Shown in pieces: positions 1 through 64,000 of a DNA stretch of 64,000 nt. The translations under genes and the position numbers were made by a program. Source of the stretch: an uncultured Pelagibacteraceae bacterium (GTDB lineage: Bacteria > Pseudomonadota > Alphaproteobacteria > Pelagibacterales > Pelagibacteraceae); the NCBI GenBank assembly GCA_902591535.1, contig CACJBA010000001.1, positions 1 to 64,000 of the forward strand, written 5' to 3'. Within the stretch, counting starts at the first letter, position 1. Each line of letters starts with the position of its first letter. Below the pieces are notes generated by a model. That model did no database searches. It was not told the origin of the DNA and saw only the letters and a list, made by a program, of their open reading frames with translations.

Positions 1-2
1 AA

Positions 3-308
3 GCAATGGAAATGTTAAAAACAGCATATGATTTAAAAAGCGATGATCCATATATAATCGATTCTATTGGATGGGCATATTTTTTAATAGACGATTATGT
101 AGAAGCAGAAAAATATATGAGAAGAGCGGTAGAATTAATGCCAGACGATCCAATCGTAAATGATCATTACGGAGATATTTTATGGAAATTGAACCGAAAG
201 ATTCAGGCAAGATATTTTTGGAACAACGTTTTAACTTTTGATGACACCGAAGAAGATATGAAAAAACAAATTAACATTAAAGTAATTGAGGGTCTTCAAA
301 ATTCTTAA
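3..308 (+). CDS. TPR-repeat protein, C-terminal part only
   Basis: The gene runs in from the left edge, so only about 101 C-terminal residues are visible and the true start lies outside the window. At least two tetratricopeptide-like helix pairs can be seen: a segment with D-S-I-G-W-A-Y-F followed by A-E-K-Y-M-R-R-A-V-E-L-M-P, and a second with N-D-H-Y-G-D-I-L-W. TPR proteins are scaffolds for protein-protein contacts, and the partner cannot be told from this fragment. Its stop codon directly abuts the ispE start, so the two genes are very likely co-transcribed. The specific function is not recognisable. Confidence 0.8.
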   Translation, partial: AMEMLKTAYDLKSDDPYIIDSIGWAYFLIDDYVEAEKYMRRAVELMPDDPIVNDHYGDILWKLNRKIQARYFWNNVLTFDDTEEDMKKQINIKVIEGLQNS

Positions 309-1154
309 ATGAAAATAAGTAAAATCAAATCTTATGCAAAGCTAAATTTAGCACTAAATATTACTGGAAAAAAAAAAGGATTACATAAAATTGAAAGTAT
401 AATTTGTTTCTTAGACCTTCATGATGGCATTTCAATAAATCAATACAGGGGTAATAAACATAAAATTTCTTTTTATGGACAATTTTCTAAAAATATTGGT
501 ACAAAAAATACTGTTGAAAAATTATTTCAAAAACTTGATAAAGAAAATTTATTAAAGAATAAAAAATTTAAAATAAGAATAAATAAAAAAATTCCTCAAA
601 AGGCTGGATTGGGTGGAGGTTCGATGAATGCAGCAAGTATACTAAATTACTTGATTAAAAATAAATTTATTAATGTTAATCATAAAAATATTCGAAGTAT
701 TTGTGACTCTATTGGATCTGATGTTATTTTGGGAACAATTTCATCAAGCTGTATTTTGTCATCGAATGGCAGAATAAAAAAAATTTACAATATTCCAAAA
801 TATTATTCCATTTTGGTAAAACCTAATTTTGGGTGTTCGACTAAAGAAATTTATTCAGCAGTTAGCAGATATACAAAACCAAGATACAGCAAACCAAAAA
901 AACATATGTTTGAGGATAAATATCTGATTAATCAACAAAATGATCTTGAAAAGATAGCTTTTAAAAAACACCCAAAACTTAAAAAAATTAAGTCGTATTT
1001 AGAAAATATTAATAATCCATTATTTATAAGAATGACTGGGTCTGGATCGACAATTGTCGCTTATTATAATTCATTAAAGAATTGTAAATTAGCAAAAGCT
1101 AAATTTAAAAGAAAATATAAAAATTATTGGTGTGTTACAGCAAAAACTATATGA
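309..1154 (+). CDS. ispE: 4-diphosphocytidyl-2-C-methyl-D-erythritol kinase
   Basis: IspE phosphorylates the 2-hydroxyl of CDP-methylerythritol with ATP in the cytosolic MEP pathway to isoprenoid precursors, which feed quinones and the undecaprenyl carrier. The 281-residue protein has GHMP-kinase architecture. The substrate-binding start reads S-Y-A-K-L-N-L-A-L-N near residue 8. The phosphate loop P-Q-K-A-G-L-G-G-G-S-M-N-A-A lies near residue 96, and the C-terminal GHMP motif M-T-G-S-G-S-T near residue 243. Length matches the family. The start follows the preceding stop codon with no spacer, so translation is probably coupled to the upstream TPR gene. The identification is secure. Confidence 0.93.
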   Translation: MKISKIKSYAKLNLALNITGKKKGLHKIESIICFLDLHDGISINQYRGNKHKISFYGQFSKNIGTKNTVEKLFQKLDKENLLKNKKFKIRINKKIPQKAGLGGGSMNAASILNYLIKNKFINVNHKNIRSICDSIGSDVILGTISSSCILSSNGRIKKIYNIPKYYSILVKPNFGCSTKEIYSAVSRYTKPRYSKPKKHMFEDKYLINQQNDLEKIAFKKHPKLKKIKSYLENINNPLFIRMTGSGSTIVAYYNSLKNCKLAKAKFKRKYKNYWCVTAKTI

Positions 1155-1187
1155 ATTTTATTTTTTTATGTTATAGGAAGCTAGTAT

Positions 1188-1261
1188 TGGGGCGTAGCCA
1201 AGCGGTAAGGCACGGGTTTTTGGTACCTGCATCCTAGGTTCGAATCCTAGCGCCCCAGCCA
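1188..1261 (+). tRNA. tRNA-Gln (anticodon TTG), CCA encoded
   Basis: The sequence folds into a full cloverleaf. The acceptor arm pairs TGGGGCG with CGCCCCA, followed by discriminator G and an encoded CCA. The D arm has GCC/GGC. The anticodon stem CGGGT/ACCTG encloses loop TTTTGGT with anticodon TTG. The T arm has a canonical TTCGAAT loop. It resembles the bacterial glutamine tRNA, including the U1-A72 first pair that GlnRS recognises. The 3' end lies only three bases before the start codon of the CCA-adding enzyme gene. Confidence 0.95.
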
Positions 1262-1264
1262 TTT

Positions 1265-2539
1265 ATGAAAAATTTTTTAGATAAATTTTTTTCAAGATCG
1301 AAAAATCTTGATCATATTAGTCAAAATTTAAGAAATATTACTTTAAAAACTCCTGCTAATAAAATTTTTGAAGCAATTAATAATTTTTCCGAAAAAAGTG
1401 AAATCAGATACGTTGGTGGATGTGTAAGAAAAGTGATAAACAAAGAAATTGTTGATGATATTGATTTAGCAACAAATTTAACACCCCATGAAGTTTGCGA
1501 AGCTCTTAAAAAAAAACAAATAAGTTATTATGAAACGGGAATTGAGCATGGCACTGTAACGGCAATAATTGACGAACATAAATTTGAAATTACTTCATTA
1601 AGGAAAGACGTTTCTACAGATGGAAGGCATGCAGAGGTAGAATTTTCATTAGATTGGCAAGAGGATGCCTCTAGAAGGGATTTTACTATTAATTCAATTT
1701 ATGCAGATAGCGATGGTAATTTATTTGATCCATTTGATGGTAAGAAAGATTTGGAGGATGGGTATATTAATTTTATTGGAAATGTAGAAAAAAGAATACA
1801 AGAGGATTATTTACGTATTTTAAGATATTTAAGATTTTTTTTAAATTATTCAAAACATAAACATGATCCAGAAATAATAAAAAATATTAAAAAAAATATT
1901 GATGGAATTTCAAGTATATCATCTGAAAGGTTAATCGATGAACTAAAAAAAATAACTAGTTCAAATGGATTTTTGAAAATATTTAAAGATAAAGAAAGTT
2001 TAGAACTATTAGAAATAATTTTTCCTCAATTAAAAAATATTCAAAATTTTAAAAAATTAAATTCTTACGCATCTAATAATTTTTTAAAAATTGATTTTAT
2101 ATTTTTAATTGCACTTTTAGTAATTGATGGTACCGACAATGCAGATTATTTTCTTTATAAATTTAACATTTCTAAAAAAAACCAGAAAAGATTAAAATTA
2201 ATAGATCTTTTTTATAGAGAGAAAGTATCTCTAAATAATTTCACGGAGAAAAATTTAAATAAATTTTTCTACTTTAATGGGCGACAGGCTGTAATTGATA
2301 TAATTAATTTTAAAATTTTTAATTCAAGTAAATTAGAGAAAAAGCTAGTTAAATTGTTAGATACTTATAAAGCAAAAGAAATTCCAACTTTGCCAATAGG
2401 GGCTGATCTATTAATGTCTAAATTTAAAATTTCAGAGGGTAAAAACTTAGGTAATAAGTTGAAGAAGATCGAAGAAATTTGGGTTCAAAATGGATTTCAA
2501 ATTTCAGATAAGCAAGTAGAACAAATAGTTAAAAGTTAA
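1265..2539 (+). CDS. cca: CCA tRNA nucleotidyltransferase / poly(A) polymerase family protein
   Basis: This class II nucleotidyltransferase adds or repairs the 3' CCA of tRNAs; family members also include poly(A) polymerases. The N-terminal catalytic head shows R-Y-V-G-G-C-V-R near residue 48 and the metal-binding D-D-I-D-L-A near residue 64. The nucleotide-selecting R-R-D-F-T-I-N-S lies near residue 137, and [12 protein letters not shown] begins the neck domain near residue 179. The 424-residue length suits the alphaproteobacterial family. The ATG lies three bases after the tRNA-Gln CCA, so tRNA 3' processing would leave an mRNA with almost no leader. The 3' end overlaps convergent greA by 4 bases. 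CCA-adding activity is more likely than poly(A) synthesis, but sequence alone does not separate them. Confidence 0.9.
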
Positions 2540-3012
2540 ATATATTTTACGTCTTTAATTTCAAAATTTTTTTTACCCGAGGGTGTATTTATTTCAACTA
2601 AATCACTTTTATTTTTACCAATCAAACCTTTGCCTATTGGTGATTGAAAAAAAATTAGTTTTTGTTTTAAATCTGCTTCATCTCTTCCAACAATTTTGTA
2701 ATTAATCTTTTCACCAGTATCTAAATCCTCTAAAAAAACTGTTGATCCAAAAATTACTTTTCCTTCGTTGTTTAGTTTTGTTACATCAATAACGTTTGCT
2801 CTTGCAATAATGTCATTGATTTCAGTTATTCTTCCCTCATTATGAGATTGCTCCTCTTTAGCTGCATGATACTCAGCATTTTCTTTAAGGTCCCCATGAG
2901 ATCTTGCTTCAGCAATAGCTGCAACAATTTCAGGTCTTTTTTTTTCTTTTAAAAAAATTAATTCTTCTTTTAACTTGTCTAATCCATTTAACGTTATTGG
3001 TTCTTTATCCAT
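2536..3012 (-). CDS. greA: transcription elongation factor GreA
   Basis: GreA enters the RNA polymerase secondary channel and stimulates cleavage of backtracked transcripts. From the chosen ATG the protein has 158 residues, normal for the family. The N-terminal coiled coil carries the hallmark [15 protein letters not shown], including the acidic D and E tip residues, and an FKBP-like C-terminal domain contains [10 protein letters not shown] chose ATG 3012 over an in-frame start 18 bases upstream, because the upstream start lies inside hemF and M-D-K-E-P-I-T-L fits GreA better. It is the last gene of a minus-strand trmL-hemF-greA run and overlaps convergent cca by 4 bases. Confidence 0.95.
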
Positions 3013-3013
3013 T

Positions 3014-3841
3014 TCATTTCCATTTTGCAATTGGAGGTAATGACATTAAAATTCCTTCAACATTACCACCAGTTTGTAGTCCAAATTTTGTTCCCCTATC
3101 ATAGAGCAAATTAAATTCTGCGTATCGACCTCTTTTAATATACTGAAGCTCCTTGTCTTTTAAAGTCCATTTTTTTTTTATTTTTTTTCTAATTATTTCA
3201 TTAAATAGCATTTGAAATGTAACCCCAACATCCCTTACAAATTTAAAGTCATTTTCAAAATTATTATTTTTGTAATCGAAAAAAATTCCCCCGATTCCTC
3301 TTGCTTCTTTTCGGTGAGGTAAATAAAAGTATTCATCACACCACTTTTTATATTTTTTATAATAACTTTTATTATGTCTATCGCACATTGTTTTTAAAAT
3401 TTTATGAAAATTTTTCTTTTCTTTTTCATCTTTTATTGCTGGCGTCACATCCATACCTCCACCAAACCAATTCTTAGTTGTACAAATAAATCTAGTATTA
3501 AAATGCATTGCAGGAATATGAGGATTTTGCATATGCATTACTATTGATATTCCTGAGGCCCAAAATTTAGGATCTTTGCTTGCACCTGGAATATTTTTCT
3601 GGAATTCTTTAGGGAATTTTCCATAAACTTTCGAAAAATTAACTCCTACTTTTTCAAAAATTTTTCCATTTTTGAGAATTCTATATTCACCACCACCCTC
3701 ATCTTTTTTAATACTTCTTTTCCATGAAGTTGACTTAAAATTTTCTTTATTTTTTTCAATTTTTAAAATGTCATCGCATATTGCATTTTGTAATAGCTTA
3801 AACCAGTTGCTTGCCAAGTCTTTTTTGATTGAAATATCCAT
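3014..3841 (-). CDS. hemF: oxygen-dependent coproporphyrinogen III oxidase
   Basis: HemF oxidatively decarboxylates two propionate groups of coproporphyrinogen III to vinyls using O2, giving protoporphyrinogen IX for heme. The 275-residue protein has the family signatures: [17 protein letters not shown] near residue 101, [10 protein letters not shown] near residue 125, and near the C-terminus [15 protein letters not shown]. It begins two bases before the trmL stop region ends and finishes just before greA, so the three genes look like one operon. Heme made here would supply the adjacent petB and petC cytochromes. Choice of the oxygen-dependent enzyme fits an aerobic life. Confidence 0.95.
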
Positions 3842-3842
3842 T

Positions 3843-4316
3843 TTATATTAACTCTATTTGACGTAAACTTTCTGCCAAAACAATGGCAACAGATGATGCA
3901 ATATTAAGAGATCTTACCTTGTTATTCATTGGTATTTTTAGTCTATTTTTTATTAATTTATGAACCTTTTCGGGCACACCAGCACTTTCTCTTCCAAATA
4001 ATATTGTATCATCCGGCTTAAATTTAAATTTAGTATAATTTGTTGAACCTTTAGTTGTCATTAATACAATTCTTTGTTTCTCTTTTGCTTCAAAAAATTT
4101 TTTTGAACTTTGATAAAACTCTATTTGACTATAGTCCATATAGTCCATAACGACCCTTTTGAAGCGTTTATCTGATATTAGAAAGCCACATGGTTCAATT
4201 ATTTCTAATTTAGCGCCTAAACAAGCACATGTTCTTATAATTGCTGCTGTATTCTGAGGTATATCAGGCTCGTACAAAGCTATTTTGGGTCTTAAAATTG
4301 TTGAATTATGTGTCAT
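3843..4316 (-). CDS. trmL: tRNA (cytidine/uridine(34)-2'-O)-methyltransferase
   Basis: TrmL (YibK) methylates the ribose at wobble position 34 of certain tRNA-Leu species. The 157-residue protein is a minimal SPOUT methyltransferase. It shows [18 protein letters not shown] near the N-terminus. The knotted SAM site comprises [12 protein letters not shown] near residue 97 and [16 protein letters not shown] near the end. The length is typical of TrmL and well below that of the larger SpoU enzymes. It is first in the minus-strand operon with hemF and greA, and divergent from petA. Confidence 0.9.
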
Positions 4317-4341
4317 TCTTTCAGTAGTAAAATAATTATTT

Positions 4342-4347
4342 TATATT
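4342..4347 (+). promoter_or_regulatory. possible -10 element for petABC
   Basis: TATATT lies in the roughly 90-base stretch between the trmL start and the best Rieske start (GTG 4409). A transcription start about 4353 would give a leader of about 55 bases. No good -35 hexamer is seen and AT-rich DNA yields many such matches, so this is only a candidate. It does suggest that in-frame start codons at 4308 and 4350 lie in the promoter rather than the gene. Confidence 0.3.
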
Positions 4348-4349
4348 AT

Positions 4350-4919
4350 ATGAATTCGTATATTAACTATTTTAAATCAAAAAGAGATAATAATAAAAGC
4401 TACTTTAAGTGTCTGAAAAAAAAAACAAAAAGAAGAGATTTTTTATTTACAGCTACTACAGCCGTAGGTGCTGTTGGAGCTGCAGCAGCAGTATGGCCAA
4501 TGGTAGATCAAATGAACCCAGACGCCTCTGTTAAAGCTTTAGCCAGCACAGAAGTTGATGTAAGTTCATTAAAACCAGGAAACACAATCACTGTATTGTG
4601 GAGAGGTAAACCAGTTTTCATTAGAAGAAGAACTAAAGAAGAAATTGATGAAGCAAGATCAGTGAAAATGGAGGATTTAATTCATCCAGAAAAAGATGAG
4701 GATAGAGCCAAAAATCCTGAATGGCTCGTAATGTTAGGAGTTTGTACTCATTTAGGATGTGTACCTTTAAATGATAAAGGAGATTATAAAGGATGGTTTT
4801 GTCCATGTCATGGATCTCACTATGACACTTCTGGAAGAATTAGAAAAGGTCCAGCCCCATTGAATATGGAAGTTCCTAAATACGAATTTGTTAATGCTAA
4901 TACAATTAAGATTGGGTAA
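4350..4919 (+). CDS. petA: ubiquinol-cytochrome c reductase iron-sulfur (Rieske) subunit
   Basis: The Rieske protein passes electrons from ubiquinol to cytochrome c1 at the periplasmic face of the bc1 complex. The 2Fe-2S ligands are plain: C-T-H-L-G-C and [10 protein letters not shown] twin-arginine signal anchor, R-R-D-F-L-F-T-A-T followed by an Ala/Gly/Val-rich helix, leads the mature part. The N-terminus is problematic. The natural start, GTG 4409 ([11 protein letters not shown]), is out of frame by one base because the A-run at 4416-4425 has ten A instead of nine. I give the in-frame ATG 4350, but residues before the K-R-R-D-F are probably not real. It is the first gene of petABC. Confidence 0.88.
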
Positions 4920-4930
4920 ATTAAATTTTA

Positions 4931-6193
4931 ATGAGTGATCACGATTACAGACCAAAATCAAAAGTAGGACAGTGGTTCAATGACCGTTTGCCACTTTTAA
5001 CCCTAGCAAATCATTTAACAGATTACCCGACTCCTAAAAATTTAAATTACTGGTGGACATTCGGTGGAATTTTAACTTTTTGCTTAATCACTCAAATTAT
5101 TACAGGTTTAACACTTGCAATGCATTACATCGCTCATGCTGATATGGCGTTTGAAAGTGTTGAGCATATTATGCGTGATGTTAATTATGGTTGGTTAATT
5201 AGATATATTCATGCAAACGGTGCATCAATGTTCTTCTTAGCAGTATATATTCATATCTTTAGATCATTGTTTTATGGTTCTTATAAAGCACCTAGAGAGA
5301 TAATTTGGATAATAGGAATTATTATTTACCTGCTTATGATGGCAGCAGCCTTCATGGGTTATGTTTTGCCTTGGGGGCAAATGAGTTTCTGGGGAGCAAC
5401 TGTAATAACAAATTTATTTAGTGCTATACCTTTAGTTGGAGAAGGAATTGTTACTTGGTTGTGGGGTGGATACTCAGTTGATAATCCGACTTTAACCAGA
5501 TTTTTTACTTTGCACTATTTAATCCCATTTCTAATTTTAGGGTTGGTGGTATTACACATATGGGCATTGCATGTACCTGGAAATAACAATCCAATAGGTA
5601 TAGATATTAAAAAACCATCAAAAGACACAGTCCCATTTCATCCTTATATAGTTATTAAAGACGGTTTTGCTTTATTAATGTTTATGATTGTGTTTGCTTT
5701 CTTTGTATTCTATGCGCCAAATATTTTAGGACATGCAGATAATTATATCGAAGCAAACCCCATGGTAACGCCAGCTCATATTGTGCCTGAATGGTATCTA
5801 TTACCGTTTTATGCAATTTTAAGATCTGTTCCAGACAAATTACTAGGTGTTGTGGCAATGTTATCTGCAATATTAATTTTAGCTGTATTACCTTGGTTAG
5901 ATACATCAAAAATAAGATCTGCAGTTTTTAGACCACTTTATAAACAATTTTATTGGATACTAGTTGCTGATGTTCTAATACTTGGTTACATGGGAGCGAT
6001 GCCAGCAGAAGGACTTTACTTATTAATAGCAAGAGTGGCTACAGCATATTACTTCTTGCATTTTTTAGTTATTCTTCCTGTTTTAGGATTTAAAGAAAAA
6101 ACTTTGCCCATACCTTTAAGCATTACAGAACCTGTTCTAGGTGGTTCACCTAATTTGGCTGCTGCCAGAATTAAAGAAAGTAAAATAGAGTAA
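4931..6193 (+). CDS. petB: cytochrome b of the bc1 complex
   Basis: This membrane subunit carries hemes bL and bH and forms the two quinone sites of the Q cycle. The 420-residue protein aligns along its length with alphaproteobacterial cytochrome b. L-T-L-A-M-H-Y lies in the first core helix. The heme-ligand histidines are visible in R-Y-I-H-A-N-G-A-S and A-V-Y-I-H-I-F-R on helix B, and in F-T-L-H-Y-L-I-P-F and V-V-L-H-I-W-A-L-H on helix [13 protein letters not shown] and the Qo-site P-E-W-Y follow. About eight hydrophobic segments are visible. It starts 11 bases after petA and ends one base before petC. Confidence 0.97.
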
Positions 6194-6194
6194 G

Positions 6195-6974
6195 GTGAAA
6201 AATTTATATAAATTATTTTCTATACTAATCATTATTATTGTCCCAAATTCATATTCTTTTGCTGCAGAAAAAGTAGAATATTTAAAAACTGACTGGAGTT
6301 TTAAGGGTTTGTTTGGAAAATTTGATAGAGCTTCTCTTCAAAGAGGGTATCAAGTATATACTGAAGTATGTGCTTCATGTCATTCGATGAAGTACTTAAG
6401 TTATAGAAATTTAGCAGAAAAAGGTGGACCAGAATTTTCCGAGGCTCAGGTCAAAGCTATTGCAGCTTCATTTGAAGTTACTGATGGGCCAAATTCTGAT
6501 GGAGAAATGTTTACAAGACCAGGTAAATTATCTGATAAATTTGTAATGCCATATGAAAATGTAAAAGCAGCTCAAGCAGCAAATGGAGGCGCATACCCAC
6601 CTGACATGTCTGTTTTGGTAAAAGCGAGAGGTGGTGGTGTTGATTATATCTACTCCTTATTACAAGGGTATGAAGAGGCTCCTAGTAATGTCTCTTTAGA
6701 TGATGGAGTTTATTATAATAAATATATGTATGGTAATAAAATTAGAATGTCTGCTCCTTTATCAGAGGGGTTGGTAGAGTATGGTGATGGCACTAGTGCT
6801 ACAGTTGAGCAAATGTCAAAAGATGTAACAACTTTTTTAATGTGGTCTGCTGAACCTCATTTAGAAGCTAGACACCAAATGGGCTTTAAAGCGATTGTCT
6901 ATTTAATAATTCTTACTACTTTAGTTTATTTCAGTATGAAAAAAATCTGGTCACGTGTTAAATCTGAAATTTAA
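6195..6974 (+). CDS. petC: cytochrome c1 of the bc1 complex
   Basis: Cytochrome c1 accepts electrons from the Rieske protein and reduces soluble cytochrome c. Translation starts at GTG, one base after the petB stop. A Sec signal peptide of about 23 residues ends at S-Y-S-F-A-A-E. The heme c site C-A-S-C-H-S-M lies near residue 59. The heme axial Met is probably in the M-Y-G-N-K-I-R-M-S-A-P-L region, and a C-terminal helix (A-I-V-Y-L-I-I-L-T-T-L-V-Y-F) anchors it. At 259 residues it is a normal separate c1, not fused to cytochrome b. Its last 24 bases overlap the convergent ychF gene. Confidence 0.96.
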   Translation: MKNLYKLFSILIIIIVPNSYSFAAEKVEYLKTDWSFKGLFGKFDRASLQRGYQVYTEVCASCHSMKYLSYRNLAEKGGPEFSEAQVKAIAASFEVTDGPNSDGEMFTRPGKLSDKFVMPYENVKAAQAANGGAYPPDMSVLVKARGGGVDYIYSLLQGYEEAPSNVSLDDGVYYNKYMYGNKIRMSAPLSEGLVEYGDGTSATVEQMSKDVTTFLMWSAEPHLEARHQMGFKAIVYLIILTTLVYFSMKKIWSRVKSEI

Positions 6975-8024
6975 AACATCTCCATCTTTCACAATATAGT
7001 CTTTCCCTTCCAATCTCATTTTTCCATTAGCTTTAGAATTTACCCATCCATCATTAGCTACGAAATCTTCATAAGATATAGTTTCAGCTCTAATAAACCC
7101 TTTTTCGAAATCTGTATGAATTTCCCCTGCAGCCTTAGGAGCAGTACAATTTTTTTGAATAGTCCAGGCTCTTGTTTCTTCCGGTCCGGAAGTAAAATAT
7201 GTATCTAGTTCTAATATATTATAACCTTTTTGAATTAACATTGCTAATCCAGTATCTTTTAAACCAATCATATCCATATAATTTTTTTTTTCTTCAATAG
7301 CTAATTCATTAATTTGATTTTCTATATCTGCAGAAATAATTAATGTGTTTTCTTCACTAAATTTTTCTATAAATTTTTTTGTGTACTCGTTACCATTCTG
7401 GACGCTTTGTTCATCGACATTGCAAACAAATATTTTAGGTTTAATTGAAAGTAATCCACTTTGATTAAGTTGTTTTTTTTCAAATTGAGACTTTAAAATA
7501 GAAATATCTTTGCCATTATTGATACAATCTAAAGCAATCTCTAAAATTTTAATTTGTTCTTCATCAACATTTTTTTTATTATTTTTCTCTAATCTTTTTT
7601 GAATTGACTCCAAGTCAGCAAGCATCATTTCAGTTTCTATTATTTCAAGATCTCTTACTGGATCTACATTAGGATTAACATTCTGGATATCGTCAGAATC
7701 AAAACATCTGATCATATGAATAACAGCATCGACTTCTCTAATATGTGAAAGAAATTTATTACCCAATCCCTCACCTTTAGATGCACCTTTAACAAGGCCA
7801 GCAATATCTACAAAAGAAATTGTCGTATTGATTATTTTTTTTGAATTTGAGATTTTTGATAATTTATCTAATCTTTTGTCAGGAACAGGAACTACACCTA
7901 CATTTGGATCAATTGTACAAAAAGGAAAATTAGCTGCTTGAGCCTTACTTGAATTAGTTAAAGCATTGAATAGGGTAGATTTACCAACATTTGGCAAACC
8001 AACAATTCCACATTTAAAACTCAT
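6951..8024 (-). CDS. ychF: ribosome-binding ATPase YchF (Obg-family, OLA1-like)
   Basis: YchF/OLA1 is a ribosome-associated P-loop NTPase that prefers ATP and acts in translation and stress responses. Nucleotide-binding motifs are G-L-P-N-V-G-K-S-T near residue 8, D-I-A-G-L-V-K-G-A near residue 73, and N-V-D-E in place of the Ras-type N-K-x-D, as expected for this subfamily. A coiled-coil insertion follows the G domain. The TGS domain closes the protein, ending in G-D-V-L-N-F-R-F-N. The 357-residue length is normal. It is the last gene of the lgt-to-ychF operon, shares one base with pth (TAATG), and overlaps convergent petC by 24 bases. Confidence 0.96.
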   Translation of the reverse strand: MSFKCGIVGLPNVGKSTLFNALTNSSKAQAANFPFCTIDPNVGVVPVPDKRLDKLSKISNSKKIINTTISFVDIAGLVKGASKGEGLGNKFLSHIREVDAVIHMIRCFDSDDIQNVNPNVDPVRDLEIIETEMMLADLESIQKRLEKNNKKNVDEEQIKILEIALDCINNGKDISILKSQFEKKQLNQSGLLSIKPKIFVCNVDEQSVQNGNEYTKKFIEKFSEENTLIISADIENQINELAIEEKKNYMDMIGLKDTGLAMLIQKGYNILELDTYFTSGPEETRAWTIQKNCTAPKAAGEIHTDFEKGFIRAETISYEDFVANDGWVNSKANGKMRLEGKDYIVKDGDVLNFRFNT

Positions 8025-8584
8025 TATTTATTATTTACAGTGCTAGAAAATAAATCCAGTTTTTTCTCTATAAGAATAGAAATAGAATCTGAAATGCTGG
8101 ATTTAATTTTTTCTAATTCAAGCATTTCATCTTCATCAAAGTTTTGCAGAACAAAGTCACCAACTTCTACATTGTCTTTAGGTTTGCCAATTCCTATTCT
8201 TACTCTTGAATAGTCTTGGCCTATGAATTTATCTATCGAAGCAATTCCATTGTGACCAGCACTAGACCCACCAAATTTTGCTTTAATTTTTCCAAATTCC
8301 ACATCTAAATCATCATGAAATACAATTACGTCTGTAGCGTTTATTTTGAAATACTCAATTAACTCTCTTATACAAATTCCTGAGTTATTCATGAAAGTTA
8401 ATGGTTTGATTGCATAGATTTTCTTTTCTGCAATATTTCCTGTTGTAAGTAACCCTTTAAATTTTGGTTTTTGTTTTGATAAACCAAATTTTTTATTAAT
8501 TGTATCTATAATTTTGAATCCAACATTATGTCTATTATTTTCACTGTCAGGTGTTGGATTTCCTAGGCCTACAAATAAAAGCAT
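8024..8584 (-). CDS. pth: peptidyl-tRNA hydrolase
   Basis: Pth cleaves peptidyl-tRNAs released prematurely from ribosomes, recycling tRNA. The 186-residue protein carries the family signatures. These are G-L-G-N-P near residue 6, N-R-H-N-V-G with the catalytic His near residue 17-20, K-P-L-T-F-M-N-N-S-G, F-H-D-D-L-D, and G-G-S-S-A-G-H-N-G-I. It sits between rplY and ychF; the pth-rplY pairing is conserved in many bacteria. The stop overlaps the ychF start by one base. Confidence 0.97.
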   Translation of the reverse strand: MLLFVGLGNPTPDSENNRHNVGFKIIDTINKKFGLSKQKPKFKGLLTTGNIAEKKIYAIKPLTFMNNSGICIRELIEYFKINATDVIVFHDDLDVEFGKIKAKFGGSSAGHNGIASIDKFIGQDYSRVRIGIGKPKDNVEVGDFVLQNFDEDEMLELEKIKSSISDSISILIEKKLDLFSSTVNNK

Positions 8585-8624
8585 AAAAGTATGATTAATA
8601 GAAAATTAATTTCAATTTAAGTGC

Positions 8625-9329
8625 TTATTTTTTTTCTTCAGCAGGTTTTTTATCTTCACCTTCTTTTTTCTCACCTTCAGCTGACGGTTTATCACCATCT
8701 GCTGCAGCTGCTGTTTCAGCTCCTTCTTCACCTTCTGCAGCTTCTGCTTCAGCAGGTTTTTCTGGCTCCCTCATTACTGTAGGCGCTGCAAGGGTTGCAA
8801 TAACAAAGTCTCTTCCTTGAATAGTAGGAACTACATCGTCTTCTAAATTTATTGATGAGATTTTAAAACTTTCACCTATATCTACACCCTCAAGATCTAT
8901 TACTAAATTTTCAGGAATCTTTTCACTTGGGCATTTTAATTCAACTTTTCTTCTAACTATATTCAACACTCCGCCTTTTTTTAATCCAGGTGATTTTTCA
9001 TGATTAATAAAATTAACTGGAACTTCAATTCTAATTTTCAAACCAGGTACAACCCTTAAAAAATCCACATGAGTTGGTTCATCTGAAATTATGTCGTATT
9101 TAATTTCTCTTGGAAGTACATTTTGTGGTTTCCCATCAACATTAATAGTTAAAATTGTCGATAAAAAATTTTCATCCAAAAATGATTTAAGTAATTTTTT
9201 TGAAATAGAGATCTTTTCATTTTGGGCTTCACCACCATAAATAATAGCTGGAACATTCCCATTTGTTCTTAAAAGGTTTAATTCACCCTTAGTTTTTGTA
9301 TTTCTAGTATTAGCTTCAATAGAATTCAT
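8625..9329 (-). CDS. rplY: 50S ribosomal protein L25 (TL5/Ctc form)
   Basis: L25 binds 5S rRNA in the large ribosomal subunit. At 234 residues this is the long, two-domain TL5/Ctc type. An N-terminal 5S-binding domain begins N-T-R-N-T-K-T-K-G-E-L-N and contains V-P-A-I-I-Y-G-G near residue 27. A beta-rich C-terminal domain includes P-T-H-V-D-F-L-R-V and H-E-K-S-P-G-L-K-K-G-G-V-L-N. The last 45 or so residues are a low-complexity tail rich in Glu, Ala and Lys, common in alphaproteobacterial L25 and probably disordered. It lies between prs and pth. Confidence 0.95.
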   Translation of the reverse strand: MNSIEANTRNTKTKGELNLLRTNGNVPAIIYGGEAQNEKISISKKLLKSFLDENFLSTILTINVDGKPQNVLPREIKYDIISDEPTHVDFLRVVPGLKIRIEVPVNFINHEKSPGLKKGGVLNIVRRKVELKCPSEKIPENLVIDLEGVDIGESFKISSINLEDDVVPTIQGRDFVIATLAAPTVMREPEKPAEAEAAEGEEGAETAAAADGDKPSAEGEKKEGEDKKPAEEKK

Positions 9330-9374
9330 AAAAAAAAAGTCTTTTATCTCAAGTTCCTTAATAACTCAAGGTAT

Positions 9375-10307
9375 TTATTTGAATAAATCTGATACTGATG
9401 TTGAATTAGATATTCTTTTAATTGCTTCTCCCATAAGGCTTGAAATTGATAGAACCTCAATGTTTTTTGCACCTTTAACTCTGCTATTGTTATCGATCGT
9501 ATCAGTAATTACCAAATTTTTAATTACTGAATTTTTAATTTTTTTTACAGCCTCTCCACTAAGTACACCGTGAGTTATATACACATAAACTTCTTTCGCG
9601 CCTCTATATTTAAGAGCCTTAGCTGCATTTACTATTGTTCCACCTGAGTCGATTATATCATCAACAATAATACAAGTTTTTCCTTTTACGTCTCCAATGA
9701 TATTCATTACTTGAGATTGTCCTGGTTTTGGTCTTCTTTTATCTACAATAGCCAATCCAACATTTAAAATTTTACCTAGTGCTCTAGCTCTTTCAGTCCC
9801 ACCTACATCTGGAGCAACACAAATAAGGTTTTTACTTTTTATCTTTTTTTTTGCATGTCTTGCAAAAATAGGTGTTGCGAACAAGTTGTCTACAGGTATA
9901 TCAAAAAATCCTTGAATTTGACCTGCGTGCAAATCAACAGTGACAACTCTATCTGCTCCTGCTTTAGTAATTAGATTTGAGACAAGCTTAGCTGATATCG
10001 ATGTTCTTGGTGCAACTTTTCTATCCTGTCTTGCATAACCAAAATAAGGGATAACTGCAGTAATATTTTTTGCTGACGATCTCTTAAGTGCATCAATACA
10101 TAACAGTAGTTCCATTAAGTTATCATTTGCAGGAGATGAAACAGATTGAATTAAAAAAATACTATTGCCTCTAATATTTTCATTAATTTCAACATAGATT
10201 TCTCCGTCAGAAAAATTTCTAATGCTAGAGTTAACTAATTTAGATTTAAGATATTTAGCAATATTCTTGCTTAATGGTTTGTTACTATTTCCGGATAATA
10301 ATTTCAT
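9375..10307 (-). CDS. prs: ribose-phosphate pyrophosphokinase
   Basis: Prs transfers pyrophosphate from ATP to ribose 5-phosphate, making PRPP for nucleotide, histidine and tryptophan synthesis. The 310-residue protein shows [10 protein letters not shown] near residue 33 and [10 protein letters not shown] near residue 93. [12 protein letters not shown] lies near residue 124. The PRPP-binding loop [13 protein letters not shown] is near residue 210. Length and motifs are those of class I enzymes. It lies 9 bases downstream of pgeF and upstream of rplY. Carbamoyl-phosphate synthase, which feeds PRPP-consuming pyrimidine synthesis, is encoded elsewhere in the window. Confidence 0.97.
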
Positions 10308-10316
10308 TAAAAAAGG

Positions 10317-11075
10317 TTAATTAAGCATAATTATTGAAATATTTCTACCATAATCATCATGATTCAGTCTCAATGCTCTTCTCGCACTAAAAAAATTATT
10401 ATTAATATCGAATGTATCTATGTTTATGGATTCAATATTTTTTATTTTATTCTTTAAAAGACATGATTTTACATATTTGGGTAAATCAAAATAAAGCTTT
10501 TTGTACTTAATTCTAAAAAATTTATTATTTTTTTTATCTTTTTTAATAAATTTTCTTTTAAAGTCTTTTTTAACTTCATAATTTTTAGCCGAGATAGCAG
10601 GTCCGATAGCTGCGGTAATATTTCTAGGATTAGATCCTTTTTTAATTATGAATTGGATTACCCTGCTAATTATATCCTTGTATGCACCTTTCCATCCAGC
10701 GTGAATTGCTGCAATTAATTTTGTTTTTTCATCACAGATTAAAATTGGTACACAGTCTGCGGTTAAAACACCAATAGGTATGTTTTTTTGGTTTGTAATT
10801 ACTGCGTCTGCTTTTGGTTTTGATTTAAATTTATTTTTTTCATTTATATAAACAAATTTATTACTGTGCATTTGATGAAGCAAAAAAATATTTTTAGCGG
10901 TGTTTTTAATTTTTTTTTTAACTATTTGTAAATTTTTTTTAACATCTGATGGATTGTCTTTAGAACCAGGACCACAGTTTAAACTTTTATAAATTTTTTT
11001 TGACTTACCACCAGATCTATTAAAAAACCCGTGTTTTATACTTTTAATTTTCAATAGTTTTTTTGATTTTATCAA
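10317..11075 (-). CDS. pgeF: peptidoglycan editing factor / multicopper polyphenol oxidoreductase-fold protein
   Basis: This is the YfiH/PgeF (LACC1-related) family. Members have been linked to peptidoglycan precursor quality control and to purine nucleoside phosphorolysis, so the in vivo reaction is not certain. Metal-site residues are visible in L-H-Q-M-H-S-N, T-A-D-C-V-P-I-L and H-A-G-W-K-G-A, followed by A-A-I-G-P-A-I and an R-R-A-L-R-L-N-H-D-D-Y-G-R-N terminal motif. The 252-residue length is usual. The start overlaps midA by 4 bases (ATGA). Confidence 0.88.
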   Translation of the reverse strand: MIKSKKLLKIKSIKHGFFNRSGGKSKKIYKSLNCGPGSKDNPSDVKKNLQIVKKKIKNTAKNIFLLHQMHSNKFVYINEKNKFKSKPKADAVITNQKNIPIGVLTADCVPILICDEKTKLIAAIHAGWKGAYKDIISRVIQFIIKKGSNPRNITAAIGPAISAKNYEVKKDFKRKFIKKDKKNNKFFRIKYKKLYFDLPKYVKSCLLKNKIKNIESINIDTFDINNNFFSARRALRLNHDDYGRNISIIMLN

Positions 11076-12124
11076 TTTTGAAAACCAGTTCTAAATTTAT
11101 TTTTTTTATTCTTTATAAGCATGACTTTGAATATTTCACCCATTTGTTTTTCATCTATTAAACGTCTTACTCTATAAAATAAATCCGCTTTTTTAGAAAA
11201 TGCTATATTTTTGCTGATTATTTCTGCTCTCTGAAGAATACCCATACTTGTTAAAAATTTTTTTTGATTTGTAAAAATTGAATTAATTTCTTTAAACTGA
11301 TTAATAAATTTCTCAAAAGAATTAAAATTTATATTGTAAGTAATATCAGAGTCTCCAATATTTTCTAAAATGTTAGAATATTTGTGATTATTTACTGCCT
11401 GAAGAGTTTCATGCATTTTGCTGTCTGCATATCCATAGTCAATAACCAACATTCCTCCATCATTTTTTTGTATTAAATCGCAAATTATTTTTAAATATTT
11501 AAATGTATCTGGTGAGTATTCTATAATGTCCTGATTTTTTGATATTTCAAAATTTAGATGTTTTTCTATTTTTTCTATATCAATTTTTTCTTCTTTAAAC
11601 TCAGCCTTTTTAGGATCATTCAAATTCACAAATCTTTCAAACCAACCACCTTTTTTTTTAAAAAATTGTTTTATTGGTATTGCATCAAAGAATTCATTAG
11701 CTAAAAAAATTGTAGGGTTTGAATTTATTTTTTCTATATCTTTTAACCATGAAAATTTTTTAGATTTTAAATTTTTTTTTTGTTCATTTATTAAAAAATC
11801 ACTTTTTTCATGAATTACAAAATTGCAGGCATTGTAACACTCGGGAAAATTCATAAGAGTCTCATCTATGACTTTCATCATTTCGCCATTTCCAGCTCCT
11901 AGTTCTAACAAATTAAATTTTTTCGGAGAGCCTATACTTTTCCAAAAAGTAATTGTCCAAATTGCAATTATTTCTGAAAATAATCTTGTGATGTTAGGAG
12001 CAGTAATAAAGTCTCCATCTTCACCAAAAGGATTCTTTTTCATATAATAACCATTATCCTTATCGTAAAGAGCTAAATTTATAAATTGATCTAATGGTAA
12101 ATTATTTGTCTTAGCGAGTTTCAT
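11072..12124 (-). CDS. MidA/NDUFAF7-like SAM-dependent protein methyltransferase
   Basis: The 350-residue protein belongs to the DUF185 family. The eukaryotic member NDUFAF7 methylates an arginine of the complex I NDUFS2 subunit. Visible features are M-K-K-N-P-F-G-E-D-G-D-F-I-T-A-P-N-I near residue 29, the SAM-binding L-L-E-L-G-A-G-N-G-E-M near residue 71, and L-A-N-E-F-F-D-A-I-P-I-K-Q-F near residue 137. V-I-D-Y-G-Y follows. A role in complex I assembly is an inference from the mitochondrial homologue; no complex I genes are in this window. It overlaps lgt by 14 bases and pgeF by 4. Confidence 0.85.
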   Translation of the reverse strand: MKLAKTNNLPLDQFINLALYDKDNGYYMKKNPFGEDGDFITAPNITRLFSEIIAIWTITFWKSIGSPKKFNLLELGAGNGEMMKVIDETLMNFPECYNACNFVIHEKSDFLINEQKKNLKSKKFSWLKDIEKINSNPTIFLANEFFDAIPIKQFFKKKGGWFERFVNLNDPKKAEFKEEKIDIEKIEKHLNFEISKNQDIIEYSPDTFKYLKIICDLIQKNDGGMLVIDYGYADSKMHETLQAVNNHKYSNILENIGDSDITYNINFNSFEKFINQFKEINSIFTNQKKFLTSMGILQRAEIISKNIAFSKKADLFYRVRRLIDEKQMGEIFKVMLIKNKKNKFRTGFQN

Positions 12125-12881
12125 ATTTTAAATAAAATAAGATTACCCCTGATAGTATAAATATTAAACTTACTACTTGCCCCATCGATAAGTTTAAAAA
12201 TATATAACCTAGCTGTTCATCTGGTACTCTAAAAAATTCAACAATAAATCTGAAGATTGAGTAAATAATTAAAAATAATCCTGAAATTAAACCAGGTTTG
12301 TTTGAAAATTTATTTCTAAAATAAATTAATAATAAAAATAGAAATAAACCTTCCAATAGTGCTTCGTATAATTGTGAGGGATGTCTAGGAAGATTATCTA
12401 TCTGAATAAATATTACTGCCCAGGGTACATTTGTTATAGTTCCATATAACTCTGAATTTATAAAGTTTGCAATTCTTCCAAAAAATAATCCGACTGGAGC
12501 TACTAAAGCGACAATATCCATATATAAAAATGGATTTTGATTATTTTTTTTAGCAAAAATTATACTTACAAAAATAACTCCAATTAAACCACCATGGAAG
12601 GACATTCCGCCTTGCCAAATTTTAAATATATCTAATGGATTATTTACATAAAAACTTAAATTATAAATCAAAATGTAACCAAATCTGCCTCCTAAAATTA
12701 TACCTATAATTAAAAAGGTTAAATAATCATCAAATTTATTTTTAATTTCTATATTTTGGATATATAGTTTTTTAGCGAGTATCCAGCCCAATATGATTCC
12801 AAATATATAAGCTAGAGAATACCACCTGATTTCTAAAGAAAATATTTCTAAGGCTACTGGGTCAAAATTATTAATGAACAT
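12111..12881 (-). CDS. lgt: prolipoprotein diacylglyceryl transferase
   Basis: Lgt is an inner-membrane enzyme that transfers diacylglycerol from phosphatidylglycerol to the lipobox cysteine of prolipoproteins. The 256-residue protein has about seven hydrophobic segments. Motifs include G-G-R-F-G-Y near residue 61, G-G-M-S-F-H-G-G-L-I-G near residue 90, and the signature G-R-I-A-N-F-I-N-S-E-L-Y-G near residue 135. P-R-H-P-S-Q-L-Y-E-A and R-F-I-V-E-F-F-R follow. It is first in the seven-gene operon ending at ychF, divergent from a ubiK-like gene with only about 32 bases between starts. Its phosphatidylglycerol substrate depends on PgsA, also encoded here. Confidence 0.96.
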   Translation of the reverse strand: MFINNFDPVALEIFSLEIRWYSLAYIFGIILGWILAKKLYIQNIEIKNKFDDYLTFLIIGIILGGRFGYILIYNLSFYVNNPLDIFKIWQGGMSFHGGLIGVIFVSIIFAKKNNQNPFLYMDIVALVAPVGLFFGRIANFINSELYGTITNVPWAVIFIQIDNLPRHPSQLYEALLEGLFLFLLLIYFRNKFSNKPGLISGLFLIIYSIFRFIVEFFRVPDEQLGYIFLNLSMGQVVSLIFILSGVILFYLKYETR

Positions 12882-12913
12882 TTTTAATAATACTTATAGT
12901 GTATATCTTAAAT

Positions 12914-13165
12914 ATGAAAAATTCTAAATTTATAATTGATAAATTTGCCAAATTAATAGAGCAGGGACTAGTATCTTCAAAAGATTTAACCACAGAATTA
13001 TTTAATATCTTAAAATCTAAAAGAGATGAGTTTGTTTTTAAAATGAAACTTACAAGTAAAGATGAATTTGAAGTTCTCTCAAAACGAGTTGAGAATCTAG
13101 AAAATAAAATAAATAAACTAGAGAAAAAAAAAAATAAAAAAGTTAAACGGGTAAGAAAATCTTAA
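12914..13165 (+). CDS. UbiK-like / BMFP-domain accessory protein
   Basis: The product is a small charged protein of 83 residues. It resembles the BMFP/UbiK (YqiC) family, small coiled-coil proteins that assist aerobic ubiquinone synthesis and can bind membranes. The N-terminal part is helical, and the C-terminal half, from F-E-V-L-S-K-R-V-E-N-L-E, forms a heptad coiled coil ending in a very basic lysine-rich tail. Earlier in-frame ATG 12899 is possible, but M-K-N-S-K-F-I-I fits the family better. It overlaps convergent envZ-like by 23 bases. Assignment rests on length, helix pattern and tail, so it is moderate. Confidence 0.65.
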   Translation: MKNSKFIIDKFAKLIEQGLVSSKDLTTELFNILKSKRDEFVFKMKLTSKDEFEVLSKRVENLENKINKLEKKKNKKVKRVRKS

Positions 13166-14462
13166 CTCTTAATCCATCCATTTTTGACTTTTCTAGCATT
13201 ATATTTCCTCCATGAGATTTAATAATATCTGATGCAATTGACAAACCAAGGCCAACACTTGATTTAGAGTCTGCACGACCTTTATCTATTTTATAGAAAG
13301 GTTTAAATACATTTTCGTACTCATTTTTTGATATTCCTGGCCCATCATCATCTATAATGATGAACAAGTTTGTATTTTTTTTATTTAAGCTAATTTCAAC
13401 CTTGTTTGCATATTTTAGAGCATTATCTATCAAATTATTAAGAGATCTATTAATTAAATTCTTCCTGCCATTATAGTAAATTCTTGGTATTAGATTGTGT
13501 GAAATATTTTTATTATTATATTTTTTAATAACTTCTGAAATTAATTCAGAGAGATTAAACATTTCATCTTTTTCTATATAGGATGAGCTAGTAAATTGAA
13601 GATATTCATTAAGCATTTTTTCCATTTCATTTATATCTTCTGTTAATTTTTTTACTGTATCTTTGTCTTTTATAAATGCAGTTTGTAGCTTCATTCTTGT
13701 CAAAGGAGTTCTTAAATCATGACTTATTCCTGATAACATTTCTGTTCTTTGATTAAGATGTCTCTCAATTCTTTTTCTCATTTTGTCAAATTCATGACCC
13801 GCCTGCCTGATTTCAAGAGCACCTGAAGGCCTAAATTCTTCTATATTTTCACCTTTACCAAATCTTTCTGCAGCACGAGCTAAATTTGTTATTGGTCTTG
13901 TCTGATTTTTTAAAAATATAAGGGAAATTATTACCATTATAAAAGCTGGAACTGTTATCCAAAGAGCAAATATCCTTGCCGATGAACTTGCTACTCTATC
14001 TTTTGGAACTAAAAATTTAAAATATCCTTCCTCATATTTAATTCTTAAATCAACAAGTTCTTTATAGTTAGTTGTATCAAACCAATATCCACCTGATACA
14101 AATTTAGATTTTAATTCTCTTCTTAAAGTTCTATCTATTGGACTAAACCATCTTTCATTAATTATATTTTGTATTTCTTCGTCATTAATTAGCTCTATAT
14201 TTAAATCTAAAAATAATGAAAAAAGGTTGGTTATTTCTTCTTTGTTAGAATTTTCACTTTTATAGGCTTCTATAAATACACTGATTTCATTAACCAATGT
14301 TCTTGTCATACCTTTATTAGTTTTAATCCACAAACTATCAAAAAAAACAACTGTAATTAGTAATTGAAGTGTAATTACTGGTACTGCAACAATTAAAAGA
14401 GCTCTATAAAATAATCTTTTGGGTAAAATTTTTTTTAGATTTTTACTCAATCCAGAGAACAT
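13143..14462 (-). CDS. EnvZ-like sensor histidine kinase
   Basis: This is a membrane sensor kinase of 439 residues. Two transmembrane segments (about 19-41 and 163-185) flank a periplasmic domain of about 120 residues, followed by a HAMP linker. The DHp motif G-I-S-H-D-L-R-T-P-L puts the phospho-accepting His at 248. N-R-S-L-N-N-L-I-D-N-A-L-K-Y is the N box. D-D-D-G-P-G-I and G-L-G-L-S-I are the G boxes. Layout matches EnvZ-type kinases; the signal is unknown. It overlaps its response regulator by 20 bases and the convergent ubiK-like gene by 23. Confidence 0.92.
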   Translation of the reverse strand: MFSGLSKNLKKILPKRLFYRALLIVAVPVITLQLLITVVFFDSLWIKTNKGMTRTLVNEISVFIEAYKSENSNKEEITNLFSLFLDLNIELINDEEIQNIINERWFSPIDRTLRRELKSKFVSGGYWFDTTNYKELVDLRIKYEEGYFKFLVPKDRVASSSARIFALWITVPAFIMVIISLIFLKNQTRPITNLARAAERFGKGENIEEFRPSGALEIRQAGHEFDKMRKRIERHLNQRTEMLSGISHDLRTPLTRMKLQTAFIKDKDTVKKLTEDINEMEKMLNEYLQFTSSSYIEKDEMFNLSELISEVIKKYNNKNISHNLIPRIYYNGRKNLINRSLNNLIDNALKYANKVEISLNKKNTNLFIIIDDDGPGISKNEYENVFKPFYKIDKGRADSKSSVGLGLSIASDIIKSHGGNIMLEKSKMDGLRVKIFLPV

Positions 14463-15117
14463 AGCCTGCTCCTCTTATTGTTTGTAAAAATTTTGGGTTT
14501 TTTGGATCAATCTCAATTTTTTTTCTTAAACGAGTTATAATTACATCAATAGATCTTTCCTTATCTAAATTAATAAGTTCACCTATAGCTTCTCTTGAGA
14601 AAGTTTTTCCTGGATTATTAATCATTTTTTCTAAAATTATTTTTTCTGTATTATTAATTTTGAATTCTTTATTATTTTTTATAATTAAAAGTTTATTTAA
14701 ATCTATTTTGACATTTTCAAAATCTATTACCCTTTTTAGTTCAATTTTGATTGTCTTATTTAATATATTTTGAATTCTTAAAATTAGCTCTTTTGGTTCA
14801 AAAGGTTTAGGTAGGTAATCGTCAGCCCCTATCTCAAGTCCTTCTATTCTTTCACTTGGTTGTCCTTTAGCAGTTAAAAGTATTATCGGAGTTTCTAATT
14901 TTTTATTATCATTAATGAAATCTAAGCCACTTTTTCCTGGCATCATTATATCTAATATAATTAAATCAAATTTTATAATTTTAATTTTTTCTAAAGCATC
15001 TTCTGCGTTTTCAGCAGTTGTAACCAAATATTTATTTTCATTTAAGTATTGTTTAACTAGGGATCTAATACCATCATCGTCGTCGACAACTAAAATATGT
15101 GCAATAAATTTATCCAT
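14443..15117 (-). CDS. OmpR-family response regulator
   Basis: The 224-residue protein has a receiver domain with acidic pocket V-D-D-D-D near residue 11, phospho-acceptor D56 in I-I-L-D-I-M-M-P-G, and L-L-T-A-K-G. The C-terminal winged-helix DNA-binding domain shows F-S-R-E-A-I-G-E-L and the R-S-I-D-V-I-I-T-R-L-R-K-K-I-E recognition segment, ending G-A-G-Y-V-L-W. It is sandwiched between a MarR-type gene and the kinase, overlapping both. Alphaproteobacteria such as Rhodobacter carry a comparable petR-petP pair near petABC. This regulator lies about 7.5 kb from petABC, so a link to bc1 expression is only suggestive. Confidence 0.93.
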   Translation of the reverse strand: MDKFIAHILVVDDDDGIRSLVKQYLNENKYLVTTAENAEDALEKIKIIKFDLIILDIMMPGKSGLDFINDNKKLETPIILLTAKGQPSERIEGLEIGADDYLPKPFEPKELILRIQNILNKTIKIELKRVIDFENVKIDLNKLLIIKNNKEFKINNTEKIILEKMINNPGKTFSREAIGELINLDKERSIDVIITRLRKKIEIDPKNPKFLQTIRGAGYVLWIE

Positions 15118-15547
15118 TAATAATTTTATTTAATACATTATCAAAATTAATTACTTCCTCAGATTTTGAATTTAATAATGCATTATAAATTCTTTTTTTT
15201 TGTAAATTAAAAATTTCACCAAATATTTTCTTTCCTTTATCATTGAGGTAAACATGTTTAATTCTCGTATCCTGATCATCCTTTTTAAAGATAATTATAT
15301 CAAGTTTAATTAAATCCTTTAAAACTCGGTTTAAGCTTTGTTTGGTTACTTTTAATCTTTTAAGAAGTTCTGAAATTGAAATACCTTCATACATGGATAA
15401 TAAATGGATAACTTTATGATGAGCCAAACCAATAGAATATTTATTAAGTATTTTTTTTGAGTCAGAGAAGGTTTCTCTGTAACTTACAAATAATTTTTCA
15501 ATTAGGTCTTTAAGCTGTTCATCTTTTAAATATAAAAGTTCTTTCAT
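15110..15547 (-). CDS. MarR-family transcriptional regulator (PetP-like)
   Basis: The 145-residue protein has the MarR winged-helix plan. A long N-terminal dimerisation helix precedes the helix-turn-helix G-I-S-I-S-E-L-L-K-R-L-K-V-T-K-Q-S-L-N-R-V-L-K-D-L. The wing D-D-Q-D-T-R-I-K-H-V-Y-L-N-D-K-G follows, with C-terminal helices closing the dimer. It is first in the operon with the OmpR-type regulator and kinase, overlapping the former by 8 bases. The gap to divergent ilvE holds a 24-base near-perfect palindrome that could be its operator. The effector and targets are unknown; the PetP comparison is by gene order. Confidence 0.88.
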   Translation of the reverse strand: MKELLYLKDEQLKDLIEKLFVSYRETFSDSKKILNKYSIGLAHHKVIHLLSMYEGISISELLKRLKVTKQSLNRVLKDLIKLDIIIFKKDDQDTRIKHVYLNDKGKKIFGEIFNLQKKRIYNALLNSKSEEVINFDNVLNKIING

Positions 15548-15586
15548 TATAGGTAAGTTATATTGACATATTCAAGATACAAAGAT

Positions 15587-15610
15587 ATTTCTTATTTATA
15601 AATAAAAAAT
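15587..15610. promoter_or_regulatory. 24-base palindrome between marR-like gene and ilvE, candidate operator
   Basis: Eleven of twelve symmetric pairs match, around a perfect 14-base core (TTATTTA/TAAATAA, 15592-15605). A possible promoter for ilvE, TTGACA at 15563-15568 with TATTTC at 15586-15591 (17-base spacer), overlaps its left edge. A MarR dimer site is the natural guess, given the adjacent regulator. In DNA this AT-rich, some palindromes arise by chance. Confidence 0.4.
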
Positions 15611-15618
15611 TTTCAAAC

Positions 15619-16500
15619 ATGATACCTTACGACAAAAGATCTGGAAAAATATGGTACAATAACGAATTAGTTGATTGGGGAGATGTAAAATTACATGTTC
15701 TTAGTCATGGAATGCACTATGCAAGTTGTGTATTTGAAGGAGAAAGAGTCTACGATGGTGATATTTTTAAATTAGAAGAACATACTGCTAGATTTTTTCA
15801 TTCAGCAAGAAGAATGGGATTTGAAATACCATATAGTGAAGAAGAAATAAATATTGCATCAAAGAAAATTGTTGCAACACAAAATGTTGAAAATGGATAT
15901 GTAAGACCAGTTGCATGGAGAGGCAGTGAAATGATGGCCATTTCTGCTCAAAAAACAAAAATTCATGTTGCAATAGCAACTTGGGAGTGGGGATCTTATT
16001 TTGATCCAAAACTTAAAGTTGAAGGTATCAAATTGAATATATCAAATTGGAGAAGACCTGCACCCAATACAATACCATGGGATACAAAAGCATCAGGACT
16101 TTATATGATTTGTACTCTTTCAAAGCATGAGGCAGAAAAACAAGGATATACAGATTCTTTGATGCTTGATCATGAGGGAAATATTGCAGAAGCAACTGGT
16201 GCAAATATTTTTTTTAAAGATAAGAATGGAGAAATACACACTCCAATTCCAGATTCTTTTTTAGACGGTATTACACGAAGAACAGTAATTGAAATCGCCA
16301 AATCAAAAAATATTAAGGTACATGAAAGAAAAATAAGTCCGAGTGAACTACCAAATTTTGAAGGTTGTTTTCTGACAGGTACTGCTGCAGAAGTAACCCC
16401 AGTTTCTTGTATTGCCGAAAATCAATTTAAAGTTTGTAAAACAATAATTGATTTAAATGAGAGTTATCAGGTATTGGTAAGAAAGAAAAAAGCAGCTTAG
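15619..16500 (+). CDS. ilvE: branched-chain amino acid aminotransferase
   Basis: IlvE is a PLP enzyme that transfers amino groups between glutamate and the keto acids of leucine, isoleucine and valine. The 293-residue, fold-type IV protein shows H-G-M-H-Y-A-S-C-V-F-E-G-E-R near residue 31. D-T-K-A-S-G-L-Y-M has the PLP-binding Lys near residue 157. E-A-T-G-A-N-I-F-F and L-D-G-I-T-R-R-T-V-I-E-I-A also match the family. The G-T-A-A-E-V-T-P-V phosphate-binding turn lies near the C-terminus. D-amino-acid aminotransferases share the fold, but these motifs favour IlvE. It is divergent from the MarR-like operon and overlaps convergent pgsA by 4 bases. Confidence 0.95.
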   Translation: MIPYDKRSGKIWYNNELVDWGDVKLHVLSHGMHYASCVFEGERVYDGDIFKLEEHTARFFHSARRMGFEIPYSEEEINIASKKIVATQNVENGYVRPVAWRGSEMMAISAQKTKIHVAIATWEWGSYFDPKLKVEGIKLNISNWRRPAPNTIPWDTKASGLYMICTLSKHEAEKQGYTDSLMLDHEGNIAEATGANIFFKDKNGEIHTPIPDSFLDGITRRTVIEIAKSKNIKVHERKISPSELPNFEGCFLTGTAAEVTPVSCIAENQFKVCKTIIDLNESYQVLVRKKKAA

Positions 16501-17081
16501 TCTTTATTATCCTCTGACATAGCGTGATCAATACCTTTCCGCATATAGTCGTAACCAGTGTAAAGAGTCAAGGCAGCAGACAACCATAAAAGAATAATTC
16601 CTATTGTTTGAGCGTTATAATCTTGAAAATTAATTATTTTATTTCCAGTGTCTCCAGATAATAAAAGACCAATAGAGACCATTTGCAAAACAGTTTTAAG
16701 CTTAGCAAGACTAGATACAGGAAGTTTTATTTTCCCTTTAGCTAAAAATTCTCTTAAACCTGAAATTAGAATTTCTCTCGTTAATATGATTATAGCAGCT
16801 ATGACTTCATAATTTCTAATAGTTCCATCCATAACTAAAAGAATTAAGGCTGTTGCTACTATAATTTTATCAGCTATAGGATCTAATAACTCCCCTAGCT
16901 TAGACTCTACTCCAAACATTCTTGCCAACATCCCATCTAAAAAATCAGTAAAAGATGCAATTATAAACAATATAAGGGCAGTTAAATCTCCATAAAATCC
17001 AGGTAAATAAAATGCTAAAACAAAAAAAGGAACAATTATTATTCGCCCTATCGTTAATATATTTGGAATTTTTTTTAACAT
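16497..17081 (-). CDS. pgsA: CDP-diacylglycerol-glycerol-3-phosphate 3-phosphatidyltransferase
   Basis: PgsA makes phosphatidylglycerol phosphate, the committed step to phosphatidylglycerol, in the inner membrane. The 194-residue protein has several hydrophobic helices. The CDP-alcohol phosphotransferase signature reads D-F-L-D-G-M-L-A-R-x8-G-x3-D-P-I-A-D, with all catalytic Asp residues present near residues 43-68. N-I-L-T-I-G-R at the start is also typical. It lies directly after uvrC, an arrangement common in proteobacteria, and ends overlapping ilvE by 4 bases. Confidence 0.95.
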   Translation of the reverse strand: MLKKIPNILTIGRIIIVPFFVLAFYLPGFYGDLTALILFIIASFTDFLDGMLARMFGVESKLGELLDPIADKIIVATALILLVMDGTIRNYEVIAAIIILTREILISGLREFLAKGKIKLPVSSLAKLKTVLQMVSIGLLLSGDTGNKIINFQDYNAQTIGIILLWLSAALTLYTGYDYMRKGIDHAMSEDNKD

Positions 17082-17083
17082 AA

Positions 17084-18919
17084 TTATTCGTGAAAGAAAT
17101 TATATATCTTTTTTGCCACTTTTTCCTCAACACCTTCAACAGATTTTATTTCATCTAAACTTGCAGACTCTACTGATCTAGCTGATCCAAAATGGTTTAA
17201 TAAAGCTCTTTTTCTTATGGCTCCAATTCCATCGATTTGGTCCAACAAAGATTTGCTTATACCTCTTTTTCTCTTTGCTCTATGAGCACTTATCGCAAAT
17301 CTATGTGCTTCATCTCTAATTCTTTGAAGGAAAAATAGGGTAGGGTCGTTTCTTGTAAATTTGTATTCTTTACCATTGTGAAAAAAGGTTTCATTTCCAC
17401 TATTTCTAAACTTACCTTTTGCTATTGCAATAATTGGGATATCGTGAAGACCGAGTTCGTTAAGACTTTCTCTAGCGACTGAATATTGACCTTTACCTCC
17501 ATCAATAAGAACTAAATCAGGAAATGTAAGGTAATTATCTTTTTCTTGAACTGCTCTTTTAAATCTTCTATTTAATACCTCTCTCATCATTCCATAATCA
17601 TCTTGCTCGTTTTTTTTGTGTTTTATATTAAATTTTCTGTATCTTTTTTTTATAAACCCTTCATCTCCATAAGCAATTAATGCTCCAACACTATTTGTAC
17701 CTTGAATGTGACTGTTATCATAAACTTCAATTAAATTTATATTAGTTTCTAAATTAAATTTTTGGGCTACAGCATCAAATAATTCTTTATTATTCTGACT
17801 TTCATAAAGTTTTCTATTAAGACTATCTTTTGCATTTTTAATTGCTTGATTAATTACTTTTAGTTTTGATCCTTTTTTTGCAACTGAAATATTTATCTGT
17901 TTACCTTCTTTTTGTGTCAGTGTTTTTTCAATTAATGTTTTTTCTTTTATTTCTTCTGAAAGAATAACTGATGAAGGAACACTTTTATTTTCATAAAATT
18001 GTGAAACAAATGAATTTAATATCTCACTAAATTTTTCATCTGGATCATGTTTTGGAAAAAAAGCTTGGTTACCCCAATTTTGTTTTGATCTGTAAAAAAA
18101 TACTTGAATACAAGTTTTTCCAGACTCTTTGTATCCAGCAATTACATCTGCTTCAACTAAATTTGCCTCATTAATTCTTTGAGAGGATTGAATTATATTT
18201 AGAGCCTTAATCCTATCTCTTAATATTACAGCTTTTTCAAAATCAAGATCCTCACTTGCTTTTTCCATCTGATTAGAAAGATTTTTTTGAATTTTTCTAG
18301 ATTTACCTGAAACAAATTCAATAGCATCTTCTACTGTTTGATTATATTCCTCTTTTTTTACATAACCCACACAAGGTCCGGAACATCTTTTTATTTGATA
18401 TAAAATACATGGTCTTTCTCTGTTTTTGAAAACGGTGTCATCACAAACTCTTAAATGAAAAATCTTTTGAATCATTTTGATTGTCCAATTAGCCGAACCA
18501 GCAGAAGCAAAAGGTCCAAAATAAAAACCTTCTTTTGTTTTTTTTCCTCTATGTCTTTTTATTTGAGGCCACTTATCTTTATTGCCAATAAATATAAATG
18601 GAAATGACTTGTCATCACGTAATAGGATATTAAATTTTGGTTTATGTTTTTTAATTAAATTTGCTTCTAAAAGTAATGCTTCACTTTCATTAGATGTTGT
18701 TGTTATCTCTAATTTTCTTGTTTGAGACAACATTCGTTCAGTTCTAATTATATGATTTTTTTCTGCAACATAACTCTTTAATCTATTAGGTAAGTTTTTG
18801 GCTTTACCCACATAAAGAATTTCATTCTTTTCATTAAGCATCCTATATACACCTGGAAGTTTTGGTACTAGAGGTAGCTCTTTTTTAATTACTTCTTTTC
18901 CTATTTCAGAGCTTATCAT
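17084..18919 (-). CDS. uvrC: UvrABC system protein C
   Basis: UvrC makes both incisions around bulky DNA lesions bound by UvrB. From ATG 18919 it has 611 residues. The N-terminal GIY-YIG domain reads P-G-V-Y-R-M-L and [11 protein letters not shown] cysteine-bearing segment ([13 protein letters not shown]) follows. A UVR motif ([12 protein letters not shown]) binds UvrB. The RNase H-like endonuclease part has [10 protein letters not shown] and L-I-D-G-G-K-G-Q, and tandem helix-hairpin-helix motifs end the protein. A TTG 30 bases upstream is possible, but the ATG has a GAGAAG ribosome site just before it. It overlaps folB by 14 bases. Confidence 0.96.
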
Positions 18920-19331
18920 GGCTTCTCTTTTTGGTAATTTGAATACCAACAGATGAACACTGTTTTAAGATTTCTAATTTTTCAATTTTTAACATTATTT
19001 TAGCAATTCTTTTGTCTTTAAATAATTCATCAAAAACTGCTTCGGCTAAAGTTTCTAAAAAATTATAGTGTTTCTTTTTTACGAGTTTAGTTATTAATTT
19101 TACAATTGTTCCATAATTCACAATTGATTTTATATCCTTATCACTTGATGGTTTTTTATCTTCATAGTCAATCTCCAGACTAAATTTTACCTTCTGTGGT
19201 TTTTCTTTTTCAAAATCGTAATAACCAAGTTTTAAATCTAAAATTAACTCATTAATTAGAATTTTTTTCTCATAATTAAATAAAGTTTTATTTTTATCTA
19301 TTTTGACAATTTTTAAATTATTTTTTTTCAT
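18906..19331 (-). CDS. folB: dihydroneopterin aldolase family protein
   Basis: FolB converts dihydroneopterin to hydroxymethyl-dihydropterin and glycolaldehyde in folate synthesis; related enzymes epimerise the substrate. The 141-residue protein shows the T-fold pattern. A hydrophobic strand ([19 protein letters not shown]) is followed by [16 protein letters not shown] and F-L-E-T-L-A-E-A-V, then paired C-terminal strands. E and Y positions agree with the family, but divergence is high. It sits between folM and uvrC with a 4-base ATGA overlap to folM, which supports a pterin role. Confidence 0.75.
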
Positions 19332-20061
19332 TCTTTGCCCATTACATCTGGTGTTTGCCAGTTAAGGTTTTGACCACTGTCAATAGCCAAAACTTGACCA
19401 GTAATAGATATATTTTTAATAAAAAAGTCAACAGCATTACATATTTGGTCTACATCAACTTGTCTTTTTAGTGGGGTTGCTAAATATTGTTTTTTAAAAT
19501 GTTTTACAGATTGTCTTTGATTTTTAATAGTAGGTCCAGGTGCAATAGCATTTACTCTTACATTTGGAGCCAAGCTCATAGCGCTAGTTTTTGTTAAAGT
19601 ATACAAACCAGTTTTACTTATAGTGTAAGAAAAAAAGTAAGGGGTTAATTTAAACACCCTTTGATCTATAATATTTATAATATTGTTATTCCCTTTCCTT
19701 ACATTTTTCGCAAATTCTTTAGATAATAATGCTGGTGTTCTTAAATTAGTTCTAAGATGTTGTCCCCAGCTATCTGTTGTAAAATTTTCTAATTTATCAT
19801 TTTCAAATAAAGAGGCATTGTTAATTAAACAATCAAAATATTTAAGTTTAGATTTTGCATATTTTACAATTTTATTTACATCATTTTCTTTACTTAAATC
19901 ACCTTTGACTAAGTAAACTTTTGTACCTTCATTAGATAACTCTTTTTTTAATTTTTCTGCTTTTAATTTTGATTTGTTATAATGGATTAAGATTTCTATA
20001 TTAGGACCAGATAATTTTCTTGCAATCGCAGCACCCATTCGAGTTGCTCCACCAGTAATAA

Positions 20062-20080
<19 letters not shown>
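19328..20080 (-). CDS. folM: SDR-family pteridine reductase-like protein (FolM type)
   Basis: The 250-residue short-chain dehydrogenase has [12 protein letters not shown] with the arginine typical of NADPH-using pteridine reductases, and L-I-N-N-A-S near residue 86. The catalytic Tyr-x3-Lys is in Y-T-I-S-K-T-G-L-Y, and the family motif N-A-I-A-P-G-P-T lies near residue 179. FolM and PTR1 reduce dihydromonapterin or dihydrofolate. Next-door folB supports a pterin substrate; generic SDR activity remains possible. It overlaps uvrB by 19 bases and folB by 4. Confidence 0.72.
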
Positions 20081-23471
<3,391 letters not shown>

Positions 23472-23472
<1 letters not shown>

Positions 23473-24125
23473 TGAAAACAGCCTTAGTCTTTGGTTCAAC
23501 AGGTTTAGTTGGTGGACATCTTATTAATCAACTTATTTTGAATTCAAATTATTCAAAAATAAAAATTTTTGTTCGTTCAAAAATAGAAATTAGCGATCCA
23601 AAAATTAAAATAATTGAAACTGATTTTAATGATTTGGAAAAGAATAGAAATGATATCACAGGTGAAGACTGTTTTTTTTGTATTGGTACAACAAGAAAAA
23701 ATTCACCTAATCAAAATGAATATGAAAGAATTGAACTAAATATTCCTAAACAAATTGCCCAAATCGCCAAATCAAATTTAATTAAATCTTTTTTTTTTGT
23801 TTCATCTGGGTATGCAGACCCCAAAAGCTCAGGTGATTATTTAAAATTCAAAGGATTGGTTGAAGAGGAAATTAAAAATCTAAATTTTGATAAAATTGGT
23901 ATTATGAGACCATCCTTCTTATTGGGATATAGAAAAGAAAAAAGAATAGGCGAGAAACTTGGTATAATATTATTCAAACTTTTAACCCCAATATTAGTTG
24001 GACCTTTAAGAAAAATGAGACCCATAAGGGCAGAAATAGTCGCCAAAGCAATGGTAAAGTTGGCAAATGAAAATATTAATCAAAGTATATTTGAATCAAA
24101 CGAAATTGTTGAATTAGTGAGATAA
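23472..24125 (+). CDS. NAD(P)-binding oxidoreductase, HTATIP2/TIP30-like atypical SDR
   Basis: The 217-residue protein is a Rossmann-fold enzyme of the atypical SDR group. The glycine motif G-S-T-G-L-V-G-G-H lies near residue 8. A cofactor-contact segment C-F-F-C-I-G-T-T-R is near residue 67. V-S-S-G-Y-A-D precedes a Y-L-K-F-K-G segment carrying the Tyr-x3-Lys pair. R-P-S-F-L-L-G is also typical of HTATIP2-like proteins. Substrate is unknown. The start shares one base with the aspC stop (TAATG), indicating coupled translation, and the end overlaps convergent trxB by 12 bases. Confidence 0.8.
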
Positions 24126-25058
24126 GAATTTTTCAGCTTCTAATGCTGCCATACACCCCATTCCTGCAGCGGTTACAGCTTGTCTAAATGTTTTGTCTTT
24201 TACATCTCCAGCAGCATAAACACCAGGAACATTTGTCTCTGTAGAATCTGGTTTAGTAACTAAATAACCTTCAGTGTCCATTTCCAACTGATCTTTAAAA
24301 AGTTTAGTTGCAGGATCGTGACCAATTGCAATGAAAACACCATCTAGTTTTAATTCTTCTATATTATTTGTTTTTACATTTTTAATTTTTAAACCTTTAA
24401 CATTTTTAGGATCTTTATCTCCAATTACATCTTCAACTACTGAATCCCAAATAATTTCTATTTTTTTATTTTCCATTAATTTTTTTTGAAGCATTTTTTC
24501 AGCTCTTAGACTATCTCTTCTATGAATTAATTTTACTTTTGAAGCAAACTTTGTAAGAAACATTGCTTCCTCTACGGCAGCATTTCCTCCACCAACTACA
24601 GCAACTTCTTTATCTTTAAAAAAGAAACCATCACATGTAGCACATGCTGAAACACCAAAACCTCTAAATTCCTGTTCTGATTTTATATTTAACCATCTAG
24701 CTTGTGCCCCAGTAGATATAATAATACTATCAGCAGTGTATTTCTGACCACTATCACCAATTGCTTCAAACGGTGAGCTTTTTAAATTTACAGATCCAAT
24801 ATGGTCTTCAATCATTTGAGTTCCAACAGCTTTTGCTTGTTCTTTCATCTGATCCATTAACCATGGTCCTTGAATAACTTCAGAAAATCCTGGATAATTT
24901 TCAACATCAGTTGTAGTCGTTAATTGTCCTCCTGGCTCAGATCCATAAACCAAAATTGGATTTAACATTGCACGAGCAGCATAAACTGCTGCAGTGTATC
25001 CGGCAGGGCCGGATCCAATTATTAACACTTTTGTGTGTTTAGTTGGATTTTGACTCAT
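24114..25058 (-). CDS. trxB: thioredoxin-disulfide reductase
   Basis: TrxB reduces thioredoxin with NADPH through FAD and a redox disulfide. The 314-residue protein has the FAD site G-S-G-P-A-G-Y-T-A-A near residue 12. The active disulfide is C-A-T-C-D-G near residue 139, the NADPH site is V-V-G-G-G-N-A-A near residue 155, and the second FAD motif is Y-A-A-G-D-V near residue 283. All key residues are present. It is divergent from the ELM1-family gene with only 21 bases between start codons, so the promoters must be interleaved. Confidence 0.97.
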   Translation of the reverse strand: MSQNPTKHTKVLIIGSGPAGYTAAVYAARAMLNPILVYGSEPGGQLTTTTDVENYPGFSEVIQGPWLMDQMKEQAKAVGTQMIEDHIGSVNLKSSPFEAIGDSGQKYTADSIIISTGAQARWLNIKSEQEFRGFGVSACATCDGFFFKDKEVAVVGGGNAAVEEAMFLTKFASKVKLIHRRDSLRAEKMLQKKLMENKKIEIIWDSVVEDVIGDKDPKNVKGLKIKNVKTNNIEELKLDGVFIAIGHDPATKLFKDQLEMDTEGYLVTKPDSTETNVPGVYAAGDVKDKTFRQAVTAAGMGCMAALEAEKFLSH

Positions 25059-25066
25059 ATGAAAGC

Positions 25067-25072
25067 TATATA
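25067..25072 (+). promoter_or_regulatory. candidate -10 for the ELM1-family gene, implying a leaderless mRNA
   Basis: TATATA lies seven bases before the ATG at 25080, so transcription would begin at or next to the start codon. A weak -35 (TTGGAT, 25043-25048) lies 18 bases upstream, inside trxB. The 21-base gap leaves little room for another arrangement. No ribosome-binding site is visible. Confidence 0.35.
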
Positions 25073-25079
25073 GTGATTA

Positions 25080-26024
25080 ATGTCTAAATTAAAAGGTATT
25101 TTATTAACCCAGGGAATGCATGGTATGATAAGCCAGGTAGAAGGTTTAGCTAAAGCTTTAGATTTAGATTTCACACACCACAAGGTTGAACTAAGTAGTT
25201 TTTGGAAAATGATACCGCCAAAGTATACGCCTATTTCAAAAAATGTTTATAACAAAATAAATCAAAATGAGTTTGATGTTATTATTTCTTGTGGACGAAA
25301 AAGTGTTATTCCATCGATACACTTAAAAAATACAGCCAAAAAAAGAGTTTTTAATATTCACATACAAGATCCAAAAGTAGATATAAATCATTTTGATTTT
25401 ATTGTAGCTCCAGAGCATGACGCTTTAATTGGTCAAAATGTTATTAGCACTAAGGGCGCTATTCATTATCTTACTGAGAATGAAATTAGAGAAAATAAAC
25501 ATTATCTAAAATCATTTATTAAAAATGATGAGAGGAAAATTTGGACTTTAATTATGGGTGGGCCAACCAAATATTATGATTATTCAACTAAAAATATGAA
25601 GCATATCTTTACTAGTCTATATAAATTGTTAAAAAAGCATGACTTTCAATTAGTTGTGATTCCTTCAATGAGAACCCCTATCAATACTATTCATTATGCG
25701 AAAGAATTTTTTGGGAATAATCATACAGTTATAATGAATGTTGACAAAAAAGCATATTTATCAGCTTTAGCACTGGCAGAAAATATTGTTGTTACTTGCG
25801 ATTCAAGCTCAATGATTTCAGAAGCAGCTCTAACTGGAAAACCAATTTATATAGCTGGAATTTTGCCTAAAAAAAATGACAAAAGGTTTCAAAGATTTAG
25901 AAATTTGTTTAGAGAGTTAAATATTATTAGGAATTTAGGTGAAGAAGTTGAAGATTGGAACTATCAAAAACTTGATGAAACGAATAGAGTGGCGAATATT
26001 ATCAAACAAAAAATTAATTCTTAA
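25080..26024 (+). CDS. ELM1-family (DUF1022) protein
   Basis: The 314-residue protein belongs to the family named after plant mitochondrial fission factor ELM1, widespread in alphaproteobacteria. The bacterial function is not established, although the fold resembles GT-B glycosyltransferases. Visible features are an N-terminal segment T-Q-G-M-H-G-M-I-S-Q-V, I-I-S-C-G-R-K-S near residue 70, V-A-P-E-H-D near residue 117 and I-M-G-G-P-T-K-Y near residue 159. The C-terminal C-D-S-S-S-M-I-S-E-A resembles the nucleotide-sugar-binding end of such enzymes. Its stop shares one base with the following 2OG-oxygenase start, so the two are translationally linked. Confidence 0.85.
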   Translation: MSKLKGILLTQGMHGMISQVEGLAKALDLDFTHHKVELSSFWKMIPPKYTPISKNVYNKINQNEFDVIISCGRKSVIPSIHLKNTAKKRVFNIHIQDPKVDINHFDFIVAPEHDALIGQNVISTKGAIHYLTENEIRENKHYLKSFIKNDERKIWTLIMGGPTKYYDYSTKNMKHIFTSLYKLLKKHDFQLVVIPSMRTPINTIHYAKEFFGNNHTVIMNVDKKAYLSALALAENIVVTCDSSSMISEAALTGKPIYIAGILPKKNDKRFQRFRNLFRELNIIRNLGEEVEDWNYQKLDETNRVANIIKQKINS

Positions 26025-26689
26025 TGTCTTTTTTAAATTCAATTCAAACTCAATCAAAAAAACATAAATTTCCTTTTGATCATTGGGAGTATAGTAATGC
26101 ACTCACAGATGGAGCAATAGAAGAAATAGTTAAAGCTGATATTCCAGATGTAAGCAAGCATAATCTTAGCTATGACGGTACTAGAGCAATTGATGGTGGT
26201 GCTCCAGAATTTAGAGAAGGAATAGCATCTGGTGGTGAAGCAATAAAATTTAGATGTTTTGTAACAAAAGAAAATGAAAAACAATTTCCAAACTTAGTTA
26301 AATTTATTAACGAATTAAGATCTAAAGAGGTCTATCAAACTATTTCAAAAATGATTAATAAAGATTTATCCAATTCATATGTTAGAGTGGAAGTTATTTG
26401 TGATAGAGAAGGTTTTTGGCTAAAGCCTCATTGTGATATAAAAGAAAAACTAATGTCAGGATTGATATTTGTTAATAATTCTAATGAGTCCGAGGATCTT
26501 GGTACAGATTTTTATAATGAAAAGTTAGAAAAAGTTAAAACAGTTCCTTATAAAAATAATTATGGATACATGTTTAGTAGTGGTCCAAACACTTGGCATG
26601 GTATGGAAAAGAAGACAATAATTAAAGAAAGACGTTGTATACAGGTAAATTACGTTACTTTTGAAACTGACTGGAAAGTAAATTCTTAA
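26024..26689 (+). CDS. 2-oxoglutarate/Fe(II)-dependent oxygenase family protein
   Basis: The 221-residue protein shows the double-stranded beta-helix iron triad. H-C-D in [10 protein letters not shown] lies near residue 130. The distal His is in N-T-W-H-G-M near residue 191, followed by an Arg (E-R-R-C-I-Q-V-N-Y) that would bind 2-oxoglutarate. Such enzymes hydroxylate peptides, sugars or small molecules; the substrate is unknown. Coupling to the ELM1-family gene by a TAATG overlap suggests they act together, perhaps on a surface glycan, which is inference. It overlaps convergent carB by 4 bases. Confidence 0.82.
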
Positions 26690-29600
26690 ACGTCTTGTAA
26701 AGATGTAACTTCTAATTTTTTTGTTTTTAGTGATCTAATTGCTTCTAAACATGCTTGAGCAGTAGACATGTTAGTACAATAAGGAACTTTATTTTTAAGT
26801 GCTGCTCTTCTAATAGCGATAGCATCACTCACTCTATACTCTCTTTTTCCACCGCCAGTATTTATTACTAATGCAATTTTTTTAGAGTCTAAAACATCTA
26901 CTATATGAGGCGAACCTGTACTTACTTTATTTATAATTTTACATTTCATCCCATGTTTTCGAATATATTCTGCAGTTCCTCTAGTTGCACATAATGTAAA
27001 CTTAAGTTTAAGAAGTTCTTTAGCTAAATCTATTCCTTCATCTTTGTGACTATCTTTAAGAGATATAAAAGCTAATCCCTTTTTTGGTAATGAGTTAGCC
27101 GCTGCGATCTGACTTTTGGCAAAAGCCATTCCAAAATTTTTATCAAATCCCATAACTTCTCCTGTCGACTTCATTTCAGGCCCTAACAATAAGTCACTGT
27201 TTGGAAATTTATTAAACGGAAATACAGCTTCTTTAACTGCATACATTCCTTTAGATTTATCTTTTAAATTAAATTTAGACAATTTTTCACCAGCCATTAC
27301 TCTTGATGCAATTTTAGCTAGAGGAAGACCTTTTGCTTTTGATACAAAAGGGACTGTTCGACTTGCTCTTGGATTAACTTCGATCACATAAATTTCATCT
27401 TTCTTAATTGCAAACTGTATATTCATGAAACCTTTTACGTTTAAAGCTATAGCAAGTTTTTTAGTTTGATCTTCTATTTCTTTGAGAAGGTATGGTTTAA
27501 TTGATACAGGGGGAAGGCTACATGCAGAGTCTCCTGAATGAATTCCAGCTTCTTCGATATGTTGCATAATACCTGCAACGTGAACCTGTTTTCCGTCTGA
27601 TATGGCATCCACATCTACTTCCATTGCATGATCGATAAATTTATCAATCAAAATTGGATTTTCTTCTGCAGCCTTAAACGCCTCCTCAACAAATTTTCTT
27701 AGCTGATTTTTTTCATGAACAATTTCCATCGCTCTTCCACCCAAAACATAAGAGGGCCTCACCATTAATGGCAGCCCTATTTTATCTGCGATTTTTATTG
27801 CCTGATTAAAAGTCTTTGCTATTCCACTCTCTGCCTGTTTTAATTTTAATTTATTTAATAAATTTCTAAATCGGTCTCTATCTTCTGCTAGATCGATCGA
27901 TGTATATTGTGTTCCTAAAATTGGAAGCTTGTTGTCATTTAAAAATTTAGCAAGTTTAATTGGCGTCTGACCACCAAACTGAGCTATCACACCTATTAGA
28001 TTTCCTTTTTCTTGTTCTTTTTTAATTACATTAAAAACGTACTCTTCTTTTAAAGGCTCAAAGTATAATCGATCACTTGTATCATAGTCTGTTGATACTG
28101 TTTCAGGGTTACAATTTACCATTATTGTTTCAAAACCAGCGTCTTTTAATGAAAAACTAGCCTGACAACAGCAATAATCAAACTCAATTCCTTGACCAAT
28201 TCTATTTGGTCCTCCTCCAAGAATAATTATTTTTTTCTTATTAGATGGATCAGCTTCACAGTCAGAGTTAATTGAAAAATTTCTTTGATATGTTGAGTAC
28301 ATATATGGTGTAAAAGATTTGAATTCAGCTGCACAAGTATCTACTTTTTTATAAACTGGAAGTATTTTAAGTGCTGATCTTTTTCTTCTAACAACATTTT
28401 CAGAAGTTTTGGTTAATTCTGAAAGTTTTTTATCTGAAAACCCTATTGATTTTATTCTATTAAATTCTACAAAATCTTTAGGAAGTCCCTTGCTTTTAAT
28501 CTGTTTTTCGCAATCAACAATTTCTTTAATTTGTTCCAAAAACCAAGGATCAATTTTGGATAAATTATATATTTTCTTTAAGTTTATTTTTTTTCTAATT
28601 GCTTCGGCGACTAGTAATATCTTATTTGGAATAGTTTCTTTAAGCTTCCTTTCAATTTGTTTTTTATTTAAATCAAAAATTCTGTCTAAACCTGAAAAAC
28701 CAGTTTCAAGGGATACTAGTGCCTTTTGTAGAGACTCTTTAAAGTTTCTTCCAATAGCCATTGCTTCGCCTACTGATTTCATAGATGTTCCTAGAGTTGC
28801 AGGAGAGGTTGAGAATTTTTCAAAAGTAAATCTTGGAATTTTAGTTACAACATAATCTATACTTGGCTCAAACGATGCAGGTGTAACTTTAGTTATTTCA
28901 TTTTTTAATTCATCTAGAGTATAACCAACTGCTAATTTTGCAGCCACTTTCGCAATTGGAAATCCAGTTGCTTTTGATGCAAGTGCTGATGATCTTGATA
29001 CACGTGGATTCATTTCAATGACAACCATTCGACCATTTTTAGGATTGATAGCAAACTGAACATTTGATCCTCCAGTTTCAACTCCAATTTTTCTCAAACA
29101 CGCAATAGATGCATTTCTCATTACCTGGTACTCTTTATCAGTAAGAGTGAGAGCAGGCGCAATTGTGACTGAGTCACCAGTATGAATCCCCATCGGATCT
29201 ATATTTTCAATAGAGCAAATTATGATACAATTATCTTTCCTATCTCTTACTACTTCCATTTCAAATTCTTTCCAACCTTCCAAACATTCCTCAACAAGAA
29301 CTTGGCTTACAGGAGACTCATGCAATCCGTTTTTAACAATCTTAAAATAATCTTTTTTAGTTTTAGCTATTCCTCCACCAAGTCCACCAAGTGTAAATGC
29401 AGGTCTTATAATTGCAGGTAAACCAATTTTTTTTAATACTTTTGATGCTTGGTTATTATTATTGACGATTTCAGATTTTGGTAAATCTAAACCAATATCA
29501 ATCATATTTTTTCTAAATTTCTTTCTGTCTTCAGCGTTAGAAATTGCTTTTGAATTCGCTCCGATTAATTCTATTTTGTATTTTTTCAAAACTCCTTTTT

Positions 29601-29910
29601 TCTCAGCTTCCATTGCAAGATTAAGAGCAGTTTGACCGCCCATAGTTGGTAGAATTGCGTCAGGCTTTTCCTTTTTTATGATTTTTTCTAGTACGCCTAG
29701 TGTAATTGGCTCAATGTAAGTTTTATCTGCAACATTTGGATCTGTCATAATGGTTGCAGGATTTGAGTTTATTAAAACTACTTTATAACCTTCATCTTTT
29801 AGGGCTTTACATGCTTGCGTTCCAGAATAATCAAATTCACATGCTTGTCCTATAATTATTGGACCAGCGCCAACGACTAAAATTTTTTTAATGTCTTTTC
29901 TTTTTGGCAT
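26686..29910 (-). CDS. carB: carbamoyl-phosphate synthase large subunit
   Basis: CarB makes carbamoyl phosphate from bicarbonate, ammonia and two ATP, for pyrimidines and arginine. The 1074-residue protein has the expected internal duplication. The first ATP-grasp half starts with [18 protein letters not shown]. The second starts near residue 555 with [17 protein letters not shown]. Each half has an ATP-binding E-M-N-P-R or E-V-N-P-R-A-S-R element. An oligomerisation domain separates the halves, and an MGS-like allosteric domain ends the protein. Its start lies inside the end of carA (23-base overlap). Confidence 0.98.
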
Positions 29911-31084
29911 TTTTTTTCATGTTGTTAATAAATTCTTGAAACAAATAAACACTATCTTGAGGTCCAGGATTAGATTCTGGATGATATTGAACTGAAAATA
30001 TTGGTTTATTTTTAAGCTTTATTCCTTCAATAGTATTATCAAAAAGAGATTTGTGAGTTACTTCAATTTTTTTTGGTAAAGTTTCTTCAACTACAACAAA
30101 TCCATGATTTTGACTGGTAATTTCAACTTTGTCATGAACTAAATTTTTAACAGGATGGTTTGCACCTCTATGTCCCAACTTCATTTTTTTTGTTTTGCCA
30201 CCTAAAGCTAATGCCAAAATCTGATGACCTAAACAAATACCAAATATAGGTAAATTATTTTTTATAAGCTCATTAATTATAGCGATTGAATATTTTCCAG
30301 TTGCAGCTGGGTCTCCTGGTCCATTAGATAAAAAAATTCCATTTGGTTTCAAACTTAGTATTTTTTGTGCATTTGTTTTGCAAGAAACAACAGTAACCTT
30401 GCAGTTGAAGTCAGAAAAATATCTTAGGATATTTTTTTTTATTCCATAATCAACCGCGACAACATGAAATAAATTTTTATTATTCTTTTTATATCCTGTC
30501 TCTTTTTTCCAGGTTTGAAGACCTCTCCAAGTATAATTTTTCTTAGTTGAAACTACTTGTGCAAGATCTAAATTGTTTAGTCCACTCCATTTAATTGTAT
30601 TATTAGTTAGTTTACTAATATTAAATTTTCCATTTTTTGAATAAGATATTGTTCCCTTAGGCGCCCCTTTATCTCTTATAAAATTTGTAAGGCTTCTTGT
30701 GTCTAAACCAGTAATTCCTACAATTTTATTTTTTTTAAGCCAAGCATCCAAATGTAGAAAGGATCTGTAATTTGAGGGTGAAGTTATTTCAGAGTTAATT
30801 ATAACTCCTCGAGCCCATATTTTATCAGACTCATGATCCTCTTTATTGGTGCCAACATTTCCAATATGCGGAAAGGTAAAGTTGATAATTTGACCTGCAT
30901 ATGATGGATCAGAGATAATTTCTTGATACCCTGTTAAAGATGTATTAAAGCAAACCTCACCAGTGGCTTGACCCTGGTAGCCAATTCCAATTCCTTTAAA
31001 TATCTTTTTGTTTTCAAGAACTAAAACGCCTGTATTGATTTGTGATTTTGTTTTTGAGTTAGTTTTTTTTGCTTTTTTCTTCAA
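29888..31084 (-). CDS. carA: carbamoyl-phosphate synthase small (glutaminase) subunit
   Basis: CarA hydrolyses glutamine and channels ammonia to CarB. The 398-residue protein has an N-terminal domain starting [10 protein letters not shown] with [10 protein letters not shown] near residue 48. The class I amidotransferase domain has the catalytic Cys in G-I-C-L-G-H-Q near residue 282 and the His/Glu pair in V-Q-Y-H-P-E near residue 365. S-N-G-P-G-D-P is the oxyanion segment. A lysine-rich N-terminal extension of about 17 residues precedes the core. It shares a 125-base divergent region with yqeY. Confidence 0.97.
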
Positions 31085-31106
31085 TTACAACTCATGAGTT
31101 AAAGGT

Positions 31107-31135
31107 TAATACAATAATTGCTTTATTATCGCAAC
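31107..31135 (-). promoter_or_regulatory. candidate carAB promoter
   Basis: Read on the minus strand, TTGCGA (31135-31130) and TATTAA (31112-31107) are separated by 17 bases. They sit about 23 bases upstream of the carA ATG. Four of six bases match consensus in each hexamer. No pyrimidine-responsive leader peptide or attenuator was found in the short leader. Confidence 0.35.
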
Positions 31136-31148
31136 AGAGATGTAATAT

Positions 31149-31170
31149 AAAATTGTAAAAAAACAATTTT
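31149..31170. other. 8-bp hairpin followed by T-rich run, upstream of yqeY
   Basis: AAAATTGT (31149-31156) and ACAATTTT (31163-31170) form a perfect stem with a six-A loop, followed by TCTTTT. It is A/T-rich and therefore weak. It could be a minor attenuator or just chance in this composition. Confidence 0.25.
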
Positions 31171-31209
31171 TCTTTTGAAGAATTTTTTCTTTAAAGTAGA
31201 TTAAAAATT

Positions 31210-31671
31210 ATGTCATTAAAACAGACTATTGAAAACAAATATAAAAATGCTTTAAAATCTAAAGATAAAAAAAAAATATCAACCTATAGGTTAATATTAT
31301 CTTCCATTAAGGATTTGGACATTGTCAACAGATCGGGTCCTAATAAAAAAGAAACTGATGATGATGATATTAAGAAACTTTTAAAAAAAATGGTTAAACA
31401 ACGAGCCGAATCGATCGATATTTATAAAAAAAACAACAGAACAGATCTTTTAGAGGTTGAGCAAAATGAATATGATATTCTAACAAGTTTCTTACCAAAA
31501 CAACTTAGTGAAGACGAAACTAAGAAAATTTGTGCAGATATTATTTCGAAAATTGGAGCAAATTCATTAAAAGATATGGGAAAAGTTATGGGTGAGCTCA
31601 AAAAAACTCATGCAGATGAAATTGATTTTTCCAAAGCAGGATCAATGATCAAAGAATTGTTAAACAAATAA
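31210..31671 (+). CDS. yqeY: GatB/YqeY-domain protein
   Basis: The 153-residue protein belongs to the YqeY family, which shares the helical tail domain of GatB, the tRNA-dependent amidotransferase subunit that binds tRNA. The biochemical role of free-standing YqeY is not settled. Visible features include Y-K-N-A-L-K-S-K-D-K near the start, M-V-K-Q-R-A-E-S-I-D-I-Y near residue 62, I-L-T-S-F-L-P-K-Q-L near residue 91 and K-D-M-G-K-V-M-G near residue 120. Placement before dnaG and rpoD is widespread in bacteria. The stop shares one base with the dnaG start (TAATG). Confidence 0.92.
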   Translation: MSLKQTIENKYKNALKSKDKKKISTYRLILSSIKDLDIVNRSGPNKKETDDDDIKKLLKKMVKQRAESIDIYKKNNRTDLLEVEQNEYDILTSFLPKQLSEDETKKICADIISKIGANSLKDMGKVMGELKKTHADEIDFSKAGSMIKELLNK

Positions 31672-33446
31672 TGAAATACCCAAAAGAGTATCTTGATGAA
31701 ATTAAAAACAGATTGAAAGTTTCAACGGTAGTATCAAAAACTGTTTCCTTAAAAAAAAGAGGCAAAGAATTTGTAGGTTTATCACCTTTCAAAAATGAAA
31801 AAACACCCTCATTTACTGTGAATGATGAAAAAGAATTTTATCATTGTTTTGCAACTTCAGAACACGGCAATATTTTTGATTTTGTGATGAAAACTCAAAA
31901 TTTAAAATTTGGTGAAGCAGTTAAATATCTAGCTCAATTGGCAGGTATGCAACCATATATGTTTTCAAAACAAGACGAAGAAAGAGAGAAAAAATGGAAT
32001 GAGTATAAATCTATTTTTAGTAATTACGTAGATTTTTATCATAATGAACTTTTAAAAAATGAAGATTATTCTATTGCTAGAGATTATTTAAAAAATAGAT
32101 CACTAGGCAAAGATGAAGTAAAAAAATTTAAAATAGGATACATAGAAAAAAATCCAAATCTTTTTGAAAAATTAAAAAAAAATTATAGTGAACAAACTTT
32201 AGTAGAAACTGGTTTATTCTATTTAGACGAGAAAAAAAAAATTTATGTCGAAAGATTTAGAGGTCGTTTAATTTTTCCAATCAATAATATTTCAGGTCAA
32301 CCAATTGCTTTAGGTGGAAGAATAATTGAAAATTTAGATTATCTAGCAAAATATATAAATTCACCTGAAACAAATTTTTTTAAAAAAGGATCAAATTTAT
32401 ACAATTTAGATTTGGCAAGAAAACTTTCTAATAAAGTAGACCACATTTATCTGGTCGAGGGATACATGGATGTTGTAGGTTTAAGCAAAAATGGAATTGA
32501 TAACGCTGTAGCAAATCTTGGCACATCTTTAACTGACAAACAAATTTTAACTTTAAATCAATTTTTTGATGACATCATAATATGTTTTGATGGTGATGAA
32601 AGTGGATATAAAGCTGCTGTCAGAGCTGCTGAAAATTCAATCAAGGAACTAAAACCAGAAAAACAAATATCATTTTTATTTCTGCCAGATAAAGAAGATC
32701 CAGATAGTTATGTAAATAAAAATGGTAAGGCTAATTTTGTTGATTTTACAAAGCAAAGCAAATTATCTATTCATCAATTTATTTTTAGTCACTATAAAAA
32801 GCAAACTAAAAATAATCCATCGTCAATGGCCACCTTTGAGAAAAAACTTAGAGGAATAGCAAATACAATTAAAGATGATTTTATTAAAAAATATGTTTTA
32901 GAATACTTTTTAGAAAAAATTGCTGAGCTAACACCATATTCCAATAAAAATAATAAAAGATTTTATTCAAAAAAAACAAAATCTTTAGAAAGTACAAAAA
33001 AATATTTTAAAGAAAGTCAGTCTTTAAGTGGAGTTGAATTAAAAGAGTTTTCTTTATTGTATCTTGTAATAAATAAATTAGATTTGTTGCAAGCAAACAT
33101 TCATTTGATTGAAAATATTAAATTATTTACCGATTTAAATAAAAAAATATTTGAAATGATAATTGAAAAATTAAAATCTGGGTCACAAATCACTATCCAA
33201 GATCTAAACTTAGATATTCAATTAACAGAAAAAATAAAAAAATTTGCTCCAATTAAACATATTCTTAAAAATCAATCTAATGACGACCAAAAAATAATAG
33301 AATTAATAGAGGACATCTCTAGGGATTTAATGAATTATGATCTTGAGTTTAGAATTCAAGAATTAGAATCGAAGTTTTCAGTTGATATGAGTGAGACCAC
33401 ATTTAATGAGCTAAAGGATCTAAAAAAAAAGCAGAATCTCAATTAA
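31671..33446 (+). CDS. dnaG: DNA primase
   Basis: DnaG makes RNA primers for replication, working with DnaB helicase. The 591-residue protein has an N-terminal CHC2-type domain (about 1-100). A catalytic core with Y-L-V-E-G-Y-M-D-V and I-C-F-D-G-D-E-S-G-Y-K-A-A is the TOPRIM part. R-G-R-L-I-F-P-I precedes it, and a divergent helical C-terminal helicase-interaction domain ends the protein. The zinc site is altered: where E. coli has C-P-F-H and H-C-F-G-C, this protein has S-P-F-K and H-C-F-A-T-S, keeping one of four ligands. It lies in the conserved yqeY-dnaG-rpoD operon. Confidence 0.96.
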   Translation: MKYPKEYLDEIKNRLKVSTVVSKTVSLKKRGKEFVGLSPFKNEKTPSFTVNDEKEFYHCFATSEHGNIFDFVMKTQNLKFGEAVKYLAQLAGMQPYMFSKQDEEREKKWNEYKSIFSNYVDFYHNELLKNEDYSIARDYLKNRSLGKDEVKKFKIGYIEKNPNLFEKLKKNYSEQTLVETGLFYLDEKKKIYVERFRGRLIFPINNISGQPIALGGRIIENLDYLAKYINSPETNFFKKGSNLYNLDLARKLSNKVDHIYLVEGYMDVVGLSKNGIDNAVANLGTSLTDKQILTLNQFFDDIIICFDGDESGYKAAVRAAENSIKELKPEKQISFLFLPDKEDPDSYVNKNGKANFVDFTKQSKLSIHQFIFSHYKKQTKNNPSSMATFEKKLRGIANTIKDDFIKKYVLEYFLEKIAELTPYSNKNNKRFYSKKTKSLESTKKYFKESQSLSGVELKEFSLLYLVINKLDLLQANIHLIENIKLFTDLNKKIFEMIIEKLKSGSQITIQDLNLDIQLTEKIKKFAPIKHILKNQSNDDQKIIELIEDISRDLMNYDLEFRIQELESKFSVDMSETTFNELKDLKKKQNLN

Positions 33447-33513
33447 TCTGACTAAATTAACAATGGATTTTTATAGAATTGACATTATATAAGATCTCCT
33501 AAATCTTATTATC

Positions 33514-35337
33514 GTGGAAAGAATTATAACAAAATCATTTGCTAGGTTGATGGGTCGAGGAACCCATAGAGGATTTATAACTTATGAAGAATTAAGCAAG
33601 TCTTTAGGAAAAAGAAATTTATCTGATGAAAATTTAGCTCAAGCATTTATTCATATTTTAGATGAAAATATTACCTTGGTTGAAAAAAAATCTGATTTTA
33701 AAGTATTAAGAAAAAAAGAAAACTTAAATAAAGAAGAAGGCAAAACAATCGAGAAAAGTGACGATCCTATAAGAATGTACCTTAGAGAGATGGGTGGTGT
33801 TGAGTTGCTCTCTAGAGAAGGTGAAATTGCTATAGCAAAAAGAATAGAGGCTGGAAAAGATGTAATGTTAATTGCACTTTCTCAAAGTCCTATAACGGCT
33901 CAACAATTTTTTGAATGGAATCAAAAATTACAAAAAGATGAAATTCTTGTAAGAGAGATTATTGATATTGATACAAACTATATGGAGGATGAGTCCACTG
34001 GTCCTAGCGCTAAACAAAAAAATGCTGGTGAAGCAGATGCAGAGGAAAGTTCTTCTGATGAGGATGATGATTTTAATCCAACACTTGCAGCGATGGAAAC
34101 CGAGATTAAACCAAAAGTCTTAAAAACTGTTAATACACTTACAAAAGATTATGCAAAATTAATAAAATACCAAAAAGAAAAACTCGATTGCATTTTAAAT
34201 TCAACAATATTTTCATCTGCAAAAGAAAAAGGTTATCAAAAGATAGTCAATGACATTTTAGAAAATATTAAATCTCTTCAATTATCTCCTTCAGTATTAG
34301 AAGAACTTGTCCAAAAACATTACTTAGAAAATAAAAAAATTATTTCTTTAGAAGGCAATCTTTTAAGACTTGCAATGGATTATAAAATTCCTAGGAACGA
34401 ATTTATAAAATTTTATGTTGGAAACGAAATAAATCCTAATCTTAGAAGATTTTTAGACACAAATAATATATGGAAACAATTTTTTACAAAAAATAAAGAG
34501 GACTTTAAAAATATAAGAGAGAGATTAATAGAGATAAGTTATAAACTTGGTATCTCTGTAACTGATTTCAAAAAATTAGTAAGTAGAGTTCAAAAAGGTG
34601 AAAAAGAATCGAGAATAGCAAAAAAAGAGATGGTAGAAGCCAATCTAAGATTGGTTATTTCTATCGCTAAAAAATATACAAATAGAGGACTTCAGTTCTT
34701 AGACTTGATTCAAGAGGGCAATATAGGCTTAATGAAAGCTGTAGATAAATTTGAATATAGAAGAGGATATAAATTTTCTACTTATGCTACATGGTGGATT
34801 AGACAGGCTATAACAAGATCCATCGCTGACCAGGCAAGAACAATTAGAATCCCAGTTCACATGATAGAGACAATAAATAAAATTGTAAGAACTCAAAGAT
34901 TAATATTGAGTGAATTTGGTAGAGAGGCAACTCCAGAAGAATTGGCTCAAAAACTTAGGATGCCTCTTGACAAAGTTCGAAAAGTTTTAAAAATCTCTAA
35001 AGAACCTGTTTCATTAGAAAAGCCTGTTGGGGATGAGGAAGATAGTAGTTTAGGAGATTTTATAGAGGATACAAAAGCTTTAGCGCCGCTGGAGCAAGCT
35101 ATAAAGTCTAACTTAGGTGAGGCAACGACTAAAATTTTGTCTACTTTAACACCTAGAGAAGAAAGAGTTTTAAGAATGAGATTTGGTGTTGGAATGAATA
35201 CAGATCATACCTTGGAAGAAGTTGGATTACAGTTTTCAGTTACCAGAGAAAGAATTAGACAAATTGAAGCTAAAGCACTCAGAAAATTAAAACATCCAAG
35301 CAGATCTAAACAATTAAAAAGTTTTTTGGAAAGTTAG
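33514..35337 (+). CDS. rpoD: RNA polymerase primary sigma factor (sigma-70)
   Basis: RpoD directs RNA polymerase to housekeeping promoters. The 607-residue protein starts at GTG 33514 with a short region 1.1. [11 protein letters not shown] opens region 1.2. An acidic low-complexity stretch lies near residues 165-190. Regions 2.1-2.4 contain [15 protein letters not shown] and [13 protein letters not shown]. Region 4.2 has [17 protein letters not shown]. The start is supported by similarity of the first residues to alphaproteobacterial region 1.1. A TTGACA (33479-33484) lies upstream but has no good -10. tRNA-Val follows four bases after the stop. Confidence 0.97.
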
Positions 35338-35341
35338 TTTA

Positions 35342-35416
35342 GGGCCGTTAGCTCAATAGTAGAGTACTGCATTGACATTGCAGGGGTAGTTGGAGCGTAA
35401 CCAACACGGCCCACCA
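35342..35416 (+). tRNA. tRNA-Val (anticodon GAC) with aberrant D- and T-loops
   Basis: All four stems pair: acceptor GGGCCGT/ACGGCCC, D stem GCTC/GAGT (one G-T), anticodon stem CTGCA/TGCAG, T stem GTTGG/CCAAC. Discriminator A and an encoded CCA follow. The loop TTGACAT gives anticodon GAC, valine. The D-loop is AATAGTA, lacking the G18-G19 pair. The T-loop is AGCGTAA instead of TTCRANY, and the variable loop ends in A, not C, at position 48. Intact stems argue against a decayed pseudogene. It lies 4 bases after rpoD and is probably co-transcribed with it. Confidence 0.85.
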
Positions 35417-35478
35417 TTTTTTGATTATCTACAATTGATAAGTCATGTAAAATGTTATATTTAATTGATTTCTAATTA

Positions 35479-35555
35479 GGGCCTGTAGCTCAGTTGGTTA
35501 GAGCAGTACACTCATAATGTATTGGTCCCAGGTTCGAGTCCTGGCGGGCCCACCA
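35479..35555 (+). tRNA. tRNA with CAT anticodon, probably tRNA-Ile2 (lysidine type)
   Basis: A canonical cloverleaf: acceptor GGGCCTG/CGGGCCC, discriminator A, CCA encoded, D-loop AGTTGGTTA, T-loop TTCGAGT. The anticodon stem GTACA/TGTAT encloses CTCATAA, anticodon CAT. This could be elongator Met or Ile2. The G27-T43 wobble pair and the variable loop TGGTC match E. coli tRNA-Ile2 rather than elongator Met (GGGTC). I therefore favour the isoleucine form needing TilS modification. It ends four bases before the convergent mlaC stop. Confidence 0.9.
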
Positions 35556-35559
35556 AAAA

Positions 35560-36144
35560 TTAATTTTTTGAAAATTCTTCTAATGTTTTAAATAAAATAT
35601 TAAAGTCATTATCATTTGAATTTAGAATTGATGCAAATTCCTCTTTCTGTGTTCTTGCTAGGCTAAGACCTTCAATTATTAAATCTCTTATTAAGGGATT
35701 TTCAGGATTTTTTGTATAAATTCTCCAGTCAATTTTTATTTCAGGTCTTTCAGATGTGGCGACTAATAAACTATTAACTATAGTATAATTTTCATTTAAA
35801 ACTTTTTTTCCTAAAACATTAATTTTAGGATTAGTATATTCAGATAATCTACTTGAAAAACTTTTTAAAAAATAATTTTCAAAAAGATCTAAATATTTTT
35901 TTTTTTGATTGTTATCTAAATTTTTTCTAAATGAACCTAGTGAATAAAACCCCACTCCTCTAATATCAACTGTTTCTTTGGCAATAATTTTTAGTCCATT
36001 AATTTTTTCATCTTTAGAAATATTTTTAGATAAAATGTCAGATGCTCTATTTACTGTTGATTGAACAAACACTTCAGCATCGAGACATTGTGCAATACTA
36101 AAATTTAAATTAAATATTAATATAACTAAAAAAAATTTTTTCAT
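35560..36144 (-). CDS. mlaC: MlaC-family periplasmic phospholipid-binding protein
   Basis: MlaC shuttles phospholipids between outer-membrane MlaA and the inner-membrane MlaFEDB transporter. The 194-residue protein has a cleavable-looking signal peptide (K-K-F-F-L-V-I-L-I-F-N-L-N-F-S-I-A-Q-C). Family features are I-S-K-D-E-K-I-N-G-L, V-D-I-R-G-V-G-F-Y-S-L-G near residue 55, a Y-L-D-L-F-E-N-Y-F segment, and I-D-W-R-I-Y with I-R-D-L-I-I-E-G-L-S-L near the end. It follows mlaA with 26 bases between. The genes for the MlaFED part are not in the window. Confidence 0.88.
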   Translation of the reverse strand: MKKFFLVILIFNLNFSIAQCLDAEVFVQSTVNRASDILSKNISKDEKINGLKIIAKETVDIRGVGFYSLGSFRKNLDNNQKKKYLDLFENYFLKSFSSRLSEYTNPKINVLGKKVLNENYTIVNSLLVATSERPEIKIDWRIYTKNPENPLIRDLIIEGLSLARTQKEEFASILNSNDNDFNILFKTLEEFSKN

Positions 36145-36170
36145 TTTTATTTTTAAAATTGATTATAATT

Positions 36171-36974
36171 TTAATTATTTATTTCTTCCCAGTCTTCTTC
36201 GTCTGAATAAATAACATCAATATTTCCCCTTTTATTATTTTTAATTTTATTTTCTCTATCTTGTAAATATAAACTTTTTACAGATGCATAAAAATCTAAG
36301 GAATTTTTTTCAAGATTATCAAATGACTCAATATTATTTGCTCTAAAATCTATACCACTTAAAGCTTTGGTTGTTAAAAATAGACCTTCACCTAGAAATT
36401 CATTGTTTCCATGGATTGAAGCGTTATAAAAAGGATCACCCCCGAATACATTCGCGAAAGATCCTCCAGTATCTCTAATTGTCGATGGTCCTAATACAGG
36501 TAGAACTATGTAACAACCTGGACCAAAACCCCAGGCACCTAAAGTTTGACCATAATCCTCTTTCTCATATTTTGGAAAACCCATTTTGTTAGCTACATCA
36601 ATAGTGCCTAAAAGACCAAATGTTGTATTTACTACAAATCTTCCGGTATTAATCATAGCTGTTTTTACATCACCCTGTAAAACATTATTTGGAATTGTAA
36701 TTAAATTAGATAAATTTTTTACAGCATTACTTGTTCCACTTTGAATTGGATCTGGCAGTTTTCTATAACTTTCTGCAATTGGTTTTATAACCGCTTTATC
36801 TAAACCTTGGTTGAAGGCAAAAGTTGCTCTATTTAATTTTTCAAAACAATCTTTTGTTTCTTTTATATCTTTAGATGGGTTTTTTTTTAAAATCAAATCA
36901 CCATCAGTCCCTGCACTGGCACTAACAGATAATAAAGTAGCAGTAACAATAATTATTGCTAAATTTCTCAACAT
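36171..36974 (-). CDS. mlaA: MlaA/VacJ-family outer-membrane lipid asymmetry protein
   Basis: MlaA removes misplaced phospholipids from the outer leaflet of the outer membrane. From ATG 36974 the protein has 267 residues. The start gives a signal peptide (M-L-R-N-L-A-I-I-I-V-T-A-T-L-L-S-V-S-A-S-A); an ATG nine codons upstream would spoil it. Family motifs are C-F-E-K-L-N-R-A-T-F-A-F-N, Y-R-K-L-P-D-P-I-Q-S-G, T-F-G-L-L-G-T-I-D-V-A, E-D-Y-G-Q-T-L-G-A-W-G and V-L-P-V-L-G-P-S-T-I-R-D-T-G-G. No lipobox cysteine is present at the cleavage site, unlike E. coli MlaA. It is upstream of mlaC. Confidence 0.92.
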   Translation of the reverse strand: MLRNLAIIIVTATLLSVSASAGTDGDLILKKNPSKDIKETKDCFEKLNRATFAFNQGLDKAVIKPIAESYRKLPDPIQSGTSNAVKNLSNLITIPNNVLQGDVKTAMINTGRFVVNTTFGLLGTIDVANKMGFPKYEKEDYGQTLGAWGFGPGCYIVLPVLGPSTIRDTGGSFANVFGGDPFYNASIHGNNEFLGEGLFLTTKALSGIDFRANNIESFDNLEKNSLDFYASVKSLYLQDRENKIKNNKRGNIDVIYSDEEDWEEINN

Positions 36975-37078
36975 TTTTAAATTTATAATATATAAATTCA
37001 TTTAATAAAGTAAGATTTAATTTTAAATCATGTCTATAAAGTGTTTATAAATAGACTAAATTTGCGCTCTTTTTAAGT

Positions 37079-37810
37079 ATGTTAACAACTCTAAATTACT
37101 CACCAAATTTTGATTTAAAAAAAAGAAAAATTAAAGACATAAAGTTTATAGTTTTTCATTACACAGGTATGAAAAATGAAAAACAAGCAATTAGAAAACT
37201 TACAGATACCAATTCAAAAGTTAGTAGTCATTATTTAATAAAAAATAATGGAGAAATTCTGACTTTAGTTCCTGATTTATATATAGCCTGGCATGCTGGA
37301 ATTTCACATTGGAAAAAATATAAATCTTTAAATATGAATTCAATAGGGATTGAAATAAGTAATCCTGGTCATAATTTTAAATATAAAAAATTTTCAAAAA
37401 AACAAATACTAGCAATTCTCAAATTAAGTAGATTTCTACTAAATAAATATAAAATAAAAGCAAATAATTTTTTAGGTCATTCTGATATTGCTCCAAGTAG
37501 AAAAATTGATCCTGGTGAAAAATTTCCTTGGAAATATTTATCTAAAAACAAAATTGGATATTGGCATACCTTAAATAATCAAAAATTGTTAAAAGAAAGA
37601 AGAGTGAAAATTAGTAATTTAGAAAAAATTAAATTTATTAAAAATTTATATAAGATTGGATATACTAATAAGACTGAGTTAAATAAAGAAAAACATTTTA
37701 AAATTTTATCTTTAGCGTTCCAAAGAAGATATAGACAAGAATTAATTAATGGTATTATTGATCAAGAATGCTTAAGTATTAGTGAAAATCTATTGAAAAA
37801 ATTGATATAA
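37079..37810 (+). CDS. N-acetylmuramoyl-L-alanine amidase (amidase_2, AmpD/AmiD type)
   Basis: The 243-residue protein cleaves the bond between N-acetylmuramic acid and L-alanine in peptidoglycan or its turnover fragments. Zinc-site residues are visible in V-F-H-Y-T-G-M near residue 30, L-G-H-S-D-I-A-P near residue 138 and K-I-D-P-G-E-K-F-P-W. W-H-A-G and S-I-G-I-E-I-S-N-P also match. The last 60 residues form a helical domain resembling a peptidoglycan-binding unit. No signal peptide is seen, which favours a cytoplasmic AmpD-like recycling role, but this is uncertain. Confidence 0.88.
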   Translation: MLTTLNYSPNFDLKKRKIKDIKFIVFHYTGMKNEKQAIRKLTDTNSKVSSHYLIKNNGEILTLVPDLYIAWHAGISHWKKYKSLNMNSIGIEISNPGHNFKYKKFSKKQILAILKLSRFLLNKYKIKANNFLGHSDIAPSRKIDPGEKFPWKYLSKNKIGYWHTLNNQKLLKERRVKISNLEKIKFIKNLYKIGYTNKTELNKEKHFKILSLAFQRRYRQELINGIIDQECLSISENLLKKLI

Positions 37811-37850
37811 ATTTTCTTGAAATTTAGAGTTTTAGTTATAAATTCACCAA

Positions 37851-38206
37851 GCCAGATAAATGACTTATCGCTTTAATTTTTTTTAAAGAGGAAAGTCCGG
37901 GCTCTACAAGGACACAGTGCCAGGTAATACCTGGCGGGGGAAACCCTAGGGATAGTGCCACAGAAAATAAACCGCCATAACATGGCAAGGGTGAAAAGGT
38001 GTGGTAAGAGCACACCGGTTCTATTGGTAACAATGAACGCTGGAAAACCCCACTGGGAGCAAGACTAAGTAGAGATGACATTGTTGAAAAACTAAAAGCC
38101 GTCCTTGGCTAGTCATCAGGGTTAGTTGCTTGAGCTTAAGAGTGATCTTGAGCCTAGAAAAATGATAGGTTTAAATGACAGAACCCGGCTTATAGTTTAT
38201 CTGGCA
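37851..38206 (+). ncRNA. rnpB: RNase P RNA, bacterial class A
   Basis: RnpB is the catalytic RNA that trims tRNA 5' leaders. The ends pair as helix P1: GCCAGATAAA (37851-37860) with TTTATCTGGC (38196-38205). Conserved core segments are AGAGGAAAGTCCGGGCTC after P1, GCCAGGTAATACCTGGC, the GGGGGAAACCC helix, ACAGAAAATAAACCGCC, GGTAAGAGCACACCGG and ACAGAACCCGGCTTA near the 3' end. Size of about 356 nt is normal for alphaproteobacteria. Exact termini are estimated. No T-tract terminator follows. Confidence 0.95.
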
Positions 38207-38396
38207 CTTCATTATTAAAAACAAAACAATAATCCAAATAATATTCACCTAAAGGCAAGAACTTAAATGACAGGTGAATAAACCTCTTCATTATTTATGA
38301 AACCATATGAAAAAAGAACTATTTCATTTTCAACAATAATATCAAATTTTTCTTAATAATTGATAAAGAGGCATAAATTTAGGCAAGAATCAATGT
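38207..38396. other. intergenic region between rnpB and the mraZ promoter; repeats, no gene
   Basis: I see no convincing open frame. The stretch contains a 9-base inverted repeat (TATTCACCT 38242-38250, AGGTGAATA 38272-38280). A second pairing is CCTCTT 38284-38289 with AAGAGG 38366-38371. TTAAATGACAG occurs at 38171-38181 and 38263-38273; CTTCATTATT at 38207-38216 and 38286-38295; AGGCAAGAA at 38253-38261 and 38381-38389. Two of these copy the rnpB 3' end. It may be an rnpB trailer or a small structured RNA. Confidence 0.5.
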
Positions 38397-38425
38397 TTGA
38401 CTATGAATATAATTACCCATATATT
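38397..38425 (+). promoter_or_regulatory. sigma-70 promoter for mraZ-ftsZ and the dcw cluster
   Basis: TTGACT (38397-38402) and TATATT (38420-38425) are separated by exactly 17 bases, five of six consensus matches in each. Transcription would start near 38432, about 36 bases before the mraZ ATG. The -10 element is flanked and overlapped by MraZ-type boxes. This is the best promoter match noticed in the window. Confidence 0.65.
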
Positions 38426-38439
38426 CCCATATATTCCCA
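38415..38439 (-). promoter_or_regulatory. MraZ operator: three TGGG boxes spaced by 10 bases
   Basis: On the minus strand TGGG occurs at 38439-38436, 38429-38426 and 38419-38416, each start 10 bases from the next. MraZ of E. coli binds TGGGN direct repeats separated by 5 bases, which is the same spacing. The array lies 29-53 bases upstream of mraZ and covers the -10 element, as expected for autorepression. Confidence 0.75.
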
Positions 38440-38467
38440 ATTATGGAATTTATGAATTTAAAAATTT

Positions 38468-38935
38468 ATGTTTTTATCTACTTACGAGAACAAATTAGAC
38501 AAAAAAGGGAGAGTGTCTGTGCCCGCTAGTTTCAGATCATATTTATCAAACCTAGGATATAATGGTGTAATTTGTTATCCTTCTTTCAATAATTCTTCGA
38601 TAGAAGCTTGTTCTCAAGATAGAATTGAAAAAATTTCATCCGCAATAGATTCTTTAAATCCTTTTGAAGAAAAAAGAGATTATTTTGCAACATCTATATT
38701 AGCAGAAAGTACAAATTTACAATTTGATAGTGAAGGAAGGATTTCATTATCTTTAAAATTATTAAAACATGCAAAAATAAAAAATAGCATGTTGTTTGTT
38801 GGTCAAGGTCAAACTTTCCAAATATGGGAACCAACAGCGTTTGAAAAATTTAAGACAACAGCAAGAAAAAAAGCAAACTTAAATCGAGCGAGTCTTAAAT
38901 GGGAAAAACATTTAAATAACAATGAGGGGAAATAA
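38468..38935 (+). CDS. mraZ: transcriptional regulator MraZ
   Basis: MraZ is an AbrB-fold DNA-binding protein that usually represses the division and cell-wall operon it heads. The 155-residue protein has the two repeated half-domains. The first begins [18 protein letters not shown]; the second contains [23 protein letters not shown] is the conserved link into the C-terminal helix. TGGG boxes overlap its promoter. Unusually, the next gene is ftsZ, whose ribosome site (GAGGGG) lies in the last mraZ codons. Confidence 0.95.
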
Positions 38936-38936
38936 G

Positions 38937-40424
38937 ATGACAATTAACTTTAAAGCACCAGAGATAAAAGAGTTGCAGCCACGATTACTAGTTTTAGGAG
39001 TAGGTGGAGCAGGCGGAAATGCAATTAATGAAATGATTGAACATAATTTGCAAGGAGTTGAATTTATTGCAGTCAATACAGATGCTCAGGATTTAAAGTT
39101 AAGTAAAGCAAAAACAAGAATTCAAATTGGATTAAATTTAACAAAAGGATTAGGAGCGGGTGCAAAACTTGATATAGGCCAGGCGGCTGCCGATGAATCT
39201 TTAAATGAAATTGTAAATACACTTCAAGGTGCAAATATGGTTTTTATTGCAGCAGGCATGGGTGGTGGAACAGGTACTGGTGCTGCTCACGTCATTGCAA
39301 GAGCTGCTAAAGAATTAAATATATTAACTGTAGGTGTTGTGACTCTTCCATTTTTATATGAAGGCCCCTCTAGGATGAGAAGAGCACAACAAGGTTTGGA
39401 GGAATTAAGAAAGCATGTTGATACTATTATAGTTATTCCAAATCAAAATCTATTTAAAATAGCAAATGAACAAACTACTTTTGAAGAGTCTTTTAATCTA
39501 TCAAATAATGTTTTAATGCATGGTGTTCAAAGTGTTACAGATTTAATGGTAAGACCTGGCATAATTAATTTAGATTTTGCCGATGTTGAAACAGTTATGG
39601 CGTCAATGGGTAAAGCTATGATGGGAACTGGAGAGGCCGAAGGTGAAGGTCGTGCAATGCAAGCTGCAGAAATGGCAATTAATAATCCTTTGATAGATGA
39701 TTATACCTTGAAAGGAGCAAGAGGTCTTTTAGTTAATATAACAGGTGGAAAAGACCTTAAACTTTTTGAAGTTGATGAAGTAGTAAATAAAATAAGATCT
39801 GAAGTAGACTCTGAAGCTGAGGTGATAATTGGTGCAATTACAGACGCTGAACTTGATGGAAAAATTAGAGTTTCAATTGTTGCAACTTCTCTTGATGGTC
39901 AGCAACCTGAGTCAAAATCAGTAGTAAACATGGTTCATAGAATTCATAATCGTAATCCAGGTTACTCAGATTTTTCAAACATTGGATCATCTGCGTCTTT
40001 TAACTTTTCAAATACCACAGCCTCTGCCCCAATCTCACATGGAGCAAATGCTTTAAAGCTTGAAAATGAGATTATTCAAGATCAACAAAATGAAAGCTCC
40101 CATAATCAAATGATGACTGAGGAGACAGTACAAGCTAATAGCACTGAAAGTGAGAGCATTGTTGAGGATAATTCTGTTAATGAAATGGAAAAATCTTTTA
40201 CACAAGAGGCCATTGAGGAAGCACAAGATGAAATTCATCTGGCTGATAGTGAGGAAGAGGTTTCTAATGATTTAAAAGAATTTGGTGTAGATTCTGACTC
40301 ACCAGATTTATTTAGTTCAGAAAATGAGAGTTCAAGTCCTGAAGATTTGCTATCTTCAAATGATGAAGATGAAGATGAGGATGATCTTGAGATACCTGCA
40401 TTCTTAAGAAGACAAAAAAATTAA
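38937..40424 (+). CDS. ftsZ: cell division protein FtsZ
   Basis: FtsZ is the tubulin-like GTPase that forms the division ring. From ATG 38937, after a strong GAGGGGA ribosome site with 6-base spacing, it has 495 residues. It shows V-G-G-A-G-G-N-A near residue 22, the GTP signature G-G-G-T-G-T-G-A near residue 109, and the T7 loop N-L-D-F-A-D-V. A long acidic, Ser/Glu/Asp-rich linker of about 150 residues follows. The C-terminal peptide [11 protein letters not shown] normally binds FtsA. In most proteobacteria ftsZ follows ftsA; here it is second in the cluster, between mraZ and rsmH, and no copy follows the ftsA-like gene. Confidence 0.97.
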
Positions 40425-40442
40425 TGGTCTTCCAAGAAATAA

Positions 40443-41453
40443 ATGGACGCCACCATAGTACCGAAAGTGCAAAAGCATTATCCGGTACTGCTAAAAGAAA
40501 TTATTAGCGTTATTTCCCCTCAACATGGTGGCACATTTATTGATTGTACTTTTGGCCAAGGCGGTTATTCCAAAAAAATTTTAGAATTTAAAAATACAAA
40601 CGTAATTGCTCTTGATAGAGATATAGAGAGTGAAAATATTGCAAATCAATTAAAAGACAATTTTGAAAATAGATTTGTTTTTAAAAATATTAAATTTAGT
40701 CAATTAAATAATTTAAAGCTTAAAAATGAAAACATAAGAGGAATAATTTTTGATCTTGGTTATTCTTACACACAAATAAAAGATCCACAGAAGGGACTAT
40801 CATTTGAATCAGGTGGAGAATTAAATATGCAACTTGGTTTAAATAGTTATTCAGCACAAGATACTATTAATAAACTTGATGAAAAAAAATTAGAAAAGAT
40901 TTTTAAATTTTTTGGTGATGAAAAAGAGGGAAAATATATTGCAAGAAATATTGTAAAAGAAAGATTAAAAAATAAAATCGATACTAAAGCTTTAGTTAAA
41001 ATTATAGACAAAACTAAAAAAAGAAAAAATTTTAAAGTTCATAATGCAACCAAAGTTTTTCAGGCGCTTAGAATATTTGTAAATAAAGAAATAAGTGAGT
41101 TAATTTTTGGGCTTATAAATGCTACTAAAGTTTTAAAAAAAGATGGAGTTTTAGGAGTAGTTACGTTTCATTCGTTAGAGGACAAAATAGTAAAACATTT
41201 TTTTAAAAGTCTTTCTGAAAATAAAAGTATTTCAAGATATAGCCCTGTTACAAAACAAGCTGAGACATTATTTAATTTAAAACAAAAAAAACCTATAATA
41301 CCATCAAATGAGGAGATAAGTGAAAATCCATCATCAAGGTCGGCTAAATTCAGATATGTAATAAAAAAAACTGATTTTTATAATTTTGATACCGACATTC
41401 AAGACCAATTTAGAAATTTAATTGAAATTGAAAATTATGGAGATGAATTGTGA
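40443..41453 (+). CDS. rsmH: 16S rRNA (cytosine(1402)-N4)-methyltransferase
   Basis: RsmH (MraW) methylates C1402 in the 16S rRNA decoding site. The 336-residue protein begins H-Y-P-V-L-L-K-E-I, has the SAM motif [10 protein letters not shown] near residue 36, and D-L-G-Y-S-Y-T-Q-I near residue 104. [11 protein letters not shown] and [13 protein letters not shown] also match. The terminal [10 protein letters not shown] motif is present. It usually follows mraZ directly, but here ftsZ intervenes. It overlaps ftsL by 4 bases (GTGA). Confidence 0.96.
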
Positions 41454-41755
41454 AGAAGTTTTTTTTAGCAGCAATGATTTTTTTTTTAATTCTTGCAACC
41501 GCTATGATTAAAAATACAGCTAAACAGATTGAGGATGAAATATTTACATTGAATGAGAATATTCGAGTCTTAAAATCTGCATTTGAAAATGTATCTTTAG
41601 AGTATGATTATCTAAGTTCTGCAGAAAAATTGCTTGAATATCAATCTCAGTATTTTGAGGATGAGTTAATTCAAAAAAATATAAAAAATATAAAAATTTA
41701 TAATATTTCAAATGATACAACAAATATCCAAGATTTTAAAATTATCAAAGAATAA
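41450..41755 (+). CDS. ftsL: FtsL-like divisome protein
   Basis: The 101-residue protein is a short bitopic membrane protein with one helix at residues 4-20, followed by a predicted coiled coil ([17 protein letters not shown]). FtsL forms the FtsQLB complex that activates FtsWI. Sequence conservation is low across the family, so position between rsmH and ftsI plus topology make the case. It starts at GTG overlapping the rsmH stop, and shares one base with ftsI. No FtsB is present in the window. Confidence 0.8.
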
Positions 41756-43446
41756 TGACTGAAAATAAATCAAACTTAACAATAGAAGATTACAAAAGTG
41801 ATTTTACATATAAAAAAAAAGAGACTGGCTTAAATATTCAATTTAATCGTGTAGCTTTTATTTTCTTTGTTTTTTTTATTATCTATTTGATTTATACAAT
41901 ACATTTAATTCACCTAGGTTCACGAAATAGTAAATTAGAAAAAATAAATAATCTTCCTACATTTAAAAATCAGCTTTATCGAGCAGACATCATAGATATT
42001 AATGGAAATTATTTAGCAAAGACAGTTAAATCGATTGATATTGGTTTAAGAACTTCAGATATAATTAATGAAAAAAAATTACTTCTTAGTTTAAATATTA
42101 TTTTTCCTGATAAAAATTTTGACGAAATTAAAAAAAAAATAAAAACCAAGAAATTTTTTTATTTAGAGAAGAAAATTTCAGAGGAAAATTATGAAAAAAT
42201 AATGAAACTAGGGGATAAATCTTTAATCCCCGAGGAAAGAGTTTTAAGAATGTATCCACAAAAAAATCTTTTTAGTCATGTTTTGGGCCAGATAGATGAT
42301 GACAATAATGGTATTTCCGGATTAGAAAAATCGTTAAATGATGAGCTTAGAAAATCTAAAGAGTCAATTAAGCTTACATTAGATAAAGATATTCAGTTTT
42401 TAATTAGAAAAGAATTAATTAAATACCAGGAAATTTTTAAAAGCAAAGGTAGTGCAGCCATTTTAATGGATGTTAATAATGGTAATATTTTATCACTAGT
42501 TTCTTTGCCAGATTTTAATCCAAATGAAAGGCAAAATATTAGTGATGTAAATTATATTAACAGGATAACTAAAGGAACATATGAACTTGGCTCTGTATTT
42601 AAAGCCTTTACATTTGCAAATGCTCTTAATGAAAAAATAATAGAGCCAGAAACAGAATTTTTAAATTTACCGAAATCATTAAGTTGTTATGGTTTCCCAA
42701 TAAGGGAATATGATAATAAAATTCCATCTGATCTTACCGCAGAGCAAATTTTGATTAGGTCAGGTAATATTGGGTCCGTAAGAATTGCACAAAAAATTGG
42801 TCCTGAAAAATTTAAATCATTTTTAGAGAAAGTAGGAATCCTTAGTCAAATAAAATTTGATATAGAGGAAGTTGCACCACAAAAAAGCTACGAATTTAGC
42901 AAATGTAAATTAGCTACAGCGTCTTACGGACATGGAATAGCAACCACAATTCTTCAATTAGCTAAAGGATATGCAATTTTATCTAATGGAGGTTTTGATA
43001 TTAACCCGACTCTTATTAATAGAAATTTAAAAAAAAATGCAAAAAGAACTAGGTTATTAAACAAAGGTGTTTCTTATCAAGTAGTTTCGGCTTTAAGAAA
43101 AATAGTAAGCACTGAAGAGGGAACCGCAAAATTAGCAAATGTGCCTAGTTATGAAATTGGAGGCAAAACAGGAACAGCAGACAAAGTTTTAGATGGAGTA
43201 TATTCAGAAGGGAAAGTCAATACTTTTGCCTCAATTTTCCCAACTTCAAATCCAAAATTTGTTTTTGTTGTAATGTTAGATGGTCCACAAAAATCTAAAG
43301 ATTATTATTACAAATATAGACATCGAAAAGGAGGTTGGAAGGGGACACTTTTTAATACTGCTGGATGGACCTCAGTAGAAGTAGCCGGAAAGGTCATAGA
43401 TAAAATTGGGCCTATTTTAGCCACAAAATATATAGAGGTTAATTAA
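41755..43446 (+). CDS. ftsI: peptidoglycan transpeptidase FtsI (PBP3)
   Basis: FtsI is the septal class B penicillin-binding protein. The 563-residue protein has an N-terminal membrane helix at about 30-50 and a pedestal domain with Y-R-A-D-I-I-D-I-N-G. The transpeptidase domain has the active serine in G-S-V-F-K-A-F near residue 281, S-G-N near residue 336 and K-T-G-T-A near residue 472. It lies between ftsL and murEF as in standard clusters. The partner glycosyltransferase FtsW is encoded five genes downstream. Confidence 0.97.
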   Translation: MTENKSNLTIEDYKSDFTYKKKETGLNIQFNRVAFIFFVFFIIYLIYTIHLIHLGSRNSKLEKINNLPTFKNQLYRADIIDINGNYLAKTVKSIDIGLRTSDIINEKKLLLSLNIIFPDKNFDEIKKKIKTKKFFYLEKKISEENYEKIMKLGDKSLIPEERVLRMYPQKNLFSHVLGQIDDDNNGISGLEKSLNDELRKSKESIKLTLDKDIQFLIRKELIKYQEIFKSKGSAAILMDVNNGNILSLVSLPDFNPNERQNISDVNYINRITKGTYELGSVFKAFTFANALNEKIIEPETEFLNLPKSLSCYGFPIREYDNKIPSDLTAEQILIRSGNIGSVRIAQKIGPEKFKSFLEKVGILSQIKFDIEEVAPQKSYEFSKCKLATASYGHGIATTILQLAKGYAILSNGGFDINPTLINRNLKKNAKRTRLLNKGVSYQVVSALRKIVSTEEGTAKLANVPSYEIGGKTGTADKVLDGVYSEGKVNTFASIFPTSNPKFVFVVMLDGPQKSKDYYYKYRHRKGGWKGTLFNTAGWTSVEVAGKVIDKIGPILATKYIEVN

Positions 43447-43448
43447 TA

Positions 43449-46292
43449 ATGCTTCTAGGAAATTATTTTCGTAATATAAATAAAAATTATAAAAATTTTT
43501 CTTTTTCAGGAATTTCATTTGATACAAAGAGTATAAAAAAAAATAATATTTTTTTTGCAATCAAAGGAAATAGTTTTGATGGTAATAAATTTATTCCAGA
43601 AGCAATTAAAAAAGGATCTAAAATTGTTGTAACTGAAAAGAAGAGAAATCATTTCCAAAATGGAATTTTATATATTCATACAAGTAATATAAGAAAATTG
43701 TTAGCTGAAACTGCTTTCAAAATTTATAATAAAAAACCAAAAAATTTGACTGCAGTCACTGGTACAAATGGAAAATCATCAGTTGCAGATTTTTATTATC
43801 AAATATTAAAATTAAATAATAAAAAAGCTGCTTCAATTGGCACATTAGGCGTTAAATCAAAAAGTATTAATTGGAATTTATCCAATACTACAATAGACCC
43901 GATTAAATTAGCTAAAATTTTGAGCAAGTTAAAAAGTCAAAAAATAGAAAATGTTATTATGGAAGCCTCAAGTCATGGTTTGAGGCAAAATAGATTAGAT
44001 GGTTTAAAGTTTAATTCAGGTATATTTACTAATTTATCCCAAGATCATCTTGATTATCATAAAAATTTAAAAAATTACTTAAATGCAAAACTTTATTTAT
44101 TCAAAAATCTAATTCAAAAAAGAGGAAATGTAATTACAGATCAATTAATACCAGAGTTTAAAAACATAAAAAAAATTACAATTAAAAAGAAATTAAAATT
44201 GCATACAATAAATGATGAGAAAAATAATCTGAAGCTTATATCTCAAAATTTCAAAGGAGAGGGTCAAATTCTAAGAGTTAAATTAAATAGTTCAATCAGG
44301 GATATAAATTTAAATTTAATTGGAAAAATACAATTAAAAAATGTTTTGATGGCAATAATTGCAGCAAAATATAGTGGTATTGGTTTAGATAAAATTTTAA
44401 ATACAATTCCAAGATTAAAAACAGTTGAGGGAAGGTTTGAAAAAATTGGTAAAATTAAAAATCAATCTAAAGTAATTCTTGATTATGCTCATACACCTGA
44501 TGCTTTAAAAACGTGTCTTTTAAATCTTAGAGAACAATTTTCCAATAAAACAATTACAGTGCTATTTGGCTGTGGTGGGAATAGAGATCAAAATAAAAGA
44601 TCAAAAATGGGAAAAATAGCTAGTGATTTTGCAGATAGTATCATTCTTACAAATGACAACCCTAGATTTGAAAATCCTCAAAAAATAAGAAGAGATATAA
44701 AAAAAGGAATTAAAAAAAAAAAAATTATCGAAATATCTAATAGAGCAATAGCAATAGCACAAGCTATTCATAATTTGAATTCAGGTGATATTTTGTTAGT
44801 TGCTGGAAAGGGCCATGAGAAAACGCAAGAAATTGGAAATAAGAAAATTTTCTTTTCAGATAGAAAAGTTATTTTAGATGCTATTAAGAATAAAAATAAT
44901 AATTTATCAGATAATTTAAAATTAAATGTGGTTAAAGAGACAGCTAAAATTAAAAAATTATCTACCTCTATTCATTTAAAAACGGCAAGAATTAATTCAC
45001 AAGAAGTTACCAAAAATGATATTTTTTTTGCTATTAAAGGAAAAAAAAATGACGGAAATAAATTTGTAGCACGTTCGTTCAATAGAAAAGCATCGTTAGC
45101 TGTAGTTAACAAAATCCAAAATAAATTAAATAAAAGTCGTCAGATTAAAGTAAAAAATACTTTAAAATTCTTAACAGATATTTCAAAAGCTTTTAGAAAA
45201 AATATTGATACAAATATTATAGCTATTACAGGTAGTTGCGGCAAAACTACACTTAAAGAACTGCTGGGCAATGTATTAAGTAAAATTTCAAAAGTAAGTA
45301 TTTCTCCAAAATCTTATAATAATAAATATGGAGTTCCTTTGAGTCTTTTTAATTTAAAACAAAATGATGAATTTGGAATTTTAGAAGTTGGAATGGATAA
45401 AAAAGGTGAAATTGATTATTTATCAAAAATAATAGAACCAGATGTTGGGGTAATAACAAATATAAATTACGCACATTCTAAAAATTTTAAAAATATAAAG
45501 CAGATCGCTTTGGCAAAATCTGAAATTATTAACAATATAAAACGTTATGGTTATGTTGTATTGAATGCAGATGATAGTTTTTTTCAATTACATAAAAAAA
45601 TTGCCAAAAAAAAGAAAATTAAAGTAGTTTCTTTTGGTATTAAAAGTCAAAAAGCAGATATTAAATTAATTAATATAAAGCCATTTAGAGAAAAATTTAG
45701 AATTAATATTAGATTAAATAATAAAATAAAGTATTTCACATTATCTAACAATTTTGAAAATAATTTATACAATATACTTTCTGCTTTAGCAGTCATTAGT
45801 ATTTATAAAAATATATTTAAACTTAATGAAAATATTTTTCTTAATTTTAAAATACCTGGAGGAAGAGGAGACCATTCTGTAGTTAAAATTGATAATAAGA
45901 AAATTAATTTAATTGATCAAAGTTATAATTCAAATCCTTTGTCATTAAAATCAGCAATTCAAAATTATGATAAAATTAATGCAAAACAATCAAATAAATA
46001 TCTTTTAATTGGAGACATGTTAGAGCTTGGTGCTCATTCTAAAAAACTTCATCAATCTATTGCTCCAATAATAAACCGAACTAATATAGATAAGGTATTT
46101 GTAAAAGGAAAAATGGCTTCAGTAATATTCAAAAATATTTCAAAAGCAAAAAAAGGTAGGATTTTATTAAGCAAATCTCAAATTATTGAATTTATTAGAA
46201 AAGATTTAAATAATTATGATTATTTAATGATCAAAGCCTCACTTGCGACAGGATTCAACGACATAGTGAAAGACCTGAAAGGATTGCATTAA
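43449..46292 (+). CDS. murE-murF: fused MurE-MurF ligase
   Basis: One 947-residue polypeptide holds two successive Mur ligases. Residues 1 to about 482 are MurE, adding meso-diaminopimelate to UDP-MurNAc-L-Ala-D-Glu. It has the ATP site T-G-T-N-G-K-S-S near 102, and D-N-P-R near residue 400 marks DAP specificity. After a short linker, residues from about 500 on are MurF, adding D-Ala-D-Ala. Its ATP site is T-G-S-C-G-K-T-T near 594, and D-Q-S-Y-N-S-N-P lies near 822. The frame is continuous with no internal stop. It abuts mraY without spacer. Fused MurE-MurF enzymes are known in some bacteria, so this is real rather than an assembly artefact. Confidence 0.95.
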   Translation: MLLGNYFRNINKNYKNFSFSGISFDTKSIKKNNIFFAIKGNSFDGNKFIPEAIKKGSKIVVTEKKRNHFQNGILYIHTSNIRKLLAETAFKIYNKKPKNLTAVTGTNGKSSVADFYYQILKLNNKKAASIGTLGVKSKSINWNLSNTTIDPIKLAKILSKLKSQKIENVIMEASSHGLRQNRLDGLKFNSGIFTNLSQDHLDYHKNLKNYLNAKLYLFKNLIQKRGNVITDQLIPEFKNIKKITIKKKLKLHTINDEKNNLKLISQNFKGEGQILRVKLNSSIRDINLNLIGKIQLKNVLMAIIAAKYSGIGLDKILNTIPRLKTVEGRFEKIGKIKNQSKVILDYAHTPDALKTCLLNLREQFSNKTITVLFGCGGNRDQNKRSKMGKIASDFADSIILTNDNPRFENPQKIRRDIKKGIKKKKIIEISNRAIAIAQAIHNLNSGDILLVAGKGHEKTQEIGNKKIFFSDRKVILDAIKNKNNNLSDNLKLNVVKETAKIKKLSTSIHLKTARINSQEVTKNDIFFAIKGKKNDGNKFVARSFNRKASLAVVNKIQNKLNKSRQIKVKNTLKFLTDISKAFRKNIDTNIIAITGSCGKTTLKELLGNVLSKISKVSISPKSYNNKYGVPLSLFNLKQNDEFGILEVGMDKKGEIDYLSKIIEPDVGVITNINYAHSKNFKNIKQIALAKSEIINNIKRYGYVVLNADDSFFQLHKKIAKKKKIKVVSFGIKSQKADIKLINIKPFREKFRINIRLNNKIKYFTLSNNFENNLYNILSALAVISIYKNIFKLNENIFLNFKIPGGRGDHSVVKIDNKKINLIDQSYNSNPLSLKSAIQNYDKINAKQSNKYLLIGDMLELGAHSKKLHQSIAPIINRTNIDKVFVKGKMASVIFKNISKAKKGRILLSKSQIIEFIRKDLNNYDYLMIKASLATGFNDIVKDLKGLH

Positions 46293-47378
46293 ATGCTTTA
46301 TCAATTTTTATTAAATTTTGTAGATACTTTTAGTTTTTTAAATGTATTTAAATATTTAACTTTTAGAACAGGTTTATCTTTTTTCACCTCATTAGTTATT
46401 GTACTGATTATTGGAGGTCCTTTTATTCAATTTTTTTCAAAACAAAAGATTTTAAATCCAATTCGGGACGATGGACCTGAAGATCATATAGTTAAAAAAA
46501 TTGGTACACCAACAATGGGAGGTTTAATAATTTTGTTTGGATTGTTAGTGTCGGTAATATTTTGGGCTGATTTATCAAATATTAATATTTTATTTTGCAT
46601 CTACATAGCAATTACTTTTGGTTTATTAGGAGCATATGATGACTTTAAGAAGATTAAATTTAGCAACTCATCTGGAATTTCTTCAAAGTTTAAAATAACT
46701 TCACAAATAATATTAGCAATTATCGGTGTAAGTTTTTTTGTTTATTTAAACGATTATCAAGATTTAAATAATTTATATTTCCCATTCTTTAAAAATTTAA
46801 TCATAAACCTTGGGTGGTTTTTTATACCATTTGCAGTACTTGTAGTTGTTGGTTCATCTAATGCAGTAAATTTAACAGATGGACTAGATGGCTTAGCTAC
46901 TGTCCCTGTTATATTGGTTGCCGCTTGTTTTGCTTTTATAAGTTATGTTACAGGGAATATTGTATTCTCAAATTATTTGCAGATTCCTTATATCGAGGGA
47001 ACAGGCGAAATTGCAATTTTTTGCGGAGCAATAATAGGTTCCTGTTTAGGTTTTTTATGGTTTAACGCACCTCCAGCAAAAATTTTTATGGGAGATACGG
47101 GATCATTATCATTAGGTGGTTCATTAGGTGCTGTAGGAATTATAACAAAGCACGAAATAGTTTTAGCTATCACTGGAGGACTGTTTGTATTAGAAGCAGT
47201 TTCAGTAATGGTTCAAGTAATATCATTTAAGCTCACAGGAAAAAGAATTTTTAAGATGGCACCCATTCATCATCATTTTGAAAAAAAGGGATGGCCAGAG
47301 TCGACAGTTGTTATTAGGTTTTGGATAATATCTATAATTTTAGCAATGATTGGTTTAGCTACCTTAAAATTAAGATAA
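46293..47378 (+). CDS. mraY: phospho-N-acetylmuramoyl-pentapeptide transferase
   Basis: MraY transfers phospho-MurNAc-pentapeptide to undecaprenyl phosphate, forming lipid I in the inner membrane. The 361-residue protein has about ten transmembrane segments. Signatures are G-P-E-D-H-I-V-K-K-I-G-T-P-T-M-G-G near residue 61, G-A-Y-D-D-F-K-K near residue 113, N-L-T-D-G-L-D-G-L-A near residue 192, and M-G-D-T-G-S-L-S-L-G-G near 266. M-A-P-I-H-H-H-F-E-K-K-G-W matches the C-terminal loop. The stop shares one base with murD. Confidence 0.97.
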   Translation: MLYQFLLNFVDTFSFLNVFKYLTFRTGLSFFTSLVIVLIIGGPFIQFFSKQKILNPIRDDGPEDHIVKKIGTPTMGGLIILFGLLVSVIFWADLSNINILFCIYIAITFGLLGAYDDFKKIKFSNSSGISSKFKITSQIILAIIGVSFFVYLNDYQDLNNLYFPFFKNLIINLGWFFIPFAVLVVVGSSNAVNLTDGLDGLATVPVILVAACFAFISYVTGNIVFSNYLQIPYIEGTGEIAIFCGAIIGSCLGFLWFNAPPAKIFMGDTGSLSLGGSLGAVGIITKHEIVLAITGGLFVLEAVSVMVQVISFKLTGKRIFKMAPIHHHFEKKGWPESTVVIRFWIISIILAMIGLATLKLR

Positions 47379-48676
47379 TGAAAATATTTAATAATATTTT
47401 TTTAGGAAAAAAAATATTAATTTATGGTTTAGGAAAAAGCGGTATCTCATCCTATAAATTTCTGAGAAAAAAATCTGATGTTTATTTGTACGATGACAAT
47501 CATAAAATTAATTTAAAACTAAATCAAAAAGTACTTAGTTTTAAGCAAGTTCAAAAAAAAAATTTTGATATAATAATTATTAGTCCAGGTATTAATATTT
47601 CAAATTGTAAATTATCAAAATTTTTAAAGAAAAATTTTTTAAAAATTTATACAGATCTTGATATTTGGTTCTCATTTTATAATAATGAAAGCATCACCAT
47701 TACTGGAACTAATGGAAAATCCACAACCGCCAAAATTTTACATGATGCTTTGACAGATCAAAAGAGAGACTCAAGACTTATAGGAAATATTGGTAATCCA
47801 GCATTGTCAGAAAAAAACATTACCAAAAAAACAATCTTTGTAATAGAGGCTTCTTCGTATCAGCTAGATTACAGCAGGATTTTTAGATCAAAATATGCGG
47901 TAATTCTAAATATCACCTCAGATCATATAGAAAGACATAAAAGTTTAAAAAATTATGTGAATGCAAAATTTAAATTACTAAAATCTCAAATCAGGGGATC
48001 TTTTGCATATGTTAAAAAAGATGATGAGTTAATTACTAAAAAATTAAAAAAAAGTGAATACCAAGCAAAAATTTATAAAGTTCAAACTTCAAATTTAAAT
48101 AAAAAGTTTGATAAAATTACTAATAAATATTTTATCTCAGATGGTAATAAGGAAAATTTATCATTCATTTTAAAAATTGCTTCAAAATTAAAACTTAATA
48201 AGACAAAATTAATTAAAACTATTAATCGATTTAAAGGTCTAGATTACAGACAACAAATTATAATTGATAAAAAAAATCTTACGGTTATCAATGATTCAAA
48301 ATCTACAAGTTTTGCTTCAACTTTAAATGTATTAAAAAATCTAAATGAAGCTTATTGGATTGTTGGGGGAATTCCTAAAAAAGGAGATAAATTTAAACTA
48401 TCAAAAATAAAGTGTAAAAATTTTAAAGTTTTTATTTTTGGATCACATCGTAAGAAATTTTTAAATATTTTAAAAAATAAATTAAAAGTAAAAAGCTTTA
48501 AAAATCTACAAGATATTCTTAAATCTATATTTTTAGAAATTAATAGTCAGAAATTTAAAAAACATATTATTTTTTTTAGTCCTGCTGGAGCTTCATTTGA
48601 TAGTTTTAAAAATTTTGAAGATAGAGGATATTTTTTCAATCAATTAATTAAAAAGTCTATAAATGCAAAGCGATAG
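47378..48676 (+). CDS. murD: UDP-N-acetylmuramoylalanine-D-glutamate ligase
   Basis: MurD adds D-glutamate to UDP-MurNAc-L-alanine. From ATG 47378, overlapping the mraY stop by one base, it has 432 residues. The N-terminal Rossmann-like domain has Y-G-L-G-K-S-G near residue 16. The ATP site is T-G-T-N-G-K-S-T-T near 108, followed by E-A-S-S-Y-Q-L and L-N-I-T-S-D-H. V-I-N-D-S-K-S-T-S and F-S-P-A-G-A-S-F-D-S-F are C-terminal signatures. An earlier in-frame ATG lies deep inside mraY and is not used. It overlaps ftsW by 14 bases. Confidence 0.96.
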   Translation: MKIFNNIFLGKKILIYGLGKSGISSYKFLRKKSDVYLYDDNHKINLKLNQKVLSFKQVQKKNFDIIIISPGINISNCKLSKFLKKNFLKIYTDLDIWFSFYNNESITITGTNGKSTTAKILHDALTDQKRDSRLIGNIGNPALSEKNITKKTIFVIEASSYQLDYSRIFRSKYAVILNITSDHIERHKSLKNYVNAKFKLLKSQIRGSFAYVKKDDELITKKLKKSEYQAKIYKVQTSNLNKKFDKITNKYFISDGNKENLSFILKIASKLKLNKTKLIKTINRFKGLDYRQQIIIDKKNLTVINDSKSTSFASTLNVLKNLNEAYWIVGGIPKKGDKFKLSKIKCKNFKVFIFGSHRKKFLNILKNKLKVKSFKNLQDILKSIFLEINSQKFKKHIIFFSPAGASFDSFKNFEDRGYFFNQLIKKSINAKR

Positions 48677-49784
48677 TTTTATTTATAAATTTTATTATCA
48701 ATGGTGGAAAAATATAGATAAATCTATTTTTATCTTAATAAGCTTATTGTTTATTATTGGATTATTTTTCTCTTTAGTTTCAACTTCTTTAATAGCTTCT
48801 GACAAACTAGATACAAACAGTTATTTCTTTTTTTTTAAACATTTGTTTTATGTCTTAATCGGAATATCACTTATTTTTATATTTTCCTCTTTAAATTCAG
48901 ATAAATTATATAAATATTCTATTCTACTTTTTTTTATTTCTTTTATTTCTTTATTTTTAGTACCAATTATTGGTGTTGAAGTTAAAGGTTCAAAAAGATG
49001 GATAGACTTACTTTTTTTACCAAGATTTCAACCAGTTGAAGTTTTAAAGCCTTTTTTAATAGTAATTTTAGCGACTATCTTATGTAGCAATAAAGCAAAT
49101 ATTTTATTTAAATACTTATTATCTGCCATCTTAGTATCTGTAATTTCTATTCTATTAATAGTTCAACCTGATATTGGACAAACATTATTGGTAGTTTTTT
49201 CCTGGGCAGTTCTAATCTTTACATCGGGGATTAATATATATTTTCTTTTAGCAATATTTCTAATTAGTGCATCTTTGCTTGCTTATCTAATTATTTATGT
49301 TCCTAAGTTTGATTACATACAGGCACGTATTTTTTCTTTCTTTAACAGAGAAGTAGGTACACATAATTTCCAATCAGACAAAGCAATTGAGTCAATTTCA
49401 AGTGGGGGTTTTTTTGGAAAAGGTATAGGCGAAGGAGTTCTTAAAAATCGGGTTCCTGAGGCCCATACAGACTATATTATTTCTGTAATATCAGAGGAGT
49501 TTGGTGTGGTTGCCATAATGTTAATATTATTATTGTTTTTAATTTTAATATATATGGTTTTTAAGAAAATTAGCTTTGAAACAAATGATAAAATTAAATT
49601 AATTTTAATTGGTTCAATTAGTTTAATTTTGATGCAGGCTACAATTCATATTGGGGTAAATATAAGATTGTTTCCAACAACTGGAATGACTTTGCCATTT
49701 TTAAGCTATGGCGGTTCATCAATAATAGGTACATCAATTTTAGCTGGAATAATTTTAAATTTAACAAAAAGAAAAATTAATTAA
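48663..49784 (+). CDS. ftsW: septal peptidoglycan glycosyltransferase FtsW
   Basis: FtsW is the SEDS-family polymerase that works with FtsI at the septum. The 373-residue protein has about ten hydrophobic segments and family motifs: V-K-G-S-K-R-W-I-D near residue 103, Q-P-D-I-G-Q-T near residue 167, and G-G-F-F-G-K-G-I-G-E-G near 246. H-T-D-Y-I-I-S-V-I-S-E-E-F-G is near 270, and L-P-F-L-S-Y-G-G-S-S is near the C-terminus. It lies between murD and murG as in the standard cluster. Confidence 0.96.
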   Translation: MQSDSFIYKFYYQWWKNIDKSIFILISLLFIIGLFFSLVSTSLIASDKLDTNSYFFFFKHLFYVLIGISLIFIFSSLNSDKLYKYSILLFFISFISLFLVPIIGVEVKGSKRWIDLLFLPRFQPVEVLKPFLIVILATILCSNKANILFKYLLSAILVSVISILLIVQPDIGQTLLVVFSWAVLIFTSGINIYFLLAIFLISASLLAYLIIYVPKFDYIQARIFSFFNREVGTHNFQSDKAIESISSGGFFGKGIGEGVLKNRVPEAHTDYIISVISEEFGVVAIMLILLLFLILIYMVFKKISFETNDKIKLILIGSISLILMQATIHIGVNIRLFPTTGMTLPFLSYGGSSIIGTSILAGIILNLTKRKIN

Positions 49785-49786
49785 TC

Positions 49787-50851
49787 GTGAAAAAAAAAAT
49801 TTTAATATCAACAGGTGGATCAGGTGGACATGTTATTCCTGCAATAACAATTTGTAAACATTTAGAAAATTCTTATGAAACTTTAATATCAACAGATATT
49901 AGAGGTTTTAAATATATAAGTGAAAATTACAAAGTTATATTAATTAATACCCCTAAGTTAAATAATTTTTTTTTATTACCTTTTTCATTTTTAAAAATAT
50001 TATTTTTAACATTTAAATCTTTTTTTATTTTAAAAAAAGAAAATATCTCGATTCTAATTTCTACAGGTGGATATATGTCTTTACCTATTTGTCTAGCTGC
50101 AAAAATATTAGGTATAAAAATTTATTTAATTGAACCAAATATGGTGCTTGGTAGAGCGAACAAATTTTTTTTAAATTTTTCAAAAAAATTAATATGTTAT
50201 TCAAACAATTTAATTAATTTACCATCTGGATTTCAGCAAAAATTAACTACAATTAAACCTTTAATTAGAAAAGAATATTACGATGACAAAACAAATTCCA
50301 AAAAAGATAATTTATTTACAATTATCATTATTGGAGGAAGTCAAGGTGCAAAAATATTTGATGAACTTCTTCACATAATTTTTGCAAATATTACGAAAAA
50401 AGTTGCATTAAAAATTATTCATCAAACAAGTAAGAAAAATACTAACTTTTTAAAAAATTTTTATTCACAAAATAATATTGAAAATAAAGTTTTTAGCTTT
50501 GACCATAATCTTAATCAGCTTTTACAACAAAGTGATTTATGTATTACTAGGGCTGGGGCTTCAAGTTTAGCAGAATTATCTTTATTAAATATCCCATTTG
50601 TAGCAATACCCCTACCTTCATCTAAAGATAATCATCAATATGAAAATGCAAAATTTTATCAAAATCTAGATTGTTGTTGGATAATTGATCAAAAAAGTTT
50701 TGATAATAAAAAATTTGAAAATTTTTTGTTAGAATTAATCAACAAAAAGGATGATTACCTGAAAAAAAAAAATAATTTGCAGAAATTAAATTTTCAAAAT
50801 ACTTGGAATAATGTTAATCAAAAAATATTAGATATTTTTAATGAAAATTAA
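49787..50851 (+). CDS. murG: UDP-N-acetylglucosamine transferase MurG
   Basis: MurG transfers GlcNAc to lipid I, giving lipid II, on the inner face of the membrane. The 354-residue GT-B protein starts at GTG 49787. It shows S-T-G-G-S-G-G-H-V near residue 8, I-S-T-G-G-Y near residue 88 and I-I-G-G-S-Q-G-A near 183. C-I-T-R-A-G-A-S-S-L-A-E near residue 248 and the P-S-S-K-D-N-H-Q-Y-E-N-A motif bind UDP-GlcNAc. It overlaps murC by 11 bases. Confidence 0.97.
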   Translation: MKKKILISTGGSGGHVIPAITICKHLENSYETLISTDIRGFKYISENYKVILINTPKLNNFFLLPFSFLKILFLTFKSFFILKKENISILISTGGYMSLPICLAAKILGIKIYLIEPNMVLGRANKFFLNFSKKLICYSNNLINLPSGFQQKLTTIKPLIRKEYYDDKTNSKKDNLFTIIIIGGSQGAKIFDELLHIIFANITKKVALKIIHQTSKKNTNFLKNFYSQNNIENKVFSFDHNLNQLLQQSDLCITRAGASSLAELSLLNIPFVAIPLPSSKDNHQYENAKFYQNLDCCWIIDQKSFDNKKFENFLLELINKKDDYLKKKNNLQKLNFQNTWNNVNQKILDIFNEN

Positions 50852-52235
50852 ATTAGCAAAATCAGAACTGATTCACTTTGTTGGAATTGGTGGAATAGGT
50901 ATGAGTGGTTTGTCTCTAATAATGAAAGGCAAAGGTTTTAAAGTACAAGGCAGCGATATTTCAAATAATAAAAATATTGAAAGACTAAAAAAAGAAAAAA
51001 TAAAAATTTTTGTTGGTCATAAAAAACAAAATATAGATAAAGCAACCATTTTGGTTGTTTCTTCTGCAATAAAAAAAAATAATCCAGAACTTATAGAGGC
51101 AAAAAAAAGACATTTACCGATTTATAAAAGAGGTGAAATGTTGGCAAATATTGTATCTTTAACAAAAAATATTGTTGTAGTTGGCTCACATGGTAAAACT
51201 ACAACAACATCTTTAATAGCTTCTATTTTTCATGAAACCAAATTAGACCCTACCATTATCAATGGAGGAGTAATAAATTCAATTAACAATTCTGCAAAGC
51301 TTGGAAAAAGTGATTGGTCTATATTAGAAGCTGATGAGTCCGATGGAAGTTTTATTTTCATTCCTCCCACATACTCAATAATTACCAATATCGATAGAGA
51401 GCACATGGATTATTATCGTACAATGGATCAATTAAACAAGTACTTTACAAATTTTGTTAATAAAGTTCCCTCATTTGGAAAATCATTTATTTGCTTGGAT
51501 GATAAAAATAATAAAAATTTAATTAAAAAAATAAAAAATAAAAATTTTTATACTTATGGTCTAGATACAAAATCTAATTTTACTATTAAAAATATAAAGC
51601 AATTTCAAGAATTCTCTGAATTTGATTTAAAAATTAAATTACCTAATAAACAAAATCAATTAATCAAAAAATTCAAAGTTCCATTATTGGGTAATCATAA
51701 TATAAAAAATTCTGTAGCCGCAGCAGCGTTAGCATTAACTGTAGGAATACCAATTAAAAATATTAAAAGGGGTCTCAAAAATTTTAGAGGAGTTCAAAGA
51801 AGATTTAACAAAATATTTACCTTTAATAACGTTAATTTTTATGATGATTATGCTCATCATCCTACTGAAATTAAAGAGGTATTGGATGGAGTAAGAAATG
51901 TTTATAAAGATTATGAAAAAATATGTATTTTTCAGCCACATAGAATTTCAAGATTAAAAGATCTAAAAAAAGAATTTACTTTTGCGTTTAAGAATGCAGA
52001 CAAAGTTTTACTATTTCCAATTTACACTGCAGGTGAAAAAATAAAACTTGAATTTAGTTATATAAATTTTGCAAAAGAAATAATAAAAAATTCAAAAGTT
52101 CAATTATTTTTAGTAAATAATAAAGTTGAATTGGCAAAATATGTTAAAACTAATATTTATGGTAAAAAAATAGTTATTGGTATGGGGGCTGGAACAATAT
52201 CTAATTGGATGAGAGAGTTACCAAAATTAATATAA
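50841..52235 (+). CDS. murC: UDP-N-acetylmuramate-L-alanine ligase
   Basis: MurC adds L-alanine to UDP-MurNAc, the first peptide step. The 464-residue protein has F-V-G-I-G-G-I-G-M-S-G near residue 13, the ATP site G-S-H-G-K-T-T-T-T near residue 114, and E-A-D-E-S-D-G-S-F near residue 166. T-N-I-D-R-E-H-M-D-Y is near 184, and Y-D-D-Y-A-H-H-P-T-E near 334. All catalytic segments are intact. The stop shares one base with the murB start (TAATG). Confidence 0.97.
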   Translation: MKIKLAKSELIHFVGIGGIGMSGLSLIMKGKGFKVQGSDISNNKNIERLKKEKIKIFVGHKKQNIDKATILVVSSAIKKNNPELIEAKKRHLPIYKRGEMLANIVSLTKNIVVVGSHGKTTTTSLIASIFHETKLDPTIINGGVINSINNSAKLGKSDWSILEADESDGSFIFIPPTYSIITNIDREHMDYYRTMDQLNKYFTNFVNKVPSFGKSFICLDDKNNKNLIKKIKNKNFYTYGLDTKSNFTIKNIKQFQEFSEFDLKIKLPNKQNQLIKKFKVPLLGNHNIKNSVAAAALALTVGIPIKNIKRGLKNFRGVQRRFNKIFTFNNVNFYDDYAHHPTEIKEVLDGVRNVYKDYEKICIFQPHRISRLKDLKKEFTFAFKNADKVLLFPIYTAGEKIKLEFSYINFAKEIIKNSKVQLFLVNNKVELAKYVKTNIYGKKIVIGMGAGTISNWMRELPKLI

Positions 52236-53140
52236 TGAATACTGATTTAAGTGAATTGTTATCGGAATTTAATAAAAATATAAAATTAGATTATGATCTT
52301 AAGAAAAAAAATTGGTTTAACATTGGTGGCAAAACAAAAATTTACTATAAAGCTGACAACCTCAAAGAATTAATTAAATTTCTCAAAAAAATTCAAAATA
52401 AAGAAAAGATATTCATATTAGGGGGTGGCTCAAATATATTGATTACTGATAAAAAATTTGATGGTGTTGTTATTAAACTAACGAATAACTTTAATAACAT
52501 TTCATTACTTAATGAAGAAATAATTATAGCTGGAAGTTCTGTTACTGATAAATCGTTATCAGATTTTGCAATGAAAAATAGTTTAGGTGGTTTTGAATTT
52601 TTATCCTGTATTCCAGGGACAATCGGTGGAGGTATAAAAATGAATGCAGGGTGTTTTCAAAGAGAATTTAAAGATATATTAATTTCTGTTCAAGCGATTA
52701 ATAAGTCAGGTCAAGCGATTACAATACCTGCAAAAGAGATAGACTTCCAATATAGAGATAGTGGATTGTCAGATGATTTAATTTTTTTAAGTGCATCATT
52801 TAAAGGTTTTAAAAAAGACAAAAATTTAATTATAAATGAAATGAAACTTCTTAAAGAAAAAAAGGAAAAAGCTCAACCAACAAGAATTAAAACTAGTGGT
52901 AGCACTTTTAAAAATCCTATCCATCAATCTAAAAAGAAAGTTTGGCAATTAATAAAAGAGTCGGTTCCTTTATCAAAATCTTTTGGAGAAGCCTCTATTT
53001 CAGAAAAACACTGTAACTTCTTTGTAAATAAAGGTAATGCTAAGTTTGATGATATGAAAAAATTAATAGAATTTGTTTCTGAAAATGTGTTTAAAAAAAC
53101 AGGTGTTAAATTAGAAACAGAAATTAAAATTTTAGAGTAA
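52235..53140 (+). CDS. murB: UDP-N-acetylenolpyruvoylglucosamine reductase
   Basis: MurB reduces the enolpyruvyl group with NADPH and FAD to give UDP-MurNAc. The 301-residue protein has the FAD-binding N-F-I-G-G-like stretch W-F-N-I-G-G-K-T near residue 28 and L-G-G-G-S-N-I-L near 65. I-P-G-T-I-G-G-G-I-K-M-N-A-G-C is near 126, Y-R-D-S follows, and the active-site serine lies in S-G-S-T-F-K-N-P near 221. It is the shorter type typical of alphaproteobacteria. The start is set by the one-base overlap with murC. Confidence 0.96.
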   Translation: MNTDLSELLSEFNKNIKLDYDLKKKNWFNIGGKTKIYYKADNLKELIKFLKKIQNKEKIFILGGGSNILITDKKFDGVVIKLTNNFNNISLLNEEIIIAGSSVTDKSLSDFAMKNSLGGFEFLSCIPGTIGGGIKMNAGCFQREFKDILISVQAINKSGQAITIPAKEIDFQYRDSGLSDDLIFLSASFKGFKKDKNLIINEMKLLKEKKEKAQPTRIKTSGSTFKNPIHQSKKKVWQLIKESVPLSKSFGEASISEKHCNFFVNKGNAKFDDMKKLIEFVSENVFKKTGVKLETEIKILE

Positions 53141-53141
53141 A

Positions 53142-54056
53142 TTGAAAAAAAAAGTACTTATAATCTCAGGTGGAATCTCAAAAGAGAGATTAATTAGTCT
53201 TGATACAGGATTGCAAGTAGCAAGAGAGTTAAAAAATAATGGGTACAAAGTAAAAATTTCTGAGCCAGATATTAGTTTAGCAAGAAAAATTAAACAGTTT
53301 AAACCTAAAGTAATATTTAATGCTTTGCATGGTCAATTTGGAGAGGATGGGTATATACAAACAATCCTTGAAAGCTTTAAAATTCCCTATACGCACTCTG
53401 GAGTAATTTCATCATCTATAGCAATGGATAAAGAAATTTCAAAAAAAATATTTATAAAAAATAAAATTAACACACCAAAGTTTTTCACTTTCTCATATGA
53501 TTTAAAAAATTCAGATTTGATAAAAAAAATAAATAAAAAATTAAATTTTCCCGTAGTAGTTAAGCCCTTAAACGAAGGATCAAGCGTAAATGTTTATATA
53601 TGCAGTAAAAAAAATATTATTAGAACATTAAATTCATTAAAAAATTATAAAAAAGTAATGATTGAGGAATTTATAGGTGGGAGAGAGATTCAAGTAGCAA
53701 TCATGGGTAATAAAAAACTTGGAGCAATTGAACTAAAGCCAAAAAGAAAATTTTATGACTATCAAGCAAAATATAACTCAAAAGCAAAAACTCAACACAT
53801 TATACCGGTTGATTTAACTAAAAATAAATTAAAAGAAATTTTGGATATTGCTTATAAGGCACATTCAATAATTGGATGTAAAGGTGTAACAAGATCAGAT
53901 TTTAAATTTTACAATGAAAAATTTTATTTGTTGGAAATTAATACTCAACCAGGAATGACTAAGCTATCTCTAGTTCCAGAAATTGCAGCCTATAAAGGTA
54001 TAAAATTTATAGAATTAATAGAATGGATATTAAAAGATGCATCAACGAACAAGTAA
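53142..54056 (+). CDS. ddl: D-alanine-D-alanine ligase
   Basis: Ddl joins two D-alanines with ATP; MurF then attaches the dipeptide. The 304-residue ATP-grasp enzyme starts at TTG 53142, one base after the murB stop. It shows G-G-I-S-K-E-R near residue 9, A-L-H-G-Q-F-G-E-D-G near residue 62, and V-V-K-P-L-N-E-G-S-S-V near residue 138. V-T-R-S-D-F and L-E-I-N-T-Q-P-G-M-T are the metal and substrate motifs. The rare TTG start suggests translation is coupled to murB. It overlaps ftsQ by 20 bases. Confidence 0.95.
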   Translation: MKKKVLIISGGISKERLISLDTGLQVARELKNNGYKVKISEPDISLARKIKQFKPKVIFNALHGQFGEDGYIQTILESFKIPYTHSGVISSSIAMDKEISKKIFIKNKINTPKFFTFSYDLKNSDLIKKINKKLNFPVVVKPLNEGSSVNVYICSKKNIIRTLNSLKNYKKVMIEEFIGGREIQVAIMGNKKLGAIELKPKRKFYDYQAKYNSKAKTQHIIPVDLTKNKLKEILDIAYKAHSIIGCKGVTRSDFKFYNEKFYLLEINTQPGMTKLSLVPEIAAYKGIKFIELIEWILKDASTNK

Positions 54057-54705
54057 AAAAATTATAATCTATTTTTTACTTTTTTTTTCAATAGGTACGG
54101 TCAATAACATAGAATTAAATAATAAAAATTTTTTAAAAATTAAAAAAATTAATATTTTTGGTTTTAACGATATTGAAGTTTTAAATGTTGAAAATGATTT
54201 AAATAATTTAAATTTAAATAATATTGTTTTTTTAAATAAAAATGAAATATCAAAAGTGTTTGATTCTTATAATATAGTTGAAAATTATAATATTTTTAAA
54301 AATTATCCTTCGACATTAAATATTAAAATTAATAAGACTAATTTTTTAGCAAAAATAAATTATGATGGTAAAACTTTTATAGTTGGATCAAATGGTAAAT
54401 TAATAGATGAAAAATATGCAAGAAATTATTTACCATATATTTTTGGAAGTCCTGAAACTGAAGAATTTCTTAAATTTAAAAAAAAGATTGATAAGTCTAA
54501 ATTTTCCTATGAAAAAATTAAAAATTTTTATTTTTATCCTTCAAAAAGGTGGGACATAGAACTTAATAATGAAATTATAATAAAACTATCAGATTTAAAT
54601 GTAATTAACACTTTGAACAATTCATATGAATTTTTGAAAGATGAAAACTTTAGAGATATAAAAATAATTGATGCAAGAATTAAAAATCAAATAATAATTA
54701 AATGA
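54037..54705 (+). CDS. ftsQ: FtsQ-like divisome protein
   Basis: FtsQ is a bitopic membrane protein of the FtsQLB complex. The 222-residue product is short for the family. One hydrophobic helix (I-I-I-Y-F-L-L-F-F-S-I-G) lies near residues 9-20 with almost no cytoplasmic tail. A POTRA-like segment starts I-K-K-I-N-I-F-G-F-N-D-I-E near residue 35, and a beta domain follows with the conserved A-K-I-N-Y-D-G-K-T-F-I-V. Identification rests on order (ddl-ftsQ-ftsA-like) and the POTRA segment. It overlaps the ftsA-like gene by 4 bases (ATGA). Confidence 0.85.
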   Translation: MHQRTSKKIIIYFLLFFSIGTVNNIELNNKNFLKIKKINIFGFNDIEVLNVENDLNNLNLNNIVFLNKNEISKVFDSYNIVENYNIFKNYPSTLNIKINKTNFLAKINYDGKTFIVGSNGKLIDEKYARNYLPYIFGSPETEEFLKFKKKIDKSKFSYEKIKNFYFYPSKRWDIELNNEIIIKLSDLNVINTLNNSYEFLKDENFRDIKIIDARIKNQIIIK

Positions 54706-55406
54706 CTGAAGAATCAGAGATTGATACTTATTTAACTATTTCAAAAAAAAAGTTTGGTATTTATTTATTAGATAAAAAAAAAATGAGCACACTTTATAAA
54801 GAAGAATTAAATTTTGAAGACAGTGTTCAAGATTTAGAATTGAAAAATTTAAATAATTTCCTTGATGAAAATATTTTTAAAGTTGAAAAACTATTGAGAA
54901 AATTCATTAATAATATTTTCGTAGTTATAGATGCTGATAAAATTCTTAATATTAATATGAGTTTAAAAAAAAAAAATTATGATCAAGATATAAATTTAAA
55001 AACTTTAGAAAGTTTGCTTATAGAAGCTAAGGATTTATTTAAAGAAAATAATAAAGATTATAAAATAATGCATATGCTAATAAAAAAATACATAATCGAT
55101 GGAGAAAGTTATTTAAATTTAACAAGTGATTTAAAAACTGATTCCATTTGTTTAGAGGTGAACTTTATATGTATCCCAATAGAATTATCATCAGAGATTA
55201 ATCAAATATTGGATAAATATCACATACAAATAAACAAGTTTTTAAATACTAGTTATATCAATAACCTGTTTTTAGATAAAAAGATTCAAACAGAACATAA
55301 GATTTCTAAGGTTTTGAGTGGTTACAATAAGAATGAAATTATTTTAGTCTCAAAAAGTCCAAATAAAATAGGATTTTTTGAAAAGTTTTTTCAACTATTC
55401 AGCTAA
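54702..55406 (+). CDS. ftsA: reduced FtsA-like protein lacking the ATPase domains
   Basis: This 234-residue protein occupies the ftsA position between ftsQ and lpxC, but normal FtsA has about 410-430 residues. By eye, residues 10-80 resemble domain 1A, with the phosphate-1 loop degraded (L-T-I-S-K-K-K instead of L-D-I-G-T-T-K). Residues 82-160 match domain 1C: a long helix (L-E-S-L-L-I-E-A-K), then Y-K-I-M-H-M-L-I-K-K-Y-I-I-D-G. Residues 165-190 return to 1A. Domains 2A and 2B, with the rest of the ATP site and the FtsZ-binding surface, are missing. The end (N-K-I-G-F-F-E-K-F-F-Q-L-F-S) looks like the membrane-targeting amphipathic helix. The frame is clean and coupled to ftsQ, so it is not a visible pseudogene. 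Confidence 0.72.
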   Translation: MTEESEIDTYLTISKKKFGIYLLDKKKMSTLYKEELNFEDSVQDLELKNLNNFLDENIFKVEKLLRKFINNIFVVIDADKILNINMSLKKKNYDQDINLKTLESLLIEAKDLFKENNKDYKIMHMLIKKYIIDGESYLNLTSDLKTDSICLEVNFICIPIELSSEINQILDKYHIQINKFLNTSYINNLFLDKKIQTEHKISKVLSGYNKNEIILVSKSPNKIGFFEKFFQLFS

Positions 55407-55470
55407 AATTGTTTTTTCTGGTAACATTAGTTGTTTTTTAATTTTCAAACTTTCAAAATAAAAAGGCTTA

Positions 55471-56391
55471 GTGTCTTACTTAACTCAAAAAACAATTAAA
55501 GATAATGTTTCGTTTAGCGGAGTTGCCCTTCATAGTGGTTTAGAAGTTAATATATGTATAAAGCCTGGAGAGGTAAATTCTGGAATAATTTTTAAAAGAG
55601 TAGATTTAAAAGATAATAATTTAGTTTTTCCAAATTTTATGAATGTTACTAGTACTTCATTAAACACAACTATTGAAAACGAATTTGGAGTAAAAGTATC
55701 TACGATAGAACACTTGATGGGAGCTTTATTTGGTTTAGGTATAGACAATGCCTTAATTGAAATTGATAATGAAGAAGTTCCAATTTTAGATGGATCAGCA
55801 AAAATTTTTATTGAAAAAATTGTTAAAGCAGGAATTGAAATTAGCAATTCACCTATTAAAATAATTAAAATTAATAAAGAAATTAAATTTTCAGATGGTG
55901 AGAGATTTATATTAATAAAGCCATCAACATTAAGTTTAGATATTGATTTTGAACTTAAGTATAAAAATGAACTTATAGGAAATCAAAGAAATAAAGTTAA
56001 AGTTTATGAAGATGATCTAAAAGATATTTATAATGCAAGAACTTATTGTTTGTATGAGGACATAGAAATGATTAAAAAAAATGGTTTAGCCAAAGGCGGC
56101 AGCTTAGAAAATGCAATTGTTGTTAAAGATAAAGAAGTGTTAAACTCAGATGGATTAAGAAACGAAAAAGAATTTGTGAATCACAAAATACTTGATTGTA
56201 TTGGGGATTTATACACTACTGGATATAGAATTGTTGCTTCAGTAAAATGTTCTCAGGGAGGTCATTATTTAACTAATCAACTTTTAAGAAAAGTTTTTAA
56301 AAATAAAGAAAATTTTTCAATTTTAGAGATAAAAGAAAAAAACCTTCCACATACATTGATAAATAAAACATTCTTAAGATCAATAGCTTAA
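55471..56391 (+). CDS. lpxC: UDP-3-O-acyl-N-acetylglucosamine deacetylase
   Basis: LpxC performs the committed step of lipid A synthesis, so this organism makes lipopolysaccharide. The 306-residue zinc enzyme starts at GTG 55471 after an AAGG site. It shows F-S-G-V-A-L-H-S-G near residue 15. Zinc ligands are in S-T-I-E-H-L-M near residue 77 and H-K-I-L-D-C-I-G-D near residue 235. The catalytic acid region is V-P-I-L-D-G-S-A. In many proteobacteria lpxC follows ftsZ; here it follows the ftsA-like gene with 64 bases between. Confidence 0.97.
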   Translation: MSYLTQKTIKDNVSFSGVALHSGLEVNICIKPGEVNSGIIFKRVDLKDNNLVFPNFMNVTSTSLNTTIENEFGVKVSTIEHLMGALFGLGIDNALIEIDNEEVPILDGSAKIFIEKIVKAGIEISNSPIKIIKINKEIKFSDGERFILIKPSTLSLDIDFELKYKNELIGNQRNKVKVYEDDLKDIYNARTYCLYEDIEMIKKNGLAKGGSLENAIVVKDKEVLNSDGLRNEKEFVNHKILDCIGDLYTTGYRIVASVKCSQGGHYLTNQLLRKVFKNKENFSILEIKEKNLPHTLINKTFLRSIA

Positions 56392-56445
56392 TAACAAAAG
56401 ATCACTTTAAAAACTTATTCTAAATAAGTATAACGTTTAAGTATT

Positions 56446-57285
56446 ATGAATAGATTTATTTTACTATTAAGCATTTTTATTTTGAGTGTATCATGCGCAA
56501 AGGAATTAAGTAAAAAATCTGTAATTAATGAAAAAAGTTTAGATGATCAAGTTAGAGAAGCTTATCTGAAAGGACTAGAGTCTTTAGAGGAAGGTGATGT
56601 TATATTTGCTGCAAAAAAATTTAATGAGGTTGAAATTTTATTTCCACAATCTGATCTTGCCCCAAAGTCTTCATTAATGGCAGCATATTCATATTATACT
56701 CAGGATTATTATGAGGATACGATAATGGAGCTGCAAAGATTTTTAAAAATCTATCCTAAAGATAAAAACTTAGATTATGCATATTATTTGTTGGCAATAT
56801 CTCACTATGAGCAAATTGTAGACGAAAAAAAAGATACTTTTTCTATTTTAAAAGCCAAACAATATTTTGAATATATTAACTTAACTTATCCAAACACAGA
56901 ATATTCTATTGATGCAAGTTTTAAGATTGAATTAATAAATGATATTTTAGCAGCCAAAGAATTGTATGTAGGCAGATACTATATTGATAAAAAAAAATGG
57001 ATACCTGCAATTAATAGATTTAAAAATGTTGTAAACGACTATGATACTACAATTTATGTAGAAGAAGCTTTGTATAGACTTGTAGAAGTTCATTATTTAT
57101 TGGGACTCAAGGAAGAAGCAAAAAAATATGCAAAATTATTAGGTTACAATTACCAATCTTCTCAATGGTATGAAAATTCATATGCTATTTTCGATGAAAC
57201 TTACAAAAAAAGAAAAATAAAGAAAAAAAAAGAAAAAAATAATTTGGTAAAAAAAATTAAAACTTTTTTGAATATTGATGAATAA
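56446..57285 (+). CDS. bamD: outer-membrane assembly lipoprotein BamD
   Basis: BamD is an essential lipoprotein of the BAM complex that inserts outer-membrane beta-barrels. The 279-residue protein has a signal peptide ending I-L-S-V-S-C, where the Cys is the lipidation site. The lipobox is slightly off consensus with Ser at -3. About five TPR units follow, including Y-L-K-G-L-E-S-L-E-E-G-D and A-A-Y-S-Y-Y-T-Q-D-Y-Y. A lysine-rich tail closes it. It follows lpxC, a typical alphaproteobacterial order, and overlaps ligA by 8 bases; the recN gene often found between them is absent. Confidence 0.93.
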   Translation: MNRFILLLSIFILSVSCAKELSKKSVINEKSLDDQVREAYLKGLESLEEGDVIFAAKKFNEVEILFPQSDLAPKSSLMAAYSYYTQDYYEDTIMELQRFLKIYPKDKNLDYAYYLLAISHYEQIVDEKKDTFSILKAKQYFEYINLTYPNTEYSIDASFKIELINDILAAKELYVGRYYIDKKKWIPAINRFKNVVNDYDTTIYVEEALYRLVEVHYLLGLKEEAKKYAKLLGYNYQSSQWYENSYAIFDETYKKRKIKKKKEKNNLVKKIKTFLNIDE

Positions 57286-59308
57286 AAAAGAAATTCTCTC
57301 AAATTATAAAAAAAAAATCAATAAACTTAAAGATTACAATAAAGCATACTATGATGATAGTAATCCAAAAGTTTCTGATGAAGAATACGATGGTTTAAAA
57401 AAAAAAATTTTAAAATTAGAAAATGAGTATAATTTTCTTAAATCTAAATTTTCGCCATCAAATATAGTTGGTTTCAAACCCTCAAAAAATTTTAAAAAAT
57501 CATTACACAAAGCACCTATGCTCTCTCTTGGAAATGCATTTTCAGAGGAAGATTTAGTTAATTTTGAAAAAAAATTAATTAATTTTTTATCTCTAAAAAA
57601 AAATTATGAAATATATTATAGCGCTGAGCCTAAAATTGATGGAATTTCTGCATCGTTAACATATAAAAAGGGAAAATTTTATAAAGGACTTTCTAGAGGT
57701 GATGGGAAGGAAGGGGAGGATATTACCGAAAATCTATCAACTATTAGGGATATTCCTAAAACTATTTTATCTAAAGATTTTCCAGAGGAGATAGATATAA
57801 GAGGAGAAGTATATATTCAAAATAGTGATTTTAAAAATCTAAATGAAAAATTTGCCAACCCTAGAAACGCAGCCTCTGGTTCCCTAAGACAAAAAAATCC
57901 CGAAGATACAAAAAAAATTCCCTTAAAATTTATTGCATATACATATGGATATCAAAAAGGATTATTAGTTAATAATCAATCTGACTTTTTAAAAAAATTA
58001 AATGAATGGGGATTTAAAACAAATCCATTAAATAAAGTTATTTCTGGAATTAAAAATTTGTTAATAAATTATAATGAAGTAGAAAAAAAAAGGGCAAATT
58101 TAGATTTTGATATAGATGGTATAGTTTATAAAGTTGATGAATTTATGCTGCAAAAAAGACTTGGGAATGTGGCAAATGCTCCACGTTGGGCAATTGCTCA
58201 TAAATTTTCCTCTAACAAAGCTATTTCTGAAATATTAGATATTGAAATTCAAATTGGTAGAACTGGAGCTTTAACTCCTGTAGCAAAAATAAAGCCAATA
58301 AATATAGGTGGTGTTGTGGTTTCAAATGCCACTTTACATAATGAAGACGAAATAAATAGAAAGGATATAAGAATTGGTGATATTGTAGTTGTAGAAAGAG
58401 CTGGAGATGTAATTCCACATATTATTTCTGTAGATTTAAAAAAAAGACCAAAAAATACTATTAAATTTGAATTTCCAACAAAATGTCCTTCCTGTGGATC
58501 TAAAACAATAAAAGAATTTAATACTATTACCAAAAAAATTGATGCTGTCAGAAGATGTTCAAGTGAGGGTTATGATTGTGATCAAATTTCAGTGGAAAAA
58601 TTAAAACATTTTGTTTCTAAAGATGCATTTAACATTGACGGATTTGGAAAAAAAATTGTTGAAGGATTTTGGAAAATTAAAATAATAAAATACCCACAGG
58701 ATATTTTTAAAATAGACTATAATAAAATTGAAAACCTTGATGGTTGGGGAAAACTTTCAGTTGAAAATTTAAAATATTCAATTAAAGAAAAAAAAAACAT
58801 CTCATTGGAAAGATTCATATTTTCATTAGGAATAAGGCATATAGGTTTAGAGAATGCAAAATTATTGTCTAAGCATTTTATATCCTTTAAAAATTTTAAA
58901 AATTTATCAAAGCAAAAAAAATTCGATGAATTATTAAATATAGATGGTATTGGCGAAACTCAGGTGAATTCAATAAAAAATTTCTTTTTAAATAATACAA
59001 ATATTAAAATTTTAAATGAACTTGAAAAAGTTTTAAATATTAAAAATAATCAAATTAAAAAAAATGATGGTCGTCTTAAAGGTAAAACCTTTTTGGTAAC
59101 AGGAAAATTAAATGGAATAAGTAGAGCAGAGATTAAATCATTAATAGAGGAAAATTCAGGTGTTACAGTTAGTAGTGTATCAAAAAAACTTGATTATTTA
59201 ATTATAGGTGAAAAACCTACAAAAAGAAAAGTAGAAAATGCTAATGAATTAAATATAAAATTAATTGATCAAAACGAATTTTTTAAATTAATAAATAAAA
59301 CTAGCTAA
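57278..59308 (+). CDS. ligA: NAD-dependent DNA ligase
   Basis: LigA seals nicks in replication and repair using NAD. The 676-residue protein has the Ia domain with Y-Y-D-D-S-N-P-K-V-S-D-E-E-Y-D. The adenylated lysine is in A-E-P-K-I-D-G-I-S near residue 114, followed by R-G-D-G-K-E-G-E-D-I-T-E-N and I-D-I-R-G-E-V-Y. The OB domain contains G-R-T-G-A-L-T-P-V-A. A Cys4 zinc finger (C-P-S-C ... R-R-C ... D-C), helix-hairpin-helix repeats and a C-terminal BRCT domain complete it. I chose ATG 57278 over TTG 57275. Its end overlaps convergent pepP by 21 bases. Confidence 0.97.
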   Translation: MNKKEILSNYKKKINKLKDYNKAYYDDSNPKVSDEEYDGLKKKILKLENEYNFLKSKFSPSNIVGFKPSKNFKKSLHKAPMLSLGNAFSEEDLVNFEKKLINFLSLKKNYEIYYSAEPKIDGISASLTYKKGKFYKGLSRGDGKEGEDITENLSTIRDIPKTILSKDFPEEIDIRGEVYIQNSDFKNLNEKFANPRNAASGSLRQKNPEDTKKIPLKFIAYTYGYQKGLLVNNQSDFLKKLNEWGFKTNPLNKVISGIKNLLINYNEVEKKRANLDFDIDGIVYKVDEFMLQKRLGNVANAPRWAIAHKFSSNKAISEILDIEIQIGRTGALTPVAKIKPINIGGVVVSNATLHNEDEINRKDIRIGDIVVVERAGDVIPHIISVDLKKRPKNTIKFEFPTKCPSCGSKTIKEFNTITKKIDAVRRCSSEGYDCDQISVEKLKHFVSKDAFNIDGFGKKIVEGFWKIKIIKYPQDIFKIDYNKIENLDGWGKLSVENLKYSIKEKKNISLERFIFSLGIRHIGLENAKLLSKHFISFKNFKNLSKQKKFDELLNIDGIGETQVNSIKNFFLNNTNIKILNELEKVLNIKNNQIKKNDGRLKGKTFLVTGKLNGISRAEIKSLIEENSGVTVSSVSKKLDYLIIGEKPTKRKVENANELNIKLIDQNEFFKLINKTS

Positions 59309-60985
59309 CCATTTTTTTTCATTTTCATTTAAATATTTTGATAATTTTGCATAGACATCTAGATGATATTTAAACAAGTAGTTTCTCTCTGATTTATCAA
59401 GTAATTCAAAATTGATTAAATCCTTTTCAATTGGAGCCATTGTCAAATTTTCAAAGAAAAGATTTTTATTTTTTTTATTAACATAAACTAAATTTTCAAT
59501 TCTAATTCCGAATTTGTTTTCTTTATAATACCCAGGTTCATTACTTAAAATCATACCTTCTTTTATTTTAACATTATTTATTTTTGTAATTGATTGAGGC
59601 CCCTCATGAACATTAAGAAAAAAACCTACACCATGACCAGTACCATGTGCATAATCCAAATTACTAATTTTGAGGAATTTTCTAGCTCTTTTGTCAATTT
59701 TTTTACCTGTATCGTCTTTATTTAAGTTAGTTTTAGCTACCGCTATGTGGCCTTTTAAAACTTTAGTAAAAATATTTTTTATGTTTTTATTTTGATTAGA
59801 AAAACATATTGTTCTTGTAACATCTGTAGTTCCATACTTATATTGACCTCCAGAATCACACAAAAAAATATCCTTTTTATTAATTATTCTGCAATTCTGT
59901 TTTTTTGCACGATAATGCACTATAGCTCCATTTTTTCCTGATCCTGCTATAGTATCAAAACTTGGGTAAAGAAAATTTTTATTCATCTTTCTGAATTTTT
60001 CTAATTTTTTTTCAGCATCTACTTCTGTAATTTTTTTTTTATTAATATTTTTAATCCAATATAGAAATTTTGTTAAAGCTACACCATCCAATATATGAGC
60101 TTTAATTGTATTGTTGATTTCTACTTTATTTTTAATTGATTTTAAAAGGTAGGTTGGATCTTCTCTACCAATAATCTCAAATTTAGATTTAATTAAATTT
60201 TCGTAAAATATAGAGCACGATTTATCATCAATAATAAAATTTACACCTTTAAAATGCTGAATTTTATTTGGTAACTCATCTATATCTAAAAATTCATTTT
60301 TTTTAATTATTTTATTTTTAATTAAACTTTTGCATTTATTTAATTTACTCAATAATAAGATTTTTTTTGTCTTACTTATTATTAATCTAGAATTTGGAAC
60401 TGGACTATTGGGTCCATCATTACCTCTTATGTTCAAAATCCAAGCAACATTTTCAGGAGCACTTATGAATATATAGTCTGAGTTATTTTTTTTTAGATAA
60501 TTGGATAATTTGTTAATTTTTGAATTACTACTTTCACCCACTATACCCTTATTAAGAAAAAAAAAAGGAATAGATGAATATATTTTTTTCTTTTTTATTT
60601 CATCAATTAGATTTTTGTTGATGATTTTAATTTTATTATATTTTAAAAAATAATTTTTAATTTTAGTGTTGGTAAATAATTTTGGGTCAATACCAAGAGT
60701 TAAATTTTTAAATAAACTACAATTCACTAATTTTTCAAATCCAAAAATTTTAAAATTTCTACCACTTTCGATTTTACTTTGGATTGTGTATCTACCATCT
60801 GTAAAAAGATAGTTTTTTTTTTTTAAAATTATTGCTAAACCCGCAGACCCACTAAAATTTGAGATAATTTTTAAACGATTTATTTTTGAGTATTCAGTAA
60901 AATAATCGTCATTCTTCGGAACAATGTAACCATCAATTTTATATTGATTAAATTTATTTCTTAGTTCTTTAATATAATTTTTCAT
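59288..60985 (-). CDS. pepP: Xaa-Pro aminopeptidase (aminopeptidase P)
   Basis: This metallopeptidase removes N-terminal residues preceding proline. From ATG 60985, overlapping the uvrD stop as ATGA, it has 565 residues: two creatinase-like N-terminal domains and a pita-bread catalytic domain. Metal ligands are visible in D-S-G-G-Q-Y and G-T-T-D-V-T-R, in G-T-G-H-G-V-G, and in N-E-P-G-Y-Y and R-I-E-N-L. The three-domain length matches the long eukaryote-like aminopeptidase P common in alphaproteobacteria. The C-terminal segment ends K-W-L-A-S-F-I. Confidence 0.94.
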   Translation of the reverse strand: MKNYIKELRNKFNQYKIDGYIVPKNDDYFTEYSKINRLKIISNFSGSAGLAIILKKKNYLFTDGRYTIQSKIESGRNFKIFGFEKLVNCSLFKNLTLGIDPKLFTNTKIKNYFLKYNKIKIINKNLIDEIKKKKIYSSIPFFFLNKGIVGESSNSKINKLSNYLKKNNSDYIFISAPENVAWILNIRGNDGPNSPVPNSRLIISKTKKILLLSKLNKCKSLIKNKIIKKNEFLDIDELPNKIQHFKGVNFIIDDKSCSIFYENLIKSKFEIIGREDPTYLLKSIKNKVEINNTIKAHILDGVALTKFLYWIKNINKKKITEVDAEKKLEKFRKMNKNFLYPSFDTIAGSGKNGAIVHYRAKKQNCRIINKKDIFLCDSGGQYKYGTTDVTRTICFSNQNKNIKNIFTKVLKGHIAVAKTNLNKDDTGKKIDKRARKFLKISNLDYAHGTGHGVGFFLNVHEGPQSITKINNVKIKEGMILSNEPGYYKENKFGIRIENLVYVNKKNKNLFFENLTMAPIEKDLINFELLDKSERNYLFKYHLDVYAKLSKYLNENEKKWLASFIY

Positions 60986-63018
60986 TTTATTCTTTTTTGG
61001 TATCTTATCCAACCAGGACTTCTAGTGCTTTCCTCAAATTCAAAATCTTGATTAAATTCAAAATCATCATCAGTGTTGTTTTCTTCATCAAAAAATGAAT
61101 TTTTTTCTAAATATTTCTCTGGTAACTCATCAATAAACCTAGAAGCCATGCTGTCTATCCAGTCTCCTTGATAAAATCTGTTCATTGAAAATGATATTAT
61201 TGCTCTTTTCTTTGCTCTTGTAATTCCAACATACGCAAGGCGTCTTTCCTCTTCAAGACCACTTTGTCCTTTTTCCTCAATAGATTTTTGGTGAGGGAAC
61301 AAACCTTCTTCCCAACCTGGTAAAAAAACAACGTCAAATTCAAGACCTTTTGCAGCATGCATTGTCATCATATTAATCTTTTCACCTTCCCACTCTTGAT
61401 CAACTGAGGTTGCTAGAGATACATGTTCTAAAAAACTTTCTAAGTTATCAAACTCTTTCATTGCGCTTAACAACTCTTTAATATTTTCTAATCGATTTTC
61501 ATTATCTAAATCTTTTTTATTTTTTAGCATTGCTGAGTATCCAGATTCATCCAATACTATCTGTAATAATTTAACATGATTTGATTTTATTATTTGCAGA
61601 TCGTTTCGCCATTTGTTCAAAGCATTTAAGAATAAGTTCAAACCAATTTTAGCTTTGGGTTTAATTAAGTTTTTTTCAAGCATAATTTTAGATGCTCTTT
61701 CTAAATTTAAATTATTTTCTTTTGCAAATTCATGAATATTTTTAAGAGTACTATCTCCTATAGATCTTTTTGGGTTATTGACAATTCTCTCAAAAGCTAA
61801 ATCATCTTTTTCTTGATGTATTAATCTTAAGTATGCAACACAATCTTTTATTTCGGCTCTTTCGTAAAATTTAGTACCTCCTAAAATTCTATATGGCATT
61901 CCTATTTTTAGGAATCTTTCTTCAAATTCCCTAGTTTGAAATATAGCTCTTACTAAAATAGCAACATTATTGTAAGAATATTTTTTTTTGATTTTTTTTT
62001 CAATCTCATCTGAAACACCAATAGCTTCATCTTTACCATTTTTGAAACAATTTAATTGTACTAAATCACCTTCATCCATTGTTGTTATTAAAGTTTTCCC
62101 TACTCTATTTTCATTATTTGCGATTAAATTTGAAGCAACAGATAAAATGTTTTGAGAAGATCTATAATTTTGTTCAAGTCTTATAATTTTGGTATTTTTA
62201 TAAACTTTATCAAATTCTAAAAAATTTTTAATTTCAGCTCCTCGCCAACTGTAGATTGACTGATCATCATCTCCTACACAACAAATATTTTCATTTTTAC
62301 CAGATAAAAGATTTAACCATTTGCTTTGAATAAAATTTGTATCCTGGTATTCATCTACAAGAATATACTTAAAATTTTTTGAGTAAATTTCTTTAATATC
62401 GGGATTTTGCTCTAAAATTTTTACTGTATGTAAAATTAAATCTCCAAAATCACATGAGTTTAAGTCGGTTAATTTTTCTTGATAAATCTTATAAAGGGGA
62501 AGTACAGTTTTTTCATAAATATCTTTTTTATTTATAATTACTTCATTTGGATAATAACCTTTATTTTTCCATCTATCTATTATTGCGAGTATAAATCTTG
62601 GTGATAATTGCTTGATATCTATGTTTTCAGCTTTACAAATATTTTTTATAAGCCTCATTTGGTCATCTGTATCAACTATAGTAAAATTTGAGTTTAATTT
62701 AACGGCTGAAGCATGTTTTCTTAACAATTTTGAGCATATTGAGTGAAATGTGCCAAGCCAAGAGAGACCCACGGCTGTAGAGCCTAATATTCCACTTACT
62801 CTATTTTGCATTTCTTTTGCAGCTTTGTTGGTAAAAGTAACTGCCAAAATTTGATTTGGAAAAGCCTTCTTTTCTTTAATTATATTAGCTATTCTTGATG
62901 TTAAAACTTTTGTTTTACCAGAGCCTGCTCCAGCAACAATTAAAAGAGGTCCATCTAAATGTAAAACAGCCTCTTTTTGAGCCTCATTTAAATTTTTTAA
63001 ATAATCTCTGTTTATCAT
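60982..63018 (-). CDS. uvrD: ATP-dependent DNA helicase, UvrD/PcrA/Rep family
   Basis: This superfamily 1A helicase unwinds DNA in excision and mismatch repair. The 678-residue protein has N-E-A-Q-K-E-A-V (Q motif), G-A-G-S-G-K-T-K-V-L (motif I), T-F-T-N-K-A-A-K-E-M (Ia), V-D-E-Y-Q-D-T-N (II), G-D-D-D-Q-S-I-Y-S-W-R-G-A (III) and Q-N-Y-R-S (IV). T-M-H-A-A-K-G-L-E-F-D-V-V and E-E-R-R-L-A-Y-V-G-I-T-R-A complete the set. An acidic C-terminal tail ends it. It could act with the UvrB and UvrC encoded here. It is divergent from an AsmA-like gene with 34 bases between starts. Confidence 0.95.
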   Translation of the reverse strand: MINRDYLKNLNEAQKEAVLHLDGPLLIVAGAGSGKTKVLTSRIANIIKEKKAFPNQILAVTFTNKAAKEMQNRVSGILGSTAVGLSWLGTFHSICSKLLRKHASAVKLNSNFTIVDTDDQMRLIKNICKAENIDIKQLSPRFILAIIDRWKNKGYYPNEVIINKKDIYEKTVLPLYKIYQEKLTDLNSCDFGDLILHTVKILEQNPDIKEIYSKNFKYILVDEYQDTNFIQSKWLNLLSGKNENICCVGDDDQSIYSWRGAEIKNFLEFDKVYKNTKIIRLEQNYRSSQNILSVASNLIANNENRVGKTLITTMDEGDLVQLNCFKNGKDEAIGVSDEIEKKIKKKYSYNNVAILVRAIFQTREFEERFLKIGMPYRILGGTKFYERAEIKDCVAYLRLIHQEKDDLAFERIVNNPKRSIGDSTLKNIHEFAKENNLNLERASKIMLEKNLIKPKAKIGLNLFLNALNKWRNDLQIIKSNHVKLLQIVLDESGYSAMLKNKKDLDNENRLENIKELLSAMKEFDNLESFLEHVSLATSVDQEWEGEKINMMTMHAAKGLEFDVVFLPGWEEGLFPHQKSIEEKGQSGLEEERRLAYVGITRAKKRAIISFSMNRFYQGDWIDSMASRFIDELPEKYLEKNSFFDEENNTDDDFEFNQDFEFEESTRSPGWIRYQKRIK

Positions 63019-63052
63019 TTAAAATAATACTTTATAAGCATTTCTGATTATT

Positions 63053-64000
63053 ATGAGTAAATCAAATTTAATTGCGAATTTTTTTAAAAACATAAATCTA
63101 TTTATTAATAAACTTTTAGAGAAAAATTTAAACAAGTTAAACAGTAAAAATTTAACAAGCATTATTAAGAGTAATAAAATATTTGTCGCATCAGTTGCTT
63201 TAATTATTTTGTTTTTATCCTATTTGTCCATACCAAATATTTACAATCAAAAGGATTTAGTAAGAGAATTAAAAAGCGAATTGTTAACTAAATTTAAAAT
63301 TAACATAGGTTTCTCTAAAAAATTGCATTATAATTTTTTTCCAAGGCCACATTTTTCAACAGATGAAACACTAATATTTTACAATGAGAACGAAATATCA
63401 AAAAATAATAATTTGAAAATTTATATATCTCCTAAAAATCTATTTTCATTAAATAGTATAAATGTCACTGATGTAATTTTTAAGGGAGCGAGTTTTAATT
63501 TAAACAAAGATAATTATAATTTTTTTATTAATATCTTAGATAACAACTTTTTAAATACCAATTTAAAATTTATTAATAGTAATATTTTTTATAGAACTAT
63601 TGATAGTGAGGTTTTATTAGTTAATAAAATTTCTGAGATGAAATATTATTTTGACGAAAAAAATTTTAATAACATTCTTTATTCAAATAATGAAATATTT
63701 AATATACCTTATTCTGTAGAAATATTTAATGACGATGAAAAAAAAATAATACATACACAATTAGACATCAATTTATTAAGACTAGAAATAGAAAATCAAT
63801 ATTTTTATAAAAATGAAACCAAGTCTGGTTTTTCAAATTTATCAATTAATAATTTTAAAAGTATAATTAATTATAAAAAGAGTAAAAATTTATTTGAGTT
63901 TAATTACTTCGATAAAAAAGATGATCAAAAATTTTTATATAGTGGGGAATTATTTTTTAATCCTTTTTACTCAAATTTAAAAGGAAATACTGATGAACTA
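63053..64000 (+). CDS. AsmA-like protein, N-terminal part (runs off window)
   Basis: An open frame from ATG 63053 continues to the right edge with no stop, giving 316 visible residues. A basic, helical first 45 residues precede a transmembrane helix (K-I-F-V-A-S-V-A-L-I-I-L-F-L-S-Y-L). This is followed by S-E-L-L-T-K-F-K-I-N-I-G-F, then beta-rich sequence including F-F-P-R-P-H-F-S-T and repeated short strand patterns. This layout (one N-terminal helix, periplasmic beta-rich repeat) fits the AsmA family, implicated in phospholipid transport to the outer membrane. The family call is based on pattern, not strong motifs. Confidence 0.7.
   Translation, partial: MSKSNLIANFFKNINLFINKLLEKNLNKLNSKNLTSIIKSNKIFVASVALIILFLSYLSIPNIYNQKDLVRELKSELLTKFKINIGFSKKLHYNFFPRPHFSTDETLIFYNENEISKNNNLKIYISPKNLFSLNSINVTDVIFKGASFNLNKDNYNFFINILDNNFLNTNLKFINSNIFYRTIDSEVLLVNKISEMKYYFDEKNFNNILYSNNEIFNIPYSVEIFNDDEKKIIHTQLDINLLRLEIENQYFYKNETKSGFSNLSINNFKSIINYKKSKNLFEFNYFDKKDDQKFLYSGELFFNPFYSNLKGNTDEL

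Follow-up and report, generated by a model that had tools for sequence, protein, structure and literature searches.

Half an FtsA in SAR11: a widespread form of the division protein without its second actin lobe, possibly a nucleotide-free membrane adaptor

FtsA is regarded as the anchor of the Z-ring, a protein that binds ATP and forms filaments, and a gene of half the usual size at the ftsA locus raises the question of whether its product is still FtsA, how much of the protein is left and what the remaining part could do. Such a gene, here called mini-ftsA, is present in the window, by which we mean the whole stretch of 64,000 nucleotides analysed, from an uncultured bacterium of the Pelagibacteraceae (Table 1). 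Its relatives, as judged from lpxC, are single-cell genomes of Pelagibacteraceae and 'Candidatus Pelagibacter ubique', together with a few metagenome-assembled ones. The original prediction, made from the letters alone, described a half-size FtsA-like protein that keeps subdomain 1A, subdomain 1C and the C-terminal tail and has lost 2A, 2B and the phosphate loop. The gene order in the window is ddl-ftsQ-ftsA-lpxC, the place of ftsA in the dcw cluster and not a type II secretion or pilus gene context, and the same order is common to mini and full-length loci where all these genes were detected.

Table 1. Coordinates of mini-ftsA, its parts and other division genes in the window; ftsZ, mraZ, mraW, ddl, the mur genes and mreB are named from reading the sequences.
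Feature	Position	Strand	Description
ftsZ	38922..40424	+	between mraZ and mraW; C-terminal peptide unchanged, [12 protein letters not shown]
ftsQ	54037..54705	+	stop overlaps mini-ftsA start (ATGA); POTRA_1 and FtsQ_DivIB_C above Pfam cut-off
mini-ftsA	54702..55406	+	234 aa, ATG start; retains only lobe I of FtsA, with 1A, 1C, the C-terminal helix and the membrane tail
Subdomain 1A, N-terminal part	54702..54938	+	aa 1-79; strands 7-13, 17-24, 29-37, 71-76 and helix 48-65 (DSSP on the model)
Subdomain 1C / SHS2	54939..55217	+	about aa 80-172; from the model and PF02491 (E 0.042)
Final strand of 1A with a short helix, ahead of the excision	55218..55274	+	aa 173-191; conserved Tyr185
Excision junction	55266..55289	+	about aa 189-196; full-length relatives have lobe II here, about 135-155 residues
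Closing C-terminal helix of 1A and next loop	55290..55331	+	aa 197-210, before conserved Glu212
Predicted amphipathic membrane-targeting tail GFFEKFFQLFS	55371..55403	+	aa 224-234; model helix 225-232, low pLDDT
lpxC	55471..56391	+	downstream neighbour; above Pfam cut-off

Judged by profiles, the FtsA signal in the mini-FtsA sequence is weak but specific. The NCBIfam model for ftsA (TIGR01174) matched with an E-value of 1.9e-4 and 20.7 bits, residues 47-184 lying on positions 46-181 of the 371 in the profile, which is below the equivalog cut-off of 175.85 bits. This cut-off was exceeded by any match in only 10 of the 92 genomes of the order, where full-length FtsA is often below it too. The match to Pfam SHS2_FTSA was likewise below cut-off, and a profile made from 54 minis, when searched against the PDB sequences, found FtsA entries only (three of three up to E 10, the best at E 0.013).

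The fold gave a clearer answer. The AF2 model of the window's mini-FtsA, made with 54 orthologues, has a pLDDT of 85.1 and a pTM of 0.81. In a Foldseek search of the PDB, ranks 1-19 were taken by 16 chains named FtsA and three chains of 3wt0 (E 6.8e-12 to 2.4e-7), an entry titled 'Cell Division Protein' which we take to be S. aureus FtsA. With VIA-align, the FtsA entries and 3wt0 were at ranks 1-11 with Z-scores of 12.0-14.6 and 194-204 aligned residues, and GspL, PilM and others had Z-scores of 10.9 and lower. The aligned span of FtsA goes from about residue 4-8 to residue 371-392, so the alignment covers both ends of FtsA and passes over its middle. A second model, of a divergent mini-FtsA (L115, 32 sequences), has a pLDDT of 89.9 and a pTM of 0.83, and again the FtsA entries were the best in the PDB, with Z-scores of 12.2-14.9. 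A comparison by profile and by structure had been proposed as a check of the prediction, and in both FtsA came out best, weakly in the former and clearly in the latter. A search of a viral structure library gave two matches at E < 0.001, with uninformative TM-scores of 0.21-0.26.

In the actin fold the chain runs through 1A, 1C and 1A again, continues into lobe II and ends with a final helix that packs on 1A. The elements of the model follow one another as three strands, a helix, a strand, the 1C module, a strand, a helix, a closing helix and the tail helix, which, as modelled, is one complete lobe of this fold. The SHS2-like fold of 1C is present in the predicted structure, inserted in 1A at the place specific to FtsA, both in the model and in the comparison with the PDB. 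Since the closing helix is kept and lobe II is gone, both ends of the gene resemble FtsA. The prediction that a C-terminal piece is kept can thereby be refined, the retained part being not only the amphipathic tail but also the final helix, a component of 1A in the actin fold. A premature stop is ruled out by the presence of this helix and the tail, and the loss is an internal deletion, as had been proposed. By its sequence the tail qualifies as a C-terminal amphipathic membrane-targeting helix: its muH is 0.54, a value as high being found in 322 of 10000 shuffles, and F226 and F230 are kept in 74 and 75, respectively, of the 75 mini rows.

The excision of lobe II, that is of 2A together with 2B, falls between Tyr185 and Glu212. 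Their spacing is 26 in 67 of the 75 mini rows, and the remaining rows have spacings of 25 (5 rows) or 27 (3 rows); the 75 rows represent 73 distinct sequences, two rows being second copies of the same sequence. At 115 of the 234 residues aligned between them, the mini-FtsA L249 and the full-length L202 have the same amino acid; they also have QEVxIVPKKIEKxGFFEKLFHFFK in common, and what separates them beyond small gaps is the lobe-II block, inside which the aligner scatters a few residues. L249 was also set against the full-length L216 and L217 at the junction. The predicted anatomy, with 1A, 1C and the tail kept and 2A and 2B absent, is thus borne out by the model, the PDB comparison, the junction spacing and the mini/full pair. 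From descent and anatomy we consider it nearly certain that the gene is an FtsA orthologue from which the whole 2A and 2B lobe has been excised. It is FtsA by descent, by position and by its lobe I fold, but it lacks the second lobe and the ATP loop and stays below the equivalog cut-off, as most full-length FtsA of this order do.

The phosphate-1 loop (about aa 12-17) no longer has the form D-x-G-S, residues 10-17 of the window's protein being Y-L-T-I-S-K-K-K, and its loss is general among the minis. Glycine at aa 14 is found in 4 of the 75 mini rows as compared to all 32 full-length genes of the genus, and the acid of the loop, Asp or Glu in 31 of these 32, is in the minis mostly replaced by F, S, I, Y, N or L. 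A D/E-x-G within residues 6-22 occurs in one mini row out of 75, and there out of register, against 34 of 38 full-length genes. Given the decay of this loop and the absence of the opposite half of the ATP cleft, we infer that mini-FtsA cannot bind ATP in the FtsA manner. It would also be unable to form the longitudinal IIA-IIB contact of the protofilament, ATP-dependent polymerisation being expected to be lost with lobe II, and it would lack the known FtsZ-tail site in 2B.

To see how far the mini form extends, 92 genomes of the order were surveyed, 91 with a completeness of at least 93% and the window's own genome (78.7%). The genus is represented by 64 of these genomes: 41 carry mini-ftsA, 20 a full-length gene (370-401 codons), and three were placed in neither class. 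The 41 minis comprise 35 open frames of 220-245 codons, five genes that are truncated by a contig end but whose sequence is continuous over the junction, and that of G012, a complete genome, with an apparent one-base frameshift at a homopolymer. Concerning the three unplaced genomes, only the ftsA tail is visible in G273, at a contig end, and G134 and G267 gave no match in the genus ftsA search; G267 has a contig-cut frame of 188 codons, whose match to the FtsA profile lies in lobe II. In 28 genomes of eight other genera the gene is full-length in 26 (378-420 codons), and in G221 and G288 it lies at a contig start and looks cut. Over the whole order mini frames have 220-245 codons and full-length ones 370-420, and a previous scan of 201 genomes from the genus, most of which are less complete, gave 135 matches in the same two size classes, together with cut or broken ones. 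Relatives do have full-length genes, yet a deletion local to this genome is ruled out by the 41 minis of the genus, and a sequencing or assembly artefact is ruled out by the same length and junction in many independent assemblies, complete single contigs included.

It could be argued that mini-FtsA is a decaying remnant without function. It evolves fast, the window's protein being 27-52% identical to the other minis compared, and the frameshift in G012 would fit with decay. We find this very improbable, because the frames are intact in all minis other than G012 and the contig-cut five, Glu62 and Glu212 are present in 75 of 75 mini rows, and Lys63, His124, Tyr185 and the tail phenylalanines in 73-75. 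The median pairwise dN/dS of mini-ftsA is 0.40 (256 pairs), which is not above that of full-length ftsA, 0.44 (33 pairs), or of ftsQ among the minis, 0.42, where lpxC and ddl have 0.13 and 0.11. These are rough Nei-Gojobori values, as the pairs were chosen by an lpxC dS of 0.05-1.2 and dS is near saturation, and nothing in them suggests a pseudogene. The survey of length and selection in relatives that had been proposed along with the prediction shows, in short, a mini length that recurs and a dN/dS resembling that of full-length FtsA. In this genus the mini form is widespread and intact, and it shows signs of purifying selection.

A single lobe of this kind usually has a partner lobe, and MreB is present, so one could imagine that MreB or a separate small protein provides lobe II in trans and that the actin fold is rebuilt from the two halves. 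A lobe-II profile built from 8 full-length genes found nothing convincing in any of ten mini genomes, five of them single contigs; the single match, in G098, had an E-value of 0.07 and contains stop codons, whereas the control target was found in four of four full-length genomes. The two mini models also fold well alone, with pLDDT of 85 and 90, and the ATP loop has decayed; we regard this explanation as extremely improbable. The same search bears on the expectation that there is no full-length FtsA elsewhere, with which it agrees. In the window's own genome PF14450 matches MreB only, and since that genome is 78.7% complete, the absence of a second FtsA rests on the ten-genome search.

Other membrane tethers and partners were searched for with family profiles, which diverged proteins could escape. 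ZipA was found in none of 8 genomes, a weak test, since among 14 controls the profile matches only E. coli and absence is what would be expected here. For SepF there was nothing convincing in 8 genomes, one sub-threshold match having an E-value of 0.08. No genome out of 11 had FtsX (TIGR00439) above cut-off, again a weak test because E. coli alone of the 14 controls passes and Caulobacter fails, and three of the 11 have weak matches in open frames of 412-837 aa. SPOR proteins are present in five of 8 genomes, four of them over cut-off. FtsN was considered as a partner of the 1A-1C cleft, but the two SPOR proteins that were read (L334 and L336) are RlpA-like lipoproteins, encoded beside genes that by reading are mltB-like and dacA-like. 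The cytoplasmic stub of FtsQ is, also by reading, about 8 residues long. Both the short stub and the lack of an FtsN-type partner among the proteins found speak against the adaptor role discussed below.

The tasks of the subdomains in full-length FtsA have been described in the literature. Strands of 2B bind FtsZ, and deletion of 2B abolishes FtsZ binding and recruitment, while 1C serves self-interaction and the recruitment of FtsQ and FtsN (PMC4281207). The FtsZ peptide of T. maritima makes a salt bridge with 2B (PMC5256927). In FtsA protofilaments the longitudinal contact is IIA-IIB and the lateral contact is made by IC, and FtsN binds between IA and IC in the way that PilN binds in PilM (PMC7613929). 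Set against this division of tasks, the excision would remove the FtsZ, ATP and longitudinal functions and leave the lateral, partner-binding and membrane functions. In the mechanism that we propose, the amphipathic tail would place mini-FtsA on the membrane, and the 1A-1C cleft and the surface of 1C would hold the cytoplasmic tails of membrane division proteins, perhaps also a second copy of mini-FtsA. The protein would then be a constitutive, nucleotide-free septal adaptor and not a switchable filament that binds FtsZ. As a whole, a lobe-I-only FtsA acting as a nucleotide-free membrane adaptor is the best explanation, to which we give a probability of roughly 0.6; for the adaptor role taken separately, the balance is about even. 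A further proposal is tentative and somewhat less likely than not: much of SAR11 would divide with a nucleotide-free half-actin that is freed from FtsZ and only links membrane division proteins, FtsZ being held through its unchanged tail by another tether still unrecognised.

The chief rival to the adaptor reading is that mini-FtsA still anchors FtsZ, and that the FtsZ tail is bound, with neither ATP nor lobe II, by a new site on 1A, on 1C or at the junction. The FtsZ tail, predicted to be conserved, indeed is: all 26 FtsZ C-termini that were read, 12 from mini and 14 from full-length genomes, end with [10 protein letters not shown] followed by two residues. The membrane tail of mini-FtsA is kept as well, and the searches for ZipA and SepF offered no replacement, weak as the former is. 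A peptide conserved letter for letter fits continued binding to mini-FtsA equally well, and this goes against the adaptor. On the other hand, the known site, 2B, is absent, and judging from the deletion mentioned above FtsZ binding should go with it; other readers of the FtsZ tail, for example ClpX (PMC5256927), would keep the peptide conserved in any case; and none of the most conserved positions of the minis points to a new FtsZ site. We regard a new FtsZ-holding site as rather unlikely, and the original prediction that the membrane tether of FtsZ works differently here may hold. A comparison of 28 FtsZ loci from 30 genomes, G237 (mini) and G102 (full-length) giving no match, had no position at threshold that separates mini from full-length genomes, a test weakened by two empty rows, L271 and L280, both mini.

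The question of whether lobe II was lost once or several times is complicated by the full-length genes in the same genus. One group of these comprises G280, G171, G253, G007, G078 and G041, with FtsA of 368-378 aa, and is here called HTCC1062-like, since we take G280 to be HTCC1062. Their pre-tail motif and tail (QEVxVxPKK...GFFEKLFHFF) and their neighbours are as in early-branching minis such as L249; unlike the minis they keep lobe II, and the D-x-G loop is present in six of six. In a tree of domain 1 (227 shared columns, 37 minis and 38 full-length genes) the minis are one clade with support of 100/98 and the HTCC1062-like group is a separate clade (94/88), and the minis also group together when all 75 of their rows are put into a faster tree. 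Ten other cluster genes, from 21 genomes, instead give a tree that places the HTCC1062-like group inside the mini lineages and rejects mini monophyly (p-AU 0.0006), as does ddl alone (p-AU 0.007), whereas lpxC (p-AU 0.14) and ftsQ (p-AU 0.40) are compatible with it and carB gives yet another arrangement.

These trees could mean that lobe II was lost more than once, in separate lineages that arrived at the same anatomy by convergence. The single mini clade of the domain-1 tree and the near-constant spacing from Tyr185 to Glu212 argue for one excision instead. Because neither ddl nor the dcw genes give one mini clade, which speaks against the single-origin part of our best explanation, a single excision also needs an exchange of alleles. 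Segments of the cluster have been exchanged, the murG-murC-murB of G023 and G193 being of the mini-clade type, and such exchange can account for the conflict between trees. In our view the mini allele had a single origin, and ftsA alleles of both kinds have passed between close lineages; we consider repeated loss to be improbable. A regain of full length in G023 and G193, considered from a tree of murC, murB, ddl and lpxC in which these two full-length species fall among the minis, was dropped, as only murG-murC-murB are of the mini-clade type.

Among known systems, mini-FtsA is like full-length FtsA (1E4G and 4A2A from T. maritima, 7Q6D from E. coli, 7Q6F and 7Q6I from V. maritimus, 3WQT from S. 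aureus) in ancestry and gene position, in the fold of lobe I, with 1C inserted where FtsA has it, in the closing C-terminal helix and in the amphipathic tail. It is unlike these in having neither 2A and 2B nor the ATP loop, the known FtsZ site or the IIA-IIB filament contact. The cytoplasmic domain of GspL/EpsL (1YF5, 1W97, 4PHT) is the best match outside FtsA for both mini models (Z 10.2-11.5), though just 147-156 residues align. It too has a reduced FtsA/PilM-like fold and is membrane-associated; it keeps parts of both lobes and, unlike mini-FtsA, works in type II secretion. PilM (2YCH, 5EOU) has both lobes and, in contrast to mini-FtsA, belongs to a pilus system and has ATP bound in the solved structures, according to the entry titles. 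Its fold is FtsA-like, and a bitopic membrane protein has its cytoplasmic tail bound in the 1A-1C cleft (PMC7613929). By analogy, the mode of action of mini-FtsA may be nearer to that of the GspL cytoplasmic domain and to the partner-holding side of PilM.

Half of the ATP site, the filament contact and the FtsZ site all belong to the lobe that was cut away, and the one facing the membrane partners is kept, so that the genus presents a natural domain-deletion experiment separating the two jobs of FtsA. If the reading of a half-actin released from FtsZ is true, the ATPase cycle of FtsA and its link from 2B to FtsZ are dispensable in nature, and this in SAR11, a group dominant in the surface ocean. 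The original prediction knew of no description of such a protein, and in agreement with this, searches of an open-access collection without most subscription journals found none. If we are right in taking the mini genome G229 to be HTCC7211 and G280 to be HTCC1062, there are cultured isolates of both forms in one genus; G224, presumably IMCC9063, has a full-length ftsA, as does G222, from another genus.

It was also observed that ftsZ is not adjacent to ftsA. In the window it lies 15.8 kb upstream of mini-ftsA, and in 19 of 19 further regions inspected it is found between mraZ and mraW. For 19 genomes of the genus, with either form of the gene, the distance from ftsZ to ftsA was computed and came to 15.6-15.8 kb; in G222 it is 14.4 kb. 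Since the distance is the same with both forms, the separation of the two genes is probably older than the excision.

In two relatives with full-length ftsA (G023 and G193), murG, murC and murB are of the type found in the lineages with the mini, lobe I-only ftsA, but ftsZ, mraW, ddl, ftsQ, lpxC and ftsA itself are of the type of the other clade, as are, in G023, ftsI, mraY, murD and ftsW. This difference in clade type between the three mur genes and the remaining genes is a mark of segmental recombination within the dcw cluster of these genomes.

Features of the dcw cluster
Feature	Location	Remark
ftsZ with flanking mraZ and mraW	window 38468-41453	head of dcw cluster
Evidence of segmental recombination	L201, L244, L313 (loci in relatives)	genomes G023, G193
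Single ORF, 947 aa	window 43449-46292	by reading of sequence

In the window ftsZ lies upstream of ftsA and does not adjoin it, the two being separated by 15.8 kb. The mraZ-ftsZ-mraW arrangement, away from ftsA, was also seen in all 19 further regions inspected, whether ftsA was mini or full-length. The long ORF appears to be a murE-murF fusion read as a single frame.

A SPOR-domain protein was present in five of the eight genomes searched, and at the two loci read (L334 and L336) it is an RlpA-like lipoprotein; no FtsN-like one was seen among these. ZipA, SepF (eight genomes each) and FtsX (11 genomes) gave no match over cut-off, which are weak tests, as the ZipA and FtsX profiles recovered only E. 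coli among 14 controls. Given these results, the one on FtsN included, the SAR11 divisome may be reduced.

Two relatives carry interrupted ftsA genes. The mini-ftsA of one complete genome (G012) is broken at a T7A8 run (L011:1655-1675) by an apparent one-base frameshift, which may be a sequencing error, slippage or a real loss. In G010 (L018), a single in-frame TAA close to the start of lobe II splits a full-length-type ftsA into parts of 185 and 198 codons.
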